Assembly: GCA_947453335.1 (NCBI GenBank)
Contig: CANGFP010000001.1
Location: forward strand, 62,001-126,000
Source: Opitutia bacterium
Lineage (GTDB): Bacteria; Verrucomicrobiota; Verrucomicrobiia; Opitutales; UBA953
Reading direction: 5' to 3'
DNA length: 64,000 nucleotides
Position numbers and translations under genes: made by a program. The notes under the pieces are model-generated. The model was not told the origin of the DNA. It was given only the letters and a program-made list of their open reading frames with translations, and did no database searches. Below, piece after piece: positions 1 to 64,000 of this stretch; positions within the stretch are counted from its first letter, which is position 1, and each line of letters begins with the position of its first letter.

Positions 1-582
1 TGCTCCAGCCTGACGAAGTACGCCGCGGGCCGCGGCGACGTCATGGCCGGCGTGCTGGCGGTGCATCCGGACCGCCCGGACGCCGCGGAACTCCTGCGCG
101 AGGCGCAGGCCTTCGCCGATGCGCCCCACGGCACGGACGCCGCGGAGCTCGCGGCGCAGGTCCTCCGCATGGCGGAGATCACCGCGCGGCTGTCCGCGCA
201 GGCCGCGGAGCTTTCCCGTCGCCTGGCCGCCCATCCGTCGGTCCGCCGCGTCCGCACCGCGCTCACCACGGCGACCGCCGCCCATTACCGCGCGTTGCAG
301 CGGCCCGGCGCCGGCGCCGGCGCCCTCATCACCTTGGAGCTGAACGCCGACCTGCGGACGACCTACGACCGTCTGCGCGTCGTGAAGGGCCCGAGCTTCG
401 GCCTCGAGTTCACGTTGGCTTCGCCGTTCCTCTGGTTGGCGCACTTCAACGAGGTCACCACGCCGGAAGGCCGCGAGTCGATCCGCCGCGCCGGCCTGGA
501 CCCCGACCTCCTGCGCGTCTCGGTCGGCCTCGAGCCCATCGAGGAGATCTGGGCGGCGTTCGAGGCCGCCCTCAAGAAGTAG
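1..582 (+). CDS. Cys/Met-metabolism PLP-dependent enzyme, C-terminal part
   Basis: The open frame runs in from the left edge, so the N-terminus is missing. The first visible residues, CSSLTKYAAGRGDVMAGVL, match the PLP-lysine motif (S-x-TKY-x-x-G-x-x-D-V) of the cystathionine gamma-synthase / methionine gamma-lyase family; the Schiff-base lysine is visible residue 6. The C-terminus carries the family ending, a long SLG-like region (here TLASPFLWLAHF) and then LRVSVGLEPIEEIWAAFEAAL. The family does gamma/beta elimination or replacement on sulfur amino acids in the cytosol; the substrate cannot be told from this part. An internal ATG at 43 is only a spurious start. A GC hairpin follows the stop. 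Confidence 0.85.
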   Translation, partial: CSSLTKYAAGRGDVMAGVLAVHPDRPDAAELLREAQAFADAPHGTDAAELAAQVLRMAEITARLSAQAAELSRRLAAHPSVRRVRTALTTATAAHYRALQRPGAGAGALITLELNADLRTTYDRLRVVKGPSFGLEFTLASPFLWLAHFNEVTTPEGRESIRRAGLDPDLLRVSVGLEPIEEIWAAFEAALKK

Positions 583-602
583 GCCCACCGCGAAGGTGGG
601 CC
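582..602. terminator. GC hairpin between convergent genes
   Basis: GGCCCACC-GCGAA-GGTGGGCC forms a perfect 8-bp stem directly at the stop codon of the PLP enzyme, 20 bases before the end of the opposite-strand gene. There is no U tract. It could serve both convergent genes. Confidence 0.5.
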
Positions 603-621
603 CACGTGCCGCCGCCGTCGT

Positions 622-1122
622 TCAACCTTCGCCGTGGTCGTCGGGGCCGTCCGTCGCGTCCTCGTCGTTCGCCGCCGTCTTCTTGCCGGTCGCCGTCTTC
701 TTCTCGGTGCGCGCCTTGAGCATCTTCTCGCGGAACGCGGCCCGTTGCTTCTTCAGGAGGTCCGCCGCTTCGGGATCCTGCTTGGCCAGCGCGTCTTCGT
801 AGGCCTTGCGGTAGGCCGTCTCGGATTCCGCCGCCTTGGTCCGGGCGTGTTTGTATTCGGCGGCGGCCTTGGCGGCCAACGCGCGGTCGGCCTTGGCCTG
901 CTGTTGGGCTTCGGCGACCTCGGGCAGGGCATGCACCTTGTGCTTGGCCGTGCTCAGCTTGTCCTGTTCGGGATTCCCGTCGGCCGTGTCGCCTTCGGCC
1001 GCGGCGGGTTGGGCCGGCGCGGCCGGCTCGTGCTTGGGCGCGTTCGCCTTGGCGGCGAGGAGCGGGGAGGGGAGGGCGCCGGCGAGAAGGCCGGCGGCGA
1101 GGAGGAGGGGGATGAGTTTCAT
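622..1122 (-). CDS. Exported Ala/Lys/Glu-rich helical protein, unknown function
   Basis: A 166-residue protein of unrecognised family. The start was set at MKLIPLLLAAGLLAGALPS because this gives a clean Sec signal peptide ending near ALPSPLLAAKA; the frame stays open much further upstream but without a sensible N-terminus. The mature part is rich in A, K, E and Q (residues about 60-150) and looks like one long charged helix or coiled coil, ending in an acidic tail (DEDATDGPDDHGEG). It is probably periplasmic. It is convergent with the PLP enzyme and divergent from the next secreted protein. Confidence 0.65.
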   Translation of the reverse strand: MKLIPLLLAAGLLAGALPSPLLAAKANAPKHEPAAPAQPAAAEGDTADGNPEQDKLSTAKHKVHALPEVAEAQQQAKADRALAAKAAAEYKHARTKAAESETAYRKAYEDALAKQDPEAADLLKKQRAAFREKMLKARTEKKTATGKKTAANDEDATDGPDDHGEG

Positions 1123-1139
1123 GGTGTGAGGGAACGGGC

Positions 1140-1167
1140 TTGAGGAAGTTGGTCCCCCGCCGATACT
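1140..1167 (+). promoter_or_regulatory. Putative sigma-70-type promoter
   Basis: TTGAGG, 16 bp, GATACT, giving a leader of about 25 bases before the ATG at 1196. The -35 lies in the string GGGCTTGAG, which recurs in front of the next two genes. Confidence 0.4.
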
Positions 1168-1195
1168 GCAAGCGTACCCCCGTAAGGCCCATTCC

Positions 1196-2344
1196 ATGAA
1201 ATTTCTCTCCCGTCTGCTCCTAGGGTTGCTCCTGTTCGCGCCGCTGGTCGCCGTCGCGCAGAAGAAGGGCGGCAACCGCGTCATCACCGCGCCGCCGCTG
1301 CCGCAGGTGCCCGAGCTTCCCGATGCCTTCCCGCAGGTCATCGGCACGCAGGTCATCGGACCCGCGTACAAGTTCACGAAGGAAGATCCCATCGTCGAAG
1401 GCGCGCTCGTCGTGCAGGCGATGGGCTCGCGCATCCTCAAGGTGCAGGTGCCGCCGGGCCCGCAGCTGAACCAGCTCATCGCGATGCCCTTCACGCACTA
1501 CCTCGTGTGGTACCGGTCCAACGACGATTGGGCCAAGGGCTTCACGCCGGAGATGCGCCGCCGCGAGTACAACGCGATGTACGCCTTCACGAAGGACCTC
1601 CTCACGCGCCGCGACACCACCGGCAAGACGTTCTTCATCGGCCATTGGGAGGGCGACTGGTACCTGCTGCCCGACCGGGACACGAAGGCCGACGCCAGTC
1701 CGGCAGCCGCCGCCGCCATGGTCGAGTGGCTCAACGCCCGCCAGGAGGCCGTCGACGACGCCCGCGCCGAGGTCCCCTACACGCGTTGCCGCGTCTACAC
1801 GTACGCCGAGGTGAACCGCGTGCGCGACGCGATGGTCGACGGCAAGAAGCGCATGGCCAACCTCGTCCTGCCGAAGGTCAACGTGGATTTCGTCTCGTAC
1901 TCGGCCTACGACTGCCAGCTGCTGCCGGCCGCCGACGTCACCAAGACCCTCGACTGGCTCAACGCGCAGCTCCCGCCCAAGGCCAACCTGCCCGCGAAGC
2001 GCGTCTTCATCGGCGAGTGCGGGTTGTCCTGGACGGCCTGCGGCGGCGACGGCAAGGCGCATGAGCAGAAGAACCGGGAGATCTTCACGAAGTTCCTTTC
2101 CTGGCGCCCGCCGCTGGTCCTGTACTGGCAGCTCTACAACAACGAGGTGAAGGACGGGCAGCAGGTCGGCTTCTGGTTGGTCGACAACAAGAACCGCAAG
2201 ACGCCTCTCTACGAGACGATGAAGGAGCTGTTCGTCCAGCAGGAGGAGTCCGCCAAGGAGCTCCGCCGCCGCACCAACCGCCTCCCGTCGTTCGAGCAGA
2301 TGGCGGAGTTCTCCGAGAACTGGCTCGCGCAGAAGGCGAAGTAG
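1196..2344 (+). CDS. Secreted glycoside-hydrolase-like TIM-barrel protein (hypothetical)
   Basis: 382 residues with a clear signal peptide (MKFLSRLLLGLLLFAPLVAVAQ, cleaved near residue 22). Strings such as FIGHWEGDW (about residue 145), VDFVSYSAYD (about 225) and VFIGECG (about 265) resemble the beta-strand ends of clan-A glycosidases, where a Glu after strand 4 and a Glu after strand 7 are catalytic; the two Glu here (HWEGDW and GECG) are candidates. No sequence family could be named, so enzymatic activity is inference. It is exported to the periplasm or beyond. The downstream aquaporin has its own promoter. Confidence 0.6.
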   Translation: MKFLSRLLLGLLLFAPLVAVAQKKGGNRVITAPPLPQVPELPDAFPQVIGTQVIGPAYKFTKEDPIVEGALVVQAMGSRILKVQVPPGPQLNQLIAMPFTHYLVWYRSNDDWAKGFTPEMRRREYNAMYAFTKDLLTRRDTTGKTFFIGHWEGDWYLLPDRDTKADASPAAAAAMVEWLNARQEAVDDARAEVPYTRCRVYTYAEVNRVRDAMVDGKKRMANLVLPKVNVDFVSYSAYDCQLLPAADVTKTLDWLNAQLPPKANLPAKRVFIGECGLSWTACGGDGKAHEQKNREIFTKFLSWRPPLVLYWQLYNNEVKDGQQVGFWLVDNKNRKTPLYETMKELFVQQEESAKELRRRTNRLPSFEQMAEFSENWLAQKAK

Positions 2345-2351
2345 TCGGGGC

Positions 2352-2379
2352 TTGAGAAGCCCACGGGGTTCGCAAGATT
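2352..2379 (+). promoter_or_regulatory. Putative promoter of the aquaporin gene, leaderless layout
   Basis: TTGAGA, 16 bp, AAGATT, then six bases to the ATG at 2386, which would put the transcript start at the start codon. The GGGCTT-GAG-AAGCCC hairpin (2348-2362) overlaps the -35. The layout is nearly repeated before the next gene. Confidence 0.4.
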
Positions 2380-2385
2380 CCGGGC

Positions 2386-3093
2386 ATGCGCCCTAAGCTG
2401 CTGATCGAAGGTCTCGCGACGTTCTTCCTCTGCCTGGCCTGCGCCTTCGCCCAAGGGCCGGTCGCCCCCTTCGTCGTCGGGGCCTTGCTCCTGGCCCTCG
2501 TCTACATGGGTGGGCCGATCTCGCAGGCGCACTACAATCCCGCCGTGACGCTGGCCTTCTGCCTGCGCCGCCGCCAAGCCTGGTCCGCCGGCTTGGCCTA
2601 CGCGGCCATCCACCTCGGCGCGGCGTTCGTGGCGGCGTCCGTCGCTGGCCTGCTCCATGGCCATAACGACGAGAGCAGCCAACGGATCCTCGAGGCCCTG
2701 AAGGAGCCCGTGTTCGAGGGCTGGTTCGCCGAGACCTGCGTCGAGTTCCTCGGCACCTTCCTGCTGGCCTTCGTGATCCTCATGGTGGCGACCTCCCGCC
2801 GCACCGTCGGCAACGGCTACTACGGACTGGCCATCGCCGCGACCGTCGCGGGGCTCATGGGTGTCTTCGGCGCCTTTTTCCCTGACTTCAACCCGGCCGT
2901 CTCCTTCAGCAAGGCGTTGGAGGGTCCGTTCGGGGCCTTGAACGCCGAAGGAGCGGTCTGGCCGGCCTTCAGCCAGGAGTTCACCTACCTGGCCCATTCG
3001 ACGCCGCGGCTTATCCTCGGCGTTCTTGGGCAGTTCCTGGGCGCCGCCTTGGCCGCCGGGACCTTCCTGGCCATCTTCCCGGAAGATCGTTGA
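2386..3093 (+). CDS. Aquaporin / MIP-family channel
   Basis: 235 residues, predominantly hydrophobic, with six predicted membrane helices and the two half-helix signatures of the major intrinsic protein family: HYNPAVTLAF near residue 48 and DFNPAVSFSKAL near residue 166. These NPA motifs form the water or glycerol pore in the inner membrane. The length is typical (about 230-280). The ATG at 2386 begins directly before a membrane helix and fits the leaderless promoter. Whether it passes water or glycerol cannot be read from the motifs alone. Confidence 0.85.
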   Translation: MRPKLLIEGLATFFLCLACAFAQGPVAPFVVGALLLALVYMGGPISQAHYNPAVTLAFCLRRRQAWSAGLAYAAIHLGAAFVAASVAGLLHGHNDESSQRILEALKEPVFEGWFAETCVEFLGTFLLAFVILMVATSRRTVGNGYYGLAIAATVAGLMGVFGAFFPDFNPAVSFSKALEGPFGALNAEGAVWPAFSQEFTYLAHSTPRLILGVLGQFLGAALAAGTFLAIFPEDR

Positions 3094-3113
3094 GCGAAAT
3101 CGCGTCCGTGGGC

Positions 3114-3142
3114 TTGAGTCCACGGGGGTTGCCGGCAAGGTC
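3114..3142 (+). promoter_or_regulatory. Putative promoter, leaderless layout
   Basis: TTGAGT, 17 bp, AAGGTC, then five bases to the ATG at 3148. The surrounding 40 bases closely match those before the aquaporin gene. CCGTGG-8 nt-CCACGG (3106-3125) forms a hairpin around the -35. Confidence 0.4.
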
Positions 3143-3147
3143 GTGGC

Positions 3148-3552
3148 ATGAACCCGCTCTTCGTCGCCCATAAGCATTACGGTACCCTCGTCCTCGCCCT
3201 GATCGCCGCGGTGATCCTGGTCGCCTTCCTCAAGGGCCCCAACACGAAGTTCCAGCGCATCGTCGCCGTCCTCGTCGACATCAACCTCGTCGTCGGTCTC
3301 TTCGCGGTCCTGCAGGATGGGGCTCGCAACATCTCCTGGCTCCATCCGATCTTCGCGCTCGGCGCGGTCGGCCTGCTGCACGCCGGCGCGAAGAGCGAGG
3401 ACCGCGCCAAGGTCGTCCGCTGCTTCACCATCGCCCTCGGCCTGCTCGTGCTCGCCTGGTCCGTCAACGCCCCCTGGGGCCCTGACTTCTTCAAGGGCAA
3501 GCTCCTGATCAAGTCCGCGCCCGCCGTCGCTTCCGCGCCCGCCGCCAAGTAA
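3148..3552 (+). CDS. Small integral membrane protein, unknown function
   Basis: 134 residues with about four hydrophobic helices (about residues 12-30, 37-57, 62-80 and 90-108) and an Ala/Pro/Ser tail ending PAVASAPAAK. No family was recognised. It lies 33 bases before an ABC exporter operon on the same strand and could be transcribed with it, but it has its own promoter-like sequence. A role in the exporter is only a guess. Confidence 0.6.
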   Translation: MNPLFVAHKHYGTLVLALIAAVILVAFLKGPNTKFQRIVAVLVDINLVVGLFAVLQDGARNISWLHPIFALGAVGLLHAGAKSEDRAKVVRCFTIALGLLVLAWSVNAPWGPDFFKGKLLIKSAPAVASAPAAK

Positions 3553-3585
3553 GGCGCCGTCGGTCCGCCGGGCCCGCCCCCGTCC

Positions 3586-4776
3586 ATGTATCGCCTCGCC
3601 CTGAACATGCTCTTCGGAGATCGCGCCAAGCTCGCGATGCTCCTCTGCGGCCTGGCGTTCTCCGCCCTCCTGATGGCGCAGCAGACCTCGGTCTTCTTCG
3701 GCATCATGAGCTGGACGTACACGCCCGTGCACAACATCCGCGCGCGGATCTGGGTCAGCGACCCGATGGTCGAGCAGGCCAACGACGCCAAGCCGCTCCG
3801 CGACACCGACCTCTACCGCGTGCGTTCCGTCGACGGCGTCGCCTGGGCCGCCCCGCTGCACACGTCCTTCGTCCAGGCGCGCATGCAGGACGGCAACTTC
3901 AAGCTGATCACGCTCATCGGCCTCGACGCCGATACGTTCGCCGGCGCTCCGGCCACGCTCTCCGCCGGCCGCATCGAGGACCTCCGCCTGCCCAACACCG
4001 TCATCGTCGACGAATGGGGCGCGCAGCTCATGGGCCGGCCGGTGGTCGGGCCCGACGGCAAGGAGACCACCGTGCCGCTCAAGGTCGGCGACACCTTCGA
4101 GGTGAACGACCTCGAGGCCCGCATCGTCGGGATCTGCAAGGTCCGCCGCGCGTTCACCGGCGGCCCGTTCGTCTACACCACCTACGACCGCACCAAGCAG
4201 TACACCCTCGGCGCGCGCCGCACGCTCAGCTTCATGCTCGTCGAGCCGCAGCCGGGCGTCGACGCTTCCGCCTTGTGCGACCGCATCGAGGCCGACACCG
4301 GCCTCAAGGCGTGGACCTCCGACACCGTCATCTGGGACTGGTCCGACCGCAGCCTGGCCCGCAACACGTTCTGGTGGTTCTGGAAGAACACGGGCATCCC
4401 GTTCTCCTTCGGCACCGCGGTCGCGCTCGGGCTCTTCGTCGGCATCGCGGTCTCGGGCCAGACGTTCTACTCGTTCGTGCTGGAGAACCTGAAGTACTTC
4501 GCGGCCATCAAGGCGATGGGCGCGGGGATGGGCGTCATCGCGCGCATGCTCCTCGTCCAGGCCTTCACCGCGGGCCTCCTCGGCTTCGGTCTCGGCGTCG
4601 GGATGGCCCAGGCCATCGGCCGCGCGATGATCGAGAAGGGCATGCCCCCGTTCGTGATGTTCCCGCAGATCTTCTGGGCGACGCTCGCGCTGGTGCTCGG
4701 CATCAGCCTGGTCTCCGCCGTCATCGGCATCATCAAGGTCTCGCGCGTCGACGCGGCCACCGTCTTCCGCGGATGA
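3586..4776 (+). CDS. ABC transporter permease, DevC/FtsX type
   Basis: 396 residues. One N-terminal membrane helix (about 17-38) is followed by a large periplasmic domain (about 45-265) and three C-terminal helices (about 270-395), the MacB/FtsX/DevC layout. The next three genes encode its ATPase, membrane-fusion protein and outer-membrane factor, so this is the inner-membrane permease of a tripartite exporter. The substrate is unknown; relatives export lipids, peptides or glycolipids. The stop overlaps the ATPase start (ATGA). Confidence 0.85.
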
Positions 4777-5504
4777 GCGCCCTCTCCGCCCATTCCGTCG
4801 CCGTCCGCACCCGCGGGATCGACATGTTCTTCGGCGACGGCGAGACCAAGGTCACCGCGCTCAAGCAGGCCGACTTCGAGGCCAACCGCGGCGAGCTCGT
4901 CATGCTCGTCGGGCCGTCGGGCTGCGGGAAGACGACCCTGCTCTCGGTCATCGCGGGGACGCTCACGCCGCAGGCCGGCACGGTCGAGGTCTTCGGCCAG
5001 CGCCTCGACGGGCTCGGCCAGGAGGAGCTCACCGCCTTCCGCCGGAAGCACCTCGGGTTCGTCTTCCAGTCCTTCAACCTCATCCCGACGCTTTCCGTGC
5101 TCGAGAACGTGATGGTGCCGCTGCTCATCCAAGGGGCGGCGCAGTCCGTCGCCGAAGCCAAGGCGCGCGCCATCCTGGAGAAGGTCGGTCTCATGGGCCG
5201 CGAGGACGGCCGGCCCAACGCGCTCTCGGGCGGCCAGCAGCAGCGCGTCGCCATCGCGCGCGCCCTCGTCCATGAGCCGTCGCTGCTCATCTGCGACGAG
5301 CCGACGTCGGCCCTCGATAAGGACACCGGCGCGCAGATCATGCAGATGGTCCGGGACCTCTCCCGCTCGCCCGACCGTTGCGTCGTGGTGGTGACGCACG
5401 ACCACCGCATCTTCCGGTTCGCCGACCGCATCGCCGAGATGGAGGACGGGCGCATCCGCCGCGTCGTCGACGACCCCAGCCAGCTGGACGCCACCCACCT
5501 CTGA
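4773..5504 (+). CDS. ABC transporter ATP-binding protein, DevA/LolD type
   Basis: 243 residues. All nucleotide-binding motifs are present in order: Walker [10 protein letters not shown] (about residue 47), Q-loop VFQSFN, signature LSGGQQQR (about 151), Walker [13 protein letters not shown] (about 170) and the switch histidine VVVTHDH (about 207). It energises the permease with which it overlaps by 4 bp. The start ATG at 4773 was chosen because it overlaps the upstream stop; the frame stays open far upstream only as a shadow. Confidence 0.92.
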
Positions 5505-5509
5505 CCTTT

Positions 5510-6433
5510 ATGTTCAAGAAACGCCATCTTCTGATCGCCTTGGCGCTCGCCGGCGCCGGCGCCGCGCTGCAGCTGACCCGCGGCACGGCTTCCGAGACGC
5601 CGACCTTGCCGCCGGCCTACGCGCCCGCGACCCGCGACAAGGACGGGCTCATCGCCGCCGCCGGGCTCGTCGAGGCCGTCGCCGAGAACACGCAGCTGGG
5701 TTCGCCGACTTCCGGCACCGTCCAGAAGGTCCACGTGAAGGTCTGGGACAAGGTGAAGGCGGGCGATCCGGTCATCACCTTGGACGACCGCGACCTCGCC
5801 GCGCAGCTCCAGGTGCAGCTCGCCGGCGTCGTCGCCGCCGAGGCGACGGCCGAACGCGCCGACGACGCGGCCAAGCGTTGGACGGGCATCAAGGACAGCG
5901 GCGCGGTCAGCGCCGGCGACCTGCTCGCCTATCAGGTCGCTGCCAAGGAAGCCCGCGCGCGCCTGGCGCTCGCCAAGGCCCAGGTCGACCAGACCCGCGT
6001 GCTGCTCGACCGTCTCGTGCTGCGCGCCCCGATCGACGCCACGGTCCTCCAGGTGAACGTGCGCGTCGGCGAGTTCGTCGCGGCCGGCCTCAAGGCGCCG
6101 GTCGTCCTCGGTGACATCGCCCGCCTCCAGATCCGCTGCGACCTCGATGAGCAGCTCGCGCCCCGCATGCGCGCGGGCCTCCCCGCCAAGGGTTACCTCA
6201 AGGGCGAGAGCAGCCGCGTCGGCGGCGGCGAGCGCGCCATCCCGCTCAAGTTCGTCCGCATCGAGCCCTACGTCATCCCGAAGGTCTCGCTCACCGGCGG
6301 CAGCGCCGAGCGCGTCGACACGCGCGTGCTCCAGGTCATCTACCAGTTCGACCGTCCTGCCGACCGCGCGATCTTCGTCGGCCAGCAGATGGACGTCTAC
6401 ATCGACACGACCGCCGATGCGCCCCGCAAGTAA
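5510..6433 (+). CDS. HlyD-family membrane-fusion (periplasmic adaptor) protein
   Basis: 307 residues. An N-terminal signal anchor (HLLIALALAGAGAALQL) is followed by a lipoyl-like half (VAENTQLGSPTSGTVQKVHV), a helical hairpin rich in Ala, Glu and Lys (about 105-170), the second lipoyl half (RAPIDATVLQVNVRVGE) and a beta-barrel domain. It bridges the permease and the outer-membrane factor across the periplasm. The gap to the ATPase gene is 5 bp, and the outer-membrane lipoprotein gene starts inside its last codons. The DevB subfamily is suggested by the partners. Confidence 0.88.
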   Translation: MFKKRHLLIALALAGAGAALQLTRGTASETPTLPPAYAPATRDKDGLIAAAGLVEAVAENTQLGSPTSGTVQKVHVKVWDKVKAGDPVITLDDRDLAAQLQVQLAGVVAAEATAERADDAAKRWTGIKDSGAVSAGDLLAYQVAAKEARARLALAKAQVDQTRVLLDRLVLRAPIDATVLQVNVRVGEFVAAGLKAPVVLGDIARLQIRCDLDEQLAPRMRAGLPAKGYLKGESSRVGGGERAIPLKFVRIEPYVIPKVSLTGGSAERVDTRVLQVIYQFDRPADRAIFVGQQMDVYIDTTADAPRK

Positions 6434-7787
6434 GAGCCTGCTGGTCGCGGCCGCCTTGCTCGTCGGTTGCGCGCATGAACCCGCGGCCCGTCCGGACACG
6501 CCGGTCGCGCCCGCGGCCTTCACGGCGCAGGCCCCGGCGGCTCCCGCCGATTGGCTGGGCCGGTTCGCCGATCCGGCGCTCGTCGCCCTCGTCCAGCGCG
6601 CCCGCGCCGGCAACCCCGACCTCGCGATCGTGCGCGCGCGCCAGCGCGAAGCCGAAGCGGCGCTCGTCGCCGCCGGCGGGGCCCTGCAGCCGACGCTTTC
6701 CGCGCAGGCCGGGCTGGAGTCCTCGCGCATCTCGCTCGAGACGGGCCGCGTTCCGGTCGGGGTCGGCATCCCGCGCCGCACCGATGTCGCCGGCCTCGGC
6801 GTGAAGGCCTCGTGGGAACTGGATTTCTGGGGACGCAAGTCGTCCGCGGTCGCCGCCGCCGAGAACGACGCCAAGGCTTCCGTCGCGGCCGTCGCGCAGG
6901 CCGACCTGGCCCTCGCCGCGGAGATCGCGCGCGTCTGGTTCGCCGTGCGCGGCGCCGCCGAGCAGCTCGCCTGCCTGGAGTCAGAGTTCGCTTCCCGCTA
7001 CCGCGAGATGGAGATCGTCGAGCGCAGCGTCGCCGCCGGGCTCCTGCCGACCGATCCGCTGTCCACCGCGAAGCTCGCCGCGGCGCAGGCCAAGGTCGAC
7101 GAAGGCCTCGGCCGCCGTCGCCTCGCCGCCGCGGAGAACGCCCTTCGCGCGCTGATCGGCGCCGCGCCCGGCGAAGCGCTGCCGCGTCCGTCGGCCGCGT
7201 CCGTCGCGATGCCCGCGTTCGGCGCCGGGTTGCCGTCCGAGCTCCTCCAGCGTCGTCCCGACCTCCGGGCCGCCGCCGCGCGCTTCGACGCCGCCGTCGC
7301 CCGCGAAGGCGCGGCGCTCGCCGACTTCTATCCTTCCGTCACGCTGAACGGCCAAGCCGGCTGGCAGGCCGATCCCGCGTCGCGCGTCGGCCGCGGTTCC
7401 TCCGCCTTCTGGGGCTTGGCGCCGAACATCGACCTTCCGCTCTTCGACGGCGCCCGCCGCGAGGCGAACCTCGAGGTCACGCGCGCGCGTCTCGCCGGCG
7501 CCGCCGCCGAATGGCAGAAGGCCGTGCTCGCCGCCTTCCGCGAGGTCGAGGACGCCCTTGCCGACCTCCGCGAACTCGAGCTGCAGGAAAAGCTCACGCA
7601 GCAGGTGCACGTCGCCGTCCAGGAGCGTCTGCGGAACGCCGAAGCCCGCCAGCGCGCCGGCGTCGCCAACGAGGCCGAGGTCGTCGTCGCGCGCCGCGAC
7701 GAAGCGCTCGCGCGCCGGACGTTGTCTTTGGTCGTCTGGGAGCGTCGCCAAGCCGCGGTGCGCCTCGCGGCCGCGACCGGCGGCTGA
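6417..7787 (+). CDS. Outer-membrane efflux lipoprotein, NodT/TolC family
   Basis: 456 residues. The start ATG at 6417 gives MRPASKSLLVAAALLVGC, a lipoprotein signal with lipobox LVGC (Cys 18). The body has the duplicated helical outer-membrane efflux layout: WLGRFADPALVALVQRA early in the first repeat, GVKASWELDFWGRKSS before the coiled coil, and ELLQRRPDLRAAAARF opening the second repeat. It forms the trimeric outer-membrane duct of the exporter encoded just upstream; the 17-bp overlap with the adaptor gene supports one operon. Confidence 0.9.
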   Translation: MRPASKSLLVAAALLVGCAHEPAARPDTPVAPAAFTAQAPAAPADWLGRFADPALVALVQRARAGNPDLAIVRARQREAEAALVAAGGALQPTLSAQAGLESSRISLETGRVPVGVGIPRRTDVAGLGVKASWELDFWGRKSSAVAAAENDAKASVAAVAQADLALAAEIARVWFAVRGAAEQLACLESEFASRYREMEIVERSVAAGLLPTDPLSTAKLAAAQAKVDEGLGRRRLAAAENALRALIGAAPGEALPRPSAASVAMPAFGAGLPSELLQRRPDLRAAAARFDAAVAREGAALADFYPSVTLNGQAGWQADPASRVGRGSSAFWGLAPNIDLPLFDGARREANLEVTRARLAGAAAEWQKAVLAAFREVEDALADLRELELQEKLTQQVHVAVQERLRNAEARQRAGVANEAEVVVARRDEALARRTLSLVVWERRQAAVRLAAATGG

Positions 7788-7811
7788 GCGCCGGCGTTGC
7801 GGGCAAGAAGA

Positions 7812-7836
7812 AGGGCTCCCTTGCGGGAGCCCTTTT
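7812..7836 (+). terminator. Intrinsic terminator, exporter operon and gnd
   Basis: AGGGCTCCC-TTGC-GGGAGCCCT followed by TTT. The complementary strand also has an A/T-flanked stem (AAG on the other side), so it may work for both convergent transcripts. Confidence 0.75.
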
Positions 7837-7838
7837 GC

Positions 7839-9335
7839 TTAGGCCTTGATCTGCGGACGCTTGGGGTCCGGCCAGTCGATGTGGAAGAACTCGCCGCGCG
7901 GCTTGTCGGTGCGCTCGTAGGTGTGGGCGCCGAAGAAGTCGCGCTGGCCCTGGAGCAGGTTCTGCGGGAGGCTTTCCGTGCGGTACGAGTCGAAGTACGA
8001 CAGCGCCGAGCCGAGGGTCGGCACGGGGATGCCGTGCTTCACCGCGAGGGCGATGACCTTGCGCCAGTTCTTCTGCGCCTTCTTGACCGTCTTCTTGAAG
8101 TACGGGTCGAGGAGCAGGTTGGCCAGGCGGGGCTTCTTGCCGAAGGCCTCGGTGATCTTCTGGAGGAAGCGGGCGCGGATGATGCAGCCGCCGCGCCAGA
8201 TCTGGGCGATCTCGCCGAAGTGGAGCTTCCACTTGTACTCGTTCTGTGCTTCGCGCATGAGCTGGAAGCCCTGTGCGTAGGAGCAGATCTTGGAGCAGTA
8301 GAGGGCGTCGCGGATCTGTTCGATGACCTTGGCCTTGTCGGGGTTGGTCATCGCGCGCTTCGGGCCGCGGAGGGCCTTGGCGGCGGCGACGCGCTCTTCC
8401 TTCACGGCGGAGAGGCAGCGGGCGAAGACGGCTTCGGCGATGGTCGGCGCGGCGACGCCCATGTCGAGGGCGTTGGCGCTCGTCCACTTGCCCGTGCCCT
8501 TCTGGCCGGCGGTGTCGAGGATGACGTCGACCAGCGGCTTGCCGGTCTCAGGGTCCTTCTGCTTGAGCACCTTGGCGGTGATCTCGATGAGGAAGGAGTT
8601 CAGGTCGCCCTTGTTCCATTCTTCGAAGACGTCGCCGATCTCGCTCGGGGTCATGCCGAGGAGGCCGCGCATCAGGTCGTAGGCTTCGCAGATCATCTGC
8701 ATGTCGCCGTACTCGATGCCGTTGTGGACCATCTTGACGTAGTGGCCGGCGCCGTCGGGGCCGATGTGCGTCACGCAAGGCACGCCGCCCTTGATGGGCT
8801 GGCCGGGCTTGGCGCCCGTGAGCTCCACGCCGGTCTCGGCGTCGACCTTGGAGGCGACGGCTTCCCAGATGGGCTTGAGTTCGGCCCAGGCGGCGGGGTC
8901 GCCACCGGGCATGAGGGACGGCCCGAAGCGGGCGCCTTCTTCGCCGCCGGAGACGCCGGAGCCGATGAAGCGCAGGCCCTTGGCCTTGAGGTCCTTCTCG
9001 CGACGGATGGTGTCCGTCCAGAGGGCGTTGCCGCCGTCGATGATGATGTCGCCCTGTTCGAAGACCGCGGCGAGTTCGTTGATGACGGCGTCCGTCGGGG
9101 CGCCGGCCTTCACGAGGATGATGGCCTTACGGGGCTTCTTCAGGGAGGCCGCGAAGTCCTTCATGGTCGCGTAACCCGTGAGTTTACCCGGGGTCTTGGG
9201 GTTTTCCTTCACGAATTCGTCGGTTTTGGCGGCGGTTCGGTTGTAGACCGAGATCGCGAAACCGTGGTCCGCGATGTTGAGGGCAAGGTTCTGACCCATG
9301 ACGGCCAGACCGATGAGACCAATGTCGGATTGCAT
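7839..9335 (-). CDS. gnd: 6-phosphogluconate dehydrogenase (decarboxylating)
   Basis: 498 residues. The start at [20 protein letters not shown] places the NAD(P)-binding motif [12 protein letters not shown] at residues 8-19 and discards a 65-codon upstream extension with no homology-like content. Characteristic strings are [44 protein letters not shown] (substrate loop) and [20 protein letters not shown] with the catalytic Lys and Asn, plus [16 protein letters not shown]. It oxidises 6-phosphogluconate to ribulose 5-phosphate with NADP reduction in the pentose phosphate pathway. It is divergent from coaC. Confidence 0.95.
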
Positions 9336-9415
9336 AAGTGGGAGCATCGCAACCCCCGCCGCCCACGGTGGCAAACCAGAAAGAGGGTTTCCGGGGGTAG
9401 AAAGGGGTTTTTCGG

Positions 9416-9475
9416 GGGGTGGGATGGGGAAGCCCTTTCCCCTCGCCACCCCAAGGGGCCTTCCTTCTATAGAAG
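9416..9475 (+). promoter_or_regulatory. Structured leader upstream of coaC
   Basis: Two stems precede coaC. The first is GGGGTGG (9416-9422) and GGGGAA (9426-9431) pairing with TTCCCC (9437-9442) and CCACCCC (9446-9452), with a 3x3 internal loop. The second is the perfect palindrome CTTCTATAGAAG (9464-9475), which abuts the purine-rich AGAGG before the ATG at 9481. Whether these are transcribed or are DNA sites in the divergent gnd/coaC gap is unknown. Confidence 0.35.
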
Positions 9476-9480
9476 AGGTC

Positions 9481-10029
9481 ATGTCCCAGCTCGTCGGCAA
9501 ACGCATCACCCTCGGGGTCACCGGCTCCATCGCCGCCTACAAGGCCGCCGACCTGGTCTCCCAGCTGGTCAAGTACGGGGCCGAGGTCCAGGTGGTCATG
9601 ACCAAGAGCGCGACCCAGTTCATCACCCCGATGACCCTCCAGATCATGTCCCGCCGCCCGGTGGCGGTCGACATGTGGGAAGAGGGCCGGAATTCCCAGC
9701 CGAGCCACATCGAGATCGCCGATTCGTCGGACCTCCTCCTTGTCGCTCCGTTGACCGCCAACACGATGGCGGAGTTCGCCCACGGCCTCGCCCCCGATCT
9801 GCTGACGTCCGTCTACCTGGCGACGCGCGGTCCGGTCCTGCTCTGCCCGGCGATGAACGGCAAGATGTACGAACACCCGGCGACCCAGGCCAACCTCACG
9901 ACCTTGCGCGGCCGCGGCCACGCCGTCGTCGAGCCGGCCGAGGGCATGCTCGCCTGCGGCTACGAAGGCGTCGGCAAGCTCGCCCCGGTCGAGGAGATCG
10001 TCGCGCGTGTCCTGCTGATCCTGGGCTGA
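9481..10029 (+). CDS. coaC: Phosphopantothenoylcysteine decarboxylase, stand-alone
   Basis: 182 residues of the HFCD flavoprotein family. It shows [14 protein letters not shown] (FMN-binding, residues 11-24), HIEIAD with the catalytic His (about residue 79), the substrate-recognition motif [17 protein letters not shown] (about 123) and [10 protein letters not shown] (about 159) with the Cys used to reduce the enethiol intermediate. It decarboxylates 4'-phosphopantothenoylcysteine to 4'-phosphopantetheine in CoA synthesis. The C-terminal synthetase half (CoaB) of the usual bifunctional protein is absent; queG follows 3 bp after the stop. Confidence 0.88.
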
Positions 10030-10032
10030 GCC

Positions 10033-11040
10033 ATGGACCCGGTCGCGCTGCGGGAACGCCTGCGGGCCGAAGCGTTGGCGATGGGGTTCGACGCGTTCGG
10101 CGTCGCGCCTGTGGCGGCCGATGTCCGCGCGGATTATTTTCGCAAGTGGATCGCCGACGGCATGCACGGCGACATGGGTTGGCTGGCGAAGAACCCCGAC
10201 CGCCGGACCGACGCCACGCGCGTCCTGCCCGAGGCCCGGAGCATCGTCGTGGTCGGGTTGAACTACTACCAACCGCATCCGCCCGCGGCTTACCGCATCG
10301 CCAAGTACGCGCTGGGCGCGGACTACCACGACGTGATGCTGCCCCGCCTGAAGAAGCTCTGCGGCGTCATGCGCGCGCTCGGCGGCGACCAGAAGCCCTA
10401 CGTCGACACGGGCCCCGTGTTGGAGAAGCCGCTCGCCGCCGAGGCCGGCCTCGGCTGGCAGGGCAAGAGCACGATCCTGCTGCAGCGCGGGTTCGGCACG
10501 TGGCTGTTCCTCGGCGTCATCCTGACGACCCTGGAGCTCGAGCCTTCCCGCAAGGAGCCGCACCGGTGCGGTTCATGCACGCGCTGCCTCGACGCCTGTC
10601 CGACCGCCGCGATCGTGGCACCGTACCGGTTGGACGCGCGGCGTTGCCTCGCCTACCTTACGATCGAGCACGACGGTCCGATTCCCGAGGAGTACCGCCG
10701 GCCGTTGGGCGACCGCGTCTTCGGGTGCGACGAATGCCTCGACGTGTGCCCGTGGAACCGCTGGGCGCAGGCGACGCAGGAGGCCCGCTTCGCTCCGCGG
10801 GAGCTGCCGCCCCTGCGGGAGACGCTGGCCTGGACCGACGAGCGCTTCGTGGAGCATTTCCGCGGCACGCCCGTCAAGCGGCTCGGCCTGCGGCGTTGGC
10901 TCCGCAACGCCCTGACGGTGCTCGGCAACACCGGCACGGCCGCCGACCTCCCGGCGGTCCGTTCGCTGCTGGGGCATCCGGATGCGATGGTCGCCGAACA
11001 CGCCGCCTGGGCGGAGCGCGAACTCGCCGCCCGCGCCTGA
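10033..11040 (+). CDS. queG: Epoxyqueuosine reductase
   Basis: 335 residues. The N-terminal cobalamin-binding half includes GDMGWLAKNPDRRTDATRVL and SIVVVGLNYY; two 4Fe-4S motifs follow, CGSCTRCLDACP at about residue 178 and CDECLDVCPWNRWA at about 233; a HEAT-like C-terminus includes RRWLRNALTVLGNTG. It performs the last step of queuosine synthesis, reducing epoxyqueuosine in tRNA anticodons. It lies 3 bp after coaC and is probably co-transcribed with it. Confidence 0.93.
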   Translation: MDPVALRERLRAEALAMGFDAFGVAPVAADVRADYFRKWIADGMHGDMGWLAKNPDRRTDATRVLPEARSIVVVGLNYYQPHPPAAYRIAKYALGADYHDVMLPRLKKLCGVMRALGGDQKPYVDTGPVLEKPLAAEAGLGWQGKSTILLQRGFGTWLFLGVILTTLELEPSRKEPHRCGSCTRCLDACPTAAIVAPYRLDARRCLAYLTIEHDGPIPEEYRRPLGDRVFGCDECLDVCPWNRWAQATQEARFAPRELPPLRETLAWTDERFVEHFRGTPVKRLGLRRWLRNALTVLGNTGTAADLPAVRSLLGHPDAMVAEHAAWAERELAARA

Positions 11041-11050
11041 ACCTCCCTTG

Positions 11051-11080
11051 TTGCTTCAGGCGGTCGGGTTGTCCTAACTT
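11051..11080 (+). promoter_or_regulatory. Putative promoter, leaderless layout
   Basis: TTGCTT, 18 bp, TAACTT, then six bases to the GTG at 11087, which would make the transcript start at the start codon. Confidence 0.35.
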
Positions 11081-11086
11081 CCCGGC

Positions 11087-11617
11087 GTGACGCTCGCCCA
11101 AGCCTACTACGCTCTCGCCGCCTTCCTCTGCCTCGTCGGCGGGTTGGTCTTCAGCGGCTCCTCGCTGCTCGTCTCGTTCCGCCGCGACCGGTCCGCGACG
11201 CTGCTCCTGCTCCTCCTCGCGACGGGTTGGTTCGCCTGGCAGCTCTACACCTTGCCCGACCCCGACCTCGCCGGGATGCCCCGCAACCTCGTCCTTGTCG
11301 TCTTCGTCGGCTGCAGCCTGCTGACCTACGTCTACATGCCGGACTTCCTGTCGGTGCGCGCGTTCGCCGTCCTCATGCTGTTCCTGGCGCGCCTTACCCT
11401 CGACGCCGGTTACCGTCAGCTGCCGTCCAGCCTCCTCGACGCCTCGGTGTCCTACGGCGTGCTCGTCCTGTTCGGCTTCTGGTGGGCTGCCTCGCCGGTC
11501 GCCTTCAACCAGCAGTGCGACTGGGTCCTCGCCACGCCGCTCCGCCGCAAAGCCGTCGGCGGCGCCAGTTTCGCCCTCGCGGTCGCCTGCCTCGTCCAGT
11601 CCACCCGTCTCCCGTGA
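11087..11617 (+). CDS. Integral membrane protein, unknown function
   Basis: 176 residues starting at GTG. About five hydrophobic helices are visible (about residues 5-28, 37-50, 62-79, 87-101 and 120-140). No family was recognised. Its last bases overlap the GTG of guanylate kinase (GTGA), so gmk and polX probably depend on its transcript. The leaderless promoter pattern supports the GTG start. Confidence 0.6.
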   Translation: MTLAQAYYALAAFLCLVGGLVFSGSSLLVSFRRDRSATLLLLLLATGWFAWQLYTLPDPDLAGMPRNLVLVVFVGCSLLTYVYMPDFLSVRAFAVLMLFLARLTLDAGYRQLPSSLLDASVSYGVLVLFGFWWAASPVAFNQQCDWVLATPLRRKAVGGASFALAVACLVQSTRLP

Positions 11618-12207
11618 GCCGTCCGCTTCTCATCGTCGTCTCGGGTCCCGCCGGCAGCGGGAAGACCACGCTGTGCGGCCGCCTGACCGAGGCCTATCCG
11701 CAGGCGATCCGCCGCGTCATCACCTGCACGACCCGCGCTCCGCGCGGCGGCGAGGTCGACGGCGTCGACTACCATTTCCTCGCGCGCCCCGAGTTCGAAC
11801 GCCAGGTCGCGGCCGGCGTCTTCCTCGAGCATGCGACCGTCCACGGCAACCTCTACGGCCCGCGCGCGCAGGATGTCGCCGCCCACCTCGACGCGGGTTT
11901 CGACGCCTTGCTCAACGTCGACGTCCAAGGCGCCGCGACCATCCGCGCGCAGGCCGCTTCGGATCCCCGCCTCGCCGCGGCCCTGGTCACCATCTTCGTC
12001 CGCGTGCTCGACCCGGTCGAGCTGCGCCGCCGCCTGACCGGCCGCGGGACCGATCCGGCCGATGAGATCGACCGCCGCGTCCGCGCCGCCGAATGGGAGC
12101 TGAGCCACGCCGGCGACTACCAGCACGTGATCGAGAGCGGCACCCGCGAGGCCGACTTCGCCGCGCTCGACGGCGTGTACCGCCGCGAGAAGACGCGCCA
12201 CCCATGA
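11614..12207 (+). CDS. gmk: Guanylate kinase
   Basis: 197 residues from a GTG start that overlaps the upstream stop. P-loop [13 protein letters not shown] lies at residues 7-19. The GMP-binding part includes [20 protein letters not shown] (about 35-54) and [13 protein letters not shown] (about 70). A lid segment with [17 protein letters not shown] follows. It phosphorylates GMP to GDP using ATP, upstream of GTP and dGTP supply. polX overlaps its end by 4 bp. Confidence 0.93.
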
Positions 12208-13931
12208 TGGCGAAGTCCGACATCGCCGCGGTGCTCGACGAGATCGCGACGCTGCTGGAGCTGACCGGCGAGAACCCGTTCAAGATCCGCGCGTATTCCG
12301 CCGGCGCCCGCACGCTCGAGTCCCTCACCGACGACCTCGGCGAGCTCATCGCCACGGGCAAGCTCGCCGAGGTCCCTGGGATGGGCGAGGCGCTGGTCGA
12401 CAAGATCACGACGCTCCACCGCGACGGCGTCCTGCCGTTCCACCAGAAGCTCAAAGCCAGCATCCCTGCGGGCCTCCTCGAGGTCATCCAGATCCCCGGG
12501 CTTGGCCCGAAGAAGGTCCGCGCGCTGTGGACGCAGCTCCAGGTCGATGACCTCGCCAAGCTGCAGGCGGCCTGCGAGAGCGGCGCCGTCGCCGAGCTCA
12601 AGGGGTTCGGTGAGAAGACCCAGGTCAAGATCCTCGAAGGCATCAAGAACCGCGTCGCCTACGCCAAGCGCCACCGTTGGTACGAAGCCGCCGAGGTCGC
12701 CGAGCCGATCCTCGCCGGGCTCCGCGGTCTTCCGCAGGTGCAGCGCGCCGAATCCGCCGGCTCGCTGCGTCGGTCGCGCGAGACCGTCGGGGACCTGGAC
12801 TTCCTCGTCGCCTCCTCGGACCCCGCTCCGATCATGGCTTGGTTCACGGCCTATCCCGGCGTGAAGGAGGTCACCGCCCACGGCGAGACGAAGTCCAGCG
12901 TCCGCTTCGAAAGCGGCCTGCAGGCCGACCTCCGCGTCGTGCCGCTCGAGCAGTTCTATTTCGCGCTGCATCACTTCACCGGCTCGAAGGAGCACAACGT
13001 CGCCATGCGCCATCGCGCCCTCAGCCGCGGCCTCAGCATGAGCGAGTGGGGCTTCAAGGCCCTGGAAGGCGGCCCGGCCGTCGCGCCTGGCGCGCAGGAC
13101 GAGGCCGAGGTCTTCGCCGCGTTGGGGTTGCCGTGGATCCCGCCCGAGCTCCGGGAGGGCAACGGCGAGATCGAGGCCGCCGAGAAGGGCGCGTTGCCCA
13201 AGCTCGTGGAGTTCTCAGACCTGCGCGGCGTCTTCCACAACCACACCACGGAATCGGACGGCGACCACACGCTGGAGCAGATGGCGGCCGCCGCCGCGGC
13301 CCATGGCTGGGAATACCTCGGCATCTCCGACCACTCGAAGTCCAGCTTCCAGGCGCGCGGCCTCGACGAGGAACGTCTCGGGCGTCAGCTCGAAGCCATC
13401 GCGAAGCTCAACGCGTCGGGCCGCTTCCCGCTGCGCGTGCTCTCCGGCAGCGAGGTCGACATCCTCAAGGATGGTCGTCTCGACTTCGCCGACGACGTGC
13501 TCGCGCGCCTGGACTTCGTCGTGGCCTCGGTGCACAACCTCTTCACCCTGGACCGCGACGCGCAGACCGCGCGCATCATCAAGGCGATCGAGAACGAGCA
13601 CGTCGACATGGTGGGGCACCTCACCGGTCGGCTCCTCAACAAGCGCGAGCCTTACGACCTCGACGTCGCCAAGGTCATCGACGCGGCCGCGGCCAACGAC
13701 ACCATCATCGAGCTCAACGCCAACCCCTGGCGGCTGGACATGGACTGGCGCTGGTGGCGCCGCGCTGCGGAGAAGGGCGTGCTGTGCTCGATCAACCCGG
13801 ACGCCCATGACGTCGACCAGCTGGCCTTCGCGGCCCACGGGGTGCGCATCGCCCGCAAGGGCTGGCTGACCAAGGAGCAGGTGCTCAACACGCGCCCCTT
13901 GGCCGAGGTCCTGAAGTGGCTCGGACGCTGA
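12204..13931 (+). CDS. polX: PolX-type DNA polymerase beta with PHP domain
   Basis: 575 residues. Order: N-terminal 8-kDa-like helix-hairpin-helix region ([14 protein letters not shown], residues about 57-70; [13 protein letters not shown], about 97-109), nucleotidyltransferase domain ([20 protein letters not shown], about 186-205, with the DxD metal ligands), then a C-terminal PHP phosphoesterase domain from about residue 338 ([42 protein letters not shown]). Members do gap filling in base-excision repair; the PHP part gives 3'-exonuclease or AP-endonuclease activity. The length is typical of bacterial PolX. Confidence 0.93.
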
Positions 13932-13964
13932 CGGCGGGTTCCGGCTCGCCCTGACGGGGTCGGC

Positions 13965-13980
13965 CCTCCTATGAAGGAGG
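13965..13980 (+). promoter_or_regulatory. Hairpin that masks the kdsA ribosome-binding site
   Basis: CCTCCT-ATGA-AGGAGG. The right arm is a perfect Shine-Dalgarno sequence one base before the kdsA ATG at 13982, and the left arm is its exact complement with a four-base loop. If transcribed, it could close the site and control translation. Strong SD sequences are otherwise uncommon in this window. Confidence 0.45.
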
Positions 13981-13981
13981 C

Positions 13982-14776
13982 ATGCTGCACGACAAACGCC
14001 GCCTGCTCCTCATCGCCGGTCCTTGCTCCCTCGAGTCCGAGGCCAACTGCCGCACCGTCGCCACCGAGCTCAAGGCCCTCGCGGCGAAGCACCCGGAGCT
14101 GAACATCGTCTTCAAGGGTTCCTACGACAAGGCCAACCGCACTTCGCTCTCCGGCGATCGCGGTCCCGGCATGCAGGCCGGTCTCGAACTTCTTGCGATG
14201 GTCAAGAAGGACTACGGCTTCAAGGTCCTGACCGACATCCATGGTCCCGAGCAGTGCGAGGCCGTCGGCAAGGTCGTCGACGTGCTGCAGGTGCCGGCGT
14301 TCATGTGCCGCCAGACGGACCTCCTCGTCGCCGCCGCCAAGACCGGCAAGGTCGTCAACGTGAAGAAGGGGCAGTTCCTCTCGCCGTTCGAGATGCGCTT
14401 CGTCGTCGACAAGCTCGAGGGCGCCCAGGCCGCCGAGATCTGGCAGACCGACCGTGGCACGACCTTCGGCTACCAGAACCTGGTCGTCGACATGCGCTCC
14501 TTCCCGATCATGGCCGGCTTCGGCCACCCGACCATCATGGATGCGACGCACGCGGTCCAGCTGCCCGGCGCGGCCGGCGGTTCCTCCGGCGGTCAGCGCG
14601 AGTTCGTCCCGGTCCTCGCCAAGGCGGCCCTCGCCGCGGGCGCCGATGGTCTCTTCATGGAGACGCATCCGGATCCGAAGAAGGCGATCTCCGACGGCCC
14701 TTCGCAGGTGCCGCTCGCCGAATTCCCGGCGCTCGTGGAGACCTGCCTGCGCGTCTGGAAGGCCGTCCGCGCCTAG
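13982..14776 (+). CDS. kdsA: 3-deoxy-8-phosphooctulonate synthase
   Basis: 264 residues. Family strings: [13 protein letters not shown] (residues 8-20), [12 protein letters not shown] (43-54), [28 protein letters not shown] (metal/PEP region), [10 protein letters not shown] and [12 protein letters not shown]. It condenses phosphoenolpyruvate with arabinose 5-phosphate to make KDO-8-phosphate for lipopolysaccharide, showing an outer membrane with LPS. The strong SD AGGAGG fixes the start. The stop overlaps the opposite-strand menE stop by 4 bp. Confidence 0.95.
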
Positions 14777-15972
14777 GCGCCGAAGAGTTCTCGCGCCGCT
14801 GCGCGGTCCAGCTTGCCGCGCGCATCCGTCGGGAGTTCCGCGACGAACGCGTACTGCTTCGGGCGCGCCGCCGGTTCGAGGCGTTCCGCCAGACGTCGGA
14901 GTTCCGGCTCCAACTGCGCGTCGCCGACGACCAACGCGACGACGCGCTCGCCCCATTCCGGATCCGGCAGGCCGATGGCCTGGGTTGGCGCGACCGCGGC
15001 GAAGGCGGCTTCGACGCGCGACGGGTCGACCTTCTCGCCGCCCGTCACGATGACGCGGTCCGCGCGGCCGAGGATGCGCACCGTGCCGTCCGCGCCGAGC
15101 TCCGCGCGGTCCTGCGTGAGGTGGCCTTCCCGCGCGAACTTCCCGGTGGGCCAGAGGCCCTCCGCCAGCGCGGGCGTCGCGACGACGAGGACGTCGTCCT
15201 TCAGCGAGAAGCGCACGCCCGGCAACGGGATGCCGCGCGGCGGACGGTTCTTCCAGATGGTTTCCGGCGGGCAGAGCGCGCAGGCCGCGGCGGTCTCGGT
15301 CAGGCCGTAGGTGAGGTACACCGGCAGGCGTCGGTCGCGGATCTCGCGGAGGCATGCCGGCGGCACCGCGGATCCACCGAGCAGCACGACGTTGAAGCGG
15401 CGCAGCCAGGCTTCGCCGTCGGGGCGGGCGAGCAGCCGCAGCAGCTGCGCGGGCACCAGCGACGCGATGCGCGCGCCGTCCGTCGGCAGGTTGGTCGCCG
15501 GGAGCGGGGCGTCCGGACGGAAGCGACCGTCGAGCACGACGTGCTTGCCGCCCGTGACGGCCGCGCGCACGAACGGGAGCAACCCGCTGACGTGCCAGGG
15601 CGGTGTGAGCGTGGCGCCATGGAGGACCGGGCCCAGTCCGCGCGCGCCGAGGAAATCGCGCAGAGCGCGGACGGAGGCGGCCAGCGAAGCGGGATCGTGG
15701 ACGACGAACTTCACGTGGCCGCCGGTCCCGCCGGTCGGGATCATCGTGCGGCCGCGCCAGGCGGCGGGCCAATCCGCGGGAGCGTCGCCCTGCGGCGTCA
15801 GTTCGGCGCCGACGACGCGCGTGCCGGTCGGGATGAGCCGGGCGGCCTCCGCCATCTCCTCCGGGCCCCATTGCGGATTCCCCAGGAAGACCGGGAGCTC
15901 CGCGCCCCAGGCGGCGGCGACTTCCGCGAGGTATTCCGCGTGGTCGCGGTGGAAGACGGCGACGGCGTTCAT
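14773..15972 (-). CDS. menE: Acyl-CoA synthetase, probable o-succinylbenzoate-CoA ligase
   Basis: 399 residues of the ANL adenylate-forming superfamily, somewhat short. The P-loop-like [18 protein letters not shown] lies at about residue 75, [11 protein letters not shown] (A5 motif) near 215, [20 protein letters not shown] (A8) near 305 and the catalytic lysine segment [14 protein letters not shown] at the end. It would activate o-succinylbenzoate with CoA in menaquinone synthesis. The MenE assignment rests on the 4-bp overlap with menC. The start at 15972 was chosen from that overlap; the longer open frame runs into menC. Confidence 0.85.
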
Positions 15973-16910
15973 GCGAGTTCGGCCCAGAATTGCTCCCACG
16001 ACACGTCGAGCGCGCCGCGCGCTTCGGGGCCGGCGGCGTGGCGTTCGCGCCCGTCCATCTCGAAGCGGCCCAGCGTGTCGAAGCCCACGGCCGCGTTCGC
16101 GCCGTCCTGGGCCGCGAGCCACAGCGCGCCTTGCCGGCCGATGGCCGTCTCGAAGCAGGAGGAATACGTCACGAGGCGGGCGGGGTGCGCGCGCCGCCAG
16201 GCCAGGAACGCGTCCCAGTCCCCGACCAGCGAGGGTTTCACGACGACCGGGCCGGCCCAGTCGAGTCCGGCGGGCGTGAGGAACGATTCGTCGAGCGCGA
16301 CCTTCGCGGCGCCCAACGACGCGTAGCCCGCATGGCCGACGGGCAGGGGTTGCTCGAGGAACTCGATGCGAGGTTCCGCGCGGACGAATTCCGTCCACGC
16401 GCGCGCGGCGGCCAGGTCGAGCGCGCCGTTGGCGTCCAGCCGCAGCGTACCCGCGAAGGTCGCCAGCAGCGCGCGCACCTCGGCGATGGTCGTCGTCGGG
16501 AGCAGCTTGACCTTGAGCGTGCGGAACCCTGCGGCCTGTTTCCGCGCGAGGTCCGCGGGGTCCTCGCCGAGCAGGCCAGCGCAGGGCAGGGCGCCGCTCC
16601 AGGCGACGATGCCGTCCCAATGTCGGCAGGAACTCAGCGCGGCGGCGAGGCAGGGCAGCGCCGGCGAGGCGGCGACGACGGACGTGAGATGGGCCAGCTG
16701 GCCGTTCGCGGAGCGCAGGACCTCCAGGGCGGTCTCGATGCTTTCGGTCGGGAAGCCCGGCCAAGGGGCGATTTCGCCGTAGCCGTGCCCATCCGCCGTC
16801 CGGGTCCGGAGGAGGATCCTTTCGACCGCCTCGACCTCGCCCGCGCCCGTCCGCAGGGGGCGACGGAAGCGTCGTCGCACCCGTCGGAAGTCGAATTGGC
16901 CTTCGTTCAT
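15969..16910 (-). CDS. menC: o-Succinylbenzoate synthase
   Basis: 313 residues of the enolase superfamily. N-terminal capping domain ([20 protein letters not shown]), then barrel motifs: [10 protein letters not shown] with the KxK catalytic lysine pair (about residue 130), [10 protein letters not shown] (first metal Asp), FLEQPLP (second metal Glu), VALDESF (third metal ligand) and [11 protein letters not shown] (opposite-face Lys). It dehydrates SHCHC to o-succinylbenzoate in menaquinone synthesis. MNEG at 16910 was preferred to an ATG 16 codons upstream because that extension has no family resemblance. Confidence 0.87.
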
Positions 16911-16951
16911 GGGTGGAGCATCCCATTTTCGGCTCCTGCCGCAAAAACAAT

Positions 16952-16980
16952 TTGCCACCTCTTAGGGGGGTGCCTAACAC
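16952..16980 (+). promoter_or_regulatory. Putative guaB promoter
   Basis: TTGCCA, 17 bp, TAACAC, giving a leader of about 16 bases before the ATG at 17003. The spacer contains CACC..GGTG complementary stretches that could form a small operator. Confidence 0.4.
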
Positions 16981-17002
16981 CCTTTGGGGAAACCGACCAG
17001 CC

Positions 17003-18577
17003 ATGGCTTCCTCCCAAACCAAGGGCCGCGTTTCCCTCGACGAACGCTTCTACCTTCCTGCCGACAAGTTCTTCGCGGCCAACGCCGGGCTGGGCCTGAC
17101 GTACGACGACGTCTCCCTGGCCACGCGCTATTCGGAGGTGCTGCCGCGCATGACCCGCCTGGATTCGTCGTTGTCCGACCACCTCGCGCTTTCCCTGCCG
17201 ATCGTCTCGTCGGACATGGACACCGTCACCGAGCACCGCATGGCGATCGCCATGGCGCTCAACGGCGGCATCGGCCTCCTCCACTACAACATGAAGCAGG
17301 AGGACCAGGTCGCCGAGGTCCGCCGCGTGAAGAACCATATCCACGGCATGATCGCCGAGCCGGCCGTCGTCGCGCCCGAGCACACCATCGCCGAGGTCCT
17401 GCACCGCATCGAGGCCGACGGTCTCGCCTTCAGCACCTTCCCCGTCGTCGGTCGCGACAACACCTTGCTCGGCCTCCTGCCGGGCAGCGCCGTCAAGGAA
17501 CGCCACGGCCAGCGCAAGGTCGCCGAGGTGATGATCCCGCGGGACAAGGTCTTCTCGGTCTTCGAGAAGGACCTCGGCAAGGATCCGATCGCCAAGGCGG
17601 ACCGGCTCTTCTCCGACCATGTCGGCCAGAACAAGCTCCTCGTCGTCGACGCCAAGAACCGCCTCCGCGGCCTCTTCACCCTCAGCGACATCGAGCGCAT
17701 CTCCGAGGAGTCGCGCGCCCACGTGCGTCCGACCCGCGACGCCGACTTCCGCCTCCGCGTGGGCGTCGCCGTCTCCGTGCCCCGCACCCCGGAGGGCGAG
17801 ATCGACCGCGACCGCTTCCTGGCCCACGCCGCCGCGTTGGTCGACGAAGGCGCGGATGCGCTCGCCGTCTCCACGGCTCACGGCCATACCAAGGGCGTCG
17901 GCGACGCCATCCGCCTCCTGCGCAAGCAGCACAAGGGCCTTACGCTCATCGCCGGCAACGTCACCAGCGGAGACGGCGTCGCCTTCCTCGCCGACGCGGG
18001 CGTGGACGCGGTCAAGATCGGCCAAGGCCCCGGCTCCATCTGCACGACCCGCATCGTCGCGGGCGTCGGCATCCCGCAGCTCACCGCGCTCTACGTCGCT
18101 TCGCAGGCCGCGAAGCGCAAGGGCGTGCGCCTCATCGCCGACGGCGGCATCACCAAGAGCGGCGACATCGTCAAGGCGCTCACCATCGCCGATGTCGTCA
18201 TCCTCGGCGGTCTCCTCGCCGGCAGCCGCGAGGCCCCGGGCAAGCTGATGGAGATCAACGGCAAGACCTATAAGGAGTACCGCGGCATGGGTTCGCACGA
18301 AGCCATGCGCAAGGGCTCCGCTTCCCGCTACGGCCATTCCGCGGCCGGCAAGTTCAACAAGGTCGCCGCCGAAGGCATCGAGGCGCTCAAGGAGGTCTCG
18401 GGTACGGTCGACCAGGTCCTTGGCACCCTCGCCGGCGGCGTCCAGAGCGGCCTCGGCTATCTCGGCGCCCGCAACCTCGCCGAGCACCGCGCCAACGCCC
18501 GCTACATCCGCGTGACCCCGGCCGGCCAGCGCGAAGCAGCCCCGCATGACGTGATTGAAATCAAGGCCGGTTCCTGA
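17003..18577 (+). CDS. guaB: Inosine-5'-monophosphate dehydrogenase
   Basis: 524 residues. The barrel begins with [32 protein letters not shown] and [16 protein letters not shown]. Two CBS domains occupy about residues 110-235 ([15 protein letters not shown] ... [10 protein letters not shown]). The catalytic loop [19 protein letters not shown] holds the active Cys at about residue 344; [13 protein letters not shown] and [10 protein letters not shown] bind phosphate and close the flap. It oxidises IMP to XMP, committing to guanine nucleotides. The start at 17003 follows a promoter-like sequence; 30 further upstream codons are open but unlike the family. Confidence 0.95.
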
Positions 18578-18591
18578 CAGCCTTTCCTCCC

Positions 18592-19482
18592 ATGCTCGCC
18601 TTTCTCCGTTACCTGATGGTCTTCCTGCTCGGCGGCATCGCCGGCGCGGTGGGCATCCTGTTCTTCCTGCCGACGTTCTCCGCGACCTTCACCAACGTCC
18701 CGGCCGGCTCCGCCAAGGTCGCCGTCGCCGAGACGCCCAAGGTCGCCGAACCGGCGGCCGAGCCCGCCAAGCCCGCGGAACCCGTCAAACCCGCCGAACC
18801 GGTGGCGAAGACCGAAGAGCCCGCGAAGCCGGCCGAGCCGGTGGCCAAGGCCGAAGAACCGGCGAAACCCGCCGAACCTGCCAAGCCCGCGGCCGAGGAA
18901 CCGGCGAAGCCCGTCGAACCCGTCGCCAAGGTCGAGGTCAAGCCGAAGGGCGACCAGAAGCTCGACTACACCGCCCTCAACGCGCGCCCGGTTTTCTGGC
19001 CCGCCTCGGTCCTCGTGACCACCGCCACCAGCACCCCGTTGCTCGAGAAGGGCAAGAAGGTCGCCGACATCCCGCTCGAGGTCGGCGCCGTGCTGCAGAT
19101 CTCCAAGGTGCTCGGCGACGGCACGCTTGAGGTCCGCGCCCAAGGCCTGAAGTTCGAGATCGATGGCAAGCTGACCGACTTCGAGGCCGGCGTGCGCAAG
19201 AAGATCGCCGACCTCGCCGACAAGGGCAGCGCCCTCCCGCCGCCCTACAAGACGGACCGTCCTTACGTCGCGCCGATCGCCCCTCTGCCCACCGCGCCCG
19301 CGCCCGTCGAGAAGCCTGCCCCCGTCGCGCCGGTCGCCGCGGAAAAGCCGGCCCCTGCCGCGACCGCGACCAAGCCGAAGGCGAAGGACAACATGGACGA
19401 TAAGATGAATTCGCTCTTCGGCCGCAAGGCGACCCCGGAGGAAGCCGCCGACGCCAAGAAGAAATCCCCGCCGTCCAAGTGA
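18592..19482 (+). CDS. Membrane-anchored Pro/Ala/Lys/Glu-rich protein, unknown function
   Basis: 296 residues. One N-terminal membrane helix (about residues 7-28) is followed by a long low-complexity spacer (about 45-120) built from EPAKPAEPV-like units, a compact domain (about 125-215; IPLEVGAVLQISKVLGDG, LTDFEAGVRKKIADLADK) and another Ala/Pro tail with a conserved-looking end, MDDKMNSLFGRKATPEEA. It looks like a periplasmic or envelope-spanning anchor whose rigid spacer crosses the cell wall. No function was recognised. The exonuclease III gene starts inside its last codons. Confidence 0.65.
   Translation: MLAFLRYLMVFLLGGIAGAVGILFFLPTFSATFTNVPAGSAKVAVAETPKVAEPAAEPAKPAEPVKPAEPVAKTEEPAKPAEPVAKAEEPAKPAEPAKPAAEEPAKPVEPVAKVEVKPKGDQKLDYTALNARPVFWPASVLVTTATSTPLLEKGKKVADIPLEVGAVLQISKVLGDGTLEVRAQGLKFEIDGKLTDFEAGVRKKIADLADKGSALPPPYKTDRPYVAPIAPLPTAPAPVEKPAPVAPVAAEKPAPAATATKPKAKDNMDDKMNSLFGRKATPEEAADAKKKSPPSK
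18745..18930 (+). repeat. In-frame EPAKPAEP repeat tract
   Basis: Roughly ten imperfect coding units of Glu-Pro-(Ala/Val)-Lys-Pro-Ala type lie within the envelope protein. Variation is mostly at third codon positions, which argues for selection on the protein spacer. Confidence 0.7.
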
Positions 19483-20246
19483 GCGCGGCGAAGGTCTTCT
19501 CCTGGAACGTCAACGGCGTCCGCTCGGCGCTGGGCAAGGGCCTGGCCGATTTCGTCGCCACCGCGGCGCCCGACGTCCTGTGCCTGCAGGAGACGAAGTG
19601 CGAGACGGCGACGGCGTCGACGCTCGGTTTGGCGTTCCCTCACCAGTTCTGGCACGAGGCCGAGAAGAAGGGCTACTCCGGCACGGCCATCCTCTCCAAG
19701 GTCGCCCCGCTGTCCGTCGCGACCGACTTCCCGGGCGACCATCCGCGCGAAGGCCGCGTCGTGACCGCCGAGTTCGCCGGCTGCTACGTCGTCAGCGCCT
19801 ACGTCCCTAACTCGCAGCGCGAGCTCGAGCGCCTCGGTTACCGCCTGCAGTGGGACGCCGACTTCCGCAAGCACCTCGCCAAGCTCGCCAAGAAGAAGCC
19901 CGTGGTCGTCTGCGGCGACCTCAACGTCGCGCACGCGGAGATCGACCTCGCGAACCCCGCCTCGAACCGCCGCAACGCCGGCTTCACCGACGAGGAACGC
20001 GCATCCTTCGGCGAACTCCTCGACGGCCACGGCTTCACCGACACCTTCCGCGCCACGCATCCGACCTTGGCCAAGCGCTACAGCTGGTGGAGCTACCGTC
20101 CCGGCATCCGCGCCCGCAACATCGGGTGGCGCCTGGATTACTGCCTGACTTCCGATGGGCTCAAGTTCGCCCAGCCCGAGATCCACGACCAGGTCATGGG
20201 CTCGGACCATTGTCCGGTGTCGGTGCGGGTGCAGGCGGCCCTCTGA
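19479..20246 (+). CDS. xth: Exodeoxyribonuclease III / AP endonuclease
   Basis: 255 residues from a GTG start that overlaps the upstream stop by 4 bp. Motifs of the exonuclease-endonuclease-phosphatase fold: FSWNVNGVRS (residues 7-16), LCLQETKCE (metal Glu, about 34-42), GYSGTAILSK, YVPNSQRE, VVCGDLNVAH (about 143-152), RYSWWSYRPGIRARNIGWRLDY and GSDHCPVSV with the catalytic His. It cleaves DNA at abasic sites and degrades 3' ends during base-excision repair. Confidence 0.93.
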   Translation: MSAAKVFSWNVNGVRSALGKGLADFVATAAPDVLCLQETKCETATASTLGLAFPHQFWHEAEKKGYSGTAILSKVAPLSVATDFPGDHPREGRVVTAEFAGCYVVSAYVPNSQRELERLGYRLQWDADFRKHLAKLAKKKPVVVCGDLNVAHAEIDLANPASNRRNAGFTDEERASFGELLDGHGFTDTFRATHPTLAKRYSWWSYRPGIRARNIGWRLDYCLTSDGLKFAQPEIHDQVMGSDHCPVSVRVQAAL

Positions 20247-20261
20247 GGGCGACGGTTGGAC

Positions 20262-21779
20262 TCAGTGGTGCTCCTTGCCCATCAGGTGGCGGACCCAGGG
20301 CACCAGCGCGAGCAGCACGACGGCCATGACGCCGACGACGATGGCCTGGTTGCGGAAGAAGTGCGCGAGCGCGACGGGGTCCTTCGAGGAGAAGTCGGCG
20401 GACAAGGTGCCGGAGAGCTTGTTGCCGAGCGACGTCGCCAGGAACCATACGCCCATGACGAGGCCGGTGAGGCGGGCGGGCGCCAGCTTGCTCATCGTGC
20501 TCAGGCCGACCGGGCTCAGGCACATCTCGCCGAGCGTCTGCAGGAAGTAGACGCCGATGAGCCACCACGGGCTGACCTTGCCGGCGACGATGCCTTGGGC
20601 GGCTGGCACCATCAGCGCGAACGACAGGCCGAGGAAGACGAGGCCGAAGACGAACTTCGCCGCCACCGACGGTTGGCGCGTGCCGAGCGTCACCCATAGC
20701 CATGCGAAGACCGGCGCCAGCGCCATGACGAAGAGCGAGTTCACCGATTGGAACCACGACGACGGGAACGACCAGCCGAGGATCTCCGTGCGCGTGAGCT
20801 CGTCGGCGAAGAGCGTCAGCGACGTGCCGGCCTGCTCGAAGACCGCCCAGAACAGCACGGCCGCGATGAAGAAGACCCCGATCGCCGCGATGCGCTTGCT
20901 GTCCTCGTCCTTCCGGAAGACCCCGAAGTAGAGCACCGCGAGGACCGGCAGCGAATAGATGCCGTAGGCCAGCCAGACATGTTCGTCCGACTTCATCATC
21001 AGGTAGAGCAGCGTGACCGTCCCGAGGGCGACGAGCGCGAGGCGTTCCCATGGGCGGCGATGGTGCGCTTCGGGCGCGTCGCCGACATGGCGGATCCAGT
21101 TGAGGCGGCGGACATAGACCCACATCCCGAGCGTCATGCCGACGCCGGCGGCGCCGAAGCCCCAATGCCACGCGTGCAGCGGGTCGAGACCCCAGCCGAC
21201 GAGGATCCGCTTGAAGCCTTCGTCCTGCGCGAGGTAGCCGGTCACCAGCGGCGCCGCGAACGCCCCGATGTTGATGCCCATGTAGAAGAGCGAGAACCCG
21301 GCGTCGCGCCGCGCGTCACCGCGCCGGTAGAGTCCGCCGACGAGCGTGCTGATGCTCGGCTTGAGCAGGCCCGTGCCGACCGCGACCAGGACGAGGCCGG
21401 CGTAGAACGTCGTGACGGAGTTCAGGGCGAGGGTGTAGTGGCCGAGGGTGATGATGAATCCGCCGATGAGCACCGCGCGCCGCGCGCCGATGAAGTTGTC
21501 CGCGATGAATCCGCCGAGGATGCAGAGCATGTAGCTCGACATGACGTAGTTCCCGTAGACCGAGGCCGCCTGCTGTTGGGTGAAGCCCAGGCCCCCGGCC
21601 GCCATGGGGGCGATCATGAAGAGCATGAGGAGCGCCCGCATGCCGTAGTAGGAGAAGCGCTCCCAGAGCTCCGCGAAGAAGAGGTTGCTCAGGCCCTTGG
21701 GGTGCCCGGCGATGCCCCCGGTGTGGATTTCCTCGGGAACGTGGGGGGCTGGATCTGGGGAGGGGAGGGGGGCGCGCAT
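20262..21779 (-). CDS. POT/PTR-family proton-dependent peptide transporter
   Basis: 505 residues and about 14 membrane helices. The family motif ELWERFSYYGMRAL is at residues 37-50 (proton-coupling ExxERF), and the second signature, GTGLLKPSISTLVGGLY with FSLFYMGINIGAF, follows at about 135-175. It imports di- and tripeptides with protons across the inner membrane. MRAP at 21779 is the chosen start; an ATG 17 codons upstream is also possible. It is divergent from feoA. Confidence 0.92.
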   Translation of the reverse strand: MRAPLPSPDPAPHVPEEIHTGGIAGHPKGLSNLFFAELWERFSYYGMRALLMLFMIAPMAAGGLGFTQQQAASVYGNYVMSSYMLCILGGFIADNFIGARRAVLIGGFIITLGHYTLALNSVTTFYAGLVLVAVGTGLLKPSISTLVGGLYRRGDARRDAGFSLFYMGINIGAFAAPLVTGYLAQDEGFKRILVGWGLDPLHAWHWGFGAAGVGMTLGMWVYVRRLNWIRHVGDAPEAHHRRPWERLALVALGTVTLLYLMMKSDEHVWLAYGIYSLPVLAVLYFGVFRKDEDSKRIAAIGVFFIAAVLFWAVFEQAGTSLTLFADELTRTEILGWSFPSSWFQSVNSLFVMALAPVFAWLWVTLGTRQPSVAAKFVFGLVFLGLSFALMVPAAQGIVAGKVSPWWLIGVYFLQTLGEMCLSPVGLSTMSKLAPARLTGLVMGVWFLATSLGNKLSGTLSADFSSKDPVALAHFFRNQAIVVGVMAVVLLALVPWVRHLMGKEHH

Positions 21780-21853
21780 CGCGGAGGGGTCAGAAGAGAC
21801 AGCCCCAAGCCCCGAAAGCAGGCAACGCATTTGCCCGAAACCCTAGGGATGCG

Positions 21854-21881
21854 TTGACATGGCTCTCCCCGTTGCTAACTT
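21854..21881 (+). promoter_or_regulatory. feo operon promoter
   Basis: Perfect -35 TTGACA, 16 bp, TAACTT. The predicted transcript start falls inside the Fur-like palindrome just downstream, leaving a leader of about 17 bases. Confidence 0.55.
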
Positions 21882-21882
21882 C

Positions 21883-21899
21883 TTGAGAACGATTCTCAA
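21883..21899. promoter_or_regulatory. Fur-box-like operator before feoA
   Basis: TTGAGAACGATTCTCAA, a 7-3-7 palindrome that also fits the 7-1-7 Fur layout (TGAGAAC-G-ATTCTCA). It lies 5 bases before the feoA GTG and over the predicted transcript start, so an iron-loaded repressor bound here would block transcription. Confidence 0.7.
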
Positions 21900-21904
21900 T
21901 AAGC

Positions 21905-22168
21905 GTGACCCCTTTGTCCCAATTGTTGCCCGGCCAGTATGGCAAGCTGCTCTCGCTCGATCCCGAGAGGGCGGTGGACCAGCGTCTCATGGCCTTGGGA
22001 CTCCTGCCAGGCATGGCTCTCAAGCTCGTCCGTAAGGCGCCCTTGGGGGACCCCATCGCGGTGGAGTTCGCCGGACAGGTGGTCAGCCTGCGCCTGACCG
22101 AGGCTCAGAACATCCTCATCGACGTCGCCGCGGATTGCCCGATCCAGCGTCCGCGCCCGCAGGCATGA
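21905..22168 (+). CDS. feoA: Ferrous iron transport protein A
   Basis: 87 residues from a GTG start. SH3-like FeoA pattern: LPGQYGKLLSLD, RLMALGLLPGMALKLVRKAPLGDPIAVEF, VSLRLTEAQNILI. FeoA is a small cytosolic partner of FeoB in ferrous iron import. The GTG was chosen because it follows the promoter and Fur box closely, and the protein then has the usual length of about 75-90. It overlaps feoB by 4 bp. Confidence 0.9.
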   Translation: MTPLSQLLPGQYGKLLSLDPERAVDQRLMALGLLPGMALKLVRKAPLGDPIAVEFAGQVVSLRLTEAQNILIDVAADCPIQRPRPQA

Positions 22169-24318
22169 GCGCCCCGGAAGCCCAGTTGACCGTCGCGCTG
22201 GTCGGCAACCCGAACACCGGGAAGTCGACCTTGTTCAACGCGCTCACCGGGCTCCGCCAGCGCGTCGGCAACTACCCCGGCGTCACCGTCGCGCGCAAGT
22301 CCGGCCTCTGCGATTGCGGCGACGGCACCAAGGTCGAGCTCGTCGACCTGCCCGGCCTCTACTCGTTGTCCGCCGCGTCCCCCGACGAGCAGGTCGTCAT
22401 CGACGCGTTGGGCGGGCACCTCGCCGGCGACCGTCGCCCCGACGCCGTGGTCGTCGTCGTCGACGCGACCAACCTGCTGCGCAACCTGTTCCTCGCCTCG
22501 CAGCTCTCGGAGCTCGACCTGCCGGTCGTGCTGGTGCTCAACCAGGCCGACGTCGCCGCCGAGCAAGGCCTGCGCATCGACGGCGAACTGCTTTCCCGCC
22601 GCTTGGGTGGCGTGCCCGTCGTGCTTACGTCCGCGTGGAAGGGCGAAGGCATCGCCGCCGTCCGTCGCGCGCTCGCCGAGGCCCTGCGCCGCCGCGTGCG
22701 CATGCCCGCGGTGGATTGGCCGGCCTTGGTCGCCGAAGCGTTGGCCGACATCGCCGCCGCCGTGCAGGCGGACACCGGTCGCGCGCCGACCCGCGCCGAC
22801 GTCGAAAGGCTGCTCTTCGATTCGACGACCTCGGTCGGTCAACGTCTCGGATGGGCCGCGCCGGGCCGCGACGCCGCTGTCCGTGCCGCGCGCGACAAGG
22901 TGCGTCGCGCCGGCTACAACCCCTTGGCCGCCGAGCCGCTCATCCACTACGAGCGCCTCCGGCGTCTGCTGGACGGCGTCGTCCAAGGCGGCGGCGACCG
23001 TTCCGCCGGTAGCGCCGCGGTCGACCGCGTGCTGCTCCACCGCGTGCTCGGCCCGGTCGTCTTCGCGGCGATCATGCTCGGTATGTTCGCCTCGGTCTTC
23101 TGGCTGGCGAAGTTCCCCATGCAGGCGCTCGCGGCCGGCGCCGATTGGCTGAAGGCCGTCATCGCGCCGTCCTTGGACGCCATGCCGATGCTGCAGAGCC
23201 TCGTCACCGACGGCCTCATCGGCGGCGTCGGCGCGTTCCTGTCCTTCCTGCCGCAGATCCTCATCCTCTTCCTCTTCGTCAGCATCCTCGAGGACAGCGG
23301 CTACATGGCGCGCGCGGCGTTCATCATGGACCGCTTGTTCAGCTGGTGCGGCCTGAACGGCAAGAGCTTCGTCCCGATGCTCTCGGGTTTCGCCTGCGCG
23401 ATCCCCGGCTTGCTCTCCACGCGCACCATCGAGGACCCCAAGGCCCGCCTGGCCACCGCGTTCGCCGTGCCGTTCATGAGCTGCTCGGCGCGCTTCCCGA
23501 TCTACGCCCTCATGTGCGCGGCCTTCATCGGCCCGCTCTACGGCCCCGGCTGGGAATCCGTCGTCATGGTCGGGATGCACTGCGTGGGGCTGCTCTTCGC
23601 CGTCCCGACGGCCTTCGTGCTCACGCGCCTCGTGCTCAAGGTGAAGCCGCAGCCGTTCGTCCTCGAGCTGCCCCGCTACCAGATGCCCAAGCCGCGCGAC
23701 GTCCTGTGGCGCATGTGGCAGAACGCCGCGGAGTTCGTCTCCAAGGCCGGCACGGTCATCTTCGCCATCACGATCGTCGTGTGGGCGCTGTCCTATTTCC
23801 CGCGCGACGTCTCCGTCGCCGAGCGCATCAAGGCGGCGAACCCCGCCGCCGCGGAGGAGGTCGTGAAAGCCAAGGTCCAGGCGGCTTACGTCGAGCAGTC
23901 CTACATGGGACGCTTCGGCAAGGCGGTCCAGCCGCTCTTCGACCCCTGCGGGTTCGACTGGAAGATCACCGTCGGCGTGTTGGCGAGCTTCCCCGCGCGC
24001 GAGGTCATCGTCTCGACGCTGGGCGTCACCTATTCCGTCGGCGAAGGCGCCAAGGCCGACAGCGCCCACCTGCAGCAGGCGATGCGCGACGCGAAGTGGT
24101 CCGAGGGACCCCGCGCCGGTACGCCGATCTTCTCCCTGGCCGCGGTGCTCGCGCTGATGGTCTTCTTCGCCCTCTGTTCGCAGTGCGGCCCGACGGTCGC
24201 GACCCTCGCGCAGGAGACCGGCGGTTGGAAGTGGGCGGCGATCTCCTTCGTCTACATGACGGCGCTCGCTTGGATCGTGGCCGCCGTGGTCTACCAGGTG
24301 GTCATCCGCCTCGCATGA
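22165..24318 (+). CDS. feoB: Ferrous iron transporter B
   Basis: 717 residues. G domain at the N-terminus: G1 GNPNTGKST (14-22), RVGNYPGVTV (switch I), G3 VDLPGLYSLS, G4 NQAD. A helical GDI region follows, then the membrane channel from about residue 290 with LSFLPQILILF, EDSGYMARAAFIMD, LSGFACAIPGLLSTR and CSQCGPTVATLAQETGGWKWA. It moves Fe2+ through the inner membrane. It lies between feoA and a Cys-rich peptide with 4-bp overlaps on both sides, a tight iron-regulated operon. Confidence 0.95.
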   Translation: MSAPEAQLTVALVGNPNTGKSTLFNALTGLRQRVGNYPGVTVARKSGLCDCGDGTKVELVDLPGLYSLSAASPDEQVVIDALGGHLAGDRRPDAVVVVVDATNLLRNLFLASQLSELDLPVVLVLNQADVAAEQGLRIDGELLSRRLGGVPVVLTSAWKGEGIAAVRRALAEALRRRVRMPAVDWPALVAEALADIAAAVQADTGRAPTRADVERLLFDSTTSVGQRLGWAAPGRDAAVRAARDKVRRAGYNPLAAEPLIHYERLRRLLDGVVQGGGDRSAGSAAVDRVLLHRVLGPVVFAAIMLGMFASVFWLAKFPMQALAAGADWLKAVIAPSLDAMPMLQSLVTDGLIGGVGAFLSFLPQILILFLFVSILEDSGYMARAAFIMDRLFSWCGLNGKSFVPMLSGFACAIPGLLSTRTIEDPKARLATAFAVPFMSCSARFPIYALMCAAFIGPLYGPGWESVVMVGMHCVGLLFAVPTAFVLTRLVLKVKPQPFVLELPRYQMPKPRDVLWRMWQNAAEFVSKAGTVIFAITIVVWALSYFPRDVSVAERIKAANPAAAEEVVKAKVQAAYVEQSYMGRFGKAVQPLFDPCGFDWKITVGVLASFPAREVIVSTLGVTYSVGEGAKADSAHLQQAMRDAKWSEGPRAGTPIFSLAAVLALMVFFALCSQCGPTVATLAQETGGWKWAAISFVYMTALAWIVAAVVYQVVIRLA

Positions 24319-24464
24319 CCCTCGAAATCGTCATCGTCGGCGTCATCGTCGGTTTCGCCGGCGGCTGGCTCCTCCGTCGCTGGATCGCCGCCGCCCGCCG
24401 CCGCAAAAACGGCGGCTGCGCCGGCGGTTGCGGTTGCTCGTCGAAGATTCAGCCGAAGAAGTGA
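24315..24464 (+). CDS. FeoB-associated Cys-rich membrane peptide
   Basis: 49 residues overlapping the feoB stop by 4 bp. One N-terminal membrane helix (VIVGVIVGFAGGWLL) is followed by a basic stretch and a Gly/Cys cluster, GGCAGGCGCSSK. This matches the small Cys-rich proteins that often end feo operons and may fill the FeoC role or handle iron at the membrane. Identity is by context and composition. Confidence 0.8.
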   Translation: MTLEIVIVGVIVGFAGGWLLRRWIAAARRRKNGGCAGGCGCSSKIQPKK

Positions 24465-24522
24465 GGAAAGTCTAGGAGGAGTGCGGAGTACGGATGACGG
24501 AGCGGTCGCGCACGCGGCTCAG

Positions 24523-24554
24523 CCGCCGTTGCGCCTTTGCGCGGCAACTGGCGG
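24523..24554 (-). terminator. GC hairpin downstream of aguA
   Basis: CCGCCGTTGC pairs with GCAAC-T-GGCGG (one bulged base). It lies 4 bases past the aguA stop on the minus strand. No U tract is present. Confidence 0.4.
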
Positions 24555-24557
24555 TTC

Positions 24558-25583
24558 TCAGGCAGGCTGCTGCTGGCTGAGGCAATGCAGGGCGCCGCCT
24601 TCGATGAGCAGCACGCGGCAGTCGATCCCCACGACCTTGCGGCCCGGGAAGCACTCGCCGATGACGCCCAGCGCGACCTTGTCGGAGTCCTGGCCGTAGA
24701 GCGGCACGAGGACGCCGTCGTTCACGATGAGGAAGTTCGCGTGGCTCGGCGGGAGGTCCCGGCCGGCGAGGCGGATGGCCTTCGGCATCGGCAGCTCGAG
24801 GATCTCGAGGCGCTGGCCGCGCGGGCGCATCTCGCGCAGGCGGCGGAGGTTCTCCTGGAGCGGGGCGTAGTTGGGCGAGGCGCGGTCGGACTCGCTGACC
24901 GCGAGGATCGTGCGCGGCGCGACGAAGCGCGCGAGGTTGTCGATGTGCCCGTCGGTGTCGTCGTTGGCGAGGCCTTCGCCGATCCAGAGGAGTTCGTCGA
25001 TGGCGAGGCCGTCGCGGATGGCGGCGTGGAACGCGGCGTCATCGCGGCCTTCGGCGCGGTTCGGGTTGTTCTGGACGGCTTCGGTCGTGAGCAGCAGGCC
25101 ATCGCCGGAGACTTCGATGCCGCCGCCTTCGAGCTCGAAGGGGTAGCTGAACTTCTTCGAGCCGAGGCGCGCGGCGACCTTGCCCGGGACCTGGTTGTCG
25201 AGCGAGGCCTCGAACTTGCCGCCCCAGCCGTGGAACTCCCAGTCGGTCAGCGCGAGCTCCTTCGTCGCGTCGTTCTTCACGAAGATCGGGCCGTGGTCGC
25301 GGCACCAGACGTCGTCGGTGGCGATGTCGGTCAGCTCGATGACGGAGAGGTCGGCCTTGGCGGCCTTGAGCTCGCGTTCGGCCTCGGCGCGCAGCTTGCC
25401 GGCGGCGTTGATCTTCACCGGCTGGAACTTCGCGATGGCCGCGGCGAACTCCGCGAACTTCGCGGGGATGAGGCCGTAGTGGCCGGGCCAGAGCGCGGTG
25501 TTCGACGGCCACGAGAGCCAGGTGGCGGACTGGGGTTCCCATTCCGCAGGCATGCGGAAACCGAGGGAGCGAGGCGTGGACAT
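24558..25583 (-). CDS. aguA: Agmatine deiminase
   Basis: 341 residues of the peptidyl-arginine-deiminase fold. N-terminal RMPAEWEPQSATWLSWPSN, then DDVWCRDHGPIFV (substrate Asp and Arg), WGGKFEASLDNQVP, LEGGGIEVSGDGLLLTTE, GIANDDTDGHIDN-like (EGLANDDTDGHIDN, active His) and the C-terminal catalytic Cys in GGALHCLSQQQ. It converts agmatine to N-carbamoylputrescine and ammonia. The gap to aguB is 8 bp, and the order hisG-aguB-aguA suggests one transcript. Confidence 0.93.
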   Translation of the reverse strand: MSTPRSLGFRMPAEWEPQSATWLSWPSNTALWPGHYGLIPAKFAEFAAAIAKFQPVKINAAGKLRAEAERELKAAKADLSVIELTDIATDDVWCRDHGPIFVKNDATKELALTDWEFHGWGGKFEASLDNQVPGKVAARLGSKKFSYPFELEGGGIEVSGDGLLLTTEAVQNNPNRAEGRDDAAFHAAIRDGLAIDELLWIGEGLANDDTDGHIDNLARFVAPRTILAVSESDRASPNYAPLQENLRRLREMRPRGQRLEILELPMPKAIRLAGRDLPPSHANFLIVNDGVLVPLYGQDSDKVALGVIGECFPGRKVVGIDCRVLLIEGGALHCLSQQQPA

Positions 25584-25591
25584 GCGGAAGG

Positions 25592-26461
25592 TCAGTCGCG
25601 CAGGCGGCGCGTCAGGTCGCCGTAGGCGTCGATGCGGCGGTCGCGGAAGAACGGCCAGATGCGGCGGAAGGCGCGCTGCTTCGCGAGGTCGCAGTCGGCG
25701 AGGAGGACTTCCTCCTTATCGGCGGACGCGCGGGCGACGATCTCGCCGTAGGGGTCGGAGACGAAGCTCTGGCCCCAGAACTGGGTGCGGCCTTCGGTGC
25801 CGACGCGGTTGGTGGCGGCGACGAAGCAGCCGTTGGCGACGCCGTGGCCGCGCTGGACGGTCTCCCACGCGTTGTGCTGGGCCTGGCCGAAGGCGGCCTT
25901 CTCCTCGGGCAGCCAACCGATGGCGGTCGGGTAGAAGAGGATGTCGGCGCCGGCGAGCGCGGTGAGGCGCGCGGCCTCGGGGTACCACTGGTCCCAGCAG
26001 ATGAGCACGCCGATGTTGCCGTGCGCGGTCTTCCAACTGCGGAAGCCGAGGTCGCCCGGCGTGAAGTAGAACTTCTCTTCGAAGCCCGGATCCTGCGGGA
26101 TGTGCATCTTCCGGTACTTCCCGAGCACGGTGCCGTCGGCGTCGATGACGGCCGCGGTGTTGTGGTAGACCTCGCTGCCGCGCGCTTCGAAGAGCGGGGC
26201 GACGATGACGACGCCGAGGCGCTTCGCGACCTTGGCGAGCTCGGTCACGGAAGGGCCGGTCTCGATGGGCTCGGCGAGGTCGAAGTTCGCCGGGTCCTGC
26301 GTGATGCAGAAGTACTTCGTCGTGAACATCTCCTGCAGGCCGATGATCTTCGCGCCCTTGGCCGCGGCTTCCTCGATGCGGGGGATGGTCTTGCGGACGT
26401 TCGCCGCCGGGGTGTCCTCGGCGGTGAGCTGGATGAGTCCGACGCGGACGGAGTCGGCCAT
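25592..26461 (-). CDS. aguB: N-carbamoylputrescine amidase
   Basis: 289 residues of the nitrilase superfamily. The catalytic Glu-Lys-Cys set is visible: LQEMFTTKYFC (Glu about 43), YRKMHIPQDPGFEEKFYF (Lys about 119) and GVLICWDQWYPEAAR (Cys about 155). FYPTAIGWLPEEK and RIWPFFRDRRIDAYGDL are typical of the plant/bacterial AguB group. It hydrolyses N-carbamoylputrescine to putrescine, CO2 and ammonia, completing the route begun by aguA. The start at MADSVRVGLIQL fits the family N-terminus. Confidence 0.94.
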   Translation of the reverse strand: MADSVRVGLIQLTAEDTPAANVRKTIPRIEEAAAKGAKIIGLQEMFTTKYFCITQDPANFDLAEPIETGPSVTELAKVAKRLGVVIVAPLFEARGSEVYHNTAAVIDADGTVLGKYRKMHIPQDPGFEEKFYFTPGDLGFRSWKTAHGNIGVLICWDQWYPEAARLTALAGADILFYPTAIGWLPEEKAAFGQAQHNAWETVQRGHGVANGCFVAATNRVGTEGRTQFWGQSFVSDPYGEIVARASADKEEVLLADCDLAKQRAFRRIWPFFRDRRIDAYGDLTRRLRD

Positions 26462-26469
26462 GGCGGTCG

Positions 26470-27354
26470 TCAGTAGACGAGCTTGTTGATCGGGTACTCC
26501 ACGATGCCTTCGGCGCCGGCGGCCTTGAGCGTCGGGATGAACTCGCGCGCCTGGCGGGCGTCGATGATCGTCTCGACCGCGATCCACTCGGCGTTGCTGA
26601 GCGGGGAGACCGTCGGATTGCGCAGGGCGGGCAGGGCGGCGGCCACCTGTTCGAGCTTGGCCTTCGGGAGGTTGAACTTGAGGCCGACCATGTGCTGCGC
26701 GGCGAGGGCGCCCTGCAGCATGAGGACGATCTGCTCGATCTTGGCGCGCTTGGCGGGGTTCGCCCAGGCGGCCTTGTTCGCGACGAGGACGGTGGTGGTC
26801 TCCATCAGCTGGGCGACGATGCGGAGCTTGTTGGCCTTGATGGAGGAGCCGGTCTCGGTGATGTCGACGATGGCGTCGGCGAGCTCGGGGACCTTCACCT
26901 CGGTGGCGCCCCAGGAGAACTCGACTTCGCATTCCACGCCCTGGGCCTTGAACCAGCGTCGGGTGGTCTCGACGAGTTCGGTGGCCACGCGCTTGCCGGC
27001 GAGGTCCTTGGCGGTCTTGACCGGGGAGGCTTCGGGAACGCAGAGGACCCAGCGGGACTTCTGGGCGGAGGCGCGGCTGTAGATGAGCTCGCAGACCTGG
27101 ACGACGTCGGCGGCGTTCTCCTGGACCCAGTCCTGGCCGGTGAGGCCGCAGTCGAAGAAGCCGTGCTCGACGTAGCGGGCGACTTCCTGGGCGCGGATGA
27201 AGCGGCCGTCGAGGGTCGGGTCGTCGAAGGAGGGGCGGTAGGAGCGGCTGCTCTTGGCCACGGGGAATCCGGCCCGGGCGAACAGCTGGAGGGTGGCCTC
27301 CTCGAGGCTCCCCTTGGGCATCCCAATCATCAATTTAAGGGCTTCCTGGCTCAT
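26470..27354 (-). CDS. hisG: ATP phosphoribosyltransferase, long form
   Basis: 294 residues. Catalytic lobes: LMIGMPKGSLEEATLQLFARAG, RYVEHGFFDCGLTGQDWVQE, GKRVATELVETTRRWF, and DAIVDITETGSSIKANKLRIV (phosphate-binding TGxS). A C-terminal ACT-like regulatory domain (about 210-294; MVGLKFNLPKAKLEQV, ARQAREFIPTLKAAGAEGIVEYPINKLVY) marks the long, HisZ-independent form that is feedback-inhibited by histidine. It makes phosphoribosyl-ATP, the first step of histidine synthesis. No other his gene is nearby. A start 14 codons upstream is also open. Confidence 0.93.
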   Translation of the reverse strand: MSQEALKLMIGMPKGSLEEATLQLFARAGFPVAKSSRSYRPSFDDPTLDGRFIRAQEVARYVEHGFFDCGLTGQDWVQENAADVVQVCELIYSRASAQKSRWVLCVPEASPVKTAKDLAGKRVATELVETTRRWFKAQGVECEVEFSWGATEVKVPELADAIVDITETGSSIKANKLRIVAQLMETTTVLVANKAAWANPAKRAKIEQIVLMLQGALAAQHMVGLKFNLPKAKLEQVAAALPALRNPTVSPLSNAEWIAVETIIDARQAREFIPTLKAAGAEGIVEYPINKLVY

Positions 27355-27452
27355 CAGGCCTTTGAGGAAGCCCACGGACTGCCCCTCCGCAAGCATTAAG
27401 GGGTTGACTCGATTAGGCCCAGAAAAGACCCTCCGCGTCCTACCCTACCGCC

Positions 27453-27923
27453 ATGCAGCGCACCCTGCTCATCCTCTCCGTTTCCTTCCTGCTCGCCGCT
27501 TGCCAGAGCAAGAGCCCTTGGGCTGCTTCCTCCCAGACGCATTCCGGCGTCAGCGATGTCAACGGCAAGGCCGTCGAAGCCGCTGCTCCGGGCGTGAAGT
27601 TCTCCTGGGATAAGGATACCCCGGCCGAGGCCCCTAAGACCGCCGCCGCCGCCGTGATCGAGGCCCCGAAGGACGCCAACAAGGCCCGCGTGGTCGAAGT
27701 CCGCGAGTCCGCCGGCCTCATTTCCCTCCTCCGCTCCGACAAGGTCGACGTCAAGGCTCGCCTCCAGCTCGTCAAGGACGGCAAGGCCCTCCTCGTCGAA
27801 GTGGTCCGCGTGAGCGACAAGAACGAGATCATCGCCAACATCATCCCCAACCAGGAAAAGGCTCCTAAGCTGGCTTCCGGTGACGAGGTGGCTTGCGGCG
27901 TCCTCGCGGCTTCCGCCCAGTAA
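27453..27923 (+). CDS. Predicted lipoprotein, unknown function
   Basis: 156 residues. Signal MQRTLLILSVSFLLAAC has a good lipobox (LAAC, Cys 17). The mature part has a Ser/Ala/Lys-rich linker and a compact C-terminal region (about 85-150; VVEVRESAGLISLLRSDKVD, ALLVEVVRVSDKNEIIANIIP). No family was recognised. It is a single gene with TTGACT about 35 bases upstream and a strong terminator downstream. Codon use resembles its neighbours but is slightly less GC-rich. Confidence 0.7.
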   Translation: MQRTLLILSVSFLLAACQSKSPWAASSQTHSGVSDVNGKAVEAAAPGVKFSWDKDTPAEAPKTAAAAVIEAPKDANKARVVEVRESAGLISLLRSDKVDVKARLQLVKDGKALLVEVVRVSDKNEIIANIIPNQEKAPKLASGDEVACGVLAASAQ

Positions 27924-27952
27924 CCCCAGGGGCGAGACAGCCCCGTGACAGA

Positions 27953-27989
27953 AGGACCCGCCTGCTCCTGCCGGCGGGTCCTTTGTTTT
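27953..27989 (+). terminator. Intrinsic terminator of the lipoprotein gene
   Basis: AGGACCCGCC, 10-base loop, GGCGGGTCCT, then TTGTTTT: a 10-bp GC-rich stem with a U-rich tail. Confidence 0.85.
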
Positions 27990-28088
27990 GGGGCGGGTCA
28001 CCGAAAAAACGGGATAAACCGCGTTTTTCGGCTCTGCCGTTGACCCTGCCAAATGGCACGCCTATTGCTCGATTTTCCCGCGCCGCCC

Positions 28089-28862
28089 ATGCCCTGTCTC
28101 CGTTCCACTTCCCGCCCCGGCAACGTCTCCCGGCGGGTCCTCAGCCTCCTGGCGGGCGTCATGCTCTTCATCGTCCTGGCGGCGGCCTTGTCCGTCTGGT
28201 CCTTGGGCCGGTTCGCGCCCAGCCTGATCGACTCGACGCTTTCGTCCAAGTCCGGCGCGCATTTCTCGGTCGGTTCCAACGACACCAACCTGTTCGCCGG
28301 CCGCGTCAGCCTCGTCGATTTCACGGTCACCAACCCGAGCCGCTGGTCGGACGCTCGCTTCCTCAAGGGCAAGCGCCTGGTCCTGGACCTCGATCCGGCC
28401 ACGTTCGTGGGCTCCGGCCGCCGCATCGTCCACCGCGCCGAGCTCGACATCGACGAGCTCACGTTGGTCGGCAAGGAGGACTACCTTAAGGACAACAACG
28501 CGCAGGACATCCTCCGGGGGCTGAAGTCGTCCGCGGAGCCGCCGCCCCCCGCGGGGCAGCCCGCGCCCGCCGCGCCGCGCACGCCTTTCGTCATCGAGCA
28601 CCTGCGCCTCCGCGTCGGCCACGTCGTCGTGCTCGCCGCCGATGGCTCCCCGCAGCGCCGCGTCGTCGTCGACCGCCAGCTCGACGTCGTCTTCGAGGCG
28701 CACGACATCACCGAAGCCAACCTCGAGCAGACGCTCACGGGTCCGCTCGGCAAGCAGGTGCTGTCGCAGGGGACCGCCGCCGGCGCGAGCCTCCTCTTCG
28801 ACCTCACCAAGGACAAGGTCCGCACGTCCATCACCGAGCAGCTCCTCAAGAACGACCGCTAA
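28089..28862 (+). CDS. AsmA-like membrane-anchored protein
   Basis: 257 residues from MPCLRSTSRPG; an ATG 12 codons upstream is also open. One signal-anchor helix (about residues 17-40) is followed by beta-rich sequence typical of the AsmA/DUF748-like family (VSLVDFTVTNPSRWSDARFLKGKRLVLDLDPATF; HRAELDIDELTLVG), a Pro/Ala linker (about 155-170) and a second short domain. Such proteins sit in the periplasm attached to the inner membrane and are linked to envelope lipid handling. The family call is from pattern only. grpE begins 5 bp after the stop. Confidence 0.6.
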   Translation: MPCLRSTSRPGNVSRRVLSLLAGVMLFIVLAAALSVWSLGRFAPSLIDSTLSSKSGAHFSVGSNDTNLFAGRVSLVDFTVTNPSRWSDARFLKGKRLVLDLDPATFVGSGRRIVHRAELDIDELTLVGKEDYLKDNNAQDILRGLKSSAEPPPPAGQPAPAAPRTPFVIEHLRLRVGHVVVLAADGSPQRRVVVDRQLDVVFEAHDITEANLEQTLTGPLGKQVLSQGTAAGASLLFDLTKDKVRTSITEQLLKNDR

Positions 28863-28867
28863 TTTCC

Positions 28868-29374
28868 ATGACCGACACGCCCGCCCCCGAATCCATGCCG
28901 CCCGACGCGGCCACCCGCATCGCCGAGCTCGAAGGCGAGGTCGCGCGCCTGCGCGACACCGTGCTGCGCGGCCAGGCCGACCAGCAGAACCAGCAGCGTC
29001 GCCACCAGCGCGAACGCGAGGAGCTGCGCAAGTACGCGACGACGGCGCTGCTCGAGGAGCTGCTCCCGAGCCTCGATGCGCTCGCGCTGGGGCTCGCCTC
29101 CGCCCAAGGCCAGTCCGAAGGACGCGCCGTCGCCGAGGGCTTCCGCATGGCGGTCACCCAGCTCCGCGCGACGCTCGCGCAGCAAGGCCTCACCGAGCTC
29201 AATCCGCTCGGCCAGCCGTTCGCGCCGTCGCATCACGAGGCCGTCTCCCAGGAGGCCAGCGACACCGTGCCCGAAGGTTCCGTGACCCGCGTCGCGCGTC
29301 CGGGTTGGGCCCTGCACGAGCGCGTCCTGCGTCCGGCCGCGGTCTTCGTCTCCACCGGTCCCGCCGCGAAGTAA
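28868..29374 (+). CDS. grpE: Nucleotide exchange factor GrpE
   Basis: 168 residues. A long N-terminal helix (about 20-75; IAELEGEVARLRDTVLRGQ) for the dimer coiled coil, then RYATTALLEELLPSLDAL-type core (KYATTALLEELLPSLDAL), and a C-terminal beta domain with NPLGQPFAPSHHEAVSQE and VARPGWALHERVLRPAAVFV. It releases ADP from DnaK. dnaJ follows after 6 bp; dnaK is not in the window. Confidence 0.92.
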   Translation: MTDTPAPESMPPDAATRIAELEGEVARLRDTVLRGQADQQNQQRRHQREREELRKYATTALLEELLPSLDALALGLASAQGQSEGRAVAEGFRMAVTQLRATLAQQGLTELNPLGQPFAPSHHEAVSQEASDTVPEGSVTRVARPGWALHERVLRPAAVFVSTGPAAK

Positions 29375-29380
29375 GCCGTC

Positions 29381-30517
29381 ATGAAGGAAGATTACTACGC
29401 GCTGCTGGGCGTGGCGAAGGGCGCCTCGGCCGATGAGATCAAGAAGGCCTACCGCAAGAAGGCCATGGAGTTCCACCCGGACCGCAATCCGGGCAACAAG
29501 GTCGCGGAGGAGAAGTTCAAGCAGGTCTCCCGCGCCTACGAGGTCCTTTCCGACGAACAGAAGCGCAAGCTCTACGACCAGCATGGCGAGGCGGCCTTCG
29601 AACAAGGCGGCCCCGGCGGTCCCGGCGGCGGGCAACGCGCCCGCCATGGCGCCGACCCGATGGACATCTTCAACCAGATGTTCGGCGGCGGTGGCGGTGG
29701 TTTCGGCGACATGTTCGGCGGCGGCGGTGGCGGCGGCCAGGACACCTCCGGCGAGGACCTGCGCTACGAGGTCACGCTGACGCTCGAGGAGGCCGCGACC
29801 GGCGTGAACCGCAAGGTCACGTACCGTAAGCACAAGGCCTGCGACAAATGCGAAGGCAGCGGCGCCGAGCCGGGCTCGAAGAAGAGCCGCTGTCCGACCT
29901 GCGGTGGCCAAGGCCACGTGGTCCGCTCCAACGGTTTCTTCCAGATGCGCCAGGTCTGCCCGTCCTGCGGCGGCCAAGGTGAACGCATCGAGAAGCCCTG
30001 CCGCTCCTGCTCCGGCGAAGGCCGCGTCGTCGGCGACCACACCGTCGACCTGCGCATCCCGCCGGGCGTCGACACGGGCACGCGCCTGCGTTCGAGCGGC
30101 AACGGTTCCGCGGGCCGCCGCAACGGTTCCGCCGGCGACCTCTACGTCGAGATCACCGTCAAGGAGCACGAGCTCTTCGAGCGCGACGGCGACGACCTCG
30201 CCTGCGCCGTCCCGGTGAAGTTCTCCGTGGCCGCCCTCGGCGGTTCGATCGAGGTCCCCAAGCTCAAGGGCAAGACGATCCTCAAGGTGCCGGCCGGTAC
30301 CCAGGGCGGCACGACCTTCCGCCTGAAGGGCGAGGGCATGGCCAAGCTCCGCGGGGGCTCGTCGGGCGACCTTCTCGTGCGCGTCGACATCGACGTGCCC
30401 AAGAAGCTCACCGATGCGCAGCGCGCGGCGCTCCAGGCCTACGCCGACGCGTCCAACGACGGCTCGGCGCCGGTCGCGGATTCCTGGAAGCACAAGTTCC
30501 GCCGGTTCTTCTCCTGA
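29381..30517 (+). CDS. dnaJ: Chaperone protein DnaJ
   Basis: 378 residues. J domain at 1-70 with the HPD motif ([12 protein letters not shown]); Gly-rich region about 78-125 ([27 protein letters not shown]); four zinc-finger repeats about 145-215 ([41 protein letters not shown]); C-terminal substrate-binding domains from 220. It delivers unfolded clients to DnaK and stimulates its ATPase. All canonical parts are present. Confidence 0.96.
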
Positions 30518-30519
30518 CC

Positions 30520-30548
30520 TTGCGCCCGCGCGGCCGCGTCCCTAGGTT
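30520..30548 (+). promoter_or_regulatory. Putative nadC promoter, leaderless layout
   Basis: TTGCGC, 17 bp, TAGGTT, then seven bases to the ATG at 30556. Confidence 0.4.
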
Positions 30549-30555
30549 GCCCCCG

Positions 30556-31482
30556 ATGCCTCGCGACTCCGGCCAGACCGATCGACTCATCCGCCGCCTC
30601 CGGTGGGAGGAGCTCGATCCGGCTTGGCTGGCGCGGCTCGCCGCGCTGGCGCGCGACGAAGACGTCGCGGGCGGTGGCCTGCGGCAGGCGCCCGCGCGTC
30701 CGGGCGACCCGTCCGCGGCCTTGCTCGCGGGCGATCGCCGCGCCCGCGCGAAGCTCGTCTCCCGCGCCGACTGCGTCCTCGCCGGCCTCGGCCTGCTCGA
30801 GCCGGTCCTCGCCGTGTACGGCGGCAACTGCCGCGTCGATCTCCGCGCGGCCGACGGCATGCATGTCTCGCGCGGCGTCGTGCTGGCCGAGCTGGAGGGG
30901 CCGGCTTCCGAGCTCCTCACCGCCGAGCGCACGCTGCTCAACTTCGTCCAGCGGCTCACCGGCATCGCGACCAACACGCGCACGCACCTGCGGGCGATGC
31001 GCGCGGGCTCCGTCCACCTGCTCGACACGCGCAAGACGACGCCGGGCTTCCGAATGCTCGAGAAGTACGCGGTCGGCCAGGGCGGCGGCTGGAACCATCG
31101 CCTGGGCTTGTTCGACCGCATCATGGTGAAGGACAACCATCTCGCCGCCGGCGGCGCCACGTCCGCGGCGCGCCTGACCGACCTCGTCCGCGCCGCGCGC
31201 GCGTCGCGTCCGGACCTGCTCGTCGAGGTCGAGGTCGACGCGGTCGCGCAGATCGAGCCGGTCCTAGCGGCGGGCGCCGACATTGTGCTGCTCGACAACT
31301 TCTCCCTGCCGCAGCTGCGCGAGGCCCTGCCTCTGCTCCGCGACCGCGCCTGGTCCGAGGTCAGCGGCGGCGTCAACCTCGGGAGCCTGCCGCTCATCGC
31401 GGAGCTCGGCCCGGACTTCATCTCCTGCGGCGCGCTGACGCACGCCGCGCCGTGGGTCGACATCGGCCTCGATTGGGCCTGA
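30556..31482 (+). CDS. nadC: Nicotinate-nucleotide pyrophosphorylase (carboxylating)
   Basis: 308 residues. Motifs: ERTLLNFVQRLTGIAT (about 125), LLDTRKTTPGFRMLEKYAVGQGGGWNHR (PRPP/quinolinate binding, about 155-182), IMVKDNHL, VEVEVDAV and IVLLDNFSLPQLREA. It makes nicotinate mononucleotide from quinolinate and PRPP in NAD synthesis. The ATG at 30556 fits the promoter; 12 upstream codons are open but unlikely. It begins a cofactor cluster with birA and coaX. Confidence 0.93.
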   Translation: MPRDSGQTDRLIRRLRWEELDPAWLARLAALARDEDVAGGGLRQAPARPGDPSAALLAGDRRARAKLVSRADCVLAGLGLLEPVLAVYGGNCRVDLRAADGMHVSRGVVLAELEGPASELLTAERTLLNFVQRLTGIATNTRTHLRAMRAGSVHLLDTRKTTPGFRMLEKYAVGQGGGWNHRLGLFDRIMVKDNHLAAGGATSAARLTDLVRAARASRPDLLVEVEVDAVAQIEPVLAAGADIVLLDNFSLPQLREALPLLRDRAWSEVSGGVNLGSLPLIAELGPDFISCGALTHAAPWVDIGLDWA

Positions 31483-31486
31483 GCCG

Positions 31487-32476
31487 ATGCCGGCGCTCGA
31501 CAGTAGCATCCTCCGCGCGTTCCTCGACGCCGCCGGCCAGCCCGTCAGCGGAGATCGTCTGGCGAAGGAGCTCGGCGTGACGCGCGTCGCGGTCTGGAGC
31601 CGCCTGGAACGGCTCCGTGCGGCGGGCTTCACCTTCAAGGCGTCGACCCGCAAGGGCTACACGCTCACGGGCGTGCCGACCGGGCTCAACGCGGCGTGGC
31701 TCGACGCCCAGCTGCGTCAACGCAAGGTCCAGCCGGAGGTCGAACTGCTCGCCACGGTCGACAGCACGAACTCCGAGGCGGAGCGTCGGCTCGCCGCCGG
31801 ACAGGAGGCGCCGTTCGCCGTGCTCGCGCGCGCGCAGACGGCCGGTCGCGGACGGTTGGGTCGCAAGTGGCACAGCTCGCCGCCGGGCAACCTCTACCTG
31901 TCGCTGGCGTTCCGGCCGTTCATCCCGCCCGACGACCTCAAGCCGTTCACGCTCTGGATGGGCCTCGCGCTCTGCGCGCATGTCGAGTCCGCCTACGGCG
32001 TGCAGCTCGGCCTCAAGTGGCCCAACGACCTGCTGTCGGCGGATGGCCGCAAGGTCGCCGGCATGCTCACCGAAGCGCGGCTCGACGCCGACGCGGTCCG
32101 CGAGCTGGTCTTCGGCCTGGGCCTCAACGTCGCGGCGACCCCGAAGGAATTCCCGGCCGACCTGCGCGCCATCGCCGGCTCGCTCCAGCAGGCCGGCGCC
32201 ACCGGACTCGACGTCAACCAGGTCGCCGCGGAGGTCCTCGCGGCGCTCTTCGAGGCCTGGGAGCAGTTCATCGAAGGCGGGTGGAAGGCCGTCTTCCGCG
32301 CCCGGTGGCGCCGCTACGACATCCTCACCGGCAAGTCCGTCCGGGTCGGCCTGCGCGGCGATCCGGTGGCGGGGATCGTCGACGGCATCGACGACGAAGG
32401 TTCCTTGCTCCTGCGCACCGGCGGCGGCCGCAGGACGGTCGTGTCCTCGGGCGAGGTCACGCTCCGCAAACCGTGA
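31487..32476 (+). CDS. birA: Biotin-protein ligase / biotin operon repressor
   Basis: 329 residues. An N-terminal winged helix (about 8-60; RLAKELGVTRVAVWSRLERLRAAGF) suggests the DNA-binding BirA class. The ligase domain has VDSTNSEAERRLAAG (about 88), RAQTAGRGRLGRKWHSSPPGN (biotinyl-AMP loop, about 112), LKWPNDLLSADGRKVAGMLTEA (about 176) and a C-terminal SH3-like domain. It activates biotin and attaches it to carboxyl-carrier proteins, and may repress biotin genes. It lies 4 bp after nadC. Confidence 0.93.
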   Translation: MPALDSSILRAFLDAAGQPVSGDRLAKELGVTRVAVWSRLERLRAAGFTFKASTRKGYTLTGVPTGLNAAWLDAQLRQRKVQPEVELLATVDSTNSEAERRLAAGQEAPFAVLARAQTAGRGRLGRKWHSSPPGNLYLSLAFRPFIPPDDLKPFTLWMGLALCAHVESAYGVQLGLKWPNDLLSADGRKVAGMLTEARLDADAVRELVFGLGLNVAATPKEFPADLRAIAGSLQQAGATGLDVNQVAAEVLAALFEAWEQFIEGGWKAVFRARWRRYDILTGKSVRVGLRGDPVAGIVDGIDDEGSLLLRTGGGRRTVVSSGEVTLRKP

Positions 32477-32486
32477 TGGTGCGGCC

Positions 32487-32514
32487 TTGCCCTCGCCGTC
32501 CGGCCCGCTAGGTT
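32487..32514 (+). promoter_or_regulatory. Putative coaX promoter, leaderless layout
   Basis: TTGCCC, 16 bp, TAGGTT, then six bases to the GTG at 32521. The hexamer and spacing nearly repeat those before nadC. Confidence 0.4.
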
Positions 32515-32520
32515 CCCGCC

Positions 32521-33273
32521 GTGGCCATCCTCTGTCTCGATGTCGGTAACACGCACGCCCATTGGGGGCTCGTCGCCGGCCACGAGGTGAGCGCGCACGG
32601 CGAGCTGCCGACGGCGTCCCTGTCGACGGAACCGATCCGCGCGCTCATCGCGGCGCATCGCCCGACGGGCCTCGCGCTCGCCAGCGTCGTGCCGTCCGCG
32701 ACCGCGGTGCTCGAGCCCGTGCTGCTCGGCAGCGGCCTGCCGTTCCACCACCTCCGCCACGACACCGTCCGCGGCCTGGGCTTCGATTACCCGCGTCCCG
32801 CCGAGGTCGGCCAGGACCGCCTCGCGGACTGCGTCGGCGCCCAGCTCGTCTGCGGCGCCCCGGCGATCGTCGTCGGCATGGGCACGGCCACGACGGTCGA
32901 CATCCTGACGGCGCAGGGCTACGCGGGCGGCATCATCGCGCCCGGGCTCGGGGTGATGACGCGCTACCTCCACGAACGCACGGCGCTGCTGCCCGCGCTC
33001 GATCCGGCCGACCTCCTCGGCGGCCCGGCCATCGGCAAGTCGACGGTCGACGCGATGCGCGCGGGCTGCGCCTTGGGCTTCGCCGGGATGATCGGCGCGC
33101 TGCTCGACGCCGTCACCGCCGAGCTCGTCAAGCAAGGCGGCGTCGCCCCGACCGTCCTCGTGACCGGCGGCGCGTCCGTCTACCTGCCCGCCGCCTGGCG
33201 CGACCGCGTGCGCCCGGAGCCGCACCTCACCTTGCTCGGCCTCGCCGAGTCCCACCGCCGTTCCCGCGCATGA
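32521..33273 (+). CDS. coaX: Type III pantothenate kinase
   Basis: 250 residues from a GTG start. ASKHA-fold motifs: CLDVGNTHAHWGL (phosphate-1, residues 4-16), DYPRPAEVGQDRLADCVGA (pantothenate binding), VVGMGTATTVDIL (phosphate-2, about 118-130), GGIIAPGLGVMTRYLHERTA and VLVTGGASVYL (adenosine). It phosphorylates pantothenate, the first step of CoA synthesis, and has no feedback by CoA in characterised members. With coaC at 9.5 kb, two CoA steps are encoded in the window. Confidence 0.93.
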   Translation: MAILCLDVGNTHAHWGLVAGHEVSAHGELPTASLSTEPIRALIAAHRPTGLALASVVPSATAVLEPVLLGSGLPFHHLRHDTVRGLGFDYPRPAEVGQDRLADCVGAQLVCGAPAIVVGMGTATTVDILTAQGYAGGIIAPGLGVMTRYLHERTALLPALDPADLLGGPAIGKSTVDAMRAGCALGFAGMIGALLDAVTAELVKQGGVAPTVLVTGGASVYLPAAWRDRVRPEPHLTLLGLAESHRRSRA

Positions 33274-33470
33274 CCCCCGAAGAATCCAACGCCAAGCTCC
33301 GCCGGCTCGTCCCTTGGCTCGCCGGCGCCATCCTCGCCGTCGTGCTCGGCGGCGTCGCGCTCGCGCTCGCGACCAAGCGCGAGGGCCCGTGGGTCCTCGT
33401 CGTCGCCGACGTGGTCTTCACGCTCGTCCTGCTCGCGGCCCTGTGGCGCGCGCTCGGCCGGAAGCGTTAG
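33270..33470 (+). CDS. Small two-helix membrane protein, unknown function
   Basis: 66 residues overlapping the coaX stop by 4 bp. Two hydrophobic helices (about 14-34 and 41-60) flank the short turn TKREGPW; the tail is basic (ALGRKR). No family was recognised. Its stop overlaps the stop of the opposite-strand kinase by 4 bp. Confidence 0.6.
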   Translation: MTPEESNAKLRRLVPWLAGAILAVVLGGVALALATKREGPWVLVVADVVFTLVLLAALWRALGRKR

Positions 33471-34414
33471 GCCTTCATCAGCTTCAGCAGCTGCTTGCGG
33501 CGGTTGCGGATCTCGGCGCAGCCGGACTTCGCCAGGCGGTCGGTCGAGAAGGCCTCCACGGTCAGCGAAGCCACGGCCGTGCCGTAGACCATCGCCTGGC
33601 GCAGCGTGGCGAAATCGGTCGAGCCCACGGCGGCGAGATAGCCGAGCAGGGCGCCGGCGAAGCTGTCGCCCGCGCCGGTCGGGTCGCGGAGCTCGGTGAC
33701 CGGGTAGGCCGGGAGCACGAACATGCCTTCCTCGTGGAAGAGGACCGCGCCGTGCTCGCCCTTCTTGATGATGACGGTGCGGCAGCCGTGCTCGCGCAGG
33801 TGGCGGCCGGCGACGATCACGTTGGCCTCGCCCGTGAGCTTGGCGGCCTCGGCGTCGTTGACGACGAGCAGGTCGGAGCGGCGCATGACCTCGCCGAGCT
33901 TCTCGCGCTGCGTCTCGATCCAGATGTCGATGGTGTCGACGAGGATGAACTTCGGCGCGGTGAGCTGCTCGAGCACCGCGAGCTGGAGGTCGGGGCGGAT
34001 GTTGCCGAGCATCACGTAGGGCATCGCCTGCTGCGCCTCGGTGAGGCGGGGGCGGAAGCGCTCGAAGACGTTGAGCTGGAGGTCCTCGGTGTCGCGGCGG
34101 TTGTAGTTCTCGTGGTAGCGGCCGCGCCAGGCGAACGTGCGGCCGGTCTCGTCGAGCTGCAGGCCGGAGAGGTCGATGCCGCGCTTGGCGAGCTTCTTGC
34201 GGTCGCGGTCGCGGAAGTCGTGGCCGACGACGCCGACGATGTGCGGCGGCGCGAAGTAGCTGGCCGCGAGGCAGGCGTACGAGGCGCTCCCGCCGAGGAT
34301 GCGTTCCCCGGTGGCGTGCGGGGTGACGATGCTGTCGTAGGCGACGGAACCGATGACGAGGACGTTGTCGGGTTCGGCGCGGCCTTTGGCTTTGATGCGG
34401 CGGGGTTGGGTCAT
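33467..34414 (-). CDS. PfkB-family carbohydrate/nucleoside kinase
   Basis: 315 residues. N-terminal VLVIGSVAYDSIVTP and GGSASYACLAASYF (substrate pocket), and the C-terminal PfkB signature DPTGAGDSFAGALLGYLA (residues 244-261) with the catalytic Asp in GAGD. It transfers phosphate from ATP to a sugar or nucleoside; the exact substrate is not evident, though the group with NEREGTF-like regions and RPDLQLAVLEQL is often adenosine- or ribokinase-like. A Nudix gene overlaps its start by 4 bp. Confidence 0.85.
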   Translation of the reverse strand: MTQPRRIKAKGRAEPDNVLVIGSVAYDSIVTPHATGERILGGSASYACLAASYFAPPHIVGVVGHDFRDRDRKKLAKRGIDLSGLQLDETGRTFAWRGRYHENYNRRDTEDLQLNVFERFRPRLTEAQQAMPYVMLGNIRPDLQLAVLEQLTAPKFILVDTIDIWIETQREKLGEVMRRSDLLVVNDAEAAKLTGEANVIVAGRHLREHGCRTVIIKKGEHGAVLFHEEGMFVLPAYPVTELRDPTGAGDSFAGALLGYLAAVGSTDFATLRQAMVYGTAVASLTVEAFSTDRLAKSGCAEIRNRRKQLLKLMKA

Positions 34415-34968
34415 GGGAAGAGGTCGGGTCTGGCCTCGCGGAGGCGGAGCAGCGCGAGCAGGGCGAGGGCGTGAGTGTGCGGCGAAGCGAGGGCCGTCTG
34501 CAAGGCCGCGCTCGGCGCGACGCTCAGGACCTGGAGTTCCTCGTGTTCGTCGGGCGCGGTCGCCCCGGTGGGGCGCACGCCGTCGAGCAGCACGAAATGG
34601 CAGCGGTTGGCCTGGATGGCGGCGTTCGGGGCGCAGCTGCCGAGCAGCGTCGCGCGGCCACCCGCGAAGCCGGTCTCCTCCTCGGTCTCGCGCACGGCGG
34701 CGAGCACCGGGTCTTCGCCGGCGTCGACGATCCCGCCGGGCGGTTCGGTCGAGAGGTCGCGCAGGCCGAAGCGGAACTGCCGCACCAGCACGAGGCGGCC
34801 GTCGTCGGTCACCGGCAGCGCGATGACCCAGTCGTTGGAGCGGAGCACAAAAAAATCACCCTCCCGTTTGTCGAGAGGGTGATTGAAGTGTTCCTTGTAG
34901 ACCCGAAAGACCTTGCAGTCGGCATGCAGCGCTTCGTGCTGGACGGACCAGCGGGCGGGCGCGGACAT
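34411..34968 (-). CDS. Nudix hydrolase, ADP-ribose-pyrophosphatase-like
   Basis: 185 residues. The Nudix box GGIVDAGEDPVLAAVRETEE-ETGF (residues 78-101) fits G-x5-E-x7-RE-U-x-EE-x-G-U with all catalytic Glu present. N-terminal beta strands include DWVIALPVTDDGRLVLVRQFRFG, like ADP-ribose/GDP-mannose hydrolases. It would cleave a nucleoside diphosphate linked to another group. The 4-bp overlap with the PfkB kinase implies shared transcription and perhaps a joint nucleotide-sugar salvage role. Confidence 0.85.
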   Translation of the reverse strand: MSAPARWSVQHEALHADCKVFRVYKEHFNHPLDKREGDFFVLRSNDWVIALPVTDDGRLVLVRQFRFGLRDLSTEPPGGIVDAGEDPVLAAVRETEEETGFAGGRATLLGSCAPNAAIQANRCHFVLLDGVRPTGATAPDEHEELQVLSVAPSAALQTALASPHTHALALLALLRLREARPDLFP

Positions 34969-34978
34969 GGGCCGAAGC

Positions 34979-35500
34979 TTACTTGGTCTTCAGAACCTGG
35001 CCGATCTGCATCTTGTTCGGGTTCACGCCAGGATTGAGGTCCTGGAGAGCCTTGAGCGAGAGGCCGGCCTTCTTGGCGATGCCGCCGAGGGTGTCGCCCT
35101 TCTGGACGGCGTAGGTGCCAGGACCAGCGACGGCCTTGTCGCCGCCCTTGGAGTTCTTGTCGCCGCCGGCAGGAGCGGAGGTCTTGGCCTTGAGGCCAGC
35201 CTGGATCTGGGCGATGGCGTCGGTGAAGGTCTTGTTGTTGGCGTCGATGCCGGTCTTGATGTTGCCGATTTCGTTGTTGATCGCGGTGAGGTCGGCGGCG
35301 TTGGCCTTCTGGGCGAGCGCGGCGCTCACTTCGGAGGCGGCGTCGGAGGCCTTGCCGGCGGCGAGCTTGGCTTCTTCGGCGGAGCTCTTCGCCTTCATGG
35401 CGAGGACGAGGCCGGCGGCGCCCAGGGCGAAGCCGACGATGCCCACGATGAGCGGGAGCTTGGATTCAGAGGAGGAGGAGGAGATGCTGTCGTTTTCCAT
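34979..35500 (-). CDS. Membrane-anchored LysM-domain protein
   Basis: 173 residues. A Ser-rich N-terminus (DSISSSSSESK) precedes one membrane helix (about 16-36), then a helical Ala-rich stretch (about 38-105; likely coiled coil), a Gly/Lys linker and a C-terminal LysM domain (about 127-173; YAVQKGDTLGGIAKKAGLS, LQDLNPGVNPNKMQIGQVLK). LysM binds peptidoglycan, so the protein probably tethers membrane and cell wall. It lies 10 bp after the Nudix gene start on the same strand. Confidence 0.85.
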   Translation of the reverse strand: MENDSISSSSSESKLPLIVGIVGFALGAAGLVLAMKAKSSAEEAKLAAGKASDAASEVSAALAQKANAADLTAINNEIGNIKTGIDANNKTFTDAIAQIQAGLKAKTSAPAGGDKNSKGGDKAVAGPGTYAVQKGDTLGGIAKKAGLSLKALQDLNPGVNPNKMQIGQVLKTK

Positions 35501-35588
35501 ATTGGAGAGGATGATTCGGGTTGGAACGGTTTGAGATTAGCGGATTGACAGGAACGGCAACACAAAATCAGCATTCCTTACGGGTTTT

Positions 35589-35664
35589 CGGGCAGTATCT
35601 CAATTGGTAGAGTCCCTGCTTTGGGAGCAGGGTGTTGCAGGTTCAAGTCCTGTCTGCCCGACCA
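35589..35664 (+). tRNA. tRNA-Pro (anticodon TGG)
   Basis: 76 nt including an encoded CCA. The acceptor CGGGCAG pairs with CTGCCCG; D arm with CTCAATTGGTAGAG; anticodon stem CCTGC/GCAGG with loop TTTGGGA (anticodon TGG); T arm with GGTTCAAGTCC. TTGACA at 35545-35550 may be its -35. Confidence 0.95.
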
Positions 35665-35693
35665 CCCGTCATATTTTTACGCTCCTTTGACAA

Positions 35694-36902
35694 TCAGGAG
35701 TAGCGCAGCGTCGCCCCGTCCTTGACGACGGTGACGTGGTTGGCGCCGCCCGGCTGGGTCGAGGCTTCGGTCCGGCCGACGACCCGGGCTTCGAGCTGCA
35801 GGCCGGCGGCCACGGCCAGGACGGCGGGGACGTCGGCGGGGTCCACGTAGACTTCCAGGCGGTGGCCCATGTTGTAGACCTTGTGCATTTCCTCGGGATC
35901 CGTGCCGCTGGCCTGGGCGATGGCTGCGAAGACCGGGGGGGCGGGGAAGAGGTTGTCCTTGATGAAATGGACGTTGGTCCCGAAGCGCTTGCATTTCGTC
36001 TGGCCGCCGCCGGAGCAGTGGATCAGGCCGCGGACGCGCTCCCGGCCGAGGGCCTGCAGCAGGCGCAGGGCGAAGGGCGCGTAGGTCCGGGTCGGGGAAA
36101 GGAGGGCCTGGCCGACTGAGAGGGTCGAGCCGGGGAGGGGGTCCGAGAGGCGGTAGGGTCCGCAATAGGCTAGTTCCGCCGGCATGGCCCGGTCGTAGGT
36201 CTCAGGGTACCGCTGGGCGTAGTGCTTGGCGAGGAGCTCGTGGCGGGCGCTCGTCAGGCCGTTCGAACCGATGCCGCTGTTCTCGCCGGCTTCGTAGGCG
36301 CAACGGCCGCCGGAGGCGAGGCCGACGATCGCCAGGCCAGGGGTGATGCGGGACGCGTCGATGACGTCGGCGCGGCGCAGGATCGCGGTGGCCGTGGAAT
36401 CGACCGTCAGGGTCGGGGTGAGGTCGCCGACGTCCGCGGTCTCGCCGCCGCCGGAGCGGATGCCGAAGCCTTGGGCGCGGAGCATGGCGAGCACTTCCTC
36501 GGTGCCTTCGATGAGCTGCGCGAGGATCGCGCCCGGGATGGCCTTGGCGTTGCGGTTGATCGTCGAGGAAAGGATGACGCCTTCGGTGACGCCGACGCAC
36601 AGGAGGTCGTCGATGTTCATCACGATGCTGTCCTGGGCGATGCCGCGGAAGACGGTGGCGTCGCCGGTCTCCTTCCACCAGAGGTACGCGAGCAGGGCCT
36701 TGGTGCCGGAGCCGTCGGAGTGCGTGACGACGCAGCGCTGGGCGTCGCCGGTGAGGTGGTCCTCTGTGATCTTGCAGAAGGCGCCCGGGAAGAGGCCGCG
36801 GTCGAGCTTGTCGACGGCGGCATGCACTTCGTTCTTCGAGGCGGAGACGCCGCGGGCGGCGTATCGGCCGGAGTCGGGGGAGGGCTTGCTATCGTTCGCC
36901 AT
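35694..36902 (-). CDS. purM: Phosphoribosylformylglycinamidine cyclo-ligase
   Basis: 402 residues, longer than E. coli PurM (about 345) and like the long form seen in Bacteroidetes-type lineages. N-terminal [20 protein letters not shown], then [14 protein letters not shown] (metal/ATP), [53 protein letters not shown] and a C-terminal lobe with [20 protein letters not shown] and [15 protein letters not shown]. It closes FGAM to AIR in purine synthesis with ATP. The start at 36902 leaves 53 bp to the divergent gene. Confidence 0.92.
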
Positions 36903-36955
36903 GGCTTTAATCCTGCTTATCTCCGGCCCGCCGACTGGGTCAACGCACTTCTCCC

Positions 36956-37408
36956 ATGGATACGCCTTTGCCTGCTCCTCGCCGTTGGTCGGTCCTGTCG
37001 CCGCTGCCGCTGTGGGCGCGCCTCTTCCTGTGGACCGTGTTGTTCGGGGCGTTGTTCGGCTATTACCAGCTGCGCGCCTTGGGCCATTTCCGGACGGCAT
37101 GGGTTTCCGCGCATAACGCCCGCGACATGGACGCGTTGGCCTCGTTGGTCTGCTGGGACGACGTCTCCGCCGACGAACGCCAACGCATGCGCCTGCTCCT
37201 CGCGCAGGAAGCCGAACACCCGCTCCGCTCCGCGGACGTCCAGCTCGCGTTCGGCGCCGATGCCCGGCCGGGTTGGCGTCCGAACCGTTTGGTCGTCGCC
37301 CGTCTGGTCGTGGTCTATGACACGCCCGAACGCCTGACGGTCTCGTTTCCCGTCGGCTTGGCCGGCGTCGCCAGCCATCAATTGGCCATGATGGTCCCCG
37401 TAAAGTGA
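36956..37408 (+). CDS. Membrane-anchored protein, unknown function
   Basis: 150 residues. One membrane helix (about 19-40; [21 protein letters not shown]) is followed by a soluble part with an NTF2-like feel ([28 protein letters not shown], then beta-rich [24 protein letters not shown]). No family was recognised. It is divergent from purM. Confidence 0.6.
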
Positions 37409-37456
37409 CGGATTCTTGACAGCAAGCCGTCCCCGACCACCTTCGTCCTTCCTCCT

Positions 37457-37690
37457 ATGGCCGACAAAAACGACAAGCGTCCTGAAAGCGTCCCGGGCAA
37501 GTTCTACGTGGACTCCCAGTGCATCGACTGCGATCTCTGCCGCGAGACCGCGCCGGGTTTCTTCACCCGCCAGGATGACGGTGGCTACTCCTACGTCTTC
37601 AAGCAGCCCGAGGCCCAGGAAGACATCGACAAGTGCATGGAAGCCCTCGAGGGCTGCCCGGTCGACGCCATCGGCAAGGACGGCGAATAA
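37457..37690 (+). CDS. Single-cluster [4Fe-4S] ferredoxin
   Basis: 77 residues. Cluster ligands: C-x2-C-x2-C in CIDCDLCRETAP (about 22-33) and the remote Cys in CMEALEGCPVDAI (about 58-70), with Pro after the last ligand. Only one cluster can form. It is a cytosolic electron carrier; the partner is unknown. TTGACA is present about 40 bases upstream. A strong terminator follows. Confidence 0.9.
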   Translation: MADKNDKRPESVPGKFYVDSQCIDCDLCRETAPGFFTRQDDGGYSYVFKQPEAQEDIDKCMEALEGCPVDAIGKDGE

Positions 37691-37710
37691 GCCGCTCCCA
37701 GCCTCGACGA

Positions 37711-37738
37711 AGCCCCGGACCTCCGGGGCTTTTTGTTT
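37711..37738 (+). terminator. Intrinsic terminator, left copy of an inverted pair
   Basis: AGCCCCGG-ACCT-CCGGGGCT followed by TTTTTGTTT. The same 28 bases occur inverted at 38194-38221, on the other side of the OsmC gene. Confidence 0.9.
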
Positions 37739-37765
37739 GGAGCCGCCGCCGCCCGCGCCTAAGGT
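37737..37765 (+). promoter_or_regulatory. Putative promoter of the OsmC gene, leaderless layout
   Basis: TTGGAG, 17 bp, TAAGGT, then six bases to the ATG at 37772. The -35 begins inside the T tract of the preceding terminator. Confidence 0.35.
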
Positions 37766-37771
37766 CGCCGC

Positions 37772-38182
37772 ATGAGCGTGAAGATCTCCTGCGAATACCT
37801 CGGCGACCTCCGCGTGCGCGCGACGCACGGACCTTCGGGCAACGTGCTCCTCACCGACGCTCCGGTCGACAACCAGGGCAAGGGAGAGGCGTTCTCGCCG
37901 TCGGACCTCGCCGCCACCGCGGTCGCCACGTGCATCCTGACGATCCTCGGCATCCAGGCCAAGGGTCTCGGCGCCGACTTCCGCGGCGCCCGCGTGGAGG
38001 TCGACAAGCACATGACGACCACGCCGCCTCGCCGGATCGCGCGCCTCGACGTCCGCATCGCGATGCCGGCCGGCGTCGCCGAAGACGTCCGTCCGCGCCT
38101 GATGCGCGCCGCCGAGGCGTGCCCGGTCAAGCAGTCGCTCCATCCGGACATCGTCATCGCGATGGACTGGAGCTGGGCCTGA
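37772..38182 (+). CDS. OsmC/Ohr-family peroxide-handling protein
   Basis: 136 residues. Two redox Cys sit in the family positions: ATAVATCILTILG (about residue 55) and AEACPVKQSLHPD (about 119). GKGEAFSPSDLAATAVATC is the OsmC signature. Members reduce organic hydroperoxides in the cytosol. OsmC versus YhfA-like subfamily is not resolved. It is a single gene between two identical inverted terminators. Confidence 0.88.
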   Translation: MSVKISCEYLGDLRVRATHGPSGNVLLTDAPVDNQGKGEAFSPSDLAATAVATCILTILGIQAKGLGADFRGARVEVDKHMTTTPPRRIARLDVRIAMPAGVAEDVRPRLMRAAEACPVKQSLHPDIVIAMDWSWA

Positions 38183-38193
38183 GCGCCGTGCCG

Positions 38194-38221
38194 AAACAAA
38201 AAGCCCCGGAGGTCCGGGGCT
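38194..38221 (-). terminator. Intrinsic terminator, right (inverted) copy
   Basis: On the minus strand this reads exactly as the 28 bases at 37711-37738: stem AGCCCCGG/CCGGGGCT and TTTTTGTTT tail. It ends the SlyD-like gene and may also end OsmC. Confidence 0.88.
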
Positions 38222-38244
38222 GAGGTTGGCGCTGGGCGTCGCGT

Positions 38245-38877
38245 TCAGTGCGAGCAACCGCAACCGCCGGAGCCGCAACCGCCTTGCTTTTCCTGCGCAG
38301 CGGGTTCTTCGGAGCAGCACCCGCCGCCCGAGCCTTCGGACGAGCAGCAGCCGCCTTCGGAGCCTTCGCCTTCGGAGCAGCCGCAACCGCCGCCGTTGCC
38401 GCCGCAGCAGCCGCCGGCCTGGTGCGGATGGCCGTGGGCGAGTTCGGTGAGTTCGGCCGCGCGGACGGAGACCACCTTGACGTCGAAGGTCAGCGTCTTG
38501 CCGGCGAGCTCGTGGTTGCCGTCGAGCACGGCTTCCTTGTCGTCGACGTGGCGGATGACGAGGACGCGCATGCCGAGGTTGGTGTCCGCGTGGAAGCGCA
38601 TGCCGACCTCGACCTTGTTCTCGCCGAAGCGGTCGAGGGGGACGCGCTGGATGAGCTTGTCGCTGTATTCGCCGTAGGCGTGTTCCGGCGGCACGACGAC
38701 GGTCTTGGCGTCGCCGGCGGCGAGGCCTTCGAGTCCCTGCTCCAGGCCGGGGATGATGTTGCTCGCGCCGTGGAGGTACTCCATCGGCCCGTGGCCGGAC
38801 GAGGAGTCGAGCACGTTGCCCTTCTCGTCCTTCAAGGTGTATTCGATGCCGACGACGGTTTCTTTGGTGACGCGCAT
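38245..38877 (-). CDS. slyD: FKBP-type peptidyl-prolyl isomerase, SlyD-like
   Basis: 210 residues. FKBP fold with inserted flap: VVGIEYTLKDEKGNVLDSSS, GPMEYLHGASNIIPGLEQGL, VPPEHAYGEY, then FHADTNLGMRVLVIRHVDDKEAVLDGNHELAGKTLTF (SlyD IF domain and GNHPLAG motif). The C-terminus (about 150-210) is extremely rich in Cys, Gly, His and Ser, with CCGGNGGGCGC, GGCCSS and CGSGGCGCSH, longer than most SlyD tails, and should bind nickel or zinc. It combines proline isomerase, chaperone and metallochaperone roles. Confidence 0.92.
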   Translation of the reverse strand: MRVTKETVVGIEYTLKDEKGNVLDSSSGHGPMEYLHGASNIIPGLEQGLEGLAAGDAKTVVVPPEHAYGEYSDKLIQRVPLDRFGENKVEVGMRFHADTNLGMRVLVIRHVDDKEAVLDGNHELAGKTLTFDVKVVSVRAAELTELAHGHPHQAGGCCGGNGGGCGCSEGEGSEGGCCSSEGSGGGCCSEEPAAQEKQGGCGSGGCGCSH

Positions 38878-38895
38878 GTGGGTGAAGAGGGTGGG

Positions 38896-38923
38896 AAATT
38901 ACGCGGCGTCCGGGGGTACGCAA
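38896..38923 (-). promoter_or_regulatory. Putative slyD promoter
   Basis: On the minus strand TTGCGT, 16 bp, TAATTT, with a leader of about 12-18 bases to the ATG at 38877. Confidence 0.45.
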
Positions 38924-39018
38924 GGGGAACCAGCGGTTTTCCGTCCGTCCGCCGCGCCGTCCGCATCTAAACCTTGACCCTCCGTGGGGCCTTCGCTTGC
39001 CTACCCTTCCTGCTGTTT

Positions 39019-39094
39019 GGGGCCGTAGCTCAGTTGGTAGAGCGCGTCGTTCGCAATGACGAGGCCGTGAGTTCGAACCTCATCGGCTCCACCA
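39019..39094 (+). tRNA. tRNA-Ala (anticodon CGC)
   Basis: 76 nt including CCA. Acceptor GGGGCCG pairs with CGGCTCC, containing the G3:U70 wobble pair that identifies alanine tRNA. Anticodon stem CGTCG/TGACG, loop TTCGCAA (anticodon CGC); T arm AGTTCGAACCT. TTGACC at 38974 may be the -35. Confidence 0.95.
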
Positions 39095-39107
39095 GCAGGG
39101 ATCCGCG

Positions 39108-40562
39108 TCAGGCCGACGGCGGCGCTTCGTCGCCCGGGAGCTCCTTGGCCCGGCGGGCGCGCTTCACCTCGGGGAGCGTCTCGTGCGCCTGGATGTCGAT
39201 GGTGGCGCCGTCGCTGACCTGGCGATCGGCCTTCATCTTCTCGCCTTCGGTGAGCAGCTTCTCGGCGTTGTTGAAGACGCGCGAGCGCAGCGTCTCGAGG
39301 GTCGCGTTGTACTCCCGCACGGCCTTGTTGAGGCTGCCGCCGGCGTCGGCGAAGTGCTCGCTGGCGATGCGCACGCCGTCCTGCAGGCGCTCGGCGATCT
39401 CGATGACCTTCTCCGCGCGCTGCTCGACCTCGACGCGGTCCCAGGAGTGGGCGATGGTGCGGAGGACGGAGAGGAGCGTGACGGGCGTGGCGATGATGAC
39501 CTTCTGGCCCCAGGCGTTCTCGATGAGGAGCGGGTCGAGCTCGAGCGCGGTGCTGAAGAGCGCCTCGTTGGGGAGGAAGAGCACGACGAATTCCGGCGAG
39601 GGCTTGTGCTGGTTCCAGTATTCCTTGGCGCCGAGCTTGCGGGCGTGGTCGGCCAGCTTGGCCGCGAAGTCCTGGAGGAGGCGCGTGCGCTCGGCCTCCG
39701 TGCCGGCCTGCGACGCTTCGATGTAGGACTTCGTCGGGGCCTTGGCGTCGACGACGATCTTGCGGCCGCCGGGCAGCGAGATGACCATGTCGGGGCGGAG
39801 GTTGCCCTGTTCGCCGGCGGTCGAGCTCTGGGTCTCGAAGTCGACGTGTTCCTTCATGCCGGTCAGCTCGGCGACGCGCGCCAGCTGCAGCTCGCCCCAG
39901 CTGCCCTGCTTGTTCGTGGACGTCATCGCGGCGGCGAGCTTGCGGGCTTCGGCGGCGACCTTCTCCGACTGCTCGGTGCTGTGGCGCAGCGAGCCCTTGA
40001 GCTCGTTGTTCGTGCGGGTGAGCTCGTCGAGCTGGTGCTTGAACGGCGCGAACTTCTGCTCGGCGAGGCCGATGAACTGCTCGCGGTTCTGCGTGAGCTG
40101 GGTCTGCGCGGCGTTCGCGAAGGCCTCGCGCATGCGGGCCTCGGTCTCGGCCAAGGCCTTGGCGTAGCGGGCTTCGGCGGCGGCGAGCGCCTGCTGGTGG
40201 TCGGCGCGGAGGCGTTCGAGGGCCTGGTCGGCGGCGAGCTTGGCGTCGGCGAGCGCCTTGGCGTGGTCGCCGCGGAGCTGTTCGACGGCCCGGGCGTTCG
40301 CCTGCGCGGCTTCGGTCAGCTGCTGTTGCGCGGCGTTCCGGGCGGACTCGGCGCCCGAGGCGCGCGCCAACGTGGCTTCCTTGGCGGCGCGCTCCTGCGC
40401 GGTCGCGGCCTGCGCGTCGGCGAGCTGGCGGCGGGTCTCGTCGAGCAGCGCGGCGTTGGCCGCGTCGGCGCCCGCCGCCGGCGCGTCGGGCTTCCGGCCG
40501 AAGGCCACGTAGGCGAGCAGGCCGAGGACGGCGAGGAGGAGGGCGGGCGTCAGGTATTCCAT
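39108..40562 (-). CDS. rmuC: DNA recombination protein RmuC
   Basis: 484 residues. One N-terminal helix (about 5-22) anchors a long coiled coil (about 40-230, Ala/Glu/Gln-rich). The nuclease-like domain follows: NKQGSWGELQLARVAELTGM, DFETQSSTAGEQGNLRPDMVISLPGG, IVVDAKAPTKSYIEAS, LFLPNEALFSTALELDPLL and VIIATPVTLLSVLRTIAHSW. RmuC limits inversions at short repeats; here it is in a genome segment rich in inverted repeats. Its stop is 14 bp from tRNA-Ala. Confidence 0.93.
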   Translation of the reverse strand: MEYLTPALLLAVLGLLAYVAFGRKPDAPAAGADAANAALLDETRRQLADAQAATAQERAAKEATLARASGAESARNAAQQQLTEAAQANARAVEQLRGDHAKALADAKLAADQALERLRADHQQALAAAEARYAKALAETEARMREAFANAAQTQLTQNREQFIGLAEQKFAPFKHQLDELTRTNNELKGSLRHSTEQSEKVAAEARKLAAAMTSTNKQGSWGELQLARVAELTGMKEHVDFETQSSTAGEQGNLRPDMVISLPGGRKIVVDAKAPTKSYIEASQAGTEAERTRLLQDFAAKLADHARKLGAKEYWNQHKPSPEFVVLFLPNEALFSTALELDPLLIENAWGQKVIIATPVTLLSVLRTIAHSWDRVEVEQRAEKVIEIAERLQDGVRIASEHFADAGGSLNKAVREYNATLETLRSRVFNNAEKLLTEGEKMKADRQVSDGATIDIQAHETLPEVKRARRAKELPGDEAPPSA

Positions 40563-40611
40563 GGGTTCTAGAAAAGGCACTCTACCCGCGGAGCCGCGCT
40601 CCGCAACCCCA

Positions 40612-41142
40612 TCACCGGGGGTCGCCTTCGATGGCCATCGTGTTGCCGGCGTACCAAGCGGCTTCGTAGGCGGCGACGTAGTCGGCGGCCGCGGACTCCG
40701 GGGCCGCGGGGTCCGCGCCGAGGCCGGCGAGGAAGCCGTAGCGGATCGCATGCGCGATCTCCCGGCGGCGGGGTTTCTGGTGCTTCGCGACCCAGGCCTC
40801 CGCGGCTTCGGAGCGCGCGTCGCTCTCGGTCGAGTGCACGTTGCGTCCGACCTGCCAGGCGACGACCGACGCATGGAAGAGGTCCGAGACTCCGCGCAAG
40901 GGGAGGAAGGGGCAACGGCCTCCGGCCCGGCCGATCTCGAAGTGCTTCCGGATCTCCCCAGCCAAGGCTACCCGCCAACGCTCCTCGGTGGAGAGCAGCC
41001 CGTAGTCGAATTCGGGGTCGTCGGCGGAGGCGTCCTTCAGCTCCATTCGGGCGTAGGCTCGCCACTTCTCCAGCCACACCTCCCAAGCCTCCGTGCCGCG
41101 TCGCGGGGGTCGGCCGAGCCATTCAGGGAAGTCATCGCGCAT
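40612..41142 (-). CDS. Hypothetical soluble protein
   Basis: 176 residues, no signal peptide or membrane helix. Mainly helical and rich in Trp near the N-terminus (FPEWLGRPPRRGTEAWEVWLEKW). No family was recognised. It is followed on the same strand by rmuC after 49 bp. The open frame, codon bias and start near a promoter-like AT-rich region support a real gene. Confidence 0.5.
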   Translation of the reverse strand: MRDDFPEWLGRPPRRGTEAWEVWLEKWRAYARMELKDASADDPEFDYGLLSTEERWRVALAGEIRKHFEIGRAGGRCPFLPLRGVSDLFHASVVAWQVGRNVHSTESDARSEAAEAWVAKHQKPRRREIAHAIRYGFLAGLGADPAAPESAAADYVAAYEAAWYAGNTMAIEGDPR

Positions 41143-41196
41143 GGGTGGCTTTTGCGGCCTTTTTGCCCCTAAAATGAGGTTTTGTCTACCTTAAAA

Positions 41197-41214
41197 GGTG
41201 AAATCTTGTTCACC
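41197..41214. promoter_or_regulatory. Inverted repeat in the gspD upstream region
   Basis: GGTGAA-ATCTTG-TTCACC, a perfect 6-6-6 inverted repeat in the AT-richer gap (41143-41341) between the hypothetical gene and gspD. It could be a regulator site for either divergent gene. No other clear signal was seen in this 199-bp gap. Confidence 0.35.
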
Positions 41215-41341
41215 ATCGGGTGGGTTTCCTCCTCCTAGTCCATCCTATCTTGGGTCGGGACCTAAAGTTTCCGCCAAAAACCACCTTTTCCGTCGAACTA
41301 TTCCATGCCGTTGGTGTTATTCCCATCACCCCCCATCTAAA

Positions 41342-43492
41342 GTGAACCGTCCTTCTCTCCCTTCTGCGCAACGGGTGCTCTCTCCGTTGTTCCTCCTCGC
41401 GGCCTTCGGCCTCGCTGTCGCCCCGTCCGTCCGCGCCCAGACCGCCCCCGCCGCCGCGACCGCGCCGGTCGTGGTCTCCACCTCGGTCGCCGCGACCCCG
41501 GTGCCTAGCCTCAACGGCAGCGACAAGGTCGGCCCGCTCCTCCTCCGCGACGAGACCATCGGCCAGGTGCTCGAGCTCCTCCAGCGCTGGACGGGCAAGA
41601 CGGTCCTCCGCCCCCAGGCCCTGCCGGCCAACCTCTACACGCTCTCCCTCCCGGCGAGCGCCACCCGCAACGACGCCCTCCTCGCCCTCGAGACGCTCCT
41701 CTCCCTGAACGGCGTCGCCGTCATCCAGCAGGGCGACAAGTTCCTCAAGGTCGTCCCGAACAACGTCGCGAAGTCCGAGTCCCCCACGCTCCTCACGGAG
41801 AGCACCTTGACGATGCCCGCCAGCGGCCGCGTGGCCTCCAAGATCTTCCTCCTCAAGCACGCCAACGGCCAGGAGGTCGTCGCCCAGATCACCGGCATGC
41901 TCAACGGCACGCTCGCGACGCCGCCGGTCTTCTTCGGCCGCAACAACGCCATCCTGGTCACCGACTCGATCATGAACCTGCAGAAGATCGAGACGCTCCT
42001 CGCCCAGCTCGACCGTCCGCAGCTCGACGTCATCGCGACCAAGATGTACAACCTGAAGCACGCGCTGGCCACCGACCTGGTCAACAAGCTGACGGCCCTC
42101 CTCCGCACGCCCGCCGCCAACGGCGCCGCGCCCTTCCGCCTCTCCACCGGCACGAGCTTCACCGCCGACGAGCGCACCAACCGCGTCATCGTCATGGGCT
42201 CCGCCGACCAGCACGCGTTCTTCGACGCCCTGATCGAATCGCTCGACGCGACCTCCGACCCCAACACGAAGACGGACGTGGTCTTCCTCCGCCACGCCAA
42301 CGCCACCGAGACGGCCACGCTCCTCACCCAGCTGATCACCGGCCAGACCAAGGCCGCGTCGAACACCAACGGCGGCCGCTCCACCACCGGCGTCAACCGC
42401 GTGACGACCCCGGCGCCCGCCGCCCCCGGCGCGCCCGCCGCCGCCGGCGCCCAGCAGAACGGCGCCGACGAGTTCAGCTCGATGGTCACCGTCATCGCCG
42501 ACATCCGCTCTAACTCCATCGTCGTCTCCGGCACCAAGGACGACCTCCGCCTCCTCCATGAGCTCATCGACAAGGTCGACGTCGTCCTCCCGCAGGTCCG
42601 CGTCGAGGTCGTGATCGCCGAGGTCACCCTCACCGACACCGACAGCAGCGGCGTCAGCGCCCTCGGCATGACGGTCACCAACGGCAAGCTCGCCAGCGTC
42701 TCCGGCACCATCGTCGGCGGCAACCTCACGGGCAACGGCGGCGCCGGCACCCAGGCCGTCGTCACGGCTTCCGGCAACCTCACGGGCATCATCAACCTCT
42801 CGTCCACCCCGACGAAGAACGACGTCCGCGTCCTCTCCGTCCCGGCGATCACGACCTCCCACAACAAGGAGGCCACGATCTTCGTCGGCGAGTCCCGCCC
42901 GGTCATCACCGGTACGCAGTCCACCGCGGGCACCGCCGGCCTGGTCTCCAACTCCACGGTCTCCCAGCGCGACATCGGCATCCAGCTCAAGGTGCTCCCG
43001 CTCATCGGCAAGGACGGCTCCGTCCAGCTCCAGGTGACGCAGCAGGTCGAGGACATCCTCGGCACCGTCCTCCTCGACGGCAACGAGCAGCCCATCATCG
43101 GCCGCCGTTCGACCGACTCCTTCGTCAGCGCCATGAGCGGCGAGATCATCGTCCTCGGCGGCCTGCAGCGCACCAACGACACGACGACCAAGAACCGCCT
43201 CGGGCCCATCCCGATCATCGGCGACCTCCTCGGCACCTCCACCAAGTCCAAGACGCGCACCGAGCTCGTCGTCTTCATGCGTCCCTACGTGCTGAACAAC
43301 TCCGCGGTGGACAACCTCAACGCGCTCAACCGCGTCGACGCCACGCCCATCGCCGAGGACGTCCACAAGGTCATCGACAAGGCCCCGGGTCCCGTGGCCA
43401 AGCCCGCCGGCGCCCCGGCGACGGCCCCCGCCAGCCCGCTGCTCAACGGCCTCCCCGGCCCGACGCTCGAGGTCGGCGGTTCCAACAAGTAA
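41342..43492 (+). CDS. gspD: Type II secretion system secretin GspD
   Basis: 716 residues from a GTG at 41342, chosen because it gives a proper signal peptide (hydrophobic run at residues about 13-30 ending VRAQ). N0/N1-N3 domains carry repeated ring-building motifs (VFFGRNNAILVTDS, FTADERTNRVIVMGSADQHAF, VTVIADIRSNSIVVSGTKDDLRLL). The secretin channel follows (about 455-660): VRVEVVIAEVTLTD, VLSVPAITTSHNKEATIFVGE, SAMSGEIIVLGGLQR, PIPIIGDLLG and TELVVFMRPYVL. A Pro/Ala tail ends the protein. It forms the outer-membrane pore. Confidence 0.93.
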   Translation: MNRPSLPSAQRVLSPLFLLAAFGLAVAPSVRAQTAPAAATAPVVVSTSVAATPVPSLNGSDKVGPLLLRDETIGQVLELLQRWTGKTVLRPQALPANLYTLSLPASATRNDALLALETLLSLNGVAVIQQGDKFLKVVPNNVAKSESPTLLTESTLTMPASGRVASKIFLLKHANGQEVVAQITGMLNGTLATPPVFFGRNNAILVTDSIMNLQKIETLLAQLDRPQLDVIATKMYNLKHALATDLVNKLTALLRTPAANGAAPFRLSTGTSFTADERTNRVIVMGSADQHAFFDALIESLDATSDPNTKTDVVFLRHANATETATLLTQLITGQTKAASNTNGGRSTTGVNRVTTPAPAAPGAPAAAGAQQNGADEFSSMVTVIADIRSNSIVVSGTKDDLRLLHELIDKVDVVLPQVRVEVVIAEVTLTDTDSSGVSALGMTVTNGKLASVSGTIVGGNLTGNGGAGTQAVVTASGNLTGIINLSSTPTKNDVRVLSVPAITTSHNKEATIFVGESRPVITGTQSTAGTAGLVSNSTVSQRDIGIQLKVLPLIGKDGSVQLQVTQQVEDILGTVLLDGNEQPIIGRRSTDSFVSAMSGEIIVLGGLQRTNDTTTKNRLGPIPIIGDLLGTSTKSKTRTELVVFMRPYVLNNSAVDNLNALNRVDATPIAEDVHKVIDKAPGPVAKPAGAPATAPASPLLNGLPGPTLEVGGSNK

Positions 43493-43498
43493 GCCCCG

Positions 43499-45184
<1,686 letters not shown>

Positions 45185-45190
45185 GTTCGG

Positions 45191-46417
45191 ATGCCGTCCT
45201 TCACCTACACCGCCAAGGACGCCGCCGGCGCCTCCGCCGAGGGCTCCATCGACGCCCCGAGCCGCCGCGAGGCGCTCCGCCGCCTGCAGTCCCGCGGGCT
45301 GCGTCCGGTCAAGGTCGAGGAGGTCGGCGCCGCGCGCCGCGAGCAGTCCGGTCCGTCCGCCCAGGAGGCCGCCGAACAGGCGCCGACCGCCGCGGAGCGC
45401 CTGCCGTTCCTCGAGGCGATGGCCGACCTCGTCCGCAGCGGGATGTCCGCCGGCGAATCGTTGCGCCTGCTGTCCCTGCGTCTCCAGAAGTCCCGCCTGC
45501 GCAACCTCTGCGGCGGCATCTGGGGCAAGCTGAGCGAAGGCCAGAGCCTGTCCGCCGCGATGGCCGCCTACCCGGTGGTCTTCGACGGCCAGACGATCAA
45601 CCTCATCGCCGCCGGCGAGGCGACGGGCAACATCCGCGACGTCCTCGAGCGGCTCATCGCGCACTTCACCGAGCAGGCCGAGTTCCGCCGCAAGCTGATC
45701 GCGGCCATGGCCTACCCGCTGTTCATCTGCTTCATCGCCATCGGCGTGGTGATCTTCTTCGTGCTCTTCCTGCTGCCGCGCCTGCAGACGCTCCTCAACT
45801 CGCTCGGCGGCAAGCTGCCGCTGTCCACGAAGATGCTCATGTGGTTCGCCCAGGTCTTCGTCGTGGTCGGGCCCATCCTCTGCGTGGCCGCCGTGGCCGC
45901 GGTCATCGGGATCTACCAGTGGCGCAAGACCGAGGCGGGCAAGCTGGCCTCCGACGCGCTCCTGCTCAAGACGCCCCTCGCCGGCGCGTTCGTCATGCGC
46001 GTCTCGGTCCTCAACTTCTGCCATACGCTCGCGGTCCTGCTCGAGAACGGCATCACCACGGCCGAGGCGCTGCGCCTCGCCGAGAAGACCGCCCCCAACC
46101 GCGCCATGCGCGCCCAGATGCGCGAGGCGACCGACCGCGTGCTCGAGGGCGAGAGCCTGTCCCGCGCGCTCGCCCGCACCGGCTACTTCCCGCGCCTGCT
46201 GCTCGACCGCGTCGCCGTCGCGGAACAGACCGGCAACCTCGCCCCGGGCCTCCGCGACATCGCCCGCTCCTACCGCGCCGAACTCGACCGCTGGCTGGGC
46301 ACGATCTCGCAGACGATCTCCGCGACGGTCCTCATCGCCGCCTTCTCTTTCGTCGCCTTCATCGCCTTCGCGATCGTCGCCGCCGTCTTCGAGGTCAGCT
46401 CGTCCTTCAAGTTCTGA
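45191..46417 (+). CDS. gspF: Type II secretion system inner-membrane protein GspF
   Basis: 408 residues. N-terminal PSFTYTAKDAAGASAEGSIDA, a charged linker, then two duplicated T2SSF helical domains: FLEAMADLVRSGMSAGESLRLL (about 75) and VSVLNFCHTLAVLLENGITTAEALRL (about 275), each ending in membrane helices. It is the polytopic platform that couples GspE to the pseudopilus. The last gene of the plus-strand operon; a repeat element starts 20 bp after its stop. Confidence 0.94.
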   Translation: MPSFTYTAKDAAGASAEGSIDAPSRREALRRLQSRGLRPVKVEEVGAARREQSGPSAQEAAEQAPTAAERLPFLEAMADLVRSGMSAGESLRLLSLRLQKSRLRNLCGGIWGKLSEGQSLSAAMAAYPVVFDGQTINLIAAGEATGNIRDVLERLIAHFTEQAEFRRKLIAAMAYPLFICFIAIGVVIFFVLFLLPRLQTLLNSLGGKLPLSTKMLMWFAQVFVVVGPILCVAAVAAVIGIYQWRKTEAGKLASDALLLKTPLAGAFVMRVSVLNFCHTLAVLLENGITTAEALRLAEKTAPNRAMRAQMREATDRVLEGESLSRALARTGYFPRLLLDRVAVAEQTGNLAPGLRDIARSYRAELDRWLGTISQTISATVLIAAFSFVAFIAFAIVAAVFEVSSSFKF

Positions 46418-46436
46418 GCGGATCGGAGATCAGCTG

Positions 46437-46739
46437 AGGGTTGTGGGGTGAGGGTTGGGGGTTGCGGTGGTGCTGCCTCGGGTAGGGACGGGACGGCGTC
46501 ACGTCCTAGTTGGCCAGCGGTTGTGCTGCGGCTCTGCCGCGCCAATATCCCGGTCCCCGGCTCCCCTTCAGCGTTGCCTCGGGTAGGGTTGGGATGGCAA
46601 CACAACCTAGCGCCAACGAGGATAGAGGAATGCATCGAGGACGGGGTCGATCGATGAGTCGATGACAGCATCGAGGACTGAGTCGAAAGATGCGGCGGCT
46701 CCGCCGCCGCACTCCCCCCAACCCGCATCCCACAACCCT
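46437..46739. repeat. Palindromic composite repeat, copy A
   Basis: Non-coding 303-bp element filling the gap between gspF and gspM. The left arm AGGGTTGTGGGGTGAGGG is complementary to the right arm (reverse complement begins AGGGTTGTGGGATGCGGG). Inside are two 26-nt hairpin units (46483-46508 with ACG/CGT stem tips; 46584-46609 with TTG/CAA), a TCGA-rich tract (46640-46690) and the hairpin GCGGCGG-CTC-CGCCGCCGC. It lacks the 38-nt hairpin found in most other copies. Confidence 0.85.
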
Positions 46740-46753
46740 TATCCTCCACCCCG

Positions 46754-46772
46754 GCGCGGCCTTCGGCCGCGC
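46754..46772 (-). terminator. Hairpin ending the minus-strand gsp operon
   Basis: GCGCGGCC-TTC-GGCCGCGC, a perfect 8-bp stem with 3-base loop, abutting the gspM stop. No U tract. Confidence 0.5.
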
Positions 46773-47303
46773 TCACTTCACCGGGGCGATGAGCTCGAGC
46801 GAGCTGAGCGTGACGATCATGGTCACGGTGCCGGAGTTGCCGCGGTCGGCCTGCAGCGAGAGGGCGTTGACGGCCAGGTAGGGAGCGCGCGGGGCGATGG
46901 CCTGGTAGAAGCGCACCACGGACGCGAGGTCCGCGCGGCGGCAGCTGAGCTGCAGCGAGTGCACGGCGAACTTGCCCGACTTCTGGGTCTTGGGGGAATC
47001 GGTGTTGGGGTTCAGGCCGGCGTCCTTCGCGGCGGCGAGGGCTTCCTCGACCAGGCGCGTGGCGTCGTAGCCGCGGCCGGCGTCGAGGCCTTTCACGGCG
47101 GCGTCCGCCGCGGCCTTGATCTCGGTCCGTTTGTCCAGCCAGGCCTGCTGCGTGGCGGCCTCGCTCTCGAGGGACTGCAGGGCGTCCCAGCCGTCGCGCG
47201 TGCGGCCCCAGGACGAGGTCGCCCAGAGGAACGCGGCGACGAGGAGCGCGGCGAGCGCCATGTAGCGTTCGCGAGGTTGGAGTCCGAAGAAAAGTTGCTT
47301 CAT
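46773..47303 (-). CDS. gspM: Type II secretion GspM/PilO-like protein
   Basis: 176 residues. One N-terminal membrane helix (about 14-32; YMALAALLVAAFLWATSSW), a coiled coil (about 35-75) and a ferredoxin-like C-terminal domain (VHSLQLSCRRADLASVVRFYQAI ... TVTMIVTLSSLEL). This is the layout of GspM/PilO, the inner-membrane partner of GspL. The assignment relies on fold pattern plus position as the last gene after gspL. Confidence 0.75.
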   Translation of the reverse strand: MKQLFFGLQPRERYMALAALLVAAFLWATSSWGRTRDGWDALQSLESEAATQQAWLDKRTEIKAAADAAVKGLDAGRGYDATRLVEEALAAAKDAGLNPNTDSPKTQKSGKFAVHSLQLSCRRADLASVVRFYQAIAPRAPYLAVNALSLQADRGNSGTVTMIVTLSSLELIAPVK

Positions 47304-47312
47304 GGCGGGGGA

Positions 47313-48599
47313 TTACTTGGCGGCAGGGGTGGTGGCGGGGACGACGACCGGCGTGGTCGGCGCGAGCGGGGTGGTGCCGGACGCGGCGGGCGTCGCCGGG
47401 AGGGCGACCGGGGCGCCCGGAGCGGCGGGGGCGACGACGACCGGGGCGGCGGCCGCGGCTGCGGCGGCCTTCGCGGCCTCGGCCTTGGCGACGGACTTCC
47501 GGAGGACGTCGGGCTTGAAGGTGATCGTGAAGGTGAACGTCGTGAAGTTGTCGCGGGCGCGCATGTCCTTGCTCGCGACGGCGCCGACCTCGGGATTGTC
47601 CTTCAGCGCCTTCTCGAAGGTGGAGATGTCGGAGGGGTTCGTGGTGCGGGCTTCGACCTCGAGGGTGGTGTTGGTCTTCGAGGTGATGCGCGTGAACTCG
47701 ACGGTCGCCGGGCGGTGCTCGTTCGCGAGGGCGAGCATCTCGAGCGCCTGCGGGGACTTCGTGCGGACGTCCTCGATGCGGCTGGCGGTGGCCTGGTCGG
47801 CCTCGATCTCGACGACCTCGGCGTGGCGGGATTCGTTCAGGGTCCTGAGGCGGTTGGCGCGCCAGTTGATGCCGGCGGCGGCGACCTCGAGGGCGACGGA
47901 GAGCGCGAGGACGGCGACGGCCCCGCGGGTCAGGTTCCAGAGGATGAGGTTGACGCGCTCCTTCTTGCGGCGGGCGTTCAGGAAATCCACGTCGCGGATG
48001 TCCGCCTCGTCGCGGCCCTTCGGCGGGATGGTGAAGGGCTTGCCGCCGGCGCGGTGCAGGACGAGGGCGTTCTCCTTGAGCTCGCTCACGAGCTCGCCGT
48101 CGAGCGTGGCCACGGGCGCGCCGGCGGGGAGGCCGGCCTTCGCGGCGGTCTCCGCGGCGAGCGAGGCTTCGTCGGCGTCGGCGACGTCGGCGACGGTCAC
48201 GGCCGCGGGCAAGGGGTTGGTGGCGTCCCAGGCGAGGGCGACGAGGCGTTCCGCGCCGCGGTGCACGACCACGCCGGCGCCGGCCGGGCGCTCGCCGCAG
48301 AGGGCGAGGAACTCGGGGATCACCTGGCAGTCGTCGGGCCACGCGAAGCTTTCCTCGGGCGTGAAGCGGCGGCGGTGCGCGGCGTAGGCCAAGGCCTGCT
48401 TGCCGTCGGCGGAGACGACGTGGCCGACGAGCATCTGCTCGGCGGGGAAGGGCGAGAGGGCCTCGAGGGCGAGCGCGACCTGGCCGGCGGCGTCTTCGCC
48501 TTCGAGCGCGACGGCGCGCACGAAGAAGCGGTTGCCCGGGAGCAGGGCGGCCGCGCCCGGCGGGGTCTGGCCGGGGATCAGTTGGGAGAGGGTGCTCAT
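47313..48599 (-). CDS. gspL: Type II secretion GspL/PilN-like protein
   Basis: 428 residues. The N-terminal cytoplasmic actin-like part (about 1-225) is degenerate; DVDFLNARRKKERVNLILWNLTRG immediately precedes the membrane helix (about 238-258), like PilN/GspL. A periplasmic ferredoxin-like domain follows (about 270-375), then a long Ala/Pro/Val tail (about 378-428) of low complexity. GspL binds the GspE ATPase and GspM. The start at 48599 overlaps the gspK stop by 4 bp. Confidence 0.75.
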   Translation of the reverse strand: MSTLSQLIPGQTPPGAAALLPGNRFFVRAVALEGEDAAGQVALALEALSPFPAEQMLVGHVVSADGKQALAYAAHRRRFTPEESFAWPDDCQVIPEFLALCGERPAGAGVVVHRGAERLVALAWDATNPLPAAVTVADVADADEASLAAETAAKAGLPAGAPVATLDGELVSELKENALVLHRAGGKPFTIPPKGRDEADIRDVDFLNARRKKERVNLILWNLTRGAVAVLALSVALEVAAAGINWRANRLRTLNESRHAEVVEIEADQATASRIEDVRTKSPQALEMLALANEHRPATVEFTRITSKTNTTLEVEARTTNPSDISTFEKALKDNPEVGAVASKDMRARDNFTTFTFTITFKPDVLRKSVAKAEAAKAAAAAAAAPVVVAPAAPGAPVALPATPAASGTTPLAPTTPVVVPATTPAAK

Positions 48600-49915
48600 T
48601 TGGTCTTGGAAGGGAGGGCGGTGGTGGCGCCGGGTTGGCCGGCGCGGCGGACGACGATCTTCTCGTCGTCGGGGTTGGCCTCGGGCTGCTTGGGGGCGCC
48701 GTTGTCCTCGCTCCACGCGAGGATCTGGAAGGGGTAGTTGATGCTGGTGCTCGCGGTGCGCCCGCCGAGCGTCACGGCGCTCGCGGCGTTCAGCACCACG
48801 CCGGGCGTGAGCGCCTTCGGGGCCTTCGCCGCGCCGGCGACGTCGGTCGTGGTGCCGATGGTCTTGGTCGTCGCGGCGACGCCGGTCGAGGAGGTCGAGG
48901 CCGCGGTGTTCGGGGTGAAGCCCCGGCCGGTCGCCGTGCCGGTCACCGCGTCGATGGCGGGCGTGGCGTCGGGGTCGGCCACCGGGCCGGTGAACGTGAC
49001 GTCGTCGCGGATCGCCACGAGGGCGCTGACGCGGCACTTGGCCTGGCCTTCCTTCACGGTGACGCGCACCCACATGAGGTGGACCTCGTCGTCGAAGCGC
49101 TGGAGGGAGCCGGCGGCGCCGATGAGCTGGCGGACCTCGCTGGTCACGCGGAAGTAGGGCGGGACGCCGGTGATGCGCTTCTTCTGCTCGTTCTGGCGGT
49201 CGCGGATGAGGCCGAGCTGGCGCTCGTCGAGGCCCTGCGCCAGGAGCAGCGCGTCGGAGGCGGTGTTGATGTTGGTGTCGCCGAAGGTGTACAGGCTCAC
49301 GCACTCCTTGAAGGCCTTGAGGAGCTCGGTGGGGTTGCCTTCGTCGTCGAAGAAGAAGTCCTTGGCCACGCCGATGGTGCGGAGCTCCTCGAAGGAGCGC
49401 AGCGGGCGGCGGGCGGGCTTGAACGAGAGCTTGGCGCGCTGGTAGGCGGCGTCCGTCGCGTCCTCCTCGATGGACTCGTACTTCTTGCTCGTCCAGGCGA
49501 CGAGGGCGTCGGCCACGCGCTCGGCGTCGCGCTGCTCGAGGTTCAGGGCGTAGAGGAGCTGGATGAGCGTGTTCTTGTCCAGGGTCGAGAGGGGGAGCTT
49601 GGCGCTCTCGTCCTCGTATTCGAAGTGCACCTCGAGGCCTTCGCGCACCGGGATGCCGGCGTAGGCGTGGGGGTCCTCGAAGCCTTGGCTCGGGGCGTGG
49701 ATCTTGTTGAGGTCGATCGAGCGGATCTCCGCGATGACGGCGAGGGCGAGCTCGAGCTCCGACTGCGCGTCGATGCGCAGCCGCGCGCGGTCGACCTCGC
49801 GGGTGGCCATCGCGAGCTCGAGGGAGTTGTCCTCCATGAAGCGCGCGAGCAGCAGCGAGGCCAAGGTGATGAGCACCAGCACGACGACGATGATGGAGCC
49901 GCGGCGCTTCCTCAT
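48596..49915 (-). CDS. gspK: Type II secretion minor pseudopilin GspK
   Basis: 439 residues. Short basic leader MRKRRG then SIIVVVLVLITLASLLLARF: a prepilin-type signal lacking Glu at +5, as is usual for GspK, the tip pseudopilin. The large inserted helical domain includes LSTLDKNTLIQLLYALNL and FEELRTIGVAKDFFF; NINTASDALLLAQGLDERQLGLI is the GspK helix-hairpin-helix motif. The C-terminal 100 residues are Thr/Ala-rich with a final beta segment. It overlaps gspJ and gspL by 4 bp. Confidence 0.88.
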   Translation of the reverse strand: MRKRRGSIIVVVLVLITLASLLLARFMEDNSLELAMATREVDRARLRIDAQSELELALAVIAEIRSIDLNKIHAPSQGFEDPHAYAGIPVREGLEVHFEYEDESAKLPLSTLDKNTLIQLLYALNLEQRDAERVADALVAWTSKKYESIEEDATDAAYQRAKLSFKPARRPLRSFEELRTIGVAKDFFFDDEGNPTELLKAFKECVSLYTFGDTNINTASDALLLAQGLDERQLGLIRDRQNEQKKRITGVPPYFRVTSEVRQLIGAAGSLQRFDDEVHLMWVRVTVKEGQAKCRVSALVAIRDDVTFTGPVADPDATPAIDAVTGTATGRGFTPNTAASTSSTGVAATTKTIGTTTDVAGAAKAPKALTPGVVLNAASAVTLGGRTASTSINYPFQILAWSEDNGAPKQPEANPDDEKIVVRRAGQPGATTALPSKTK

Positions 49916-50559
49916 GGGCGGGAGGCGCCGGGGCGCTTGATGGGGAGGTCGACGACGACCTCGGTCTTGAGCTGGCCGCGCGCGAAGCGGAGGCGCAGGC
50001 GCGCGGGCTTCTGGTACGTGGTGCCGGCTTCGTCCTTCGCGGGTTCCTCCTCGGTCGTCCACTTGCGGAGGTCGGCGTCGTAGTAGTCGTACGCGAGCGA
50101 GGCGACGAACGGCGTGAGGACGGTCTCGTGCACGTCGTTGAGGTCGCGTTCGAGCTCGAGGCGCGACTGCCACTGGACGACGAGGCCGCGTTCCGGCGCG
50201 GCGTAGAGGGAGAAGTCGACGTCGGGCAGCGGGGCCTCGGGCCAGTCGGCGAGGCGCCCCGCGTCGGCGAGGAGGAAGGTCAGGCGCGGGGTGTTCACGC
50301 CGTCGGCGCCGCGGACCTCCTTGATGGCGAAGCCGGCCGCGCCCGGACCGCTCGTCGAGGCCTCGAGGACCTCGCGCACCTGGCGGGTGGCGGCGCGGAC
50401 GTGCTGGTCGAACAGGCGCTGGTCGCGCTTGCCGCCCCAGAGCTCGCTCATGGAGAAGAGGAAGGTGTTCAGCGTCACCATGAGGACGCCGAGGAGCGCG
50501 AGCGAGACGAGGGTCTCGAGCAGCGTGAAGCCGCGGGACTGCCGGGGCGCGGGGTTCAT
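49912..50559 (-). CDS. gspJ: Type II secretion minor pseudopilin GspJ
   Basis: 215 residues. Prepilin cleavage site RG|FTLLETLVSLALLGVLM with Glu +5, then a beta-rich globular domain (VREVLEASTSGPGAAGFAIKEV; RGLVVQWQSRLELERDL). Size and position between I and K match GspJ. It helps form the pseudopilus tip with I and K. Confidence 0.85.
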   Translation of the reverse strand: MNPAPRQSRGFTLLETLVSLALLGVLMVTLNTFLFSMSELWGGKRDQRLFDQHVRAATRQVREVLEASTSGPGAAGFAIKEVRGADGVNTPRLTFLLADAGRLADWPEAPLPDVDFSLYAAPERGLVVQWQSRLELERDLNDVHETVLTPFVASLAYDYYDADLRKWTTEEEPAKDEAGTTYQKPARLRLRFARGQLKTEVVVDLPIKRPGASRP

Positions 50560-51323
50560 TGCCTGAACGGCGCGGGTGCGGCGCCGCGTCCTCCGTTGTT
50601 GCCGTTCGCGTTCTGGCCGCCGGTGGGTCCGGTGGCTGGTCCGCCGCGGCCGCCTTGGTTGCCGCCGTTCGCGCCGCCGGGTTGCGCCCCGCCCTTGCCG
50701 TTGTTCTGGCCGTTGGCCGGACCGCCCTTGCCGTTGTTGTTCTGGCCGCCTTTGCCGTTGTTGCCGCCCTTGCCGTTCGGGTTGGCGTTGCCGTTGTTGC
50801 CGTTGTTGTTGCCGCCGCCGAGGGGCTTGCGCGGGGTGGGCGCGCTGATGAACTGGGTGCCGCCGCCGGTGGCTTCGTCGTAGCCGCGGTCCTTGAGGAG
50901 GCGTTCCTTCGCGGCGTCGCGGATGACCTTGCGGTCCGAGGCGTTGGACCACGTGGGGCGCAGGAGCAGGCGGGTCTCCTCCTTCATCGGCACGTATTCG
51001 CCGCCGCTCTCGCGCTGGATCTCGGCGCTGAGCGTGACGGAGAAGAGGTCGCTGACGGTCGTGGGCTCGACCTTGCCCTTCCAGCGGGCCATGCGGTCGT
51101 CGGGGAGGTAGACGTCGCCGCCGTTCTCGATGTCGTCGAAGTTCACGGTCTCGAGCAGCGCGGCGCGGCAGCGGGCCATGTCCTCCGCGCCGACGTCGTA
51201 CTGCTTGAGGGCTTGGCGGCCGAGGAGGACGTTCGAGTACGCGGCGCCGAGGCCGACCGCGGCGAGCGCGAAGATGGCCAAGGCCACGAGGACCTCGATG
51301 AGCGAGAAGGCGCGGCGGCTCAT
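50556..51323 (-). CDS. gspI: Type II secretion minor pseudopilin GspI with Gly/Asn-rich tail
   Basis: 255 residues, about twice the usual GspI length. Prepilin site RRA|FSLIEVLVALAIFALAAV with Glu +5. The globular part ends near residue 170; from about 180 to 250 the protein is a Gly/Asn/Lys/Pro repeat tail (GGGNNNGNNGNANPNGKGG, then GGQNNNGKGGPANGQNNGKG). Such a tail is not part of known GspI folds and is likely flexible and surface exposed. It overlaps gspH and gspJ by 4 bp. Confidence 0.82.
   Translation of the reverse strand: MSRRAFSLIEVLVALAIFALAAVGLGAAYSNVLLGRQALKQYDVGAEDMARCRAALLETVNFDDIENGGDVYLPDDRMARWKGKVEPTTVSDLFSVTLSAEIQRESGGEYVPMKEETRLLLRPTWSNASDRKVIRDAAKERLLKDRGYDEATGGGTQFISAPTPRKPLGGGNNNGNNGNANPNGKGGNNGKGGQNNNGKGGPANGQNNGKGGAQPGGANGGNQGGRGGPATGPTGGQNANGNNGGRGAAPAPFRQ
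50590..50820 (-). repeat. Low-complexity Gly/Asn-coding tract in gspI
   Basis: Imperfect GGN-AAY codon repeats (GGC/GGT alternating with AAC/AAT) encode the GspI tail. Such tracts are prone to slippage and length change. Confidence 0.75.
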
Positions 51324-51832
51324 TTGGCGTCCTCCGGCGGCAACGGCGCGCAGGTCAAGGGGTCGATGGGGATGACGCGGCGGGCCTGCGCGCGCTGGAT
51401 CTCGATGCGCATGCGGTCGCACGTGCCGTCCGGGTAGAAGCGGATGCGCGTGAGCGCGCGTTCCTCGACCTGGCCGCCGAGGAGCACGGCTTCCTTCACC
51501 TCGGGGGCGACGATCTTGACCTTCACGTCGGCGGCGACGGGCAGGGTCTCCTTCTTGTCGTCCCAGGAATAGGAGAGCACGGTCTCCTCGCCGTCGGGCT
51601 CGATGTCGGGCCGGAGGTCGATGACCTTGGACTGCTCGACGGCCTGGCGGCGGACGGTCTGCAGCAGCGCCATGAGCGCGGACTCAGGGTCGTCGCGCGC
51701 GGTGCCCTTGAGCAGCGACGCCGAGCCGCCGATGAGGACGGCGGCGAGCATGCTGATCAGGCCGAGCACCAGCAGCGTCTCCAGCAAGGTGAAGCCGCGG
51801 CGCGCGCGAGACTGGTCCGGGCGCTTCACCAA
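51320..51832 (-). CDS. gspH: Type II secretion minor pseudopilin GspH
   Basis: 170 residues. Prepilin site RRG|FTLLETLLVLGLISMLAAV with Glu +5, followed by a GspH-like beta domain (ALMALLQTVRRQAVEQSKVIDLR, RIRFYPDGTCDRMRIEI). It sits at the pseudopilus tip complex. It overlaps gspG by 7 bp and gspI by 4 bp. Confidence 0.85.
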   Translation of the reverse strand: MVKRPDQSRARRGFTLLETLLVLGLISMLAAVLIGGSASLLKGTARDDPESALMALLQTVRRQAVEQSKVIDLRPDIEPDGEETVLSYSWDDKKETLPVAADVKVKIVAPEVKEAVLLGGQVEERALTRIRFYPDGTCDRMRIEIQRAQARRVIPIDPLTCAPLPPEDAK

Positions 51833-52275
51833 TTGCCGATGTCGTCAGCGGTGTCCGGGGCCTTGTCGCGGCCGACCGAGAAGAGGTCGTACGACTCGGT
51901 GTTCTTCGTGCCGGGGTAGCGGTACTGGTAGGCGGTGCCCCACGGGTCGAGCGGGAGCGCGCCGCCCTTGGCTTCGACGTACGGGCCGCGCCAGCGGTCC
52001 TGCTTGCCTTCGGGGGCGGCGATGAGGGCCTTGAGGCCTTCTTCGGTCGACGGGTAGTCGCCGAGGTCGATGCGGTAGCGGACGAGCGAGGCCTTGAGCG
52101 ATTCGTTCACGAAGAGCTTGGCGACGCCTTCCTGGCTCTGGCCGAGGATCTTGTCGATGTTCGTGACGGCGATGCCGACGAGCATGCCCACGATCGCGAC
52201 GGCGATCAGGATCTCGAGCAGGGTGAAGCCTTTGCGCAGGGCGCGGCGGGCGGCCAGGAGGGGACGACGGTTCAT
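51826..52275 (-). CDS. gspG: Type II secretion major pseudopilin GspG
   Basis: 149 residues. Prepilin site RKG|FTLLEILIAVAIVGMLVG with Glu +5. The C-terminal calcium-loop region is typical of GspG: YRIDLGDYPSTEEGLKALI, WRGPYVEAKGGALPLDPWGTAYQYRYPG, SYDLFSVGRDKAPDTADDIGNW. It polymerises into the pseudopilus that pushes substrates through the secretin. Confidence 0.95.
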   Translation of the reverse strand: MNRRPLLAARRALRKGFTLLEILIAVAIVGMLVGIAVTNIDKILGQSQEGVAKLFVNESLKASLVRYRIDLGDYPSTEEGLKALIAAPEGKQDRWRGPYVEAKGGALPLDPWGTAYQYRYPGTKNTESYDLFSVGRDKAPDTADDIGNW

Positions 52276-52301
52276 GGTGTAGGGAAAGGAGGGGTGAGGG
52301 C

Positions 52302-52994
52302 TCAGTTGCCGCGGGTGCGGCCGCCTTTGCCGCCGGTGGCCGGGGCCGCGTTCGTCGCCGCGCCGGTGTCGCCGCCGCGCGAGAAGCCGCCGCGGTCGCG
52401 CTTGCCGCCTTCGGCCGGGGCCGCGCCGGCTTCGCCGCCGGCGTTGTTGTTGTTTCCGCGGTCGAAGCCGCGCTGCTTCATCTGTTCGCGGAAGGCCGCG
52501 ATCTGCTCGGGGGTCGGGGCCTGGCCGTTGTTGAAGCCGCCGCGACCGAAGCCGCCGCCGAAGCCGCCTTGGGGCTGCGCATCGGTGGTCAGGCCGACCT
52601 GCGGCACGGGCGCCGCGGGGGTGGTGCCGATGACGGCCTGCTTGAGCGAGAGCTTCACGGGCTGGCCGGCGTTCTCGAGGACGATGGATTCGCTGTCCGC
52701 GTCGTAGCTCTTCACGGACACGGGGACGAGGCCCTGCGGGGCTTCGCCCTGCGCGACCCAGGCGGAGAGCTTGGTCGTGGTGTTGTAGATGCTGAAGTAG
52801 GTCACGCCTTGGTCGACGTACATGCCGCGGAACTCAAGGTTGCTGGGCTTCTCGGCGAGGGTCGTGCCCTTGCCTTCGCCGAAGGGCGAATTCTTGACGA
52901 GGCCATCCAGGTCGACGGCGCCGGCGAGGGCCGGGGTGACGGCAAGTCCGGCGACGATCAGAAGCTGTCGCAAGGCGGTGTGGGCGGGGCGCAT
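52302..52994 (-). CDS. Exported protein heading the minus-strand gsp operon, GspC-like
   Basis: 230 residues with a signal peptide (LRQLLIVAGLAVTPALAGA). The middle (about 45-120; FRGMYVDQGVTYFSIYNTTTK, VPVSVKSYDADSESIVLENAG, VKLSLKQAVIG) is a small beta domain like the homology region of GspC/PilP that links inner membrane and secretin. The tail (about 135-230) is Gly/Arg/Asn-rich (GGFGGGFGRGGFNNGQ) with EQIAAFREQMKQRGFDRG inside. Role as GspC is inferred from position and domain type; the usual membrane anchor is replaced by a cleavable signal. Confidence 0.6.
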   Translation of the reverse strand: MRPAHTALRQLLIVAGLAVTPALAGAVDLDGLVKNSPFGEGKGTTLAEKPSNLEFRGMYVDQGVTYFSIYNTTTKLSAWVAQGEAPQGLVPVSVKSYDADSESIVLENAGQPVKLSLKQAVIGTTPAAPVPQVGLTTDAQPQGGFGGGFGRGGFNNGQAPTPEQIAAFREQMKQRGFDRGNNNNAGGEAGAAPAEGGKRDRGGFSRGGDTGAATNAAPATGGKGGRTRGN

Positions 52995-53281
52995 GAAGAG
53001 GGGGGGGCAGGGGTGGGTAAGTTTAGAACCCCAAACGAAGTGTTTGGTTTCGTAAGTTCTTGTGCAATCTCGCCTTTTTTCGGGGGTCGAAGGGGCTTTT
53101 GCCTACGATAAACCCCCTCCTTGGGGTCAGGGATTGGGCTCAAGGGGTGATTCAGGGGTCTATAATCAACACAAGTCGTTCATTGTCAGTTGTTTAAAGT
53201 TAAATTAATACCCCTTGTGTGGTTTTGAGCCATTTTGACGGGTGATTGCAACCAATCGTCCGGGGTCTTGTTCTATCTACA
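52995..53281. promoter_or_regulatory. Divergent promoter region, gsp operon / cytochrome operon
   Basis: This 287-bp gap is markedly AT-richer around 53160-53240 than its surroundings. It holds the inverted repeat CCAAAC-GAAGT-GTTTGG (53031-53047) facing the gsp operon and a run of A/T with TTTAAAGTTAAATTAATA. TTGACG occurs at 53235. No gene was seen. Exact promoters could not be fixed. Confidence 0.4.
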
Positions 53282-55594
53282 GTGACTTGCTCCCCCTCCC
53301 ACTGGCGCCCCTGGCGTTCGGCTAGCTTCCTCGTCCTCGGGGTGGCTTCCGCGGTCGTGTCCGCGGCGACGCCCGACTTCGCCCACGGGGTGGTGCCTTT
53401 CCTGGAGAAGCATTGCTACGATTGCCACAACGCCGACAAGGCCAAGGGCGACCTCAACCTCGAGCAGTACAAGGACGCTTCCGGGTTCTACCGCGACCAG
53501 CGTCTCTGGCGCCAGGTGGTCAGCCAGGTCGTCGCCGGCGAGATGCCGCCGCCCACCCGCAAGGTCCGACCGGCCGCCCCGGAGGTCGAGGCCGTCCAAG
53601 GCCAGATCCGCGGCCTGCTCACCGCGGCGGTCGCCGCCGCCAAGGTCGATCCGGGCAAGGTCACCGTGCGCCGACTCAACCGCACCGAGTACAACAACAC
53701 GGTCCGCGACCTCTGCTACGTCGACGGCAACTTCTCCGTCGACTTCCCGGCCGACGACACGGGCTACGGCTTCGACAACATCGGCGACGTGCTCACGTTC
53801 TCGCCGGTCCACCTCGAGCGCTTCCTCGCCGCCGCCAAGGTCGTCGCCGAACGCGCCATGCCGACCGACGAGCAGAAGCTGGACGTGCTCAACGTTGACG
53901 GCTATCGGATGCTGCCGCGCGGCCGCTCCGAGGACCAGATGCGCGTCTTCAACGCCGCCACGCTGACGGCCGAGTTCGAGGCTCCGCGCGAGGGCGAGTA
54001 TATCTTCCGCGCCCACCTCGTGGGCATGGGCAACAGCGGCGACCAGGCCGCGGTCGTCAACCTCGTGGTCGACGGCAAGACGGTCGGCACGCAGACGCTC
54101 AAGGTGAAGACCAGCCGCGGCGCCGAGAAGGTCGACGCCAAGGTCAGGCTCACGCCCGGCAAGCACGCGCTCGCCGTGACGTGGACCAACCCGCCGTCCG
54201 ACCTGTCGTCGTCCAGCCGCCGGCTCGGGACCTACCGCTACCAGCTGCTCGGGCCGACCGACACGCGCACCGACCTGCAGCGCAAGCTCGCCGAGTTCGC
54301 CGCGGGCAAGAAGGGCGACGAACGCGCCCGCGCGATGACCAACCTCTTCGTGAGCCGCGCGTTCCGCCGCCCGGCCACGGCCGCCGAAATCCAGCGCTAC
54401 GTCAAGGTCTTCTCCGCCGCCGAGGCCGCGGGCAACTCCTGGGAGGCCGGCGCGCAGGCGATGATCTCCACGGTCCTCGCTTCGCCGAAGTTCGTCTTCC
54501 GCCTCGAGCAGGACGACCAGCCGACGGCCAAGGACGCGCACGCGATCTCGGAGTTCGCGCTGGCTTCGCGGCTCAGCTACTTCGTCTGGGGCTCCATGCC
54601 CGACGAGGAGCTCTTCATGCTCGCGAACTCGGGCAAGCTCTCCGCCAACCTCGAGGCCCAGACGGCCCGCCTGCTCAAGGACAAGCGCGCGCAGTACCTG
54701 GTGACGGGCTTCGCGCTGCAGTGGCTCCAGACGCGCCGGCTCGCGCTCGTCACGCCCGACGCCAAGATGTTCCCGGAGTTCGACGACGCCCTGCGCGCTT
54801 CGATGATCAAGGAGACCGAGCTCTTCCTGTCCGAGATCGTCCGCGACGACCGCAACGTGCTCGACATCATCGACGCGGACTTCACCTACCTCGACCGCCC
54901 GCTGGCCGACCTCTACAAGATCTCGGGCGTCGACTCCCGTCGCTCCGGCGACTTCGTGCGCGTGAAGCTGCCGGCGGGCGACCGCGGCGGCGTGCTCACC
55001 CACGCGAGCATCCTGACGGCGACGTCCAACCCGGACCGCACCTCGCCGGTGAAGCGCGGCAAGTGGATCCTCGAGCAGATCCTCGGGACGCCGCCGCCGC
55101 CCGCCCCGGCCGACGTGCCTTCGCTCGAGGCCCAGAAGCAGCTGAAGGGCAACCTGCGCCAGCGGCTCGAGGAGCACCGCGTCAACCCGGGCTGCGCTTC
55201 CTGCCACAACCGCATGGATGCCCTGGGCTTCGCGTTCGAGAAGTTCGACGCCATCGGCCGCGACCGCACGACGGACGAGGGACAGCCGATCGATCCGTCC
55301 GGCAAGCTGCCCGACGGCCGCGCCTTCGCCGGCGCCACCCAGCTCAAGGCGGTCCTCAAGGCCGACCGCGAGAAGTTCGTCCGCAACCTGTCCGCGAAGC
55401 TGCTCACCTACGGCCTCGGCCGCGGGCTGGAGTTCTACGACGAACCGGCGGTCGACAAGATCGTCGCCGCCGCCGGCAAGGGCCAGAACCGCTTCTCGGC
55501 CCTCGTGCTCGGCGTCGTGCAGAGCGACCCCTTCCGCCTCCGCCGCGGCATTTCGCAGGTTGAAAGCGTCCAGCCGCCCGCCAAAAAGAAGTAA
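53282..55594 (+). CDS. Secreted cytochrome-c-like protein with DUF1587/1592/1588/1585 domains
   Basis: 770 residues from GTG 53282 (a TTG at 53246 is also open), giving a signal peptide ending near VVSAATP. A heme site CYDCHN lies in the N-terminal PSD-type domain (about 45), followed by DUF1587 (RLNRTEYNNTVRDL, PADDTGYGFDNIGDVL), DUF1595, DUF1592 (FALASRLSYFVWGSMPDEEL), DUF1588 (GVLTHASILTATSNPDRTSPVKRG, CASCHNRMDALGFAFEKFD, a second CxxCH) and DUF1585. This layout is typical of Planctomycetota and Verrucomicrobiota, with suspected redox or polymer-degradation roles. Paired with the DUF1552 gene. Confidence 0.92.
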   Translation: MTCSPSHWRPWRSASFLVLGVASAVVSAATPDFAHGVVPFLEKHCYDCHNADKAKGDLNLEQYKDASGFYRDQRLWRQVVSQVVAGEMPPPTRKVRPAAPEVEAVQGQIRGLLTAAVAAAKVDPGKVTVRRLNRTEYNNTVRDLCYVDGNFSVDFPADDTGYGFDNIGDVLTFSPVHLERFLAAAKVVAERAMPTDEQKLDVLNVDGYRMLPRGRSEDQMRVFNAATLTAEFEAPREGEYIFRAHLVGMGNSGDQAAVVNLVVDGKTVGTQTLKVKTSRGAEKVDAKVRLTPGKHALAVTWTNPPSDLSSSSRRLGTYRYQLLGPTDTRTDLQRKLAEFAAGKKGDERARAMTNLFVSRAFRRPATAAEIQRYVKVFSAAEAAGNSWEAGAQAMISTVLASPKFVFRLEQDDQPTAKDAHAISEFALASRLSYFVWGSMPDEELFMLANSGKLSANLEAQTARLLKDKRAQYLVTGFALQWLQTRRLALVTPDAKMFPEFDDALRASMIKETELFLSEIVRDDRNVLDIIDADFTYLDRPLADLYKISGVDSRRSGDFVRVKLPAGDRGGVLTHASILTATSNPDRTSPVKRGKWILEQILGTPPPPAPADVPSLEAQKQLKGNLRQRLEEHRVNPGCASCHNRMDALGFAFEKFDAIGRDRTTDEGQPIDPSGKLPDGRAFAGATQLKAVLKADREKFVRNLSAKLLTYGLGRGLEFYDEPAVDKIVAAAGKGQNRFSALVLGVVQSDPFRLRRGISQVESVQPPAKKK

Positions 55595-55613
55595 CCCCCT
55601 TAACGTCCCCGCC

Positions 55614-56963
55614 ATGCTCCACGACAAAGTCCTCAGCCGCCGCACCGTCCTCAAGGGGCTGGGCGTCACCCTCGCGCTCCCTTGGCTCGAGAAGATGGGC
55701 ATGCAGACCAGCTGGGCCGCCGGCAACACGCCCGTCTCCCAGGCCGCGCCCAACCGCATGGCGTTCGTCTACGTCCCCAACGGCGTCGTGACCGAAGGCT
55801 GGCGCATCTCCTCCGAGGGCGCATTGCCCGCCAAGCTGCCGCCGATCATGAAGCCGCTGTCGGACCTCCGCGGCGAGTTCTCCGTGCTCAACGGCCTCAC
55901 CGCCGACAAGGCCCGCTCCCACGGCGACGGCGGCGGCGACCACGCCCGCGCGATGGCGGCCTACCTCACCGGCGCGCAGCCCCGCAAGACCGACGGCGCT
56001 AACATCAAGGCCGGCGTGTCCGTCGACCAGATCGCCGCCGCGCGCGTGGGCGACCGCACGCGCCTCGCCTCGCTCGAGGTCGGCGCCGACTCCAGCAAGA
56101 TGGCCGGCGGCTGCGACTCCGGCTACAGCTGCATCTACGAGTCCAACCTGTCCTGGCGCTCCGCCACCCAGCCGATGCCCAAGGAGGTCAGCCCCAAGCT
56201 GATCTTCGAGCGTCTCTTCGGTTCAGGCACCGACCTCGATCGCGCGCGCCGCGACGCCGAGCGCAAGAGCGTGCTCGACGCGGTCCGCGACGACTTCCGC
56301 GAGCTCAACGTGCGCCTCGGCGCCGACGACCAGCGCAAGCTCGACGAATACTTCACGGCCGTCCGCGAGATGGAGCTGCGCATCTCCAAGGCCGGCTCCA
56401 TGGCCGCGCCCAAGCTCCCCGCCGGCGTCAAGGCGCCCACGGGCATCCCGCAGAGCTACGAGGACCACCTCCGCCTGCTGGCCGACCTCGTCGTGCTGGC
56501 CTTCCAGACGGACACGACGCGCGTTTCGACGTTCGTCTTCGCCAACGAGGGCTCCAACCGTTCGTACCCGTTCATCAACGTGCGCGAAGGCCACCACAAC
56601 CTCACGCACCACGGCGGCGATCCCGAGAAGATCGCGAAGGTCCAGGACATCAATACGTTCCACACGACGCAGTTCGCGTACTTCCTCAACCGCCTCAAGT
56701 CGGTGAAGGAAGGCGACGGCACGCTGCTCGACCACTCGATGATCGTCTACGGTTCGGGCAACGGCGACGGCAACCGCCACAACCACGACGACCTGCCGAT
56801 CCTCCTCGCCGGCCGCGGTTGCGGCACGCTCCGTCCGGGCCGCAGCATCCAGTACGGCAAGGAAACGCCGCTGAACAACCTCTGGGTCTCCATGCTCAAC
56901 CGCATGGACATCCGCGACGTCCAGTTCGGCGACAGCACCGGCGAACTCAAGAAGATCGCCTGA
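55614..56963 (+). CDS. Tat-exported DUF1552 protein
   Basis: 449 residues. Twin-arginine signal LSRRTVLKGLGVTLALPWLE, then DUF1552 features: RMAFVYVPNGVVTEGW, NGLTADKARSHGDGGGDHARAMAAYLTG, GVSVDQIAA, SLEVGADSSKMAGGCDSGYSC, and DHSMIVYGSGNGDGNRHNHDDLPILLAGRG (alkaline-phosphatase-like metal pocket). The partner DUF1592 protein is 19 bp upstream; the two are a standard pair. Tat export suggests folding with a cofactor before leaving the cytosol. Function is not established. Confidence 0.93.
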   Translation: MLHDKVLSRRTVLKGLGVTLALPWLEKMGMQTSWAAGNTPVSQAAPNRMAFVYVPNGVVTEGWRISSEGALPAKLPPIMKPLSDLRGEFSVLNGLTADKARSHGDGGGDHARAMAAYLTGAQPRKTDGANIKAGVSVDQIAAARVGDRTRLASLEVGADSSKMAGGCDSGYSCIYESNLSWRSATQPMPKEVSPKLIFERLFGSGTDLDRARRDAERKSVLDAVRDDFRELNVRLGADDQRKLDEYFTAVREMELRISKAGSMAAPKLPAGVKAPTGIPQSYEDHLRLLADLVVLAFQTDTTRVSTFVFANEGSNRSYPFINVREGHHNLTHHGGDPEKIAKVQDINTFHTTQFAYFLNRLKSVKEGDGTLLDHSMIVYGSGNGDGNRHNHDDLPILLAGRGCGTLRPGRSIQYGKETPLNNLWVSMLNRMDIRDVQFGDSTGELKKIA

Positions 56964-56982
56964 ACGTCTGAAGACGTTCAGG
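56959..56982 (+). terminator. Hairpin at the DUF1552 stop codon
   Basis: CCTGAACGTC-TGAA-GACGTTCAGG: a perfect 10-bp stem spanning the stop codon. It has no T run and is followed at once by a repeat element. Its core CGTCTGAAGACG resembles the hairpin after the esterase gene. Confidence 0.55.
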
Positions 56983-56984
56983 CG

Positions 56985-57456
56985 AGGGTTGCGGAATGAG
57001 GGTAGGGGAAGCGCCACGTCCTAGTTGAATCGGGTAGGGGCAGCACCGCGTGCTGCCCTAGCTGCCTTTCGTCGGGTTGCGGGGGGTGGGTTGCGGGTCG
57101 CGAGTTGTGCTGCGGCTCCGCCGCGCCATGGGGTCAGGCTTTGTCGCGTTCACGCGACGTGGCCTGACCTCGTTGGCGCTGCCCGCGGGTAGGGACGCGA
57201 CTGCGTCACGTCCGTCCGCCGAGCAACTCGGCCACGTCGTCTCTGTCCGCTCTTCTCTCTGCCACAGGCGGAATCGATGACGGCGTCGAGGAATGGATAG
57301 ATGGCAGCATCGAGGACAGAATCGAATAATGCTGCGGCTTCGCCGCGCACTCCCCTCAACCCCCAACCCGCATCCCTCAACCCACGCCGTCCCGACCCTA
57401 CCCGATACATCCGCGCGCTCCCCCTCAACCCTCAACCCGCACCCCTCAACCCTCAT
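56985..57456. repeat. Palindromic composite repeat, copy B (largest)
   Basis: About 470 bp of non-coding sequence. G-rich left arm AGGGTTGCGG; 26-nt units at 57035-57060 (stem GCAGCAC/GTGCTGC) and 57190-57215 (ACG/CGT, imperfect base), plus a partial inverted unit near 57386; the 38-nt hairpin at 57132-57169; a TCGA-rich tract (57270-57325); GCGGC-TTC-GCCGC; and two blocks of C-rich repeats (57350-57382 and 57420-57456). Confidence 0.8.
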
Positions 57457-57487
57457 CTAGCGCGCGAGCTTTGCTCGCGCGCTAGAT
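57455..57487 (-). terminator. Long perfect hairpin over the stop of the 52-residue gene
   Basis: ATCTAGCGCGCGAGC-TTT-GCTCGCGCGCTAGAT: 15-bp perfect stem, 3-base loop, containing the stop codon of the minus-strand gene. No U tract. Confidence 0.55.
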
Positions 57488-57640
57488 CATCCCCATCTCC
57501 TCCGCGACGGTGTCCACCTTGTGCTCCACCAAGGCGACCTTGGTGTGGAGTTCGGCGACTTGGGCGCGGAGCTGGGCGTTTTCCTCACGGAGGAGGCGGA
57601 CTTCCTGGAGGACTTCGTCCAGGACGGCGATGATGTTCAT
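57482..57640 (-). CDS. 52-residue coiled-coil protein
   Basis: Small gene encoding MNIIAVLDEVLQEVRLLREE followed by NAQLRAQVAELHTKVALVEH and KVDTVAEEMGMI. Leu, Val and Ile recur at heptad a/d positions over the whole length, giving a convincing parallel coiled coil. Third-position GC bias and the conserved heptads support a real protein. No SD is seen. Function is unknown; possible roles are an oligomerisation peptide or a small regulator. Confidence 0.55.
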   Translation of the reverse strand: MNIIAVLDEVLQEVRLLREENAQLRAQVAELHTKVALVEHKVDTVAEEMGMI

Positions 57641-57942
57641 TTTTGCGAAAAGTAGGGTTTCCGTGCGAAGAGGAGGCCGCGCGGCGCGGCACGGAGCGCC
57701 GGCGGCGGGAGGTCCGCGGACGCATGGGCGCCCGGCGGGGGTGGAGTCGACGGGTGGACTTGACGTGAAATCAACGCGTCTCCCCGAGGGCTCGGCGTAT
57801 GCCGTAGTCCTGCGGATGGAGATTGGCTGAAGCGGCTATCACGAGGCCGTCATCTTCTTCGGCGCCAAAAACGGGTCAACGAGAATAAAGTAGAATCAGT
57901 TGCGTCCGCGGAACCGCGCGGGTGGGATGGGGTCATCCCATC
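57641..57942. other. Intergenic gap, no gene seen
   Basis: 302 bp between divergent genes. It holds GC-rich sequence (57670-57740), the imperfect palindrome TTGAC-GTGAAA-TCAAC (57770-57785), an A-rich stretch (57875-57897) that may hold the esterase promoter, and the start-codon hairpin listed separately. No repeat-element core is present. Confidence 0.4.
57923..57940 (+). promoter_or_regulatory. Hairpin two bases before the esterase ATG
   Basis: TGGGATG-GGGT-CATCCCA, a perfect 7-bp stem with a 4-base loop ending at 57940; the ATG starts at 57943. It could hinder or position ribosome binding if transcribed. Confidence 0.35.
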
Positions 57943-58887
57943 ATGCGCCTCCGCCACCCCGTCGCCCTCCTGTTCGCCGCCTGCGCCGCCGCCGTCGCGG
58001 CGTCCGGCCCCAACGACTCGTCCATCGGTCCCGACTACAAGCCCGCGCCGGAGATGGCGGCGAAGCCCGGCGTGCCGAAGGGGACGATCAAGGAGTTCGT
58101 CATCGAGTCGACCGAGAGCAAGCTGTACCCCGGCATCGCCAAGAACAAGCCCGGCGAGGTCGTGCCCTACCGCCGCAAGGTCCAGGTCTACATCCCCGCC
58201 CAGTACGTCGCCGGCAAGCCCACCCCCTTCATCGTCGTGACCGACGGCCCTTGGTACACCAAGCGCATGGCCACGGCGCTCGACAACCTCATCGCCGAGA
58301 AGCGCGTCCCCGTGCAGGTCGCCGTCATGGTCGAATCCGGCGGCGGCGACAGCAAGGGCAGCCAGCGCGGGCTCGAGTACGACACGATGTCGGGCAAGTA
58401 CGCCGAGTTTATCGAGACCGAGATCCTCCCGCGCGTGACCAAGGAGACTGGCGTCGTCTTCAGCAAGAACCCCGACGAACGCGCGGCCATGGGCGGCAGC
58501 TCCGGCGCGGCCGCGGCCCTCACGATGGCCTGGTACCACCCCGAGCTCTACCGTCGCGTCCTCAGCTACTCCGGCACCTTCGTCGACCAGCAGTACCCGA
58601 CCGACCCCAAGACCCCGCACGGCGCCTGGGAGTACCACGAGAACCTCATCGCCAAGACCGCCAAGAAGCCCCTCCGCATCTGGCTGCAGGTCGGCGAGAA
58701 GGACAACGGTTGGGACCGCGACGAAGCCTCGCTGCACAACTGGGTCATGGCCAACGAACGCATGGCCGAAGTCCTCGCCAAGAAAGGATACGCCTACCAG
58801 TACGTCTTCTGCAGGAAAGCCGGCCACGTCGACGGCAAGGCCGTCGCAGCCACGCTCCCCTCCGCCCTCGAGTGGATCTGGAAGTGA
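57943..58887 (+). CDS. Secreted esterase, enterochelin-esterase/EstD-like alpha/beta hydrolase
   Basis: 314 residues from MRLRHP (an ATG 7 codons upstream is open). Signal peptide HPVALLFAACAAAVAASG. The hydrolase core has YIPAQYVAGKPTPFIVVTDGPWY, the nucleophile elbow AMGGSSGAAAALTMAWYHPELY (Ser in GSSGA, about residue 188), QVGEKDNGWD (acid) and CRKAGHVDGKAV (catalytic His, about 292). Relatives hydrolyse siderophore or polysaccharide esters; the substrate here is unknown. It is exported, so it may be a client of the nearby secretion system. Confidence 0.85.
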   Translation: MRLRHPVALLFAACAAAVAASGPNDSSIGPDYKPAPEMAAKPGVPKGTIKEFVIESTESKLYPGIAKNKPGEVVPYRRKVQVYIPAQYVAGKPTPFIVVTDGPWYTKRMATALDNLIAEKRVPVQVAVMVESGGGDSKGSQRGLEYDTMSGKYAEFIETEILPRVTKETGVVFSKNPDERAAMGGSSGAAAALTMAWYHPELYRRVLSYSGTFVDQQYPTDPKTPHGAWEYHENLIAKTAKKPLRIWLQVGEKDNGWDRDEASLHNWVMANERMAEVLAKKGYAYQYVFCRKAGHVDGKAVAATLPSALEWIWK

Positions 58888-58901
58888 GCGTCTAAAGACG
58901 C
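58888..58901 (+). terminator. Short hairpin after the esterase gene
   Basis: GCGTC-TAAA-GACGC directly after the stop. Its core CGTCTAAAGACG matches the hairpin after the DUF1552 gene, and both run straight into a composite repeat, so it may belong to the repeat. Confidence 0.45.
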
Positions 58902-58904
58902 GAG

Positions 58905-59161
58905 TAGGGTTGCGGGATGCGGGTTGCGGGTCGCGAGTGGTGCTGCCTCGGGTAGGGACAGCACCACGTGCTGTCCTAGTTGCGTCGGGTAGGGTTGGGA
59001 CGGCGTCACAACCTGCGCCATGGGGTCAGGCCTTACCGCGTTCACGCGACGTGGCCTGACCTCGTTGGCGCAGCCTCGAGGACTGAGTCGAATGATATGG
59101 CGGCTCCGCCGCCGCACTCCCCTCAACCCCCAACCCGCACCCCACAACCCGCATCCCTCAT
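58905..59161. repeat. Palindromic composite repeat, copy C
   Basis: G-rich left arm GGGTTGCGGGATGCGGGTTG; 26-nt units at 58953-58978 (stem ACAGCAC/GTGCTGT) and 58990-59015 (TTG/CAA); 38-nt hairpin at 59024-59061; the GAGGACTGAGTCGAATGAT segment; GCGGC hairpin; C-rich right arm to CCCTCA. No coding capacity. Confidence 0.85.
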
Positions 59162-59220
59162 CGTGCCCTAAGTGCTTTCCCCAATTGCCATCTCCACCCT
59201 CCACCCTCAACTTGGGTCTA

Positions 59221-59283
59221 GGTGTGTAGGCCAACTCGCTTGGCCGAGATATCTCCCAGAGGGGCGCGCAAGCGCCCCTTTTT
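59221..59283 (+). terminator. Hairpin plus intrinsic terminator, first copy
   Basis: GGCCAA-CTCGC-TTGGCC (59229-59245) and then GGGGCGC-GCAA-GCGCCCC-TTTTT (59261-59283). The T tract faces the plus strand, so it would stop transcription running from the esterase side into the DUF3800 gene. A near copy follows the second DUF3800 gene. Confidence 0.8.
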
Positions 59284-59960
59284 CATGCGGGCCGCCTCAA
59301 GAAGACCTGTTCCGAGCGCCGGAGAATCCTGCGGCTATGGGCATCCGAGAACGTTTTCGCGGGTGCGTTCGCTTGCTTTGTCAGGTAGGCGAGGAGATCG
59401 GCGAGCTGCAGGAACTGCGTGTCGCGTGAATCCATCCCAAATGGTTGCTCTATGATGCTGGCCCTGACCTCGGGCGGCATCTTTTCCAGCAGTCCGCGCC
59501 GAGGGGCGGAGCGATGGTCATCGCAGATCACGATCATCCCGTGGGCGGGGCAATTCTCCGGTGGAGTGGCCGTCAGGAGTTCGCATGCTTGTTGAAGAAG
59601 GCAACGCCAGGCCTCCTCCCGCGGGCTCATGTCCGACGTTGCTTTGGCGAAGGTGGTCCGCAGGGGCATCAGGAAAGCGTTTCTGGAGATGAAGCCCAAC
59701 ACGTGCAGGGCGCATCGGTAGCGTACGTTTCTGGCTAGACTCAGGTGACGGTCGTCACGGCCCAGGAATTCGGAAGCATGCAGCTCCGTGAGAGGGTGCA
59801 GCCCGAATTGCGCATGCAGTCTGCACCGCATCTCCGTCGTGGCGGCATATGCCTTCCGCCAGTCCGCATGATGGACCAGGATTCCGCAGAGGATGAAGTG
59901 ACGACTGGAGCTGGGCTTTGATCCGACGTCGCCGCTCTCGTCGACATAAAGAAAATGCAT
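59283..59960 (-). CDS. DUF3800-family protein, paralogue 1
   Basis: 225 residues. The family opening MHFLYVDESGDVG (Asp7, Glu8, Asp11), HFILCGILVHHADWR, ELHASEFLG, GMIVICDDHRSAP and the closing acidic motif FLQLADLLAYLTKQ (about 185-198) fit the RNase-H-like DUF3800 family, in which the N- and C-terminal Asp are presumed metal ligands. Function is unproven; a nuclease is the usual suggestion. GC is lower than in housekeeping genes. The first 37 residues are nearly identical to paralogue 2, while the rest differs strongly. Confidence 0.85.
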   Translation of the reverse strand: MHFLYVDESGDVGSKPSSSRHFILCGILVHHADWRKAYAATTEMRCRLHAQFGLHPLTELHASEFLGRDDRHLSLARNVRYRCALHVLGFISRNAFLMPLRTTFAKATSDMSPREEAWRCLLQQACELLTATPPENCPAHGMIVICDDHRSAPRRGLLEKMPPEVRASIIEQPFGMDSRDTQFLQLADLLAYLTKQANAPAKTFSDAHSRRILRRSEQVFLRRPA

Positions 59961-60165
59961 CCCCGAGCCGAAACCACCCGCCCGCGCGCAGCAACCCCGC
60001 CACCCTAAGGTTCATTTTCCACGAACCCCTCTGCCTTGGGTAGGGTTGGGACGGCGTCACAACCTGCGCCATGGGGTCAGGCTTTGTCGCGTTCACGCGA
60101 CGTGGCCTGACCTCGTTGGCGCAGCCTCGAGGACTGAGTCGAATGATATGGCGGCTTCGCCGCGC
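59851..60165. repeat. Duplicated 5'-end block, copy 1
   Basis: About 315 bp covering the first 37 codons of DUF3800 paralogue 1, its upstream region and the first half of repeat D. It matches 60940-61254 with about seven differences counted by eye, at an offset of exactly 1089 bp. Confidence 0.9.
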
Positions 60166-60231
60166 GTTTCCTCAACCCCCAACCCCCAACCCCCAACCCT
60201 CAACCCGCACCCCACAACCCGCATCCCTCAT
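60031..60231. repeat. Palindromic composite repeat, copy D
   Basis: Lacks the G-rich left arm. 26-nt unit at 60041-60066 (TTG/CAA), 38-nt hairpin at 60075-60112, GAGGACTGAGTCGAATGAT segment, GCGGC-TTC-GCCGC and an extended C-rich arm with four CAACCCC units. It lies within the gap 59961-60347 between the two DUF3800 genes. Confidence 0.85.
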
Positions 60232-60290
60232 CGTGCCCTAAGTACTTTCCCCAATTGCCATCTCCACCCTCCACCCTCAAATTCAGTCCA

Positions 60291-60350
60291 GGTGTGTAGG
60301 CCAACTCGCTTGGCCGAGATATCTCCAAGGGGGCGCGCAAGCGCCCCTTA
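60291..60350 (+). terminator. Hairpin plus terminator-like stem, second copy
   Basis: GGCCAA-CTCGC-TTGGCC and then GGGGCGC-GCAA-GCGCCCC-TTA (60330-60350). It matches 59221-59283 but has lost the T run. TTA here is the reverse complement of the TAA stop of the second DUF3800 gene. Confidence 0.6.
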
Positions 60351-61049
60351 TCCTTTTACGTGACATCGCTGACCGCGTTCGGTCCAGAGCCGGCTATGGC
60401 GCCGGAGCAGCTGCTGGCCGCCGGAGGTTCCGAAGAAATGATTGGGCAACAAGGATTGCTTCATCAAGAAACACAGCAAGTCACAGGCTTGAAGGAGGTG
60501 GCTGTCTTGGGACTCTCTGCCGAAAGGGAGTTCGATCAGCCAAGCAGCCAGTTGTGGTTGGGCGGAAAGCGTCGCTTGGGACCATAGTCGCCCTGGAGAA
60601 GCCCGAGGGCTGTCGCAGATGATGGCAAGGCCCTTGGAATGACAGTCGGCATGCGGTCCGGATATCCCAATGCGCTCGATTGCGATTCGCGTTAACTCGG
60701 CCCACGCTAAAGAGGTCGGGTCGATGGCTCCTTTGTCCACCACGACGCATAAGGGCGTTAGCTCGGGCTGTTTCTGGATGCATCCGAGCGAATGCAGCAG
60801 GCTCTGCAGTCGTTGCCTTTGGGAGAGGCCTAGATGGTTGCTCGAGTCGCCCAGAAACTCGGAAGCATGCAGCTCCGCGTCGAGCGGCAGCCCGTGGAAA
60901 GTTTGCAGTCGTTCCCGCATCGCTTGCAGCCGACCGTTGGCCTTCCGCCAGTCCGCATGATGGACCAGGATTCCGCAGAGGATGAAGTGACGGCTGGAGC
61001 CGGGCTTTGCTCCGACGTCGCCGCTCTCGTCGACATAAAGAAAATGCAT
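60348..61049 (-). CDS. DUF3800-family protein, paralogue 2
   Basis: 233 residues. Same N-terminus as paralogue 1 (MHFLYVDESGDVGAKPGSSR, HFILCGILVHHADWRKA), then ELHASEFLG, LAIICDSPRASPG and a closing LLQACDLLCFLMKQ in which Asp is kept but the LAD context is altered. Beyond residue 37 the two proteins share only family motifs. It probably keeps the RNase-H-like fold. Flanking sequence on both sides is shared with paralogue 1, giving a tandem unit of about 1.09 kb. Confidence 0.85.
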   Translation of the reverse strand: MHFLYVDESGDVGAKPGSSRHFILCGILVHHADWRKANGRLQAMRERLQTFHGLPLDAELHASEFLGDSSNHLGLSQRQRLQSLLHSLGCIQKQPELTPLCVVVDKGAIDPTSLAWAELTRIAIERIGISGPHADCHSKGLAIICDSPRASPGRLWSQATLSAQPQLAAWLIELPFGRESQDSHLLQACDLLCFLMKQSLLPNHFFGTSGGQQLLRRHSRLWTERGQRCHVKG

Positions 61050-61254
61050 CCCCGAGCCGAAACCACCCGCCCGCGCGCAGCAACCCCGCCACCCTAAGGT
61101 TCATTTTCCGGGAACCCCTCTGCCTCGGGTAGGGTTGGGACGGCGTCACAACCTGCGCCAGGGGGTCAGGCTTTGTCGCGTTCACGCGACGTGGCCTGAC
61201 CTCGTTGGCGCAGCCTCGAGGACTGAGTCGAATGATATGGCGGCTTCGCCGCGC
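60940..61254. repeat. Duplicated 5'-end block, copy 2
   Basis: Partner of 59851-60165, covering the first 37 codons of paralogue 2, the promoter region and the first half of repeat E. Confidence 0.9.
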
Positions 61255-61384
61255 ACTCCCCTCAACCCCCAACCCGCACCCCACAACCCACGCCGCCCCG
61301 GCCCGCGTCGCGTCCGTTCGCCAATCAACGTGCCAGGTCGTGACGCCGTCCCGACCCTACCCGAGGCATCCGCGCACTCCCCTC
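61121..61384. repeat. Palindromic composite repeat, copy E
   Basis: 26-nt unit at 61130-61155 (TTG/CAA), 38-nt hairpin at 61164-61201, GCGGC hairpin, C-rich block, then an inverted 26-nt unit at 61334-61359 (TCG/CGA). It fills the gap between DUF3800 paralogue 2 and the Sel1-like gene. Confidence 0.85.
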
Positions 61385-61401
61385 CACGGGCCGTGCCCGT
61401 G
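61385..61401 (-). terminator. Hairpin at the stop of the Sel1-like gene
   Basis: CACGGGC-CGT-GCCCGTG, a perfect 7-bp stem with a 3-base loop one base past the stop. It resembles in layout the hairpin ending the minus-strand gsp operon. No U tract. Confidence 0.5.
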
Positions 61402-61402
61402 C

Positions 61403-62500
61403 TCACTTCGCCTTCAGCAGGATGCGTTCGACGTAATCCTTTTCGGTGGGCATACGGGCGAGGATGGAGCGGGTCAGCTCCTGGCCGGCGGCGAGCTCGG
61501 CCGGCGACAGGCGGGCCTGCAGGGCCTTGAGCCGCTCCTCGACCGCGGCCCGCTTCGCCGCCTCCTCCTGCAGGCGTTTGCGTTGAGCGGCGTCCGGCTG
61601 CAGGGACGGCTCCACGTTCCCAGGCGCCAGCTGCATCGCCACCAACGACCAGGCGTACGACTTGCTCGCGTCGACGGGCGCGTAGCGGTTCCCCTCATGG
61701 ATCTGGGCTAGACGGCAGCACGCCTCGAAGTCGCGGGAAAGGGCCGCCTGCTCGAAGCAGGCGATCCCTTGGGCGAAGTTCTGCACCAGGATCGCCTCGC
61801 CCGCCTCATCGGTGAAGCCTTGGCGCCCCTCCAGGTAGAGCTCGCCGACCTTGCGCAAGGCCGTGCGCGTCCCGCGTTCGGCCGAGTTGAGCAGCAGACG
61901 GTAGCCCCGCTGTTCGAGGGTGCGGTCAACCGGATGCGCGGACAGGGCCCGCTCCAGCAGGAGATCGCCCAGCACCCGTCTACCGAGCGGATCCTGATGG
62001 TCGGCGGCCTCCTGCGCGTAGCGCTCCAGGAGAGCCCGGTCGACCGGCGCCTGCGGATCCGCCGCCAGGTCGCGCTGCAGGAAGGAAGCCAGCACCGCCT
62101 TGGCGCGGACCAGGTCGCCCTCGGCCGCTTTTCGGAAATACGCGCGGGCCACCGCGAGGTCGACCGGCGCGATCCGGTATTCCTTGGGCAACCGGTCCGT
62201 CCGGCGCAGCCCGTAGACGAACTGCGCGAACGCGTGGCCCCCATCGGCCTTGGCCTGCAGCTCCTCGGCCGGACGCCGCAGGTCGTTCAGGCCATGGAAG
62301 TCATCCCACCCATCCGCGACGTCCTGACGGATCGCGTGGGGCAGCCCCAGCAGGTTCGTCCGGTAGAGCCGGCAGCCCTCGTAGGCGCCGAAGGCCGCGA
62401 CGAAACCCAGCGCCACCGGCAACCGCAGGCGCACGAACGCGCGCAGCCCCTGATGCCCGACCCAATTCACGCGCTGCTTCCAGGATCTCATCGTCCCCAT
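61403..62500 (-). CDS. Membrane-anchored Sel1/TPR-like repeat protein
   Basis: 365 residues from MGTMRSWKQ; ATGs six codons upstream (62518) and three codons downstream (62491) are alternatives. One N-terminal membrane helix (about 22-42; LPVALGFVAAFGAYEG). The rest is helical repeats with the Sel1 look (AQFVYGLRRTDRL, VARAYFRKAAEGDLVRAKAVLASFL, LGRRVLGDLLLERA, QGIACFEQAALSRDFEACCRLAQIHEGN), suited to protein-protein contacts. A charged helix (about 300-345) ends it. Function is unknown; repeat elements lie on both sides. Confidence 0.75.
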   Translation of the reverse strand: MGTMRSWKQRVNWVGHQGLRAFVRLRLPVALGFVAAFGAYEGCRLYRTNLLGLPHAIRQDVADGWDDFHGLNDLRRPAEELQAKADGGHAFAQFVYGLRRTDRLPKEYRIAPVDLAVARAYFRKAAEGDLVRAKAVLASFLQRDLAADPQAPVDRALLERYAQEAADHQDPLGRRVLGDLLLERALSAHPVDRTLEQRGYRLLLNSAERGTRTALRKVGELYLEGRQGFTDEAGEAILVQNFAQGIACFEQAALSRDFEACCRLAQIHEGNRYAPVDASKSYAWSLVAMQLAPGNVEPSLQPDAAQRKRLQEEAAKRAAVEERLKALQARLSPAELAAGQELTRSILARMPTEKDYVERILLKAK

Positions 62501-62542
62501 CCCTAATCCCCACAGCATAAGAATACAAGAAGGGAGGGACCG

Positions 62543-62887
62543 ATGAGGGTTGCGGGGTGTGGGTTGTGGGTCGCGAGTTGTCCTACCTCGGGTAGGGACG
62601 GGACGGCGTCACGTCCTCGCGCAGGGGGTCAGGCTTTGTCGCGTTCACGCGACGTGGCCTGACTTCGTTGGCGCAGCCTCGAGGACTGAGTCGAATGATA
62701 TGGCGGCTCCGCCGCCGCACTCCCCTCAACCCTAAACCCTCAACCCACAACCCACGCCGCCCCGGCCCGCGTCGCGTCCGTTCGCCGAGCAACGTACCAG
62801 GTCGTGACGCCGTCCCGACCCTACCCGACACATCCGCAGCGCGTTTCCCCCGCCCGCAACCCCCAACCCGCACCCCACAACCCTCAT
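62543..62887. repeat. Palindromic composite repeat, copy F (complete)
   Basis: 345 bp. Terminal inverted arms ATGAGGGTTGCGGGGTGTGG and its counterpart, whose reverse complement begins ATGAGGGTTGTGGGGTGCGG. Contents in order: 26-nt unit 62593-62618 (ACG/CGT), 38-nt hairpin 62627-62664, GAGGACTGAGTCGAATGAT, GCGGC hairpin, C-rich block, inverted 26-nt unit 62798-62823 (TCG/CGA), C-rich arm. It lies between divergent gene starts. Confidence 0.88.
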
Positions 62888-62920
62888 AGAATTACCCTCC
62901 AGATTTCGACAATCCTACTG

Positions 62921-62930
62921 CAGGGCCCTG
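62921..62930. promoter_or_regulatory. Palindrome before the toxin gene, candidate antitoxin operator
   Basis: CAGGGCCCTG, a perfect 10-bp palindrome 25 bases before the toxin ATG and just ahead of a -10-like CATAAC (62938-62943). XRE antitoxins usually bind such sites to repress their own operon. Confidence 0.4.
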
Positions 62931-62954
62931 GTGGTTCCATAACTCCGCGGCGTC

Positions 62955-63311
62955 ATGTGGAAACTGCAACCTGCCGCCTCGTTCGAGAGGGCCCGTAAGC
63001 GTTATGAGAAGAAACGCCCAGGAGAGTTGGCGGCAGTCTTGCGCAACCTCGATCGCCTGCGCGAACACCTCGATGCTTTGCCCGATTGCCGCGCGGCGCA
63101 GATGGGCTGCCTTCACTTCGAGCCGCATGGCGTCTGGGCCATCGATCAGCATGGCCCCAGCAAGGTCCGCCTTCAGGAGACCCGCCTCTACGTATTCCCC
63201 TCAGGCGGCGATTGGACCTTGCACATTATAACTGTAGGGAATAAAAACTCCCAGGCGTCGGACATCCGTCTGTCCGCCGCGTTCGTCGCCTCCCTGCCTT
63301 CTTCCTCCTGA
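62955..63311 (+). CDS. RelE/ParE-superfamily (HigB-like) toxin
   Basis: 118 residues. Basic N-terminus (SFERARKRYEKKRPGELAAVLR), central RLREHLDALPDCRAAQ, then VRLQETRLYVFPSGGDWTLHIITVGNKNSQASDIRLSAAF, where the GNKNSQASDI string matches the GDKxxQxxDI signature of small RelE-like addiction toxins. These are mRNA interferases acting at the ribosome. The toxin-first order with an XRE antitoxin 2 bp downstream is the HigBA arrangement. Confidence 0.8.
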   Translation: MWKLQPAASFERARKRYEKKRPGELAAVLRNLDRLREHLDALPDCRAAQMGCLHFEPHGVWAIDQHGPSKVRLQETRLYVFPSGGDWTLHIITVGNKNSQASDIRLSAAFVASLPSSS

Positions 63312-63313
63312 CC

Positions 63314-63880
63314 ATGCGTTCCTCTCCGACCCAGAAAACCAACCTCAAGCCCGGTGCGCGTGCCTATGCTTCGGTGGAAGCGCTCATGAAAGGGGAGGGC
63401 GTCTCCGCAGAGGTCCAGCAGGCCTATGCTCGGCTCGTCGAGGATACCCGCATCACCGACGGACTGACCCGACTGCGCCGCTCCGCGAAGCTGACCCAGG
63501 CGGAAATCGCCGAGCGCCTATCCGTGACCCAGGCGGCGGTGTCCAAGATCGAGTCCGGCCGGGATGAGACCCTGACCTTGGCCATCATCAGCGCCTATGC
63601 CGCGGGGTCCAAGCAGCGTATCAACATCACGTTTGGCCGCCCCTTGACCCACGTGGAATCGGTAAAGGAACACGCCCTGGGTCTGAAGCATCACCTCGAG
63701 GCCTTGGCTAAGTTGGCTCACAAGGACGAAGCCATCGCCAAAGGCATCGAAGGCTTCTTCCACGAGGCCACCGTCAACATCGACCGCATCGTCTTGCGCT
63801 GCCGCGAACAGTTGCCCAGAAGCCGCAAGCCCGAGATCCGCATGCAGACGCACCTGGCGCCTAGTCCCGTTGCGAGGTAG
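63314..63880 (+). CDS. XRE-family (HigA-like) antitoxin with long C-terminal extension
   Basis: 188 residues. The helix-turn-helix lies at about 52-90 (GLTRLRRSAKLTQAEIAERL, SVTQAAVSKIESGRDETL), preceded by a 50-residue N-terminal part that may bind the toxin. A further 85-residue C-terminal extension (about 103-188; VKEHALGLKHHLEALAKLAH) is unusual for HigA. It neutralises the toxin and probably represses the operon. The TAG stop (63878-63880) is the first three bases of a 26-nt repeat unit, so the C-terminus appears set by repeat insertion. Confidence 0.82.
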   Translation: MRSSPTQKTNLKPGARAYASVEALMKGEGVSAEVQQAYARLVEDTRITDGLTRLRRSAKLTQAEIAERLSVTQAAVSKIESGRDETLTLAIISAYAAGSKQRINITFGRPLTHVESVKEHALGLKHHLEALAKLAHKDEAIAKGIEGFFHEATVNIDRIVLRCREQLPRSRKPEIRMQTHLAPSPVAR

Positions 63881-64000
63881 GGGCAGCACCGCGTGCTGCC
63901 CTAGCTGCCTTTGGTAGGGACGGGACGGCGTCACGTCCTAGTTGCGTCGGGCAGGGTTGGGACGGCGTCACAACCTCGCGCCAGGGGGCCAGGCTTTGTC
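63878..64000. repeat. Palindromic composite repeat, copy G, cut by the window end
   Basis: 26-nt units at 63878-63903 (stem GCAGCAC/GTGCTGC), 63915-63940 (ACG/CGT) and 63952-63977 (TTG/CAA, first base C), followed by the start of the 38-nt hairpin (CCAGGCTTTGTC). Three units in 100 bp is the densest run in the window. Confidence 0.85.

What the first reader, a model, noticed from the sequence alone, without database searches (positions are those of the whole stretch)
59283..61049. Tandem DUF3800 genes with nearly identical ends and strongly diverged middles
Two DUF3800 genes lie 1089 bp apart. Their first 37 codons and upstream 200 bases (59851-60165 and 60940-61254) differ at about seven positions, and their 3' flanks with terminator hairpins (59157-59283 and 60227-60350) also match. 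Beyond codon 37 the proteins share only family motifs. A plain recent duplication cannot give this; exchange of the variable body inside constant flanks, or repeated gene conversion of the ends, can. That pattern is known for diversifying effector or defence loci.
Basis: partly seen in the sequence, partly recalled or inferred. Interest (0 to 1): 0.68.

Follow-up and report, generated by a model that had tools for sequence, protein, structure and literature searches.

The report
Nuclease–small-RNA modules that swap bodies
Two neighbouring copies of a predicted nuclease gene share their beginning and a small RNA gene at their end but have unrelated-looking middles, and sister species show the same pattern at other loci, so bacteria appear to recombine the middle of a nuclease–small-RNA module while keeping its frame.

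Summary
Genes A (59283-59960, -) and B (60348-61049, -) are 98% identical over 300 bp spanning the 5' intergenic region and codons 1-37 (third positions 35/37 identical), and about 94% identical in the 3' flank. The bodies are 35% identical at protein level (48% at DNA level). B's body groups with another species (G008, 100% support), and an A+B clade is rejected (AU p=1.4e-4).

The same square-wave pattern separates orthologous DUF3800 loci of different species in this Opitutia genus, so body exchange by recombination is supported beyond this pair, although there the 5' breakpoint is at codon 14, not 37.

It abuts the stop codon of all 17 intact A/B-type genes checked. Rfam does not contain it, but Rfam's DUF3800-IX sRNA sits identically beside DUF3800 genes in other Verrucomicrobiota. 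B's RNA is itself a two-class chimera.

AlphaFold gives an RNase HII-like nuclease. Best reading: a new family of DUF3800-nuclease/sRNA modules, mosaic through homologous recombination. Toxin-antitoxin or defence function is inferred only.

The parts
59283..59960 (-). Gene A: DUF3800 protein, 225 aa; body nearest to G073/G012-type proteins
   Evidence: Pfam PF12686 58.3 bits; tree
60348..61049 (-). Gene B: DUF3800 protein, 233 aa; body related to G008 and G021; AlphaFold model RNase HII-like
   Evidence: Pfam 47 bits; pLDDT 91.4
59851..60150 (-). Constant 5' block of A: REP-like repeat, 5' UTR, codons 1-37
   Evidence: 98% identical to 60940-61239; profile
60940..61239 (-). Constant 5' block of B; 5' UTR related to that of G021 (77/105)
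59220..59284 (+). sRNA gene of A: class I 5' half AGGTGTGTAGG..GAGATATCTCC, P1/P2 helices, terminator hairpin with GCAA loop and U-run overlapping A's stop codon
   Evidence: model R2 79.8 bits; covariation; fold z -4.1
60290..60357 (+). sRNA gene of B: class I 5' half joined to class II terminator half (chimera)
   Evidence: R2 77.8 bits; half-by-half comparison; terminator scan
59185..59188 (+). -35-like TTGC of A's sRNA, 35 nt upstream of RNA start
   Evidence: T at -34 in 33/33 distinct upstream sequences
60255..60258 (+). -35-like TTGC of B's sRNA
58985..59150 (.). Intergenic composite palindromic repeat block (REP-like), left end of the array
   Evidence: family D1
60036..60201 (.). REP-like block between A and B (runs into A's 5' block)
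61125..61290 (.). REP-like block upstream of B
62588..62753 (.). REP-like block upstream of the SEL1-like gene

Best explanation
A and B are two copies of a two-gene module: a DUF3800 protein (predicted RNase HII-like nuclease) and, convergent with it and touching its stop codon, a ~65-nt structured small RNA. Shown: the RNA is conserved across the genus with compensatory changes, a fixed -35-like motif and a terminator, and it accompanies every intact A/B-type gene examined. Shown: the two copies are mosaics. A carries the B-lineage 5' end on an A-lineage body and RNA. B carries its own 5' end and body, but the outer half of its RNA is A-type, so the joints lie at codon 37/38 and inside the RNA gene. 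Shown: orthologous loci in other species have likewise exchanged bodies between constant flanks, with joints at codon 14 and in the RNA gene. Inferred: the exchange is homologous recombination or gene conversion, using the conserved N-terminal coding segment and the RNA gene (and here the flanking REP-like repeats) as homology. Inferred: the constant N-terminus and RNA are kept because the RNA binds or controls the nuclease as an RNP or toxin-antitoxin-like pair, while the body sets target or partner specificity and is under pressure to vary.
For: Square-wave identity profiles in A/B and in X/Y species pairs (G070/G024 shows less clear edges). G007/G064: -729..+116 at 90%, +700..827 at 91%, downstream 933-2198 at 79%, and no DNA match in the body. 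Flank data reject X-body monophyly (AU 1e-44) and body data reject the flank tree (AU 1e-19). A+B body monophyly is rejected (AU 1.4e-4) and B+G008 has 100% support. B's RNA 5' half is 37/37 identical to A's but 26/38 to G008's, while its 3' half is 31/34 to G008's and 26/35 to A's. RNA: R2 finds 36 strong loci in 28 of 55 genus genomes. 31 double-change cells against 8.2 +/- 2.3 in shuffles. T at -34 in 33/33. Other DUF3800 clades of the genus have their own convergent RNA-like elements, and one set was folded with a P1(P2)-P3 layout. Rfam DUF3800-IX sits the same way in three other Verrucomicrobiota. Fold: RNase HII, Foldseek E 4e-4, VIA Z 9.3 over 164 residues. Published AlphaFold work also calls DUF3800 an RNase H fold nuclease previously linked to ncRNAs (PMC10910872).
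Against: No expression, binding, toxicity or defence data. Helix P1 has no compensatory changes within the class. No -10 consensus was found. About eight strong RNA copies lie without an adjacent DUF3800, so the RNA may have a role of its own. Only one genome per species is held, so within-species exchange is unseen. No PADLOC match.
Confidence: 0.7

Rival explanations
1. Passive end homogenisation: A and B are old, independent DUF3800 paralogs whose ends were made alike by gene conversion spreading out of the near-identical REP-like blocks on either side, with no adaptive exchange of bodies.
For: REP-like blocks of 84-98% identity flank every gene of the array, and both similarity tracts touch such blocks. 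A's 5' end can be read as a conversion from B.
Against: At the X/Y loci the outer flanks are single orthologous loci, so there it is the body that was replaced. The joint inside B's RNA falls at a functional boundary.
Confidence: 0.3
2. Recent tandem duplication followed by very fast divergence of the body (hypermutation, diversity-generating retroelement or positive selection).
For: The ends are nearly identical and the copies are in tandem.
Against: The bodies belong to different clades that predate the species: B+G008 100%, A+B rejected at p=1.4e-4; they also differ by indels.
Confidence: 0.02
3. The 3' element is only a transcription terminator or DNA hairpin of the DUF3800 transcription unit, not a small RNA gene.
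For: It contains a strong GC-rich hairpin at the stop codon; no transcript has been seen.
Against: The U-run lies on the other strand. A second covarying hairpin and invariant flanking sequence precede it, with -35-like TTGC at a fixed distance. The Rfam sRNA DUF3800-IX has the same position and strand relative to its gene. Copies without an adjacent DUF3800 keep compensated stems.
Confidence: 0.1
4. A dedicated cassette machine (integron-like or site-specific recombinase) moves DUF3800 bodies.
For: Repeat-bounded genes at 1.0-1.5 kb spacing; in a relative the interval between the esterase and the HTH antitoxin-like gene has different cargo.
Against: The joints differ between loci (codon 14 and codon 37) and fall in conserved coding sequence. 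The genes of the array are on both strands. No recombinase was noticed beside the array, though none was searched for.
Confidence: 0.03

Closest known systems
Rfam DUF3800-IX RNA (RF02968) and the other DUF3800 RNA motifs
   Same: sRNA of ~65 nt, ending in a U-run, convergent with and abutting a DUF3800 gene (L171-L173).
   Different: No Rfam family matches the RNAs here. The layout differs: DUF3800-IX has one long closing helix around two hairpins; the RNA here is P1 enclosing P2, followed by a separate terminator hairpin. Body exchange was not described in the sources I could read.
RNase HII
   Same: Predicted fold (Z 9.3); adjacent D-E on the first strand and invariant D146 and D190, in the manner of the RNase HII D-E-D-D site (the site comparison is from my own knowledge).
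   Different: 8-13% identity; invariant E59 and K106 of its own; genetically tied to an sRNA; not known to act in ribonucleotide repair.
DUF3800 accessory nuclease of Cas12a2/type V-A2 and VI-F loci (PMC10910872, PMC12669027)
   Same: Same Pfam family and RNase H fold.
   Different: No CRISPR array or Cas12/13 was noted beside this locus; the protein here is a stand-alone DUF3800 domain without TPR.
Type I and type III toxin-antitoxin modules
   Same: Small protein gene plus small structured RNA gene in one compact unit.
   Different: RNA converges on the 3' end and is strongly conserved; it is a single unit, not tandem repeats; toxicity unknown.
hsdS-type or allele-exchange loci with constant flanks and variable middle
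   Same: Recombination swaps a middle segment between conserved ends.
   Different: The swapped segment is most of a predicted nuclease, and one constant end is an RNA gene.

Membership tests
DUF3800 (PF12686) | Profile match above the gathering score | tested here: met
   58.3 and 47.0 bits, cut-off 21
RNase H-like nucleases | RNase H fold with conserved acidic residues | tested here: met
   AlphaFold pLDDT 91.4; RNase HII best in Foldseek and VIA; D7, E8, D11, E59, D146, D190 invariant in 20 sequences
RNase H-like nucleases | Nuclease activity | not testable with these tools
   needs protein
DUF3800-associated sRNAs (the kind) | Structured RNA conserved beside DUF3800 genes | tested here: met
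   All 17 intact A/B-type genes; covariation; strong RNA hits in 20 of 21 genomes with a DUF3800 match below 1e-20, not always adjacent; the exception, G021, is truncated
Rfam DUF3800-I to -XI (existing families) | Match to an existing covariance model | tested here: not met
   No such family in the window with E up to 5, in further loci with E up to 5, or at gathering score
Type III toxin-antitoxin | RNA antitoxin made of tandem repeats upstream of the toxin gene | tested here: not met
   Single RNA unit, convergent at the 3' end
Toxin-antitoxin in general | Protein toxic without the RNA, neutralised with it | not testable with these tools
   needs experiment
OMEGA/TnpB-like RNA-guided nucleases | RNA with a variable guide segment next to a constant scaffold | tested here: inconclusive
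   The predicted RNA is constant from start to terminator apart from compensated stem changes and the linker, so no guide is seen; but the transcript ends are not mapped
Integron cassette arrays | attC sites and an IntI integrase | not tested
   No search for IntI or attC was made; joints differ between loci
Known anti-phage systems (PADLOC) | Match to a PADLOC model | tested here: not met
   0 families for A and B

The most novel reading that the evidence does not exclude
DUF3800 proteins are RNA-dependent nucleases whose N-terminal segment and clade-specific convergent sRNA form a constant, interchangeable chassis. Species refresh the specificity-bearing body by recombining it between the N-terminal coding segment and the RNA gene, giving a modular RNA-nuclease immunity or addiction system whose RNA can outlive the protein as an immunity remnant.
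Probability: 0.25. Interest if true: 0.85.

Novelty: new variant of a known kind. Interest (0 to 1): 0.62.

Why it matters
DUF3800-linked RNAs are catalogued but, as far as I could find, unexplained. Here one genus offers many natural module chimeras: the same RNA half with different bodies, the same body with different RNA halves, and RNA copies without the protein. That makes the question of what the RNA does for the nuclease directly testable by mixing natural parts. It also shows that DUF3800 bodies are exchanged between species at fixed loci, which would be expected if they are in an arms race.

Tried and rejected
Weinberg et al. 2017 (NAR gkx699), which I recall as the source of the DUF3800 RNA motifs, is not held. 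Rfam matches in the window are chance level. A first RNA model (R1) had a misplaced stem and was replaced by R2. The idea that codon 37 is a universal breakpoint, suggested by BLAST ends, was rejected after the finer profile (codon 14 in X/Y). tRNA-end integration was considered for the X/Y locus and rejected: tRNA-Ser(GCU) is divergent, with its 5' end facing the gene. Phages and plasmids gave no protein match; 32 viral contigs with a short RNA-like pattern failed the covariance model. No PDB chain matches convincingly by sequence. R2 found nothing outside the genus in 335 class genomes at E<1e-5, with strict filters. DUF3800-I was found in none of 288 phylum genomes nor in the controls, so that search shows nothing.

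Full report
OBSERVATION. The window is G000:C1:62001-126000, a 63%-complete genome; contigs of its relatives are titled Opitutia/Verrucomicrobiota. Genes A and B are DUF3800 proteins. Their 5' blocks are 98% identical over 300 bp, of which about 111 bp is coding, and their 3' flanks about 94%. Codons 1-37 are 107/111 identical, the rest 260/546; third positions 35/37 and 72/182. Purifying selection alone cannot explain matching third positions and matching intergenic DNA, and a plain duplication cannot explain the bodies.

BODIES ARE OF DIFFERENT ORIGIN. In a tree of 17 bodies, B groups with G008 (100%) and A lies near G073; A+B as sisters is rejected (AU p=1.4e-4). The first 37 codons put A with B. 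The 5' UTR shared by A and B resembles that of G021 (77/105, shuffle maximum 69), which also has a B-like body up to about codon 115 before a transposase-like sequence interrupts it. So the shared 5' end belongs to the B lineage and A is the chimera on that side.

THE SAME PATTERN IN OTHER SPECIES. DUF3800 genes with two body types (X: G007, G004, G070 and a remnant in G058; Y: G064, G025, G028, G024, G023, G009, G014) were compared across the genus. In the six of these loci where a tRNA was seen, tRNA-Ser(GCU) is divergent and nearby. G007 (X) and G064 (Y) are 90% identical from -729 to +116 and 79% identical downstream, but the bodies show no DNA match. G028/G070, G004/G064 and G014/G058 behave likewise. 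Fine profiles place the 5' joint at codon 14 in X/Y pairs and codon 37 in A/B, and the 3' joint at the end of the gene, inside the RNA gene described below. Flank data reject X monophyly (AU 1e-44), and body data reject the flank tree (AU 1e-19).

THE CONSTANT 3' END IS A SMALL RNA GENE. Immediately after the stop codon of all 17 intact A/B/X/Y-type genes, or overlapping their last codons, lies on the opposite strand AGGTGTGTAGG-[hairpin]-GAGATATCTC-[GC hairpin]-U-run, or a class II variant starting AGGTTTGGAAG. In the window these are + 59220-59284 and + 60290-60357. TTGC precedes the start by 34-35 nt in nearly all, and T at -34 is invariant in 33 distinct sequences while most of the spacer is not conserved, as for a promoter; no -10 consensus was found. 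Helices P2 and P3 carry compensatory changes (31 double-change cells against 8.2 +/- 2.3 in shuffles), while P1 shows none. A's and B's RNAs fold at z about -4. R2 finds 36 strong loci in 28 of 55 genus genomes and none in the sampled rest of the class. About eight copies have no adjacent DUF3800, yet keep compensated stems.

IT IS A NEW MEMBER OF A KNOWN KIND. No Rfam family matches. But Rfam's sRNA DUF3800-IX occurs in four of 288 Verrucomicrobiota, and in three of these it is convergent with a DUF3800 gene and abuts or overlaps its stop codon, exactly as here. Within the genus, DUF3800 clades C, D, E and F each have their own conserved element in the same place; clade C folds as P1(P2)-P3 with covariation. 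The module of DUF3800 gene plus convergent sRNA therefore seems to be the rule in this genus.

B'S RNA IS A CHIMERA. The two halves have different histories: the 5' half is 37/37 identical to A's and 26/38 to G008's; the 3' half is 31/34 identical to G008's and 26/35 to A's. One recombination joint thus lies inside the RNA gene. Between them A and B have exchanged ends: 5'B-bodyA-3'A and 5'B-bodyB-3'A. The order of events is not resolved.

PROTEIN. AlphaFold gives pLDDT 91. Best matches are RNase HII (Foldseek E 4e-4; Z 9.3 over 164 residues), followed by RNase H3 and Argonaute PIWI domains. D7, E8, D11, E59, D146 and D190 are invariant. Published AlphaFold work reaches the same fold and notes the earlier link to ncRNAs (PMC10910872); a 2025 classification calls DUF3800 an RNase H fold nuclease (PMC12669027). 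The A/B-constant segment holds strands 1 and 2 with D7, E8 and D11; the exchanged body holds E59, D146 and D190.

HOW IT PROBABLY WORKS. Shown: module anatomy, mosaicism, exchange between species. Inferred: homologous recombination through the conserved N-terminal coding segment, the RNA gene and, at this locus, the REP-like blocks. Inferred: the RNA binds or controls the nuclease, and the body sets specificity. Whether the unit is a toxin-antitoxin pair, an RNP effector against mobile DNA, or something else is open. The strongest rival is passive homogenisation of ends at this locus by gene conversion seeded in the repeats; it cannot explain the X/Y loci but could explain A/B.

LIMITS. One genome per species, many drafts; no transcript or protein data; the primary paper on DUF3800 RNA motifs could not be read and is cited from memory.

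Noticed in passing
L005 4248-4820 and 5334-5987 (G000:C3): A second tandem DUF3800 pair in the same genome, of other clades; the 5334-5987 gene has a clade C element at its 3' end and a clade D-like orphan RNA lies at L005 about 3563-3633 (-) (weak R2 hit, 21 bits).
   Followed up: partly
58985-59150, 60036-60201, 61125-61290, 62588-62753: Composite intergenic palindromic repeats (GGTCAGGC..GCGTTCACGC..GCCTGACC plus CAACCC runs), REP-like, present in many genomes of the genus; origin unknown.
   Followed up: no
L093 1839-5017 compared with window 58887-62955: Between the orthologous esterase and the HTH antitoxin-like gene pair, relative G020 carries lipoprotein and outer-membrane-like genes instead of A, B and the SEL1-like gene: same slot, different cargo.
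   Followed up: partly
L135 1594-2349 and L147 1024-1686: A gene resembling NYN-type ribonucleases (YVDGFNLYYGA motif, identified by eye) sits near an sRNA whose DUF3800 is missing or truncated, in two species.
   Followed up: no
L162 (G011:C31): The DUF3800 beside tRNA-Ser in G011 is of a quite different clade (F) with its own RNA-like element, so that slot hosts several module types.
   Followed up: no
L092 11227-11853: The B-like gene of G021 is interrupted after about codon 115 by an IS3-type transposase-like fragment and has lost the RNA.
   Followed up: no
62955-63880: Toxin-antitoxin-like pair next to the array: 118 aa protein without Pfam match plus 188 aa HTH protein; conserved in G020.
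   Followed up: no
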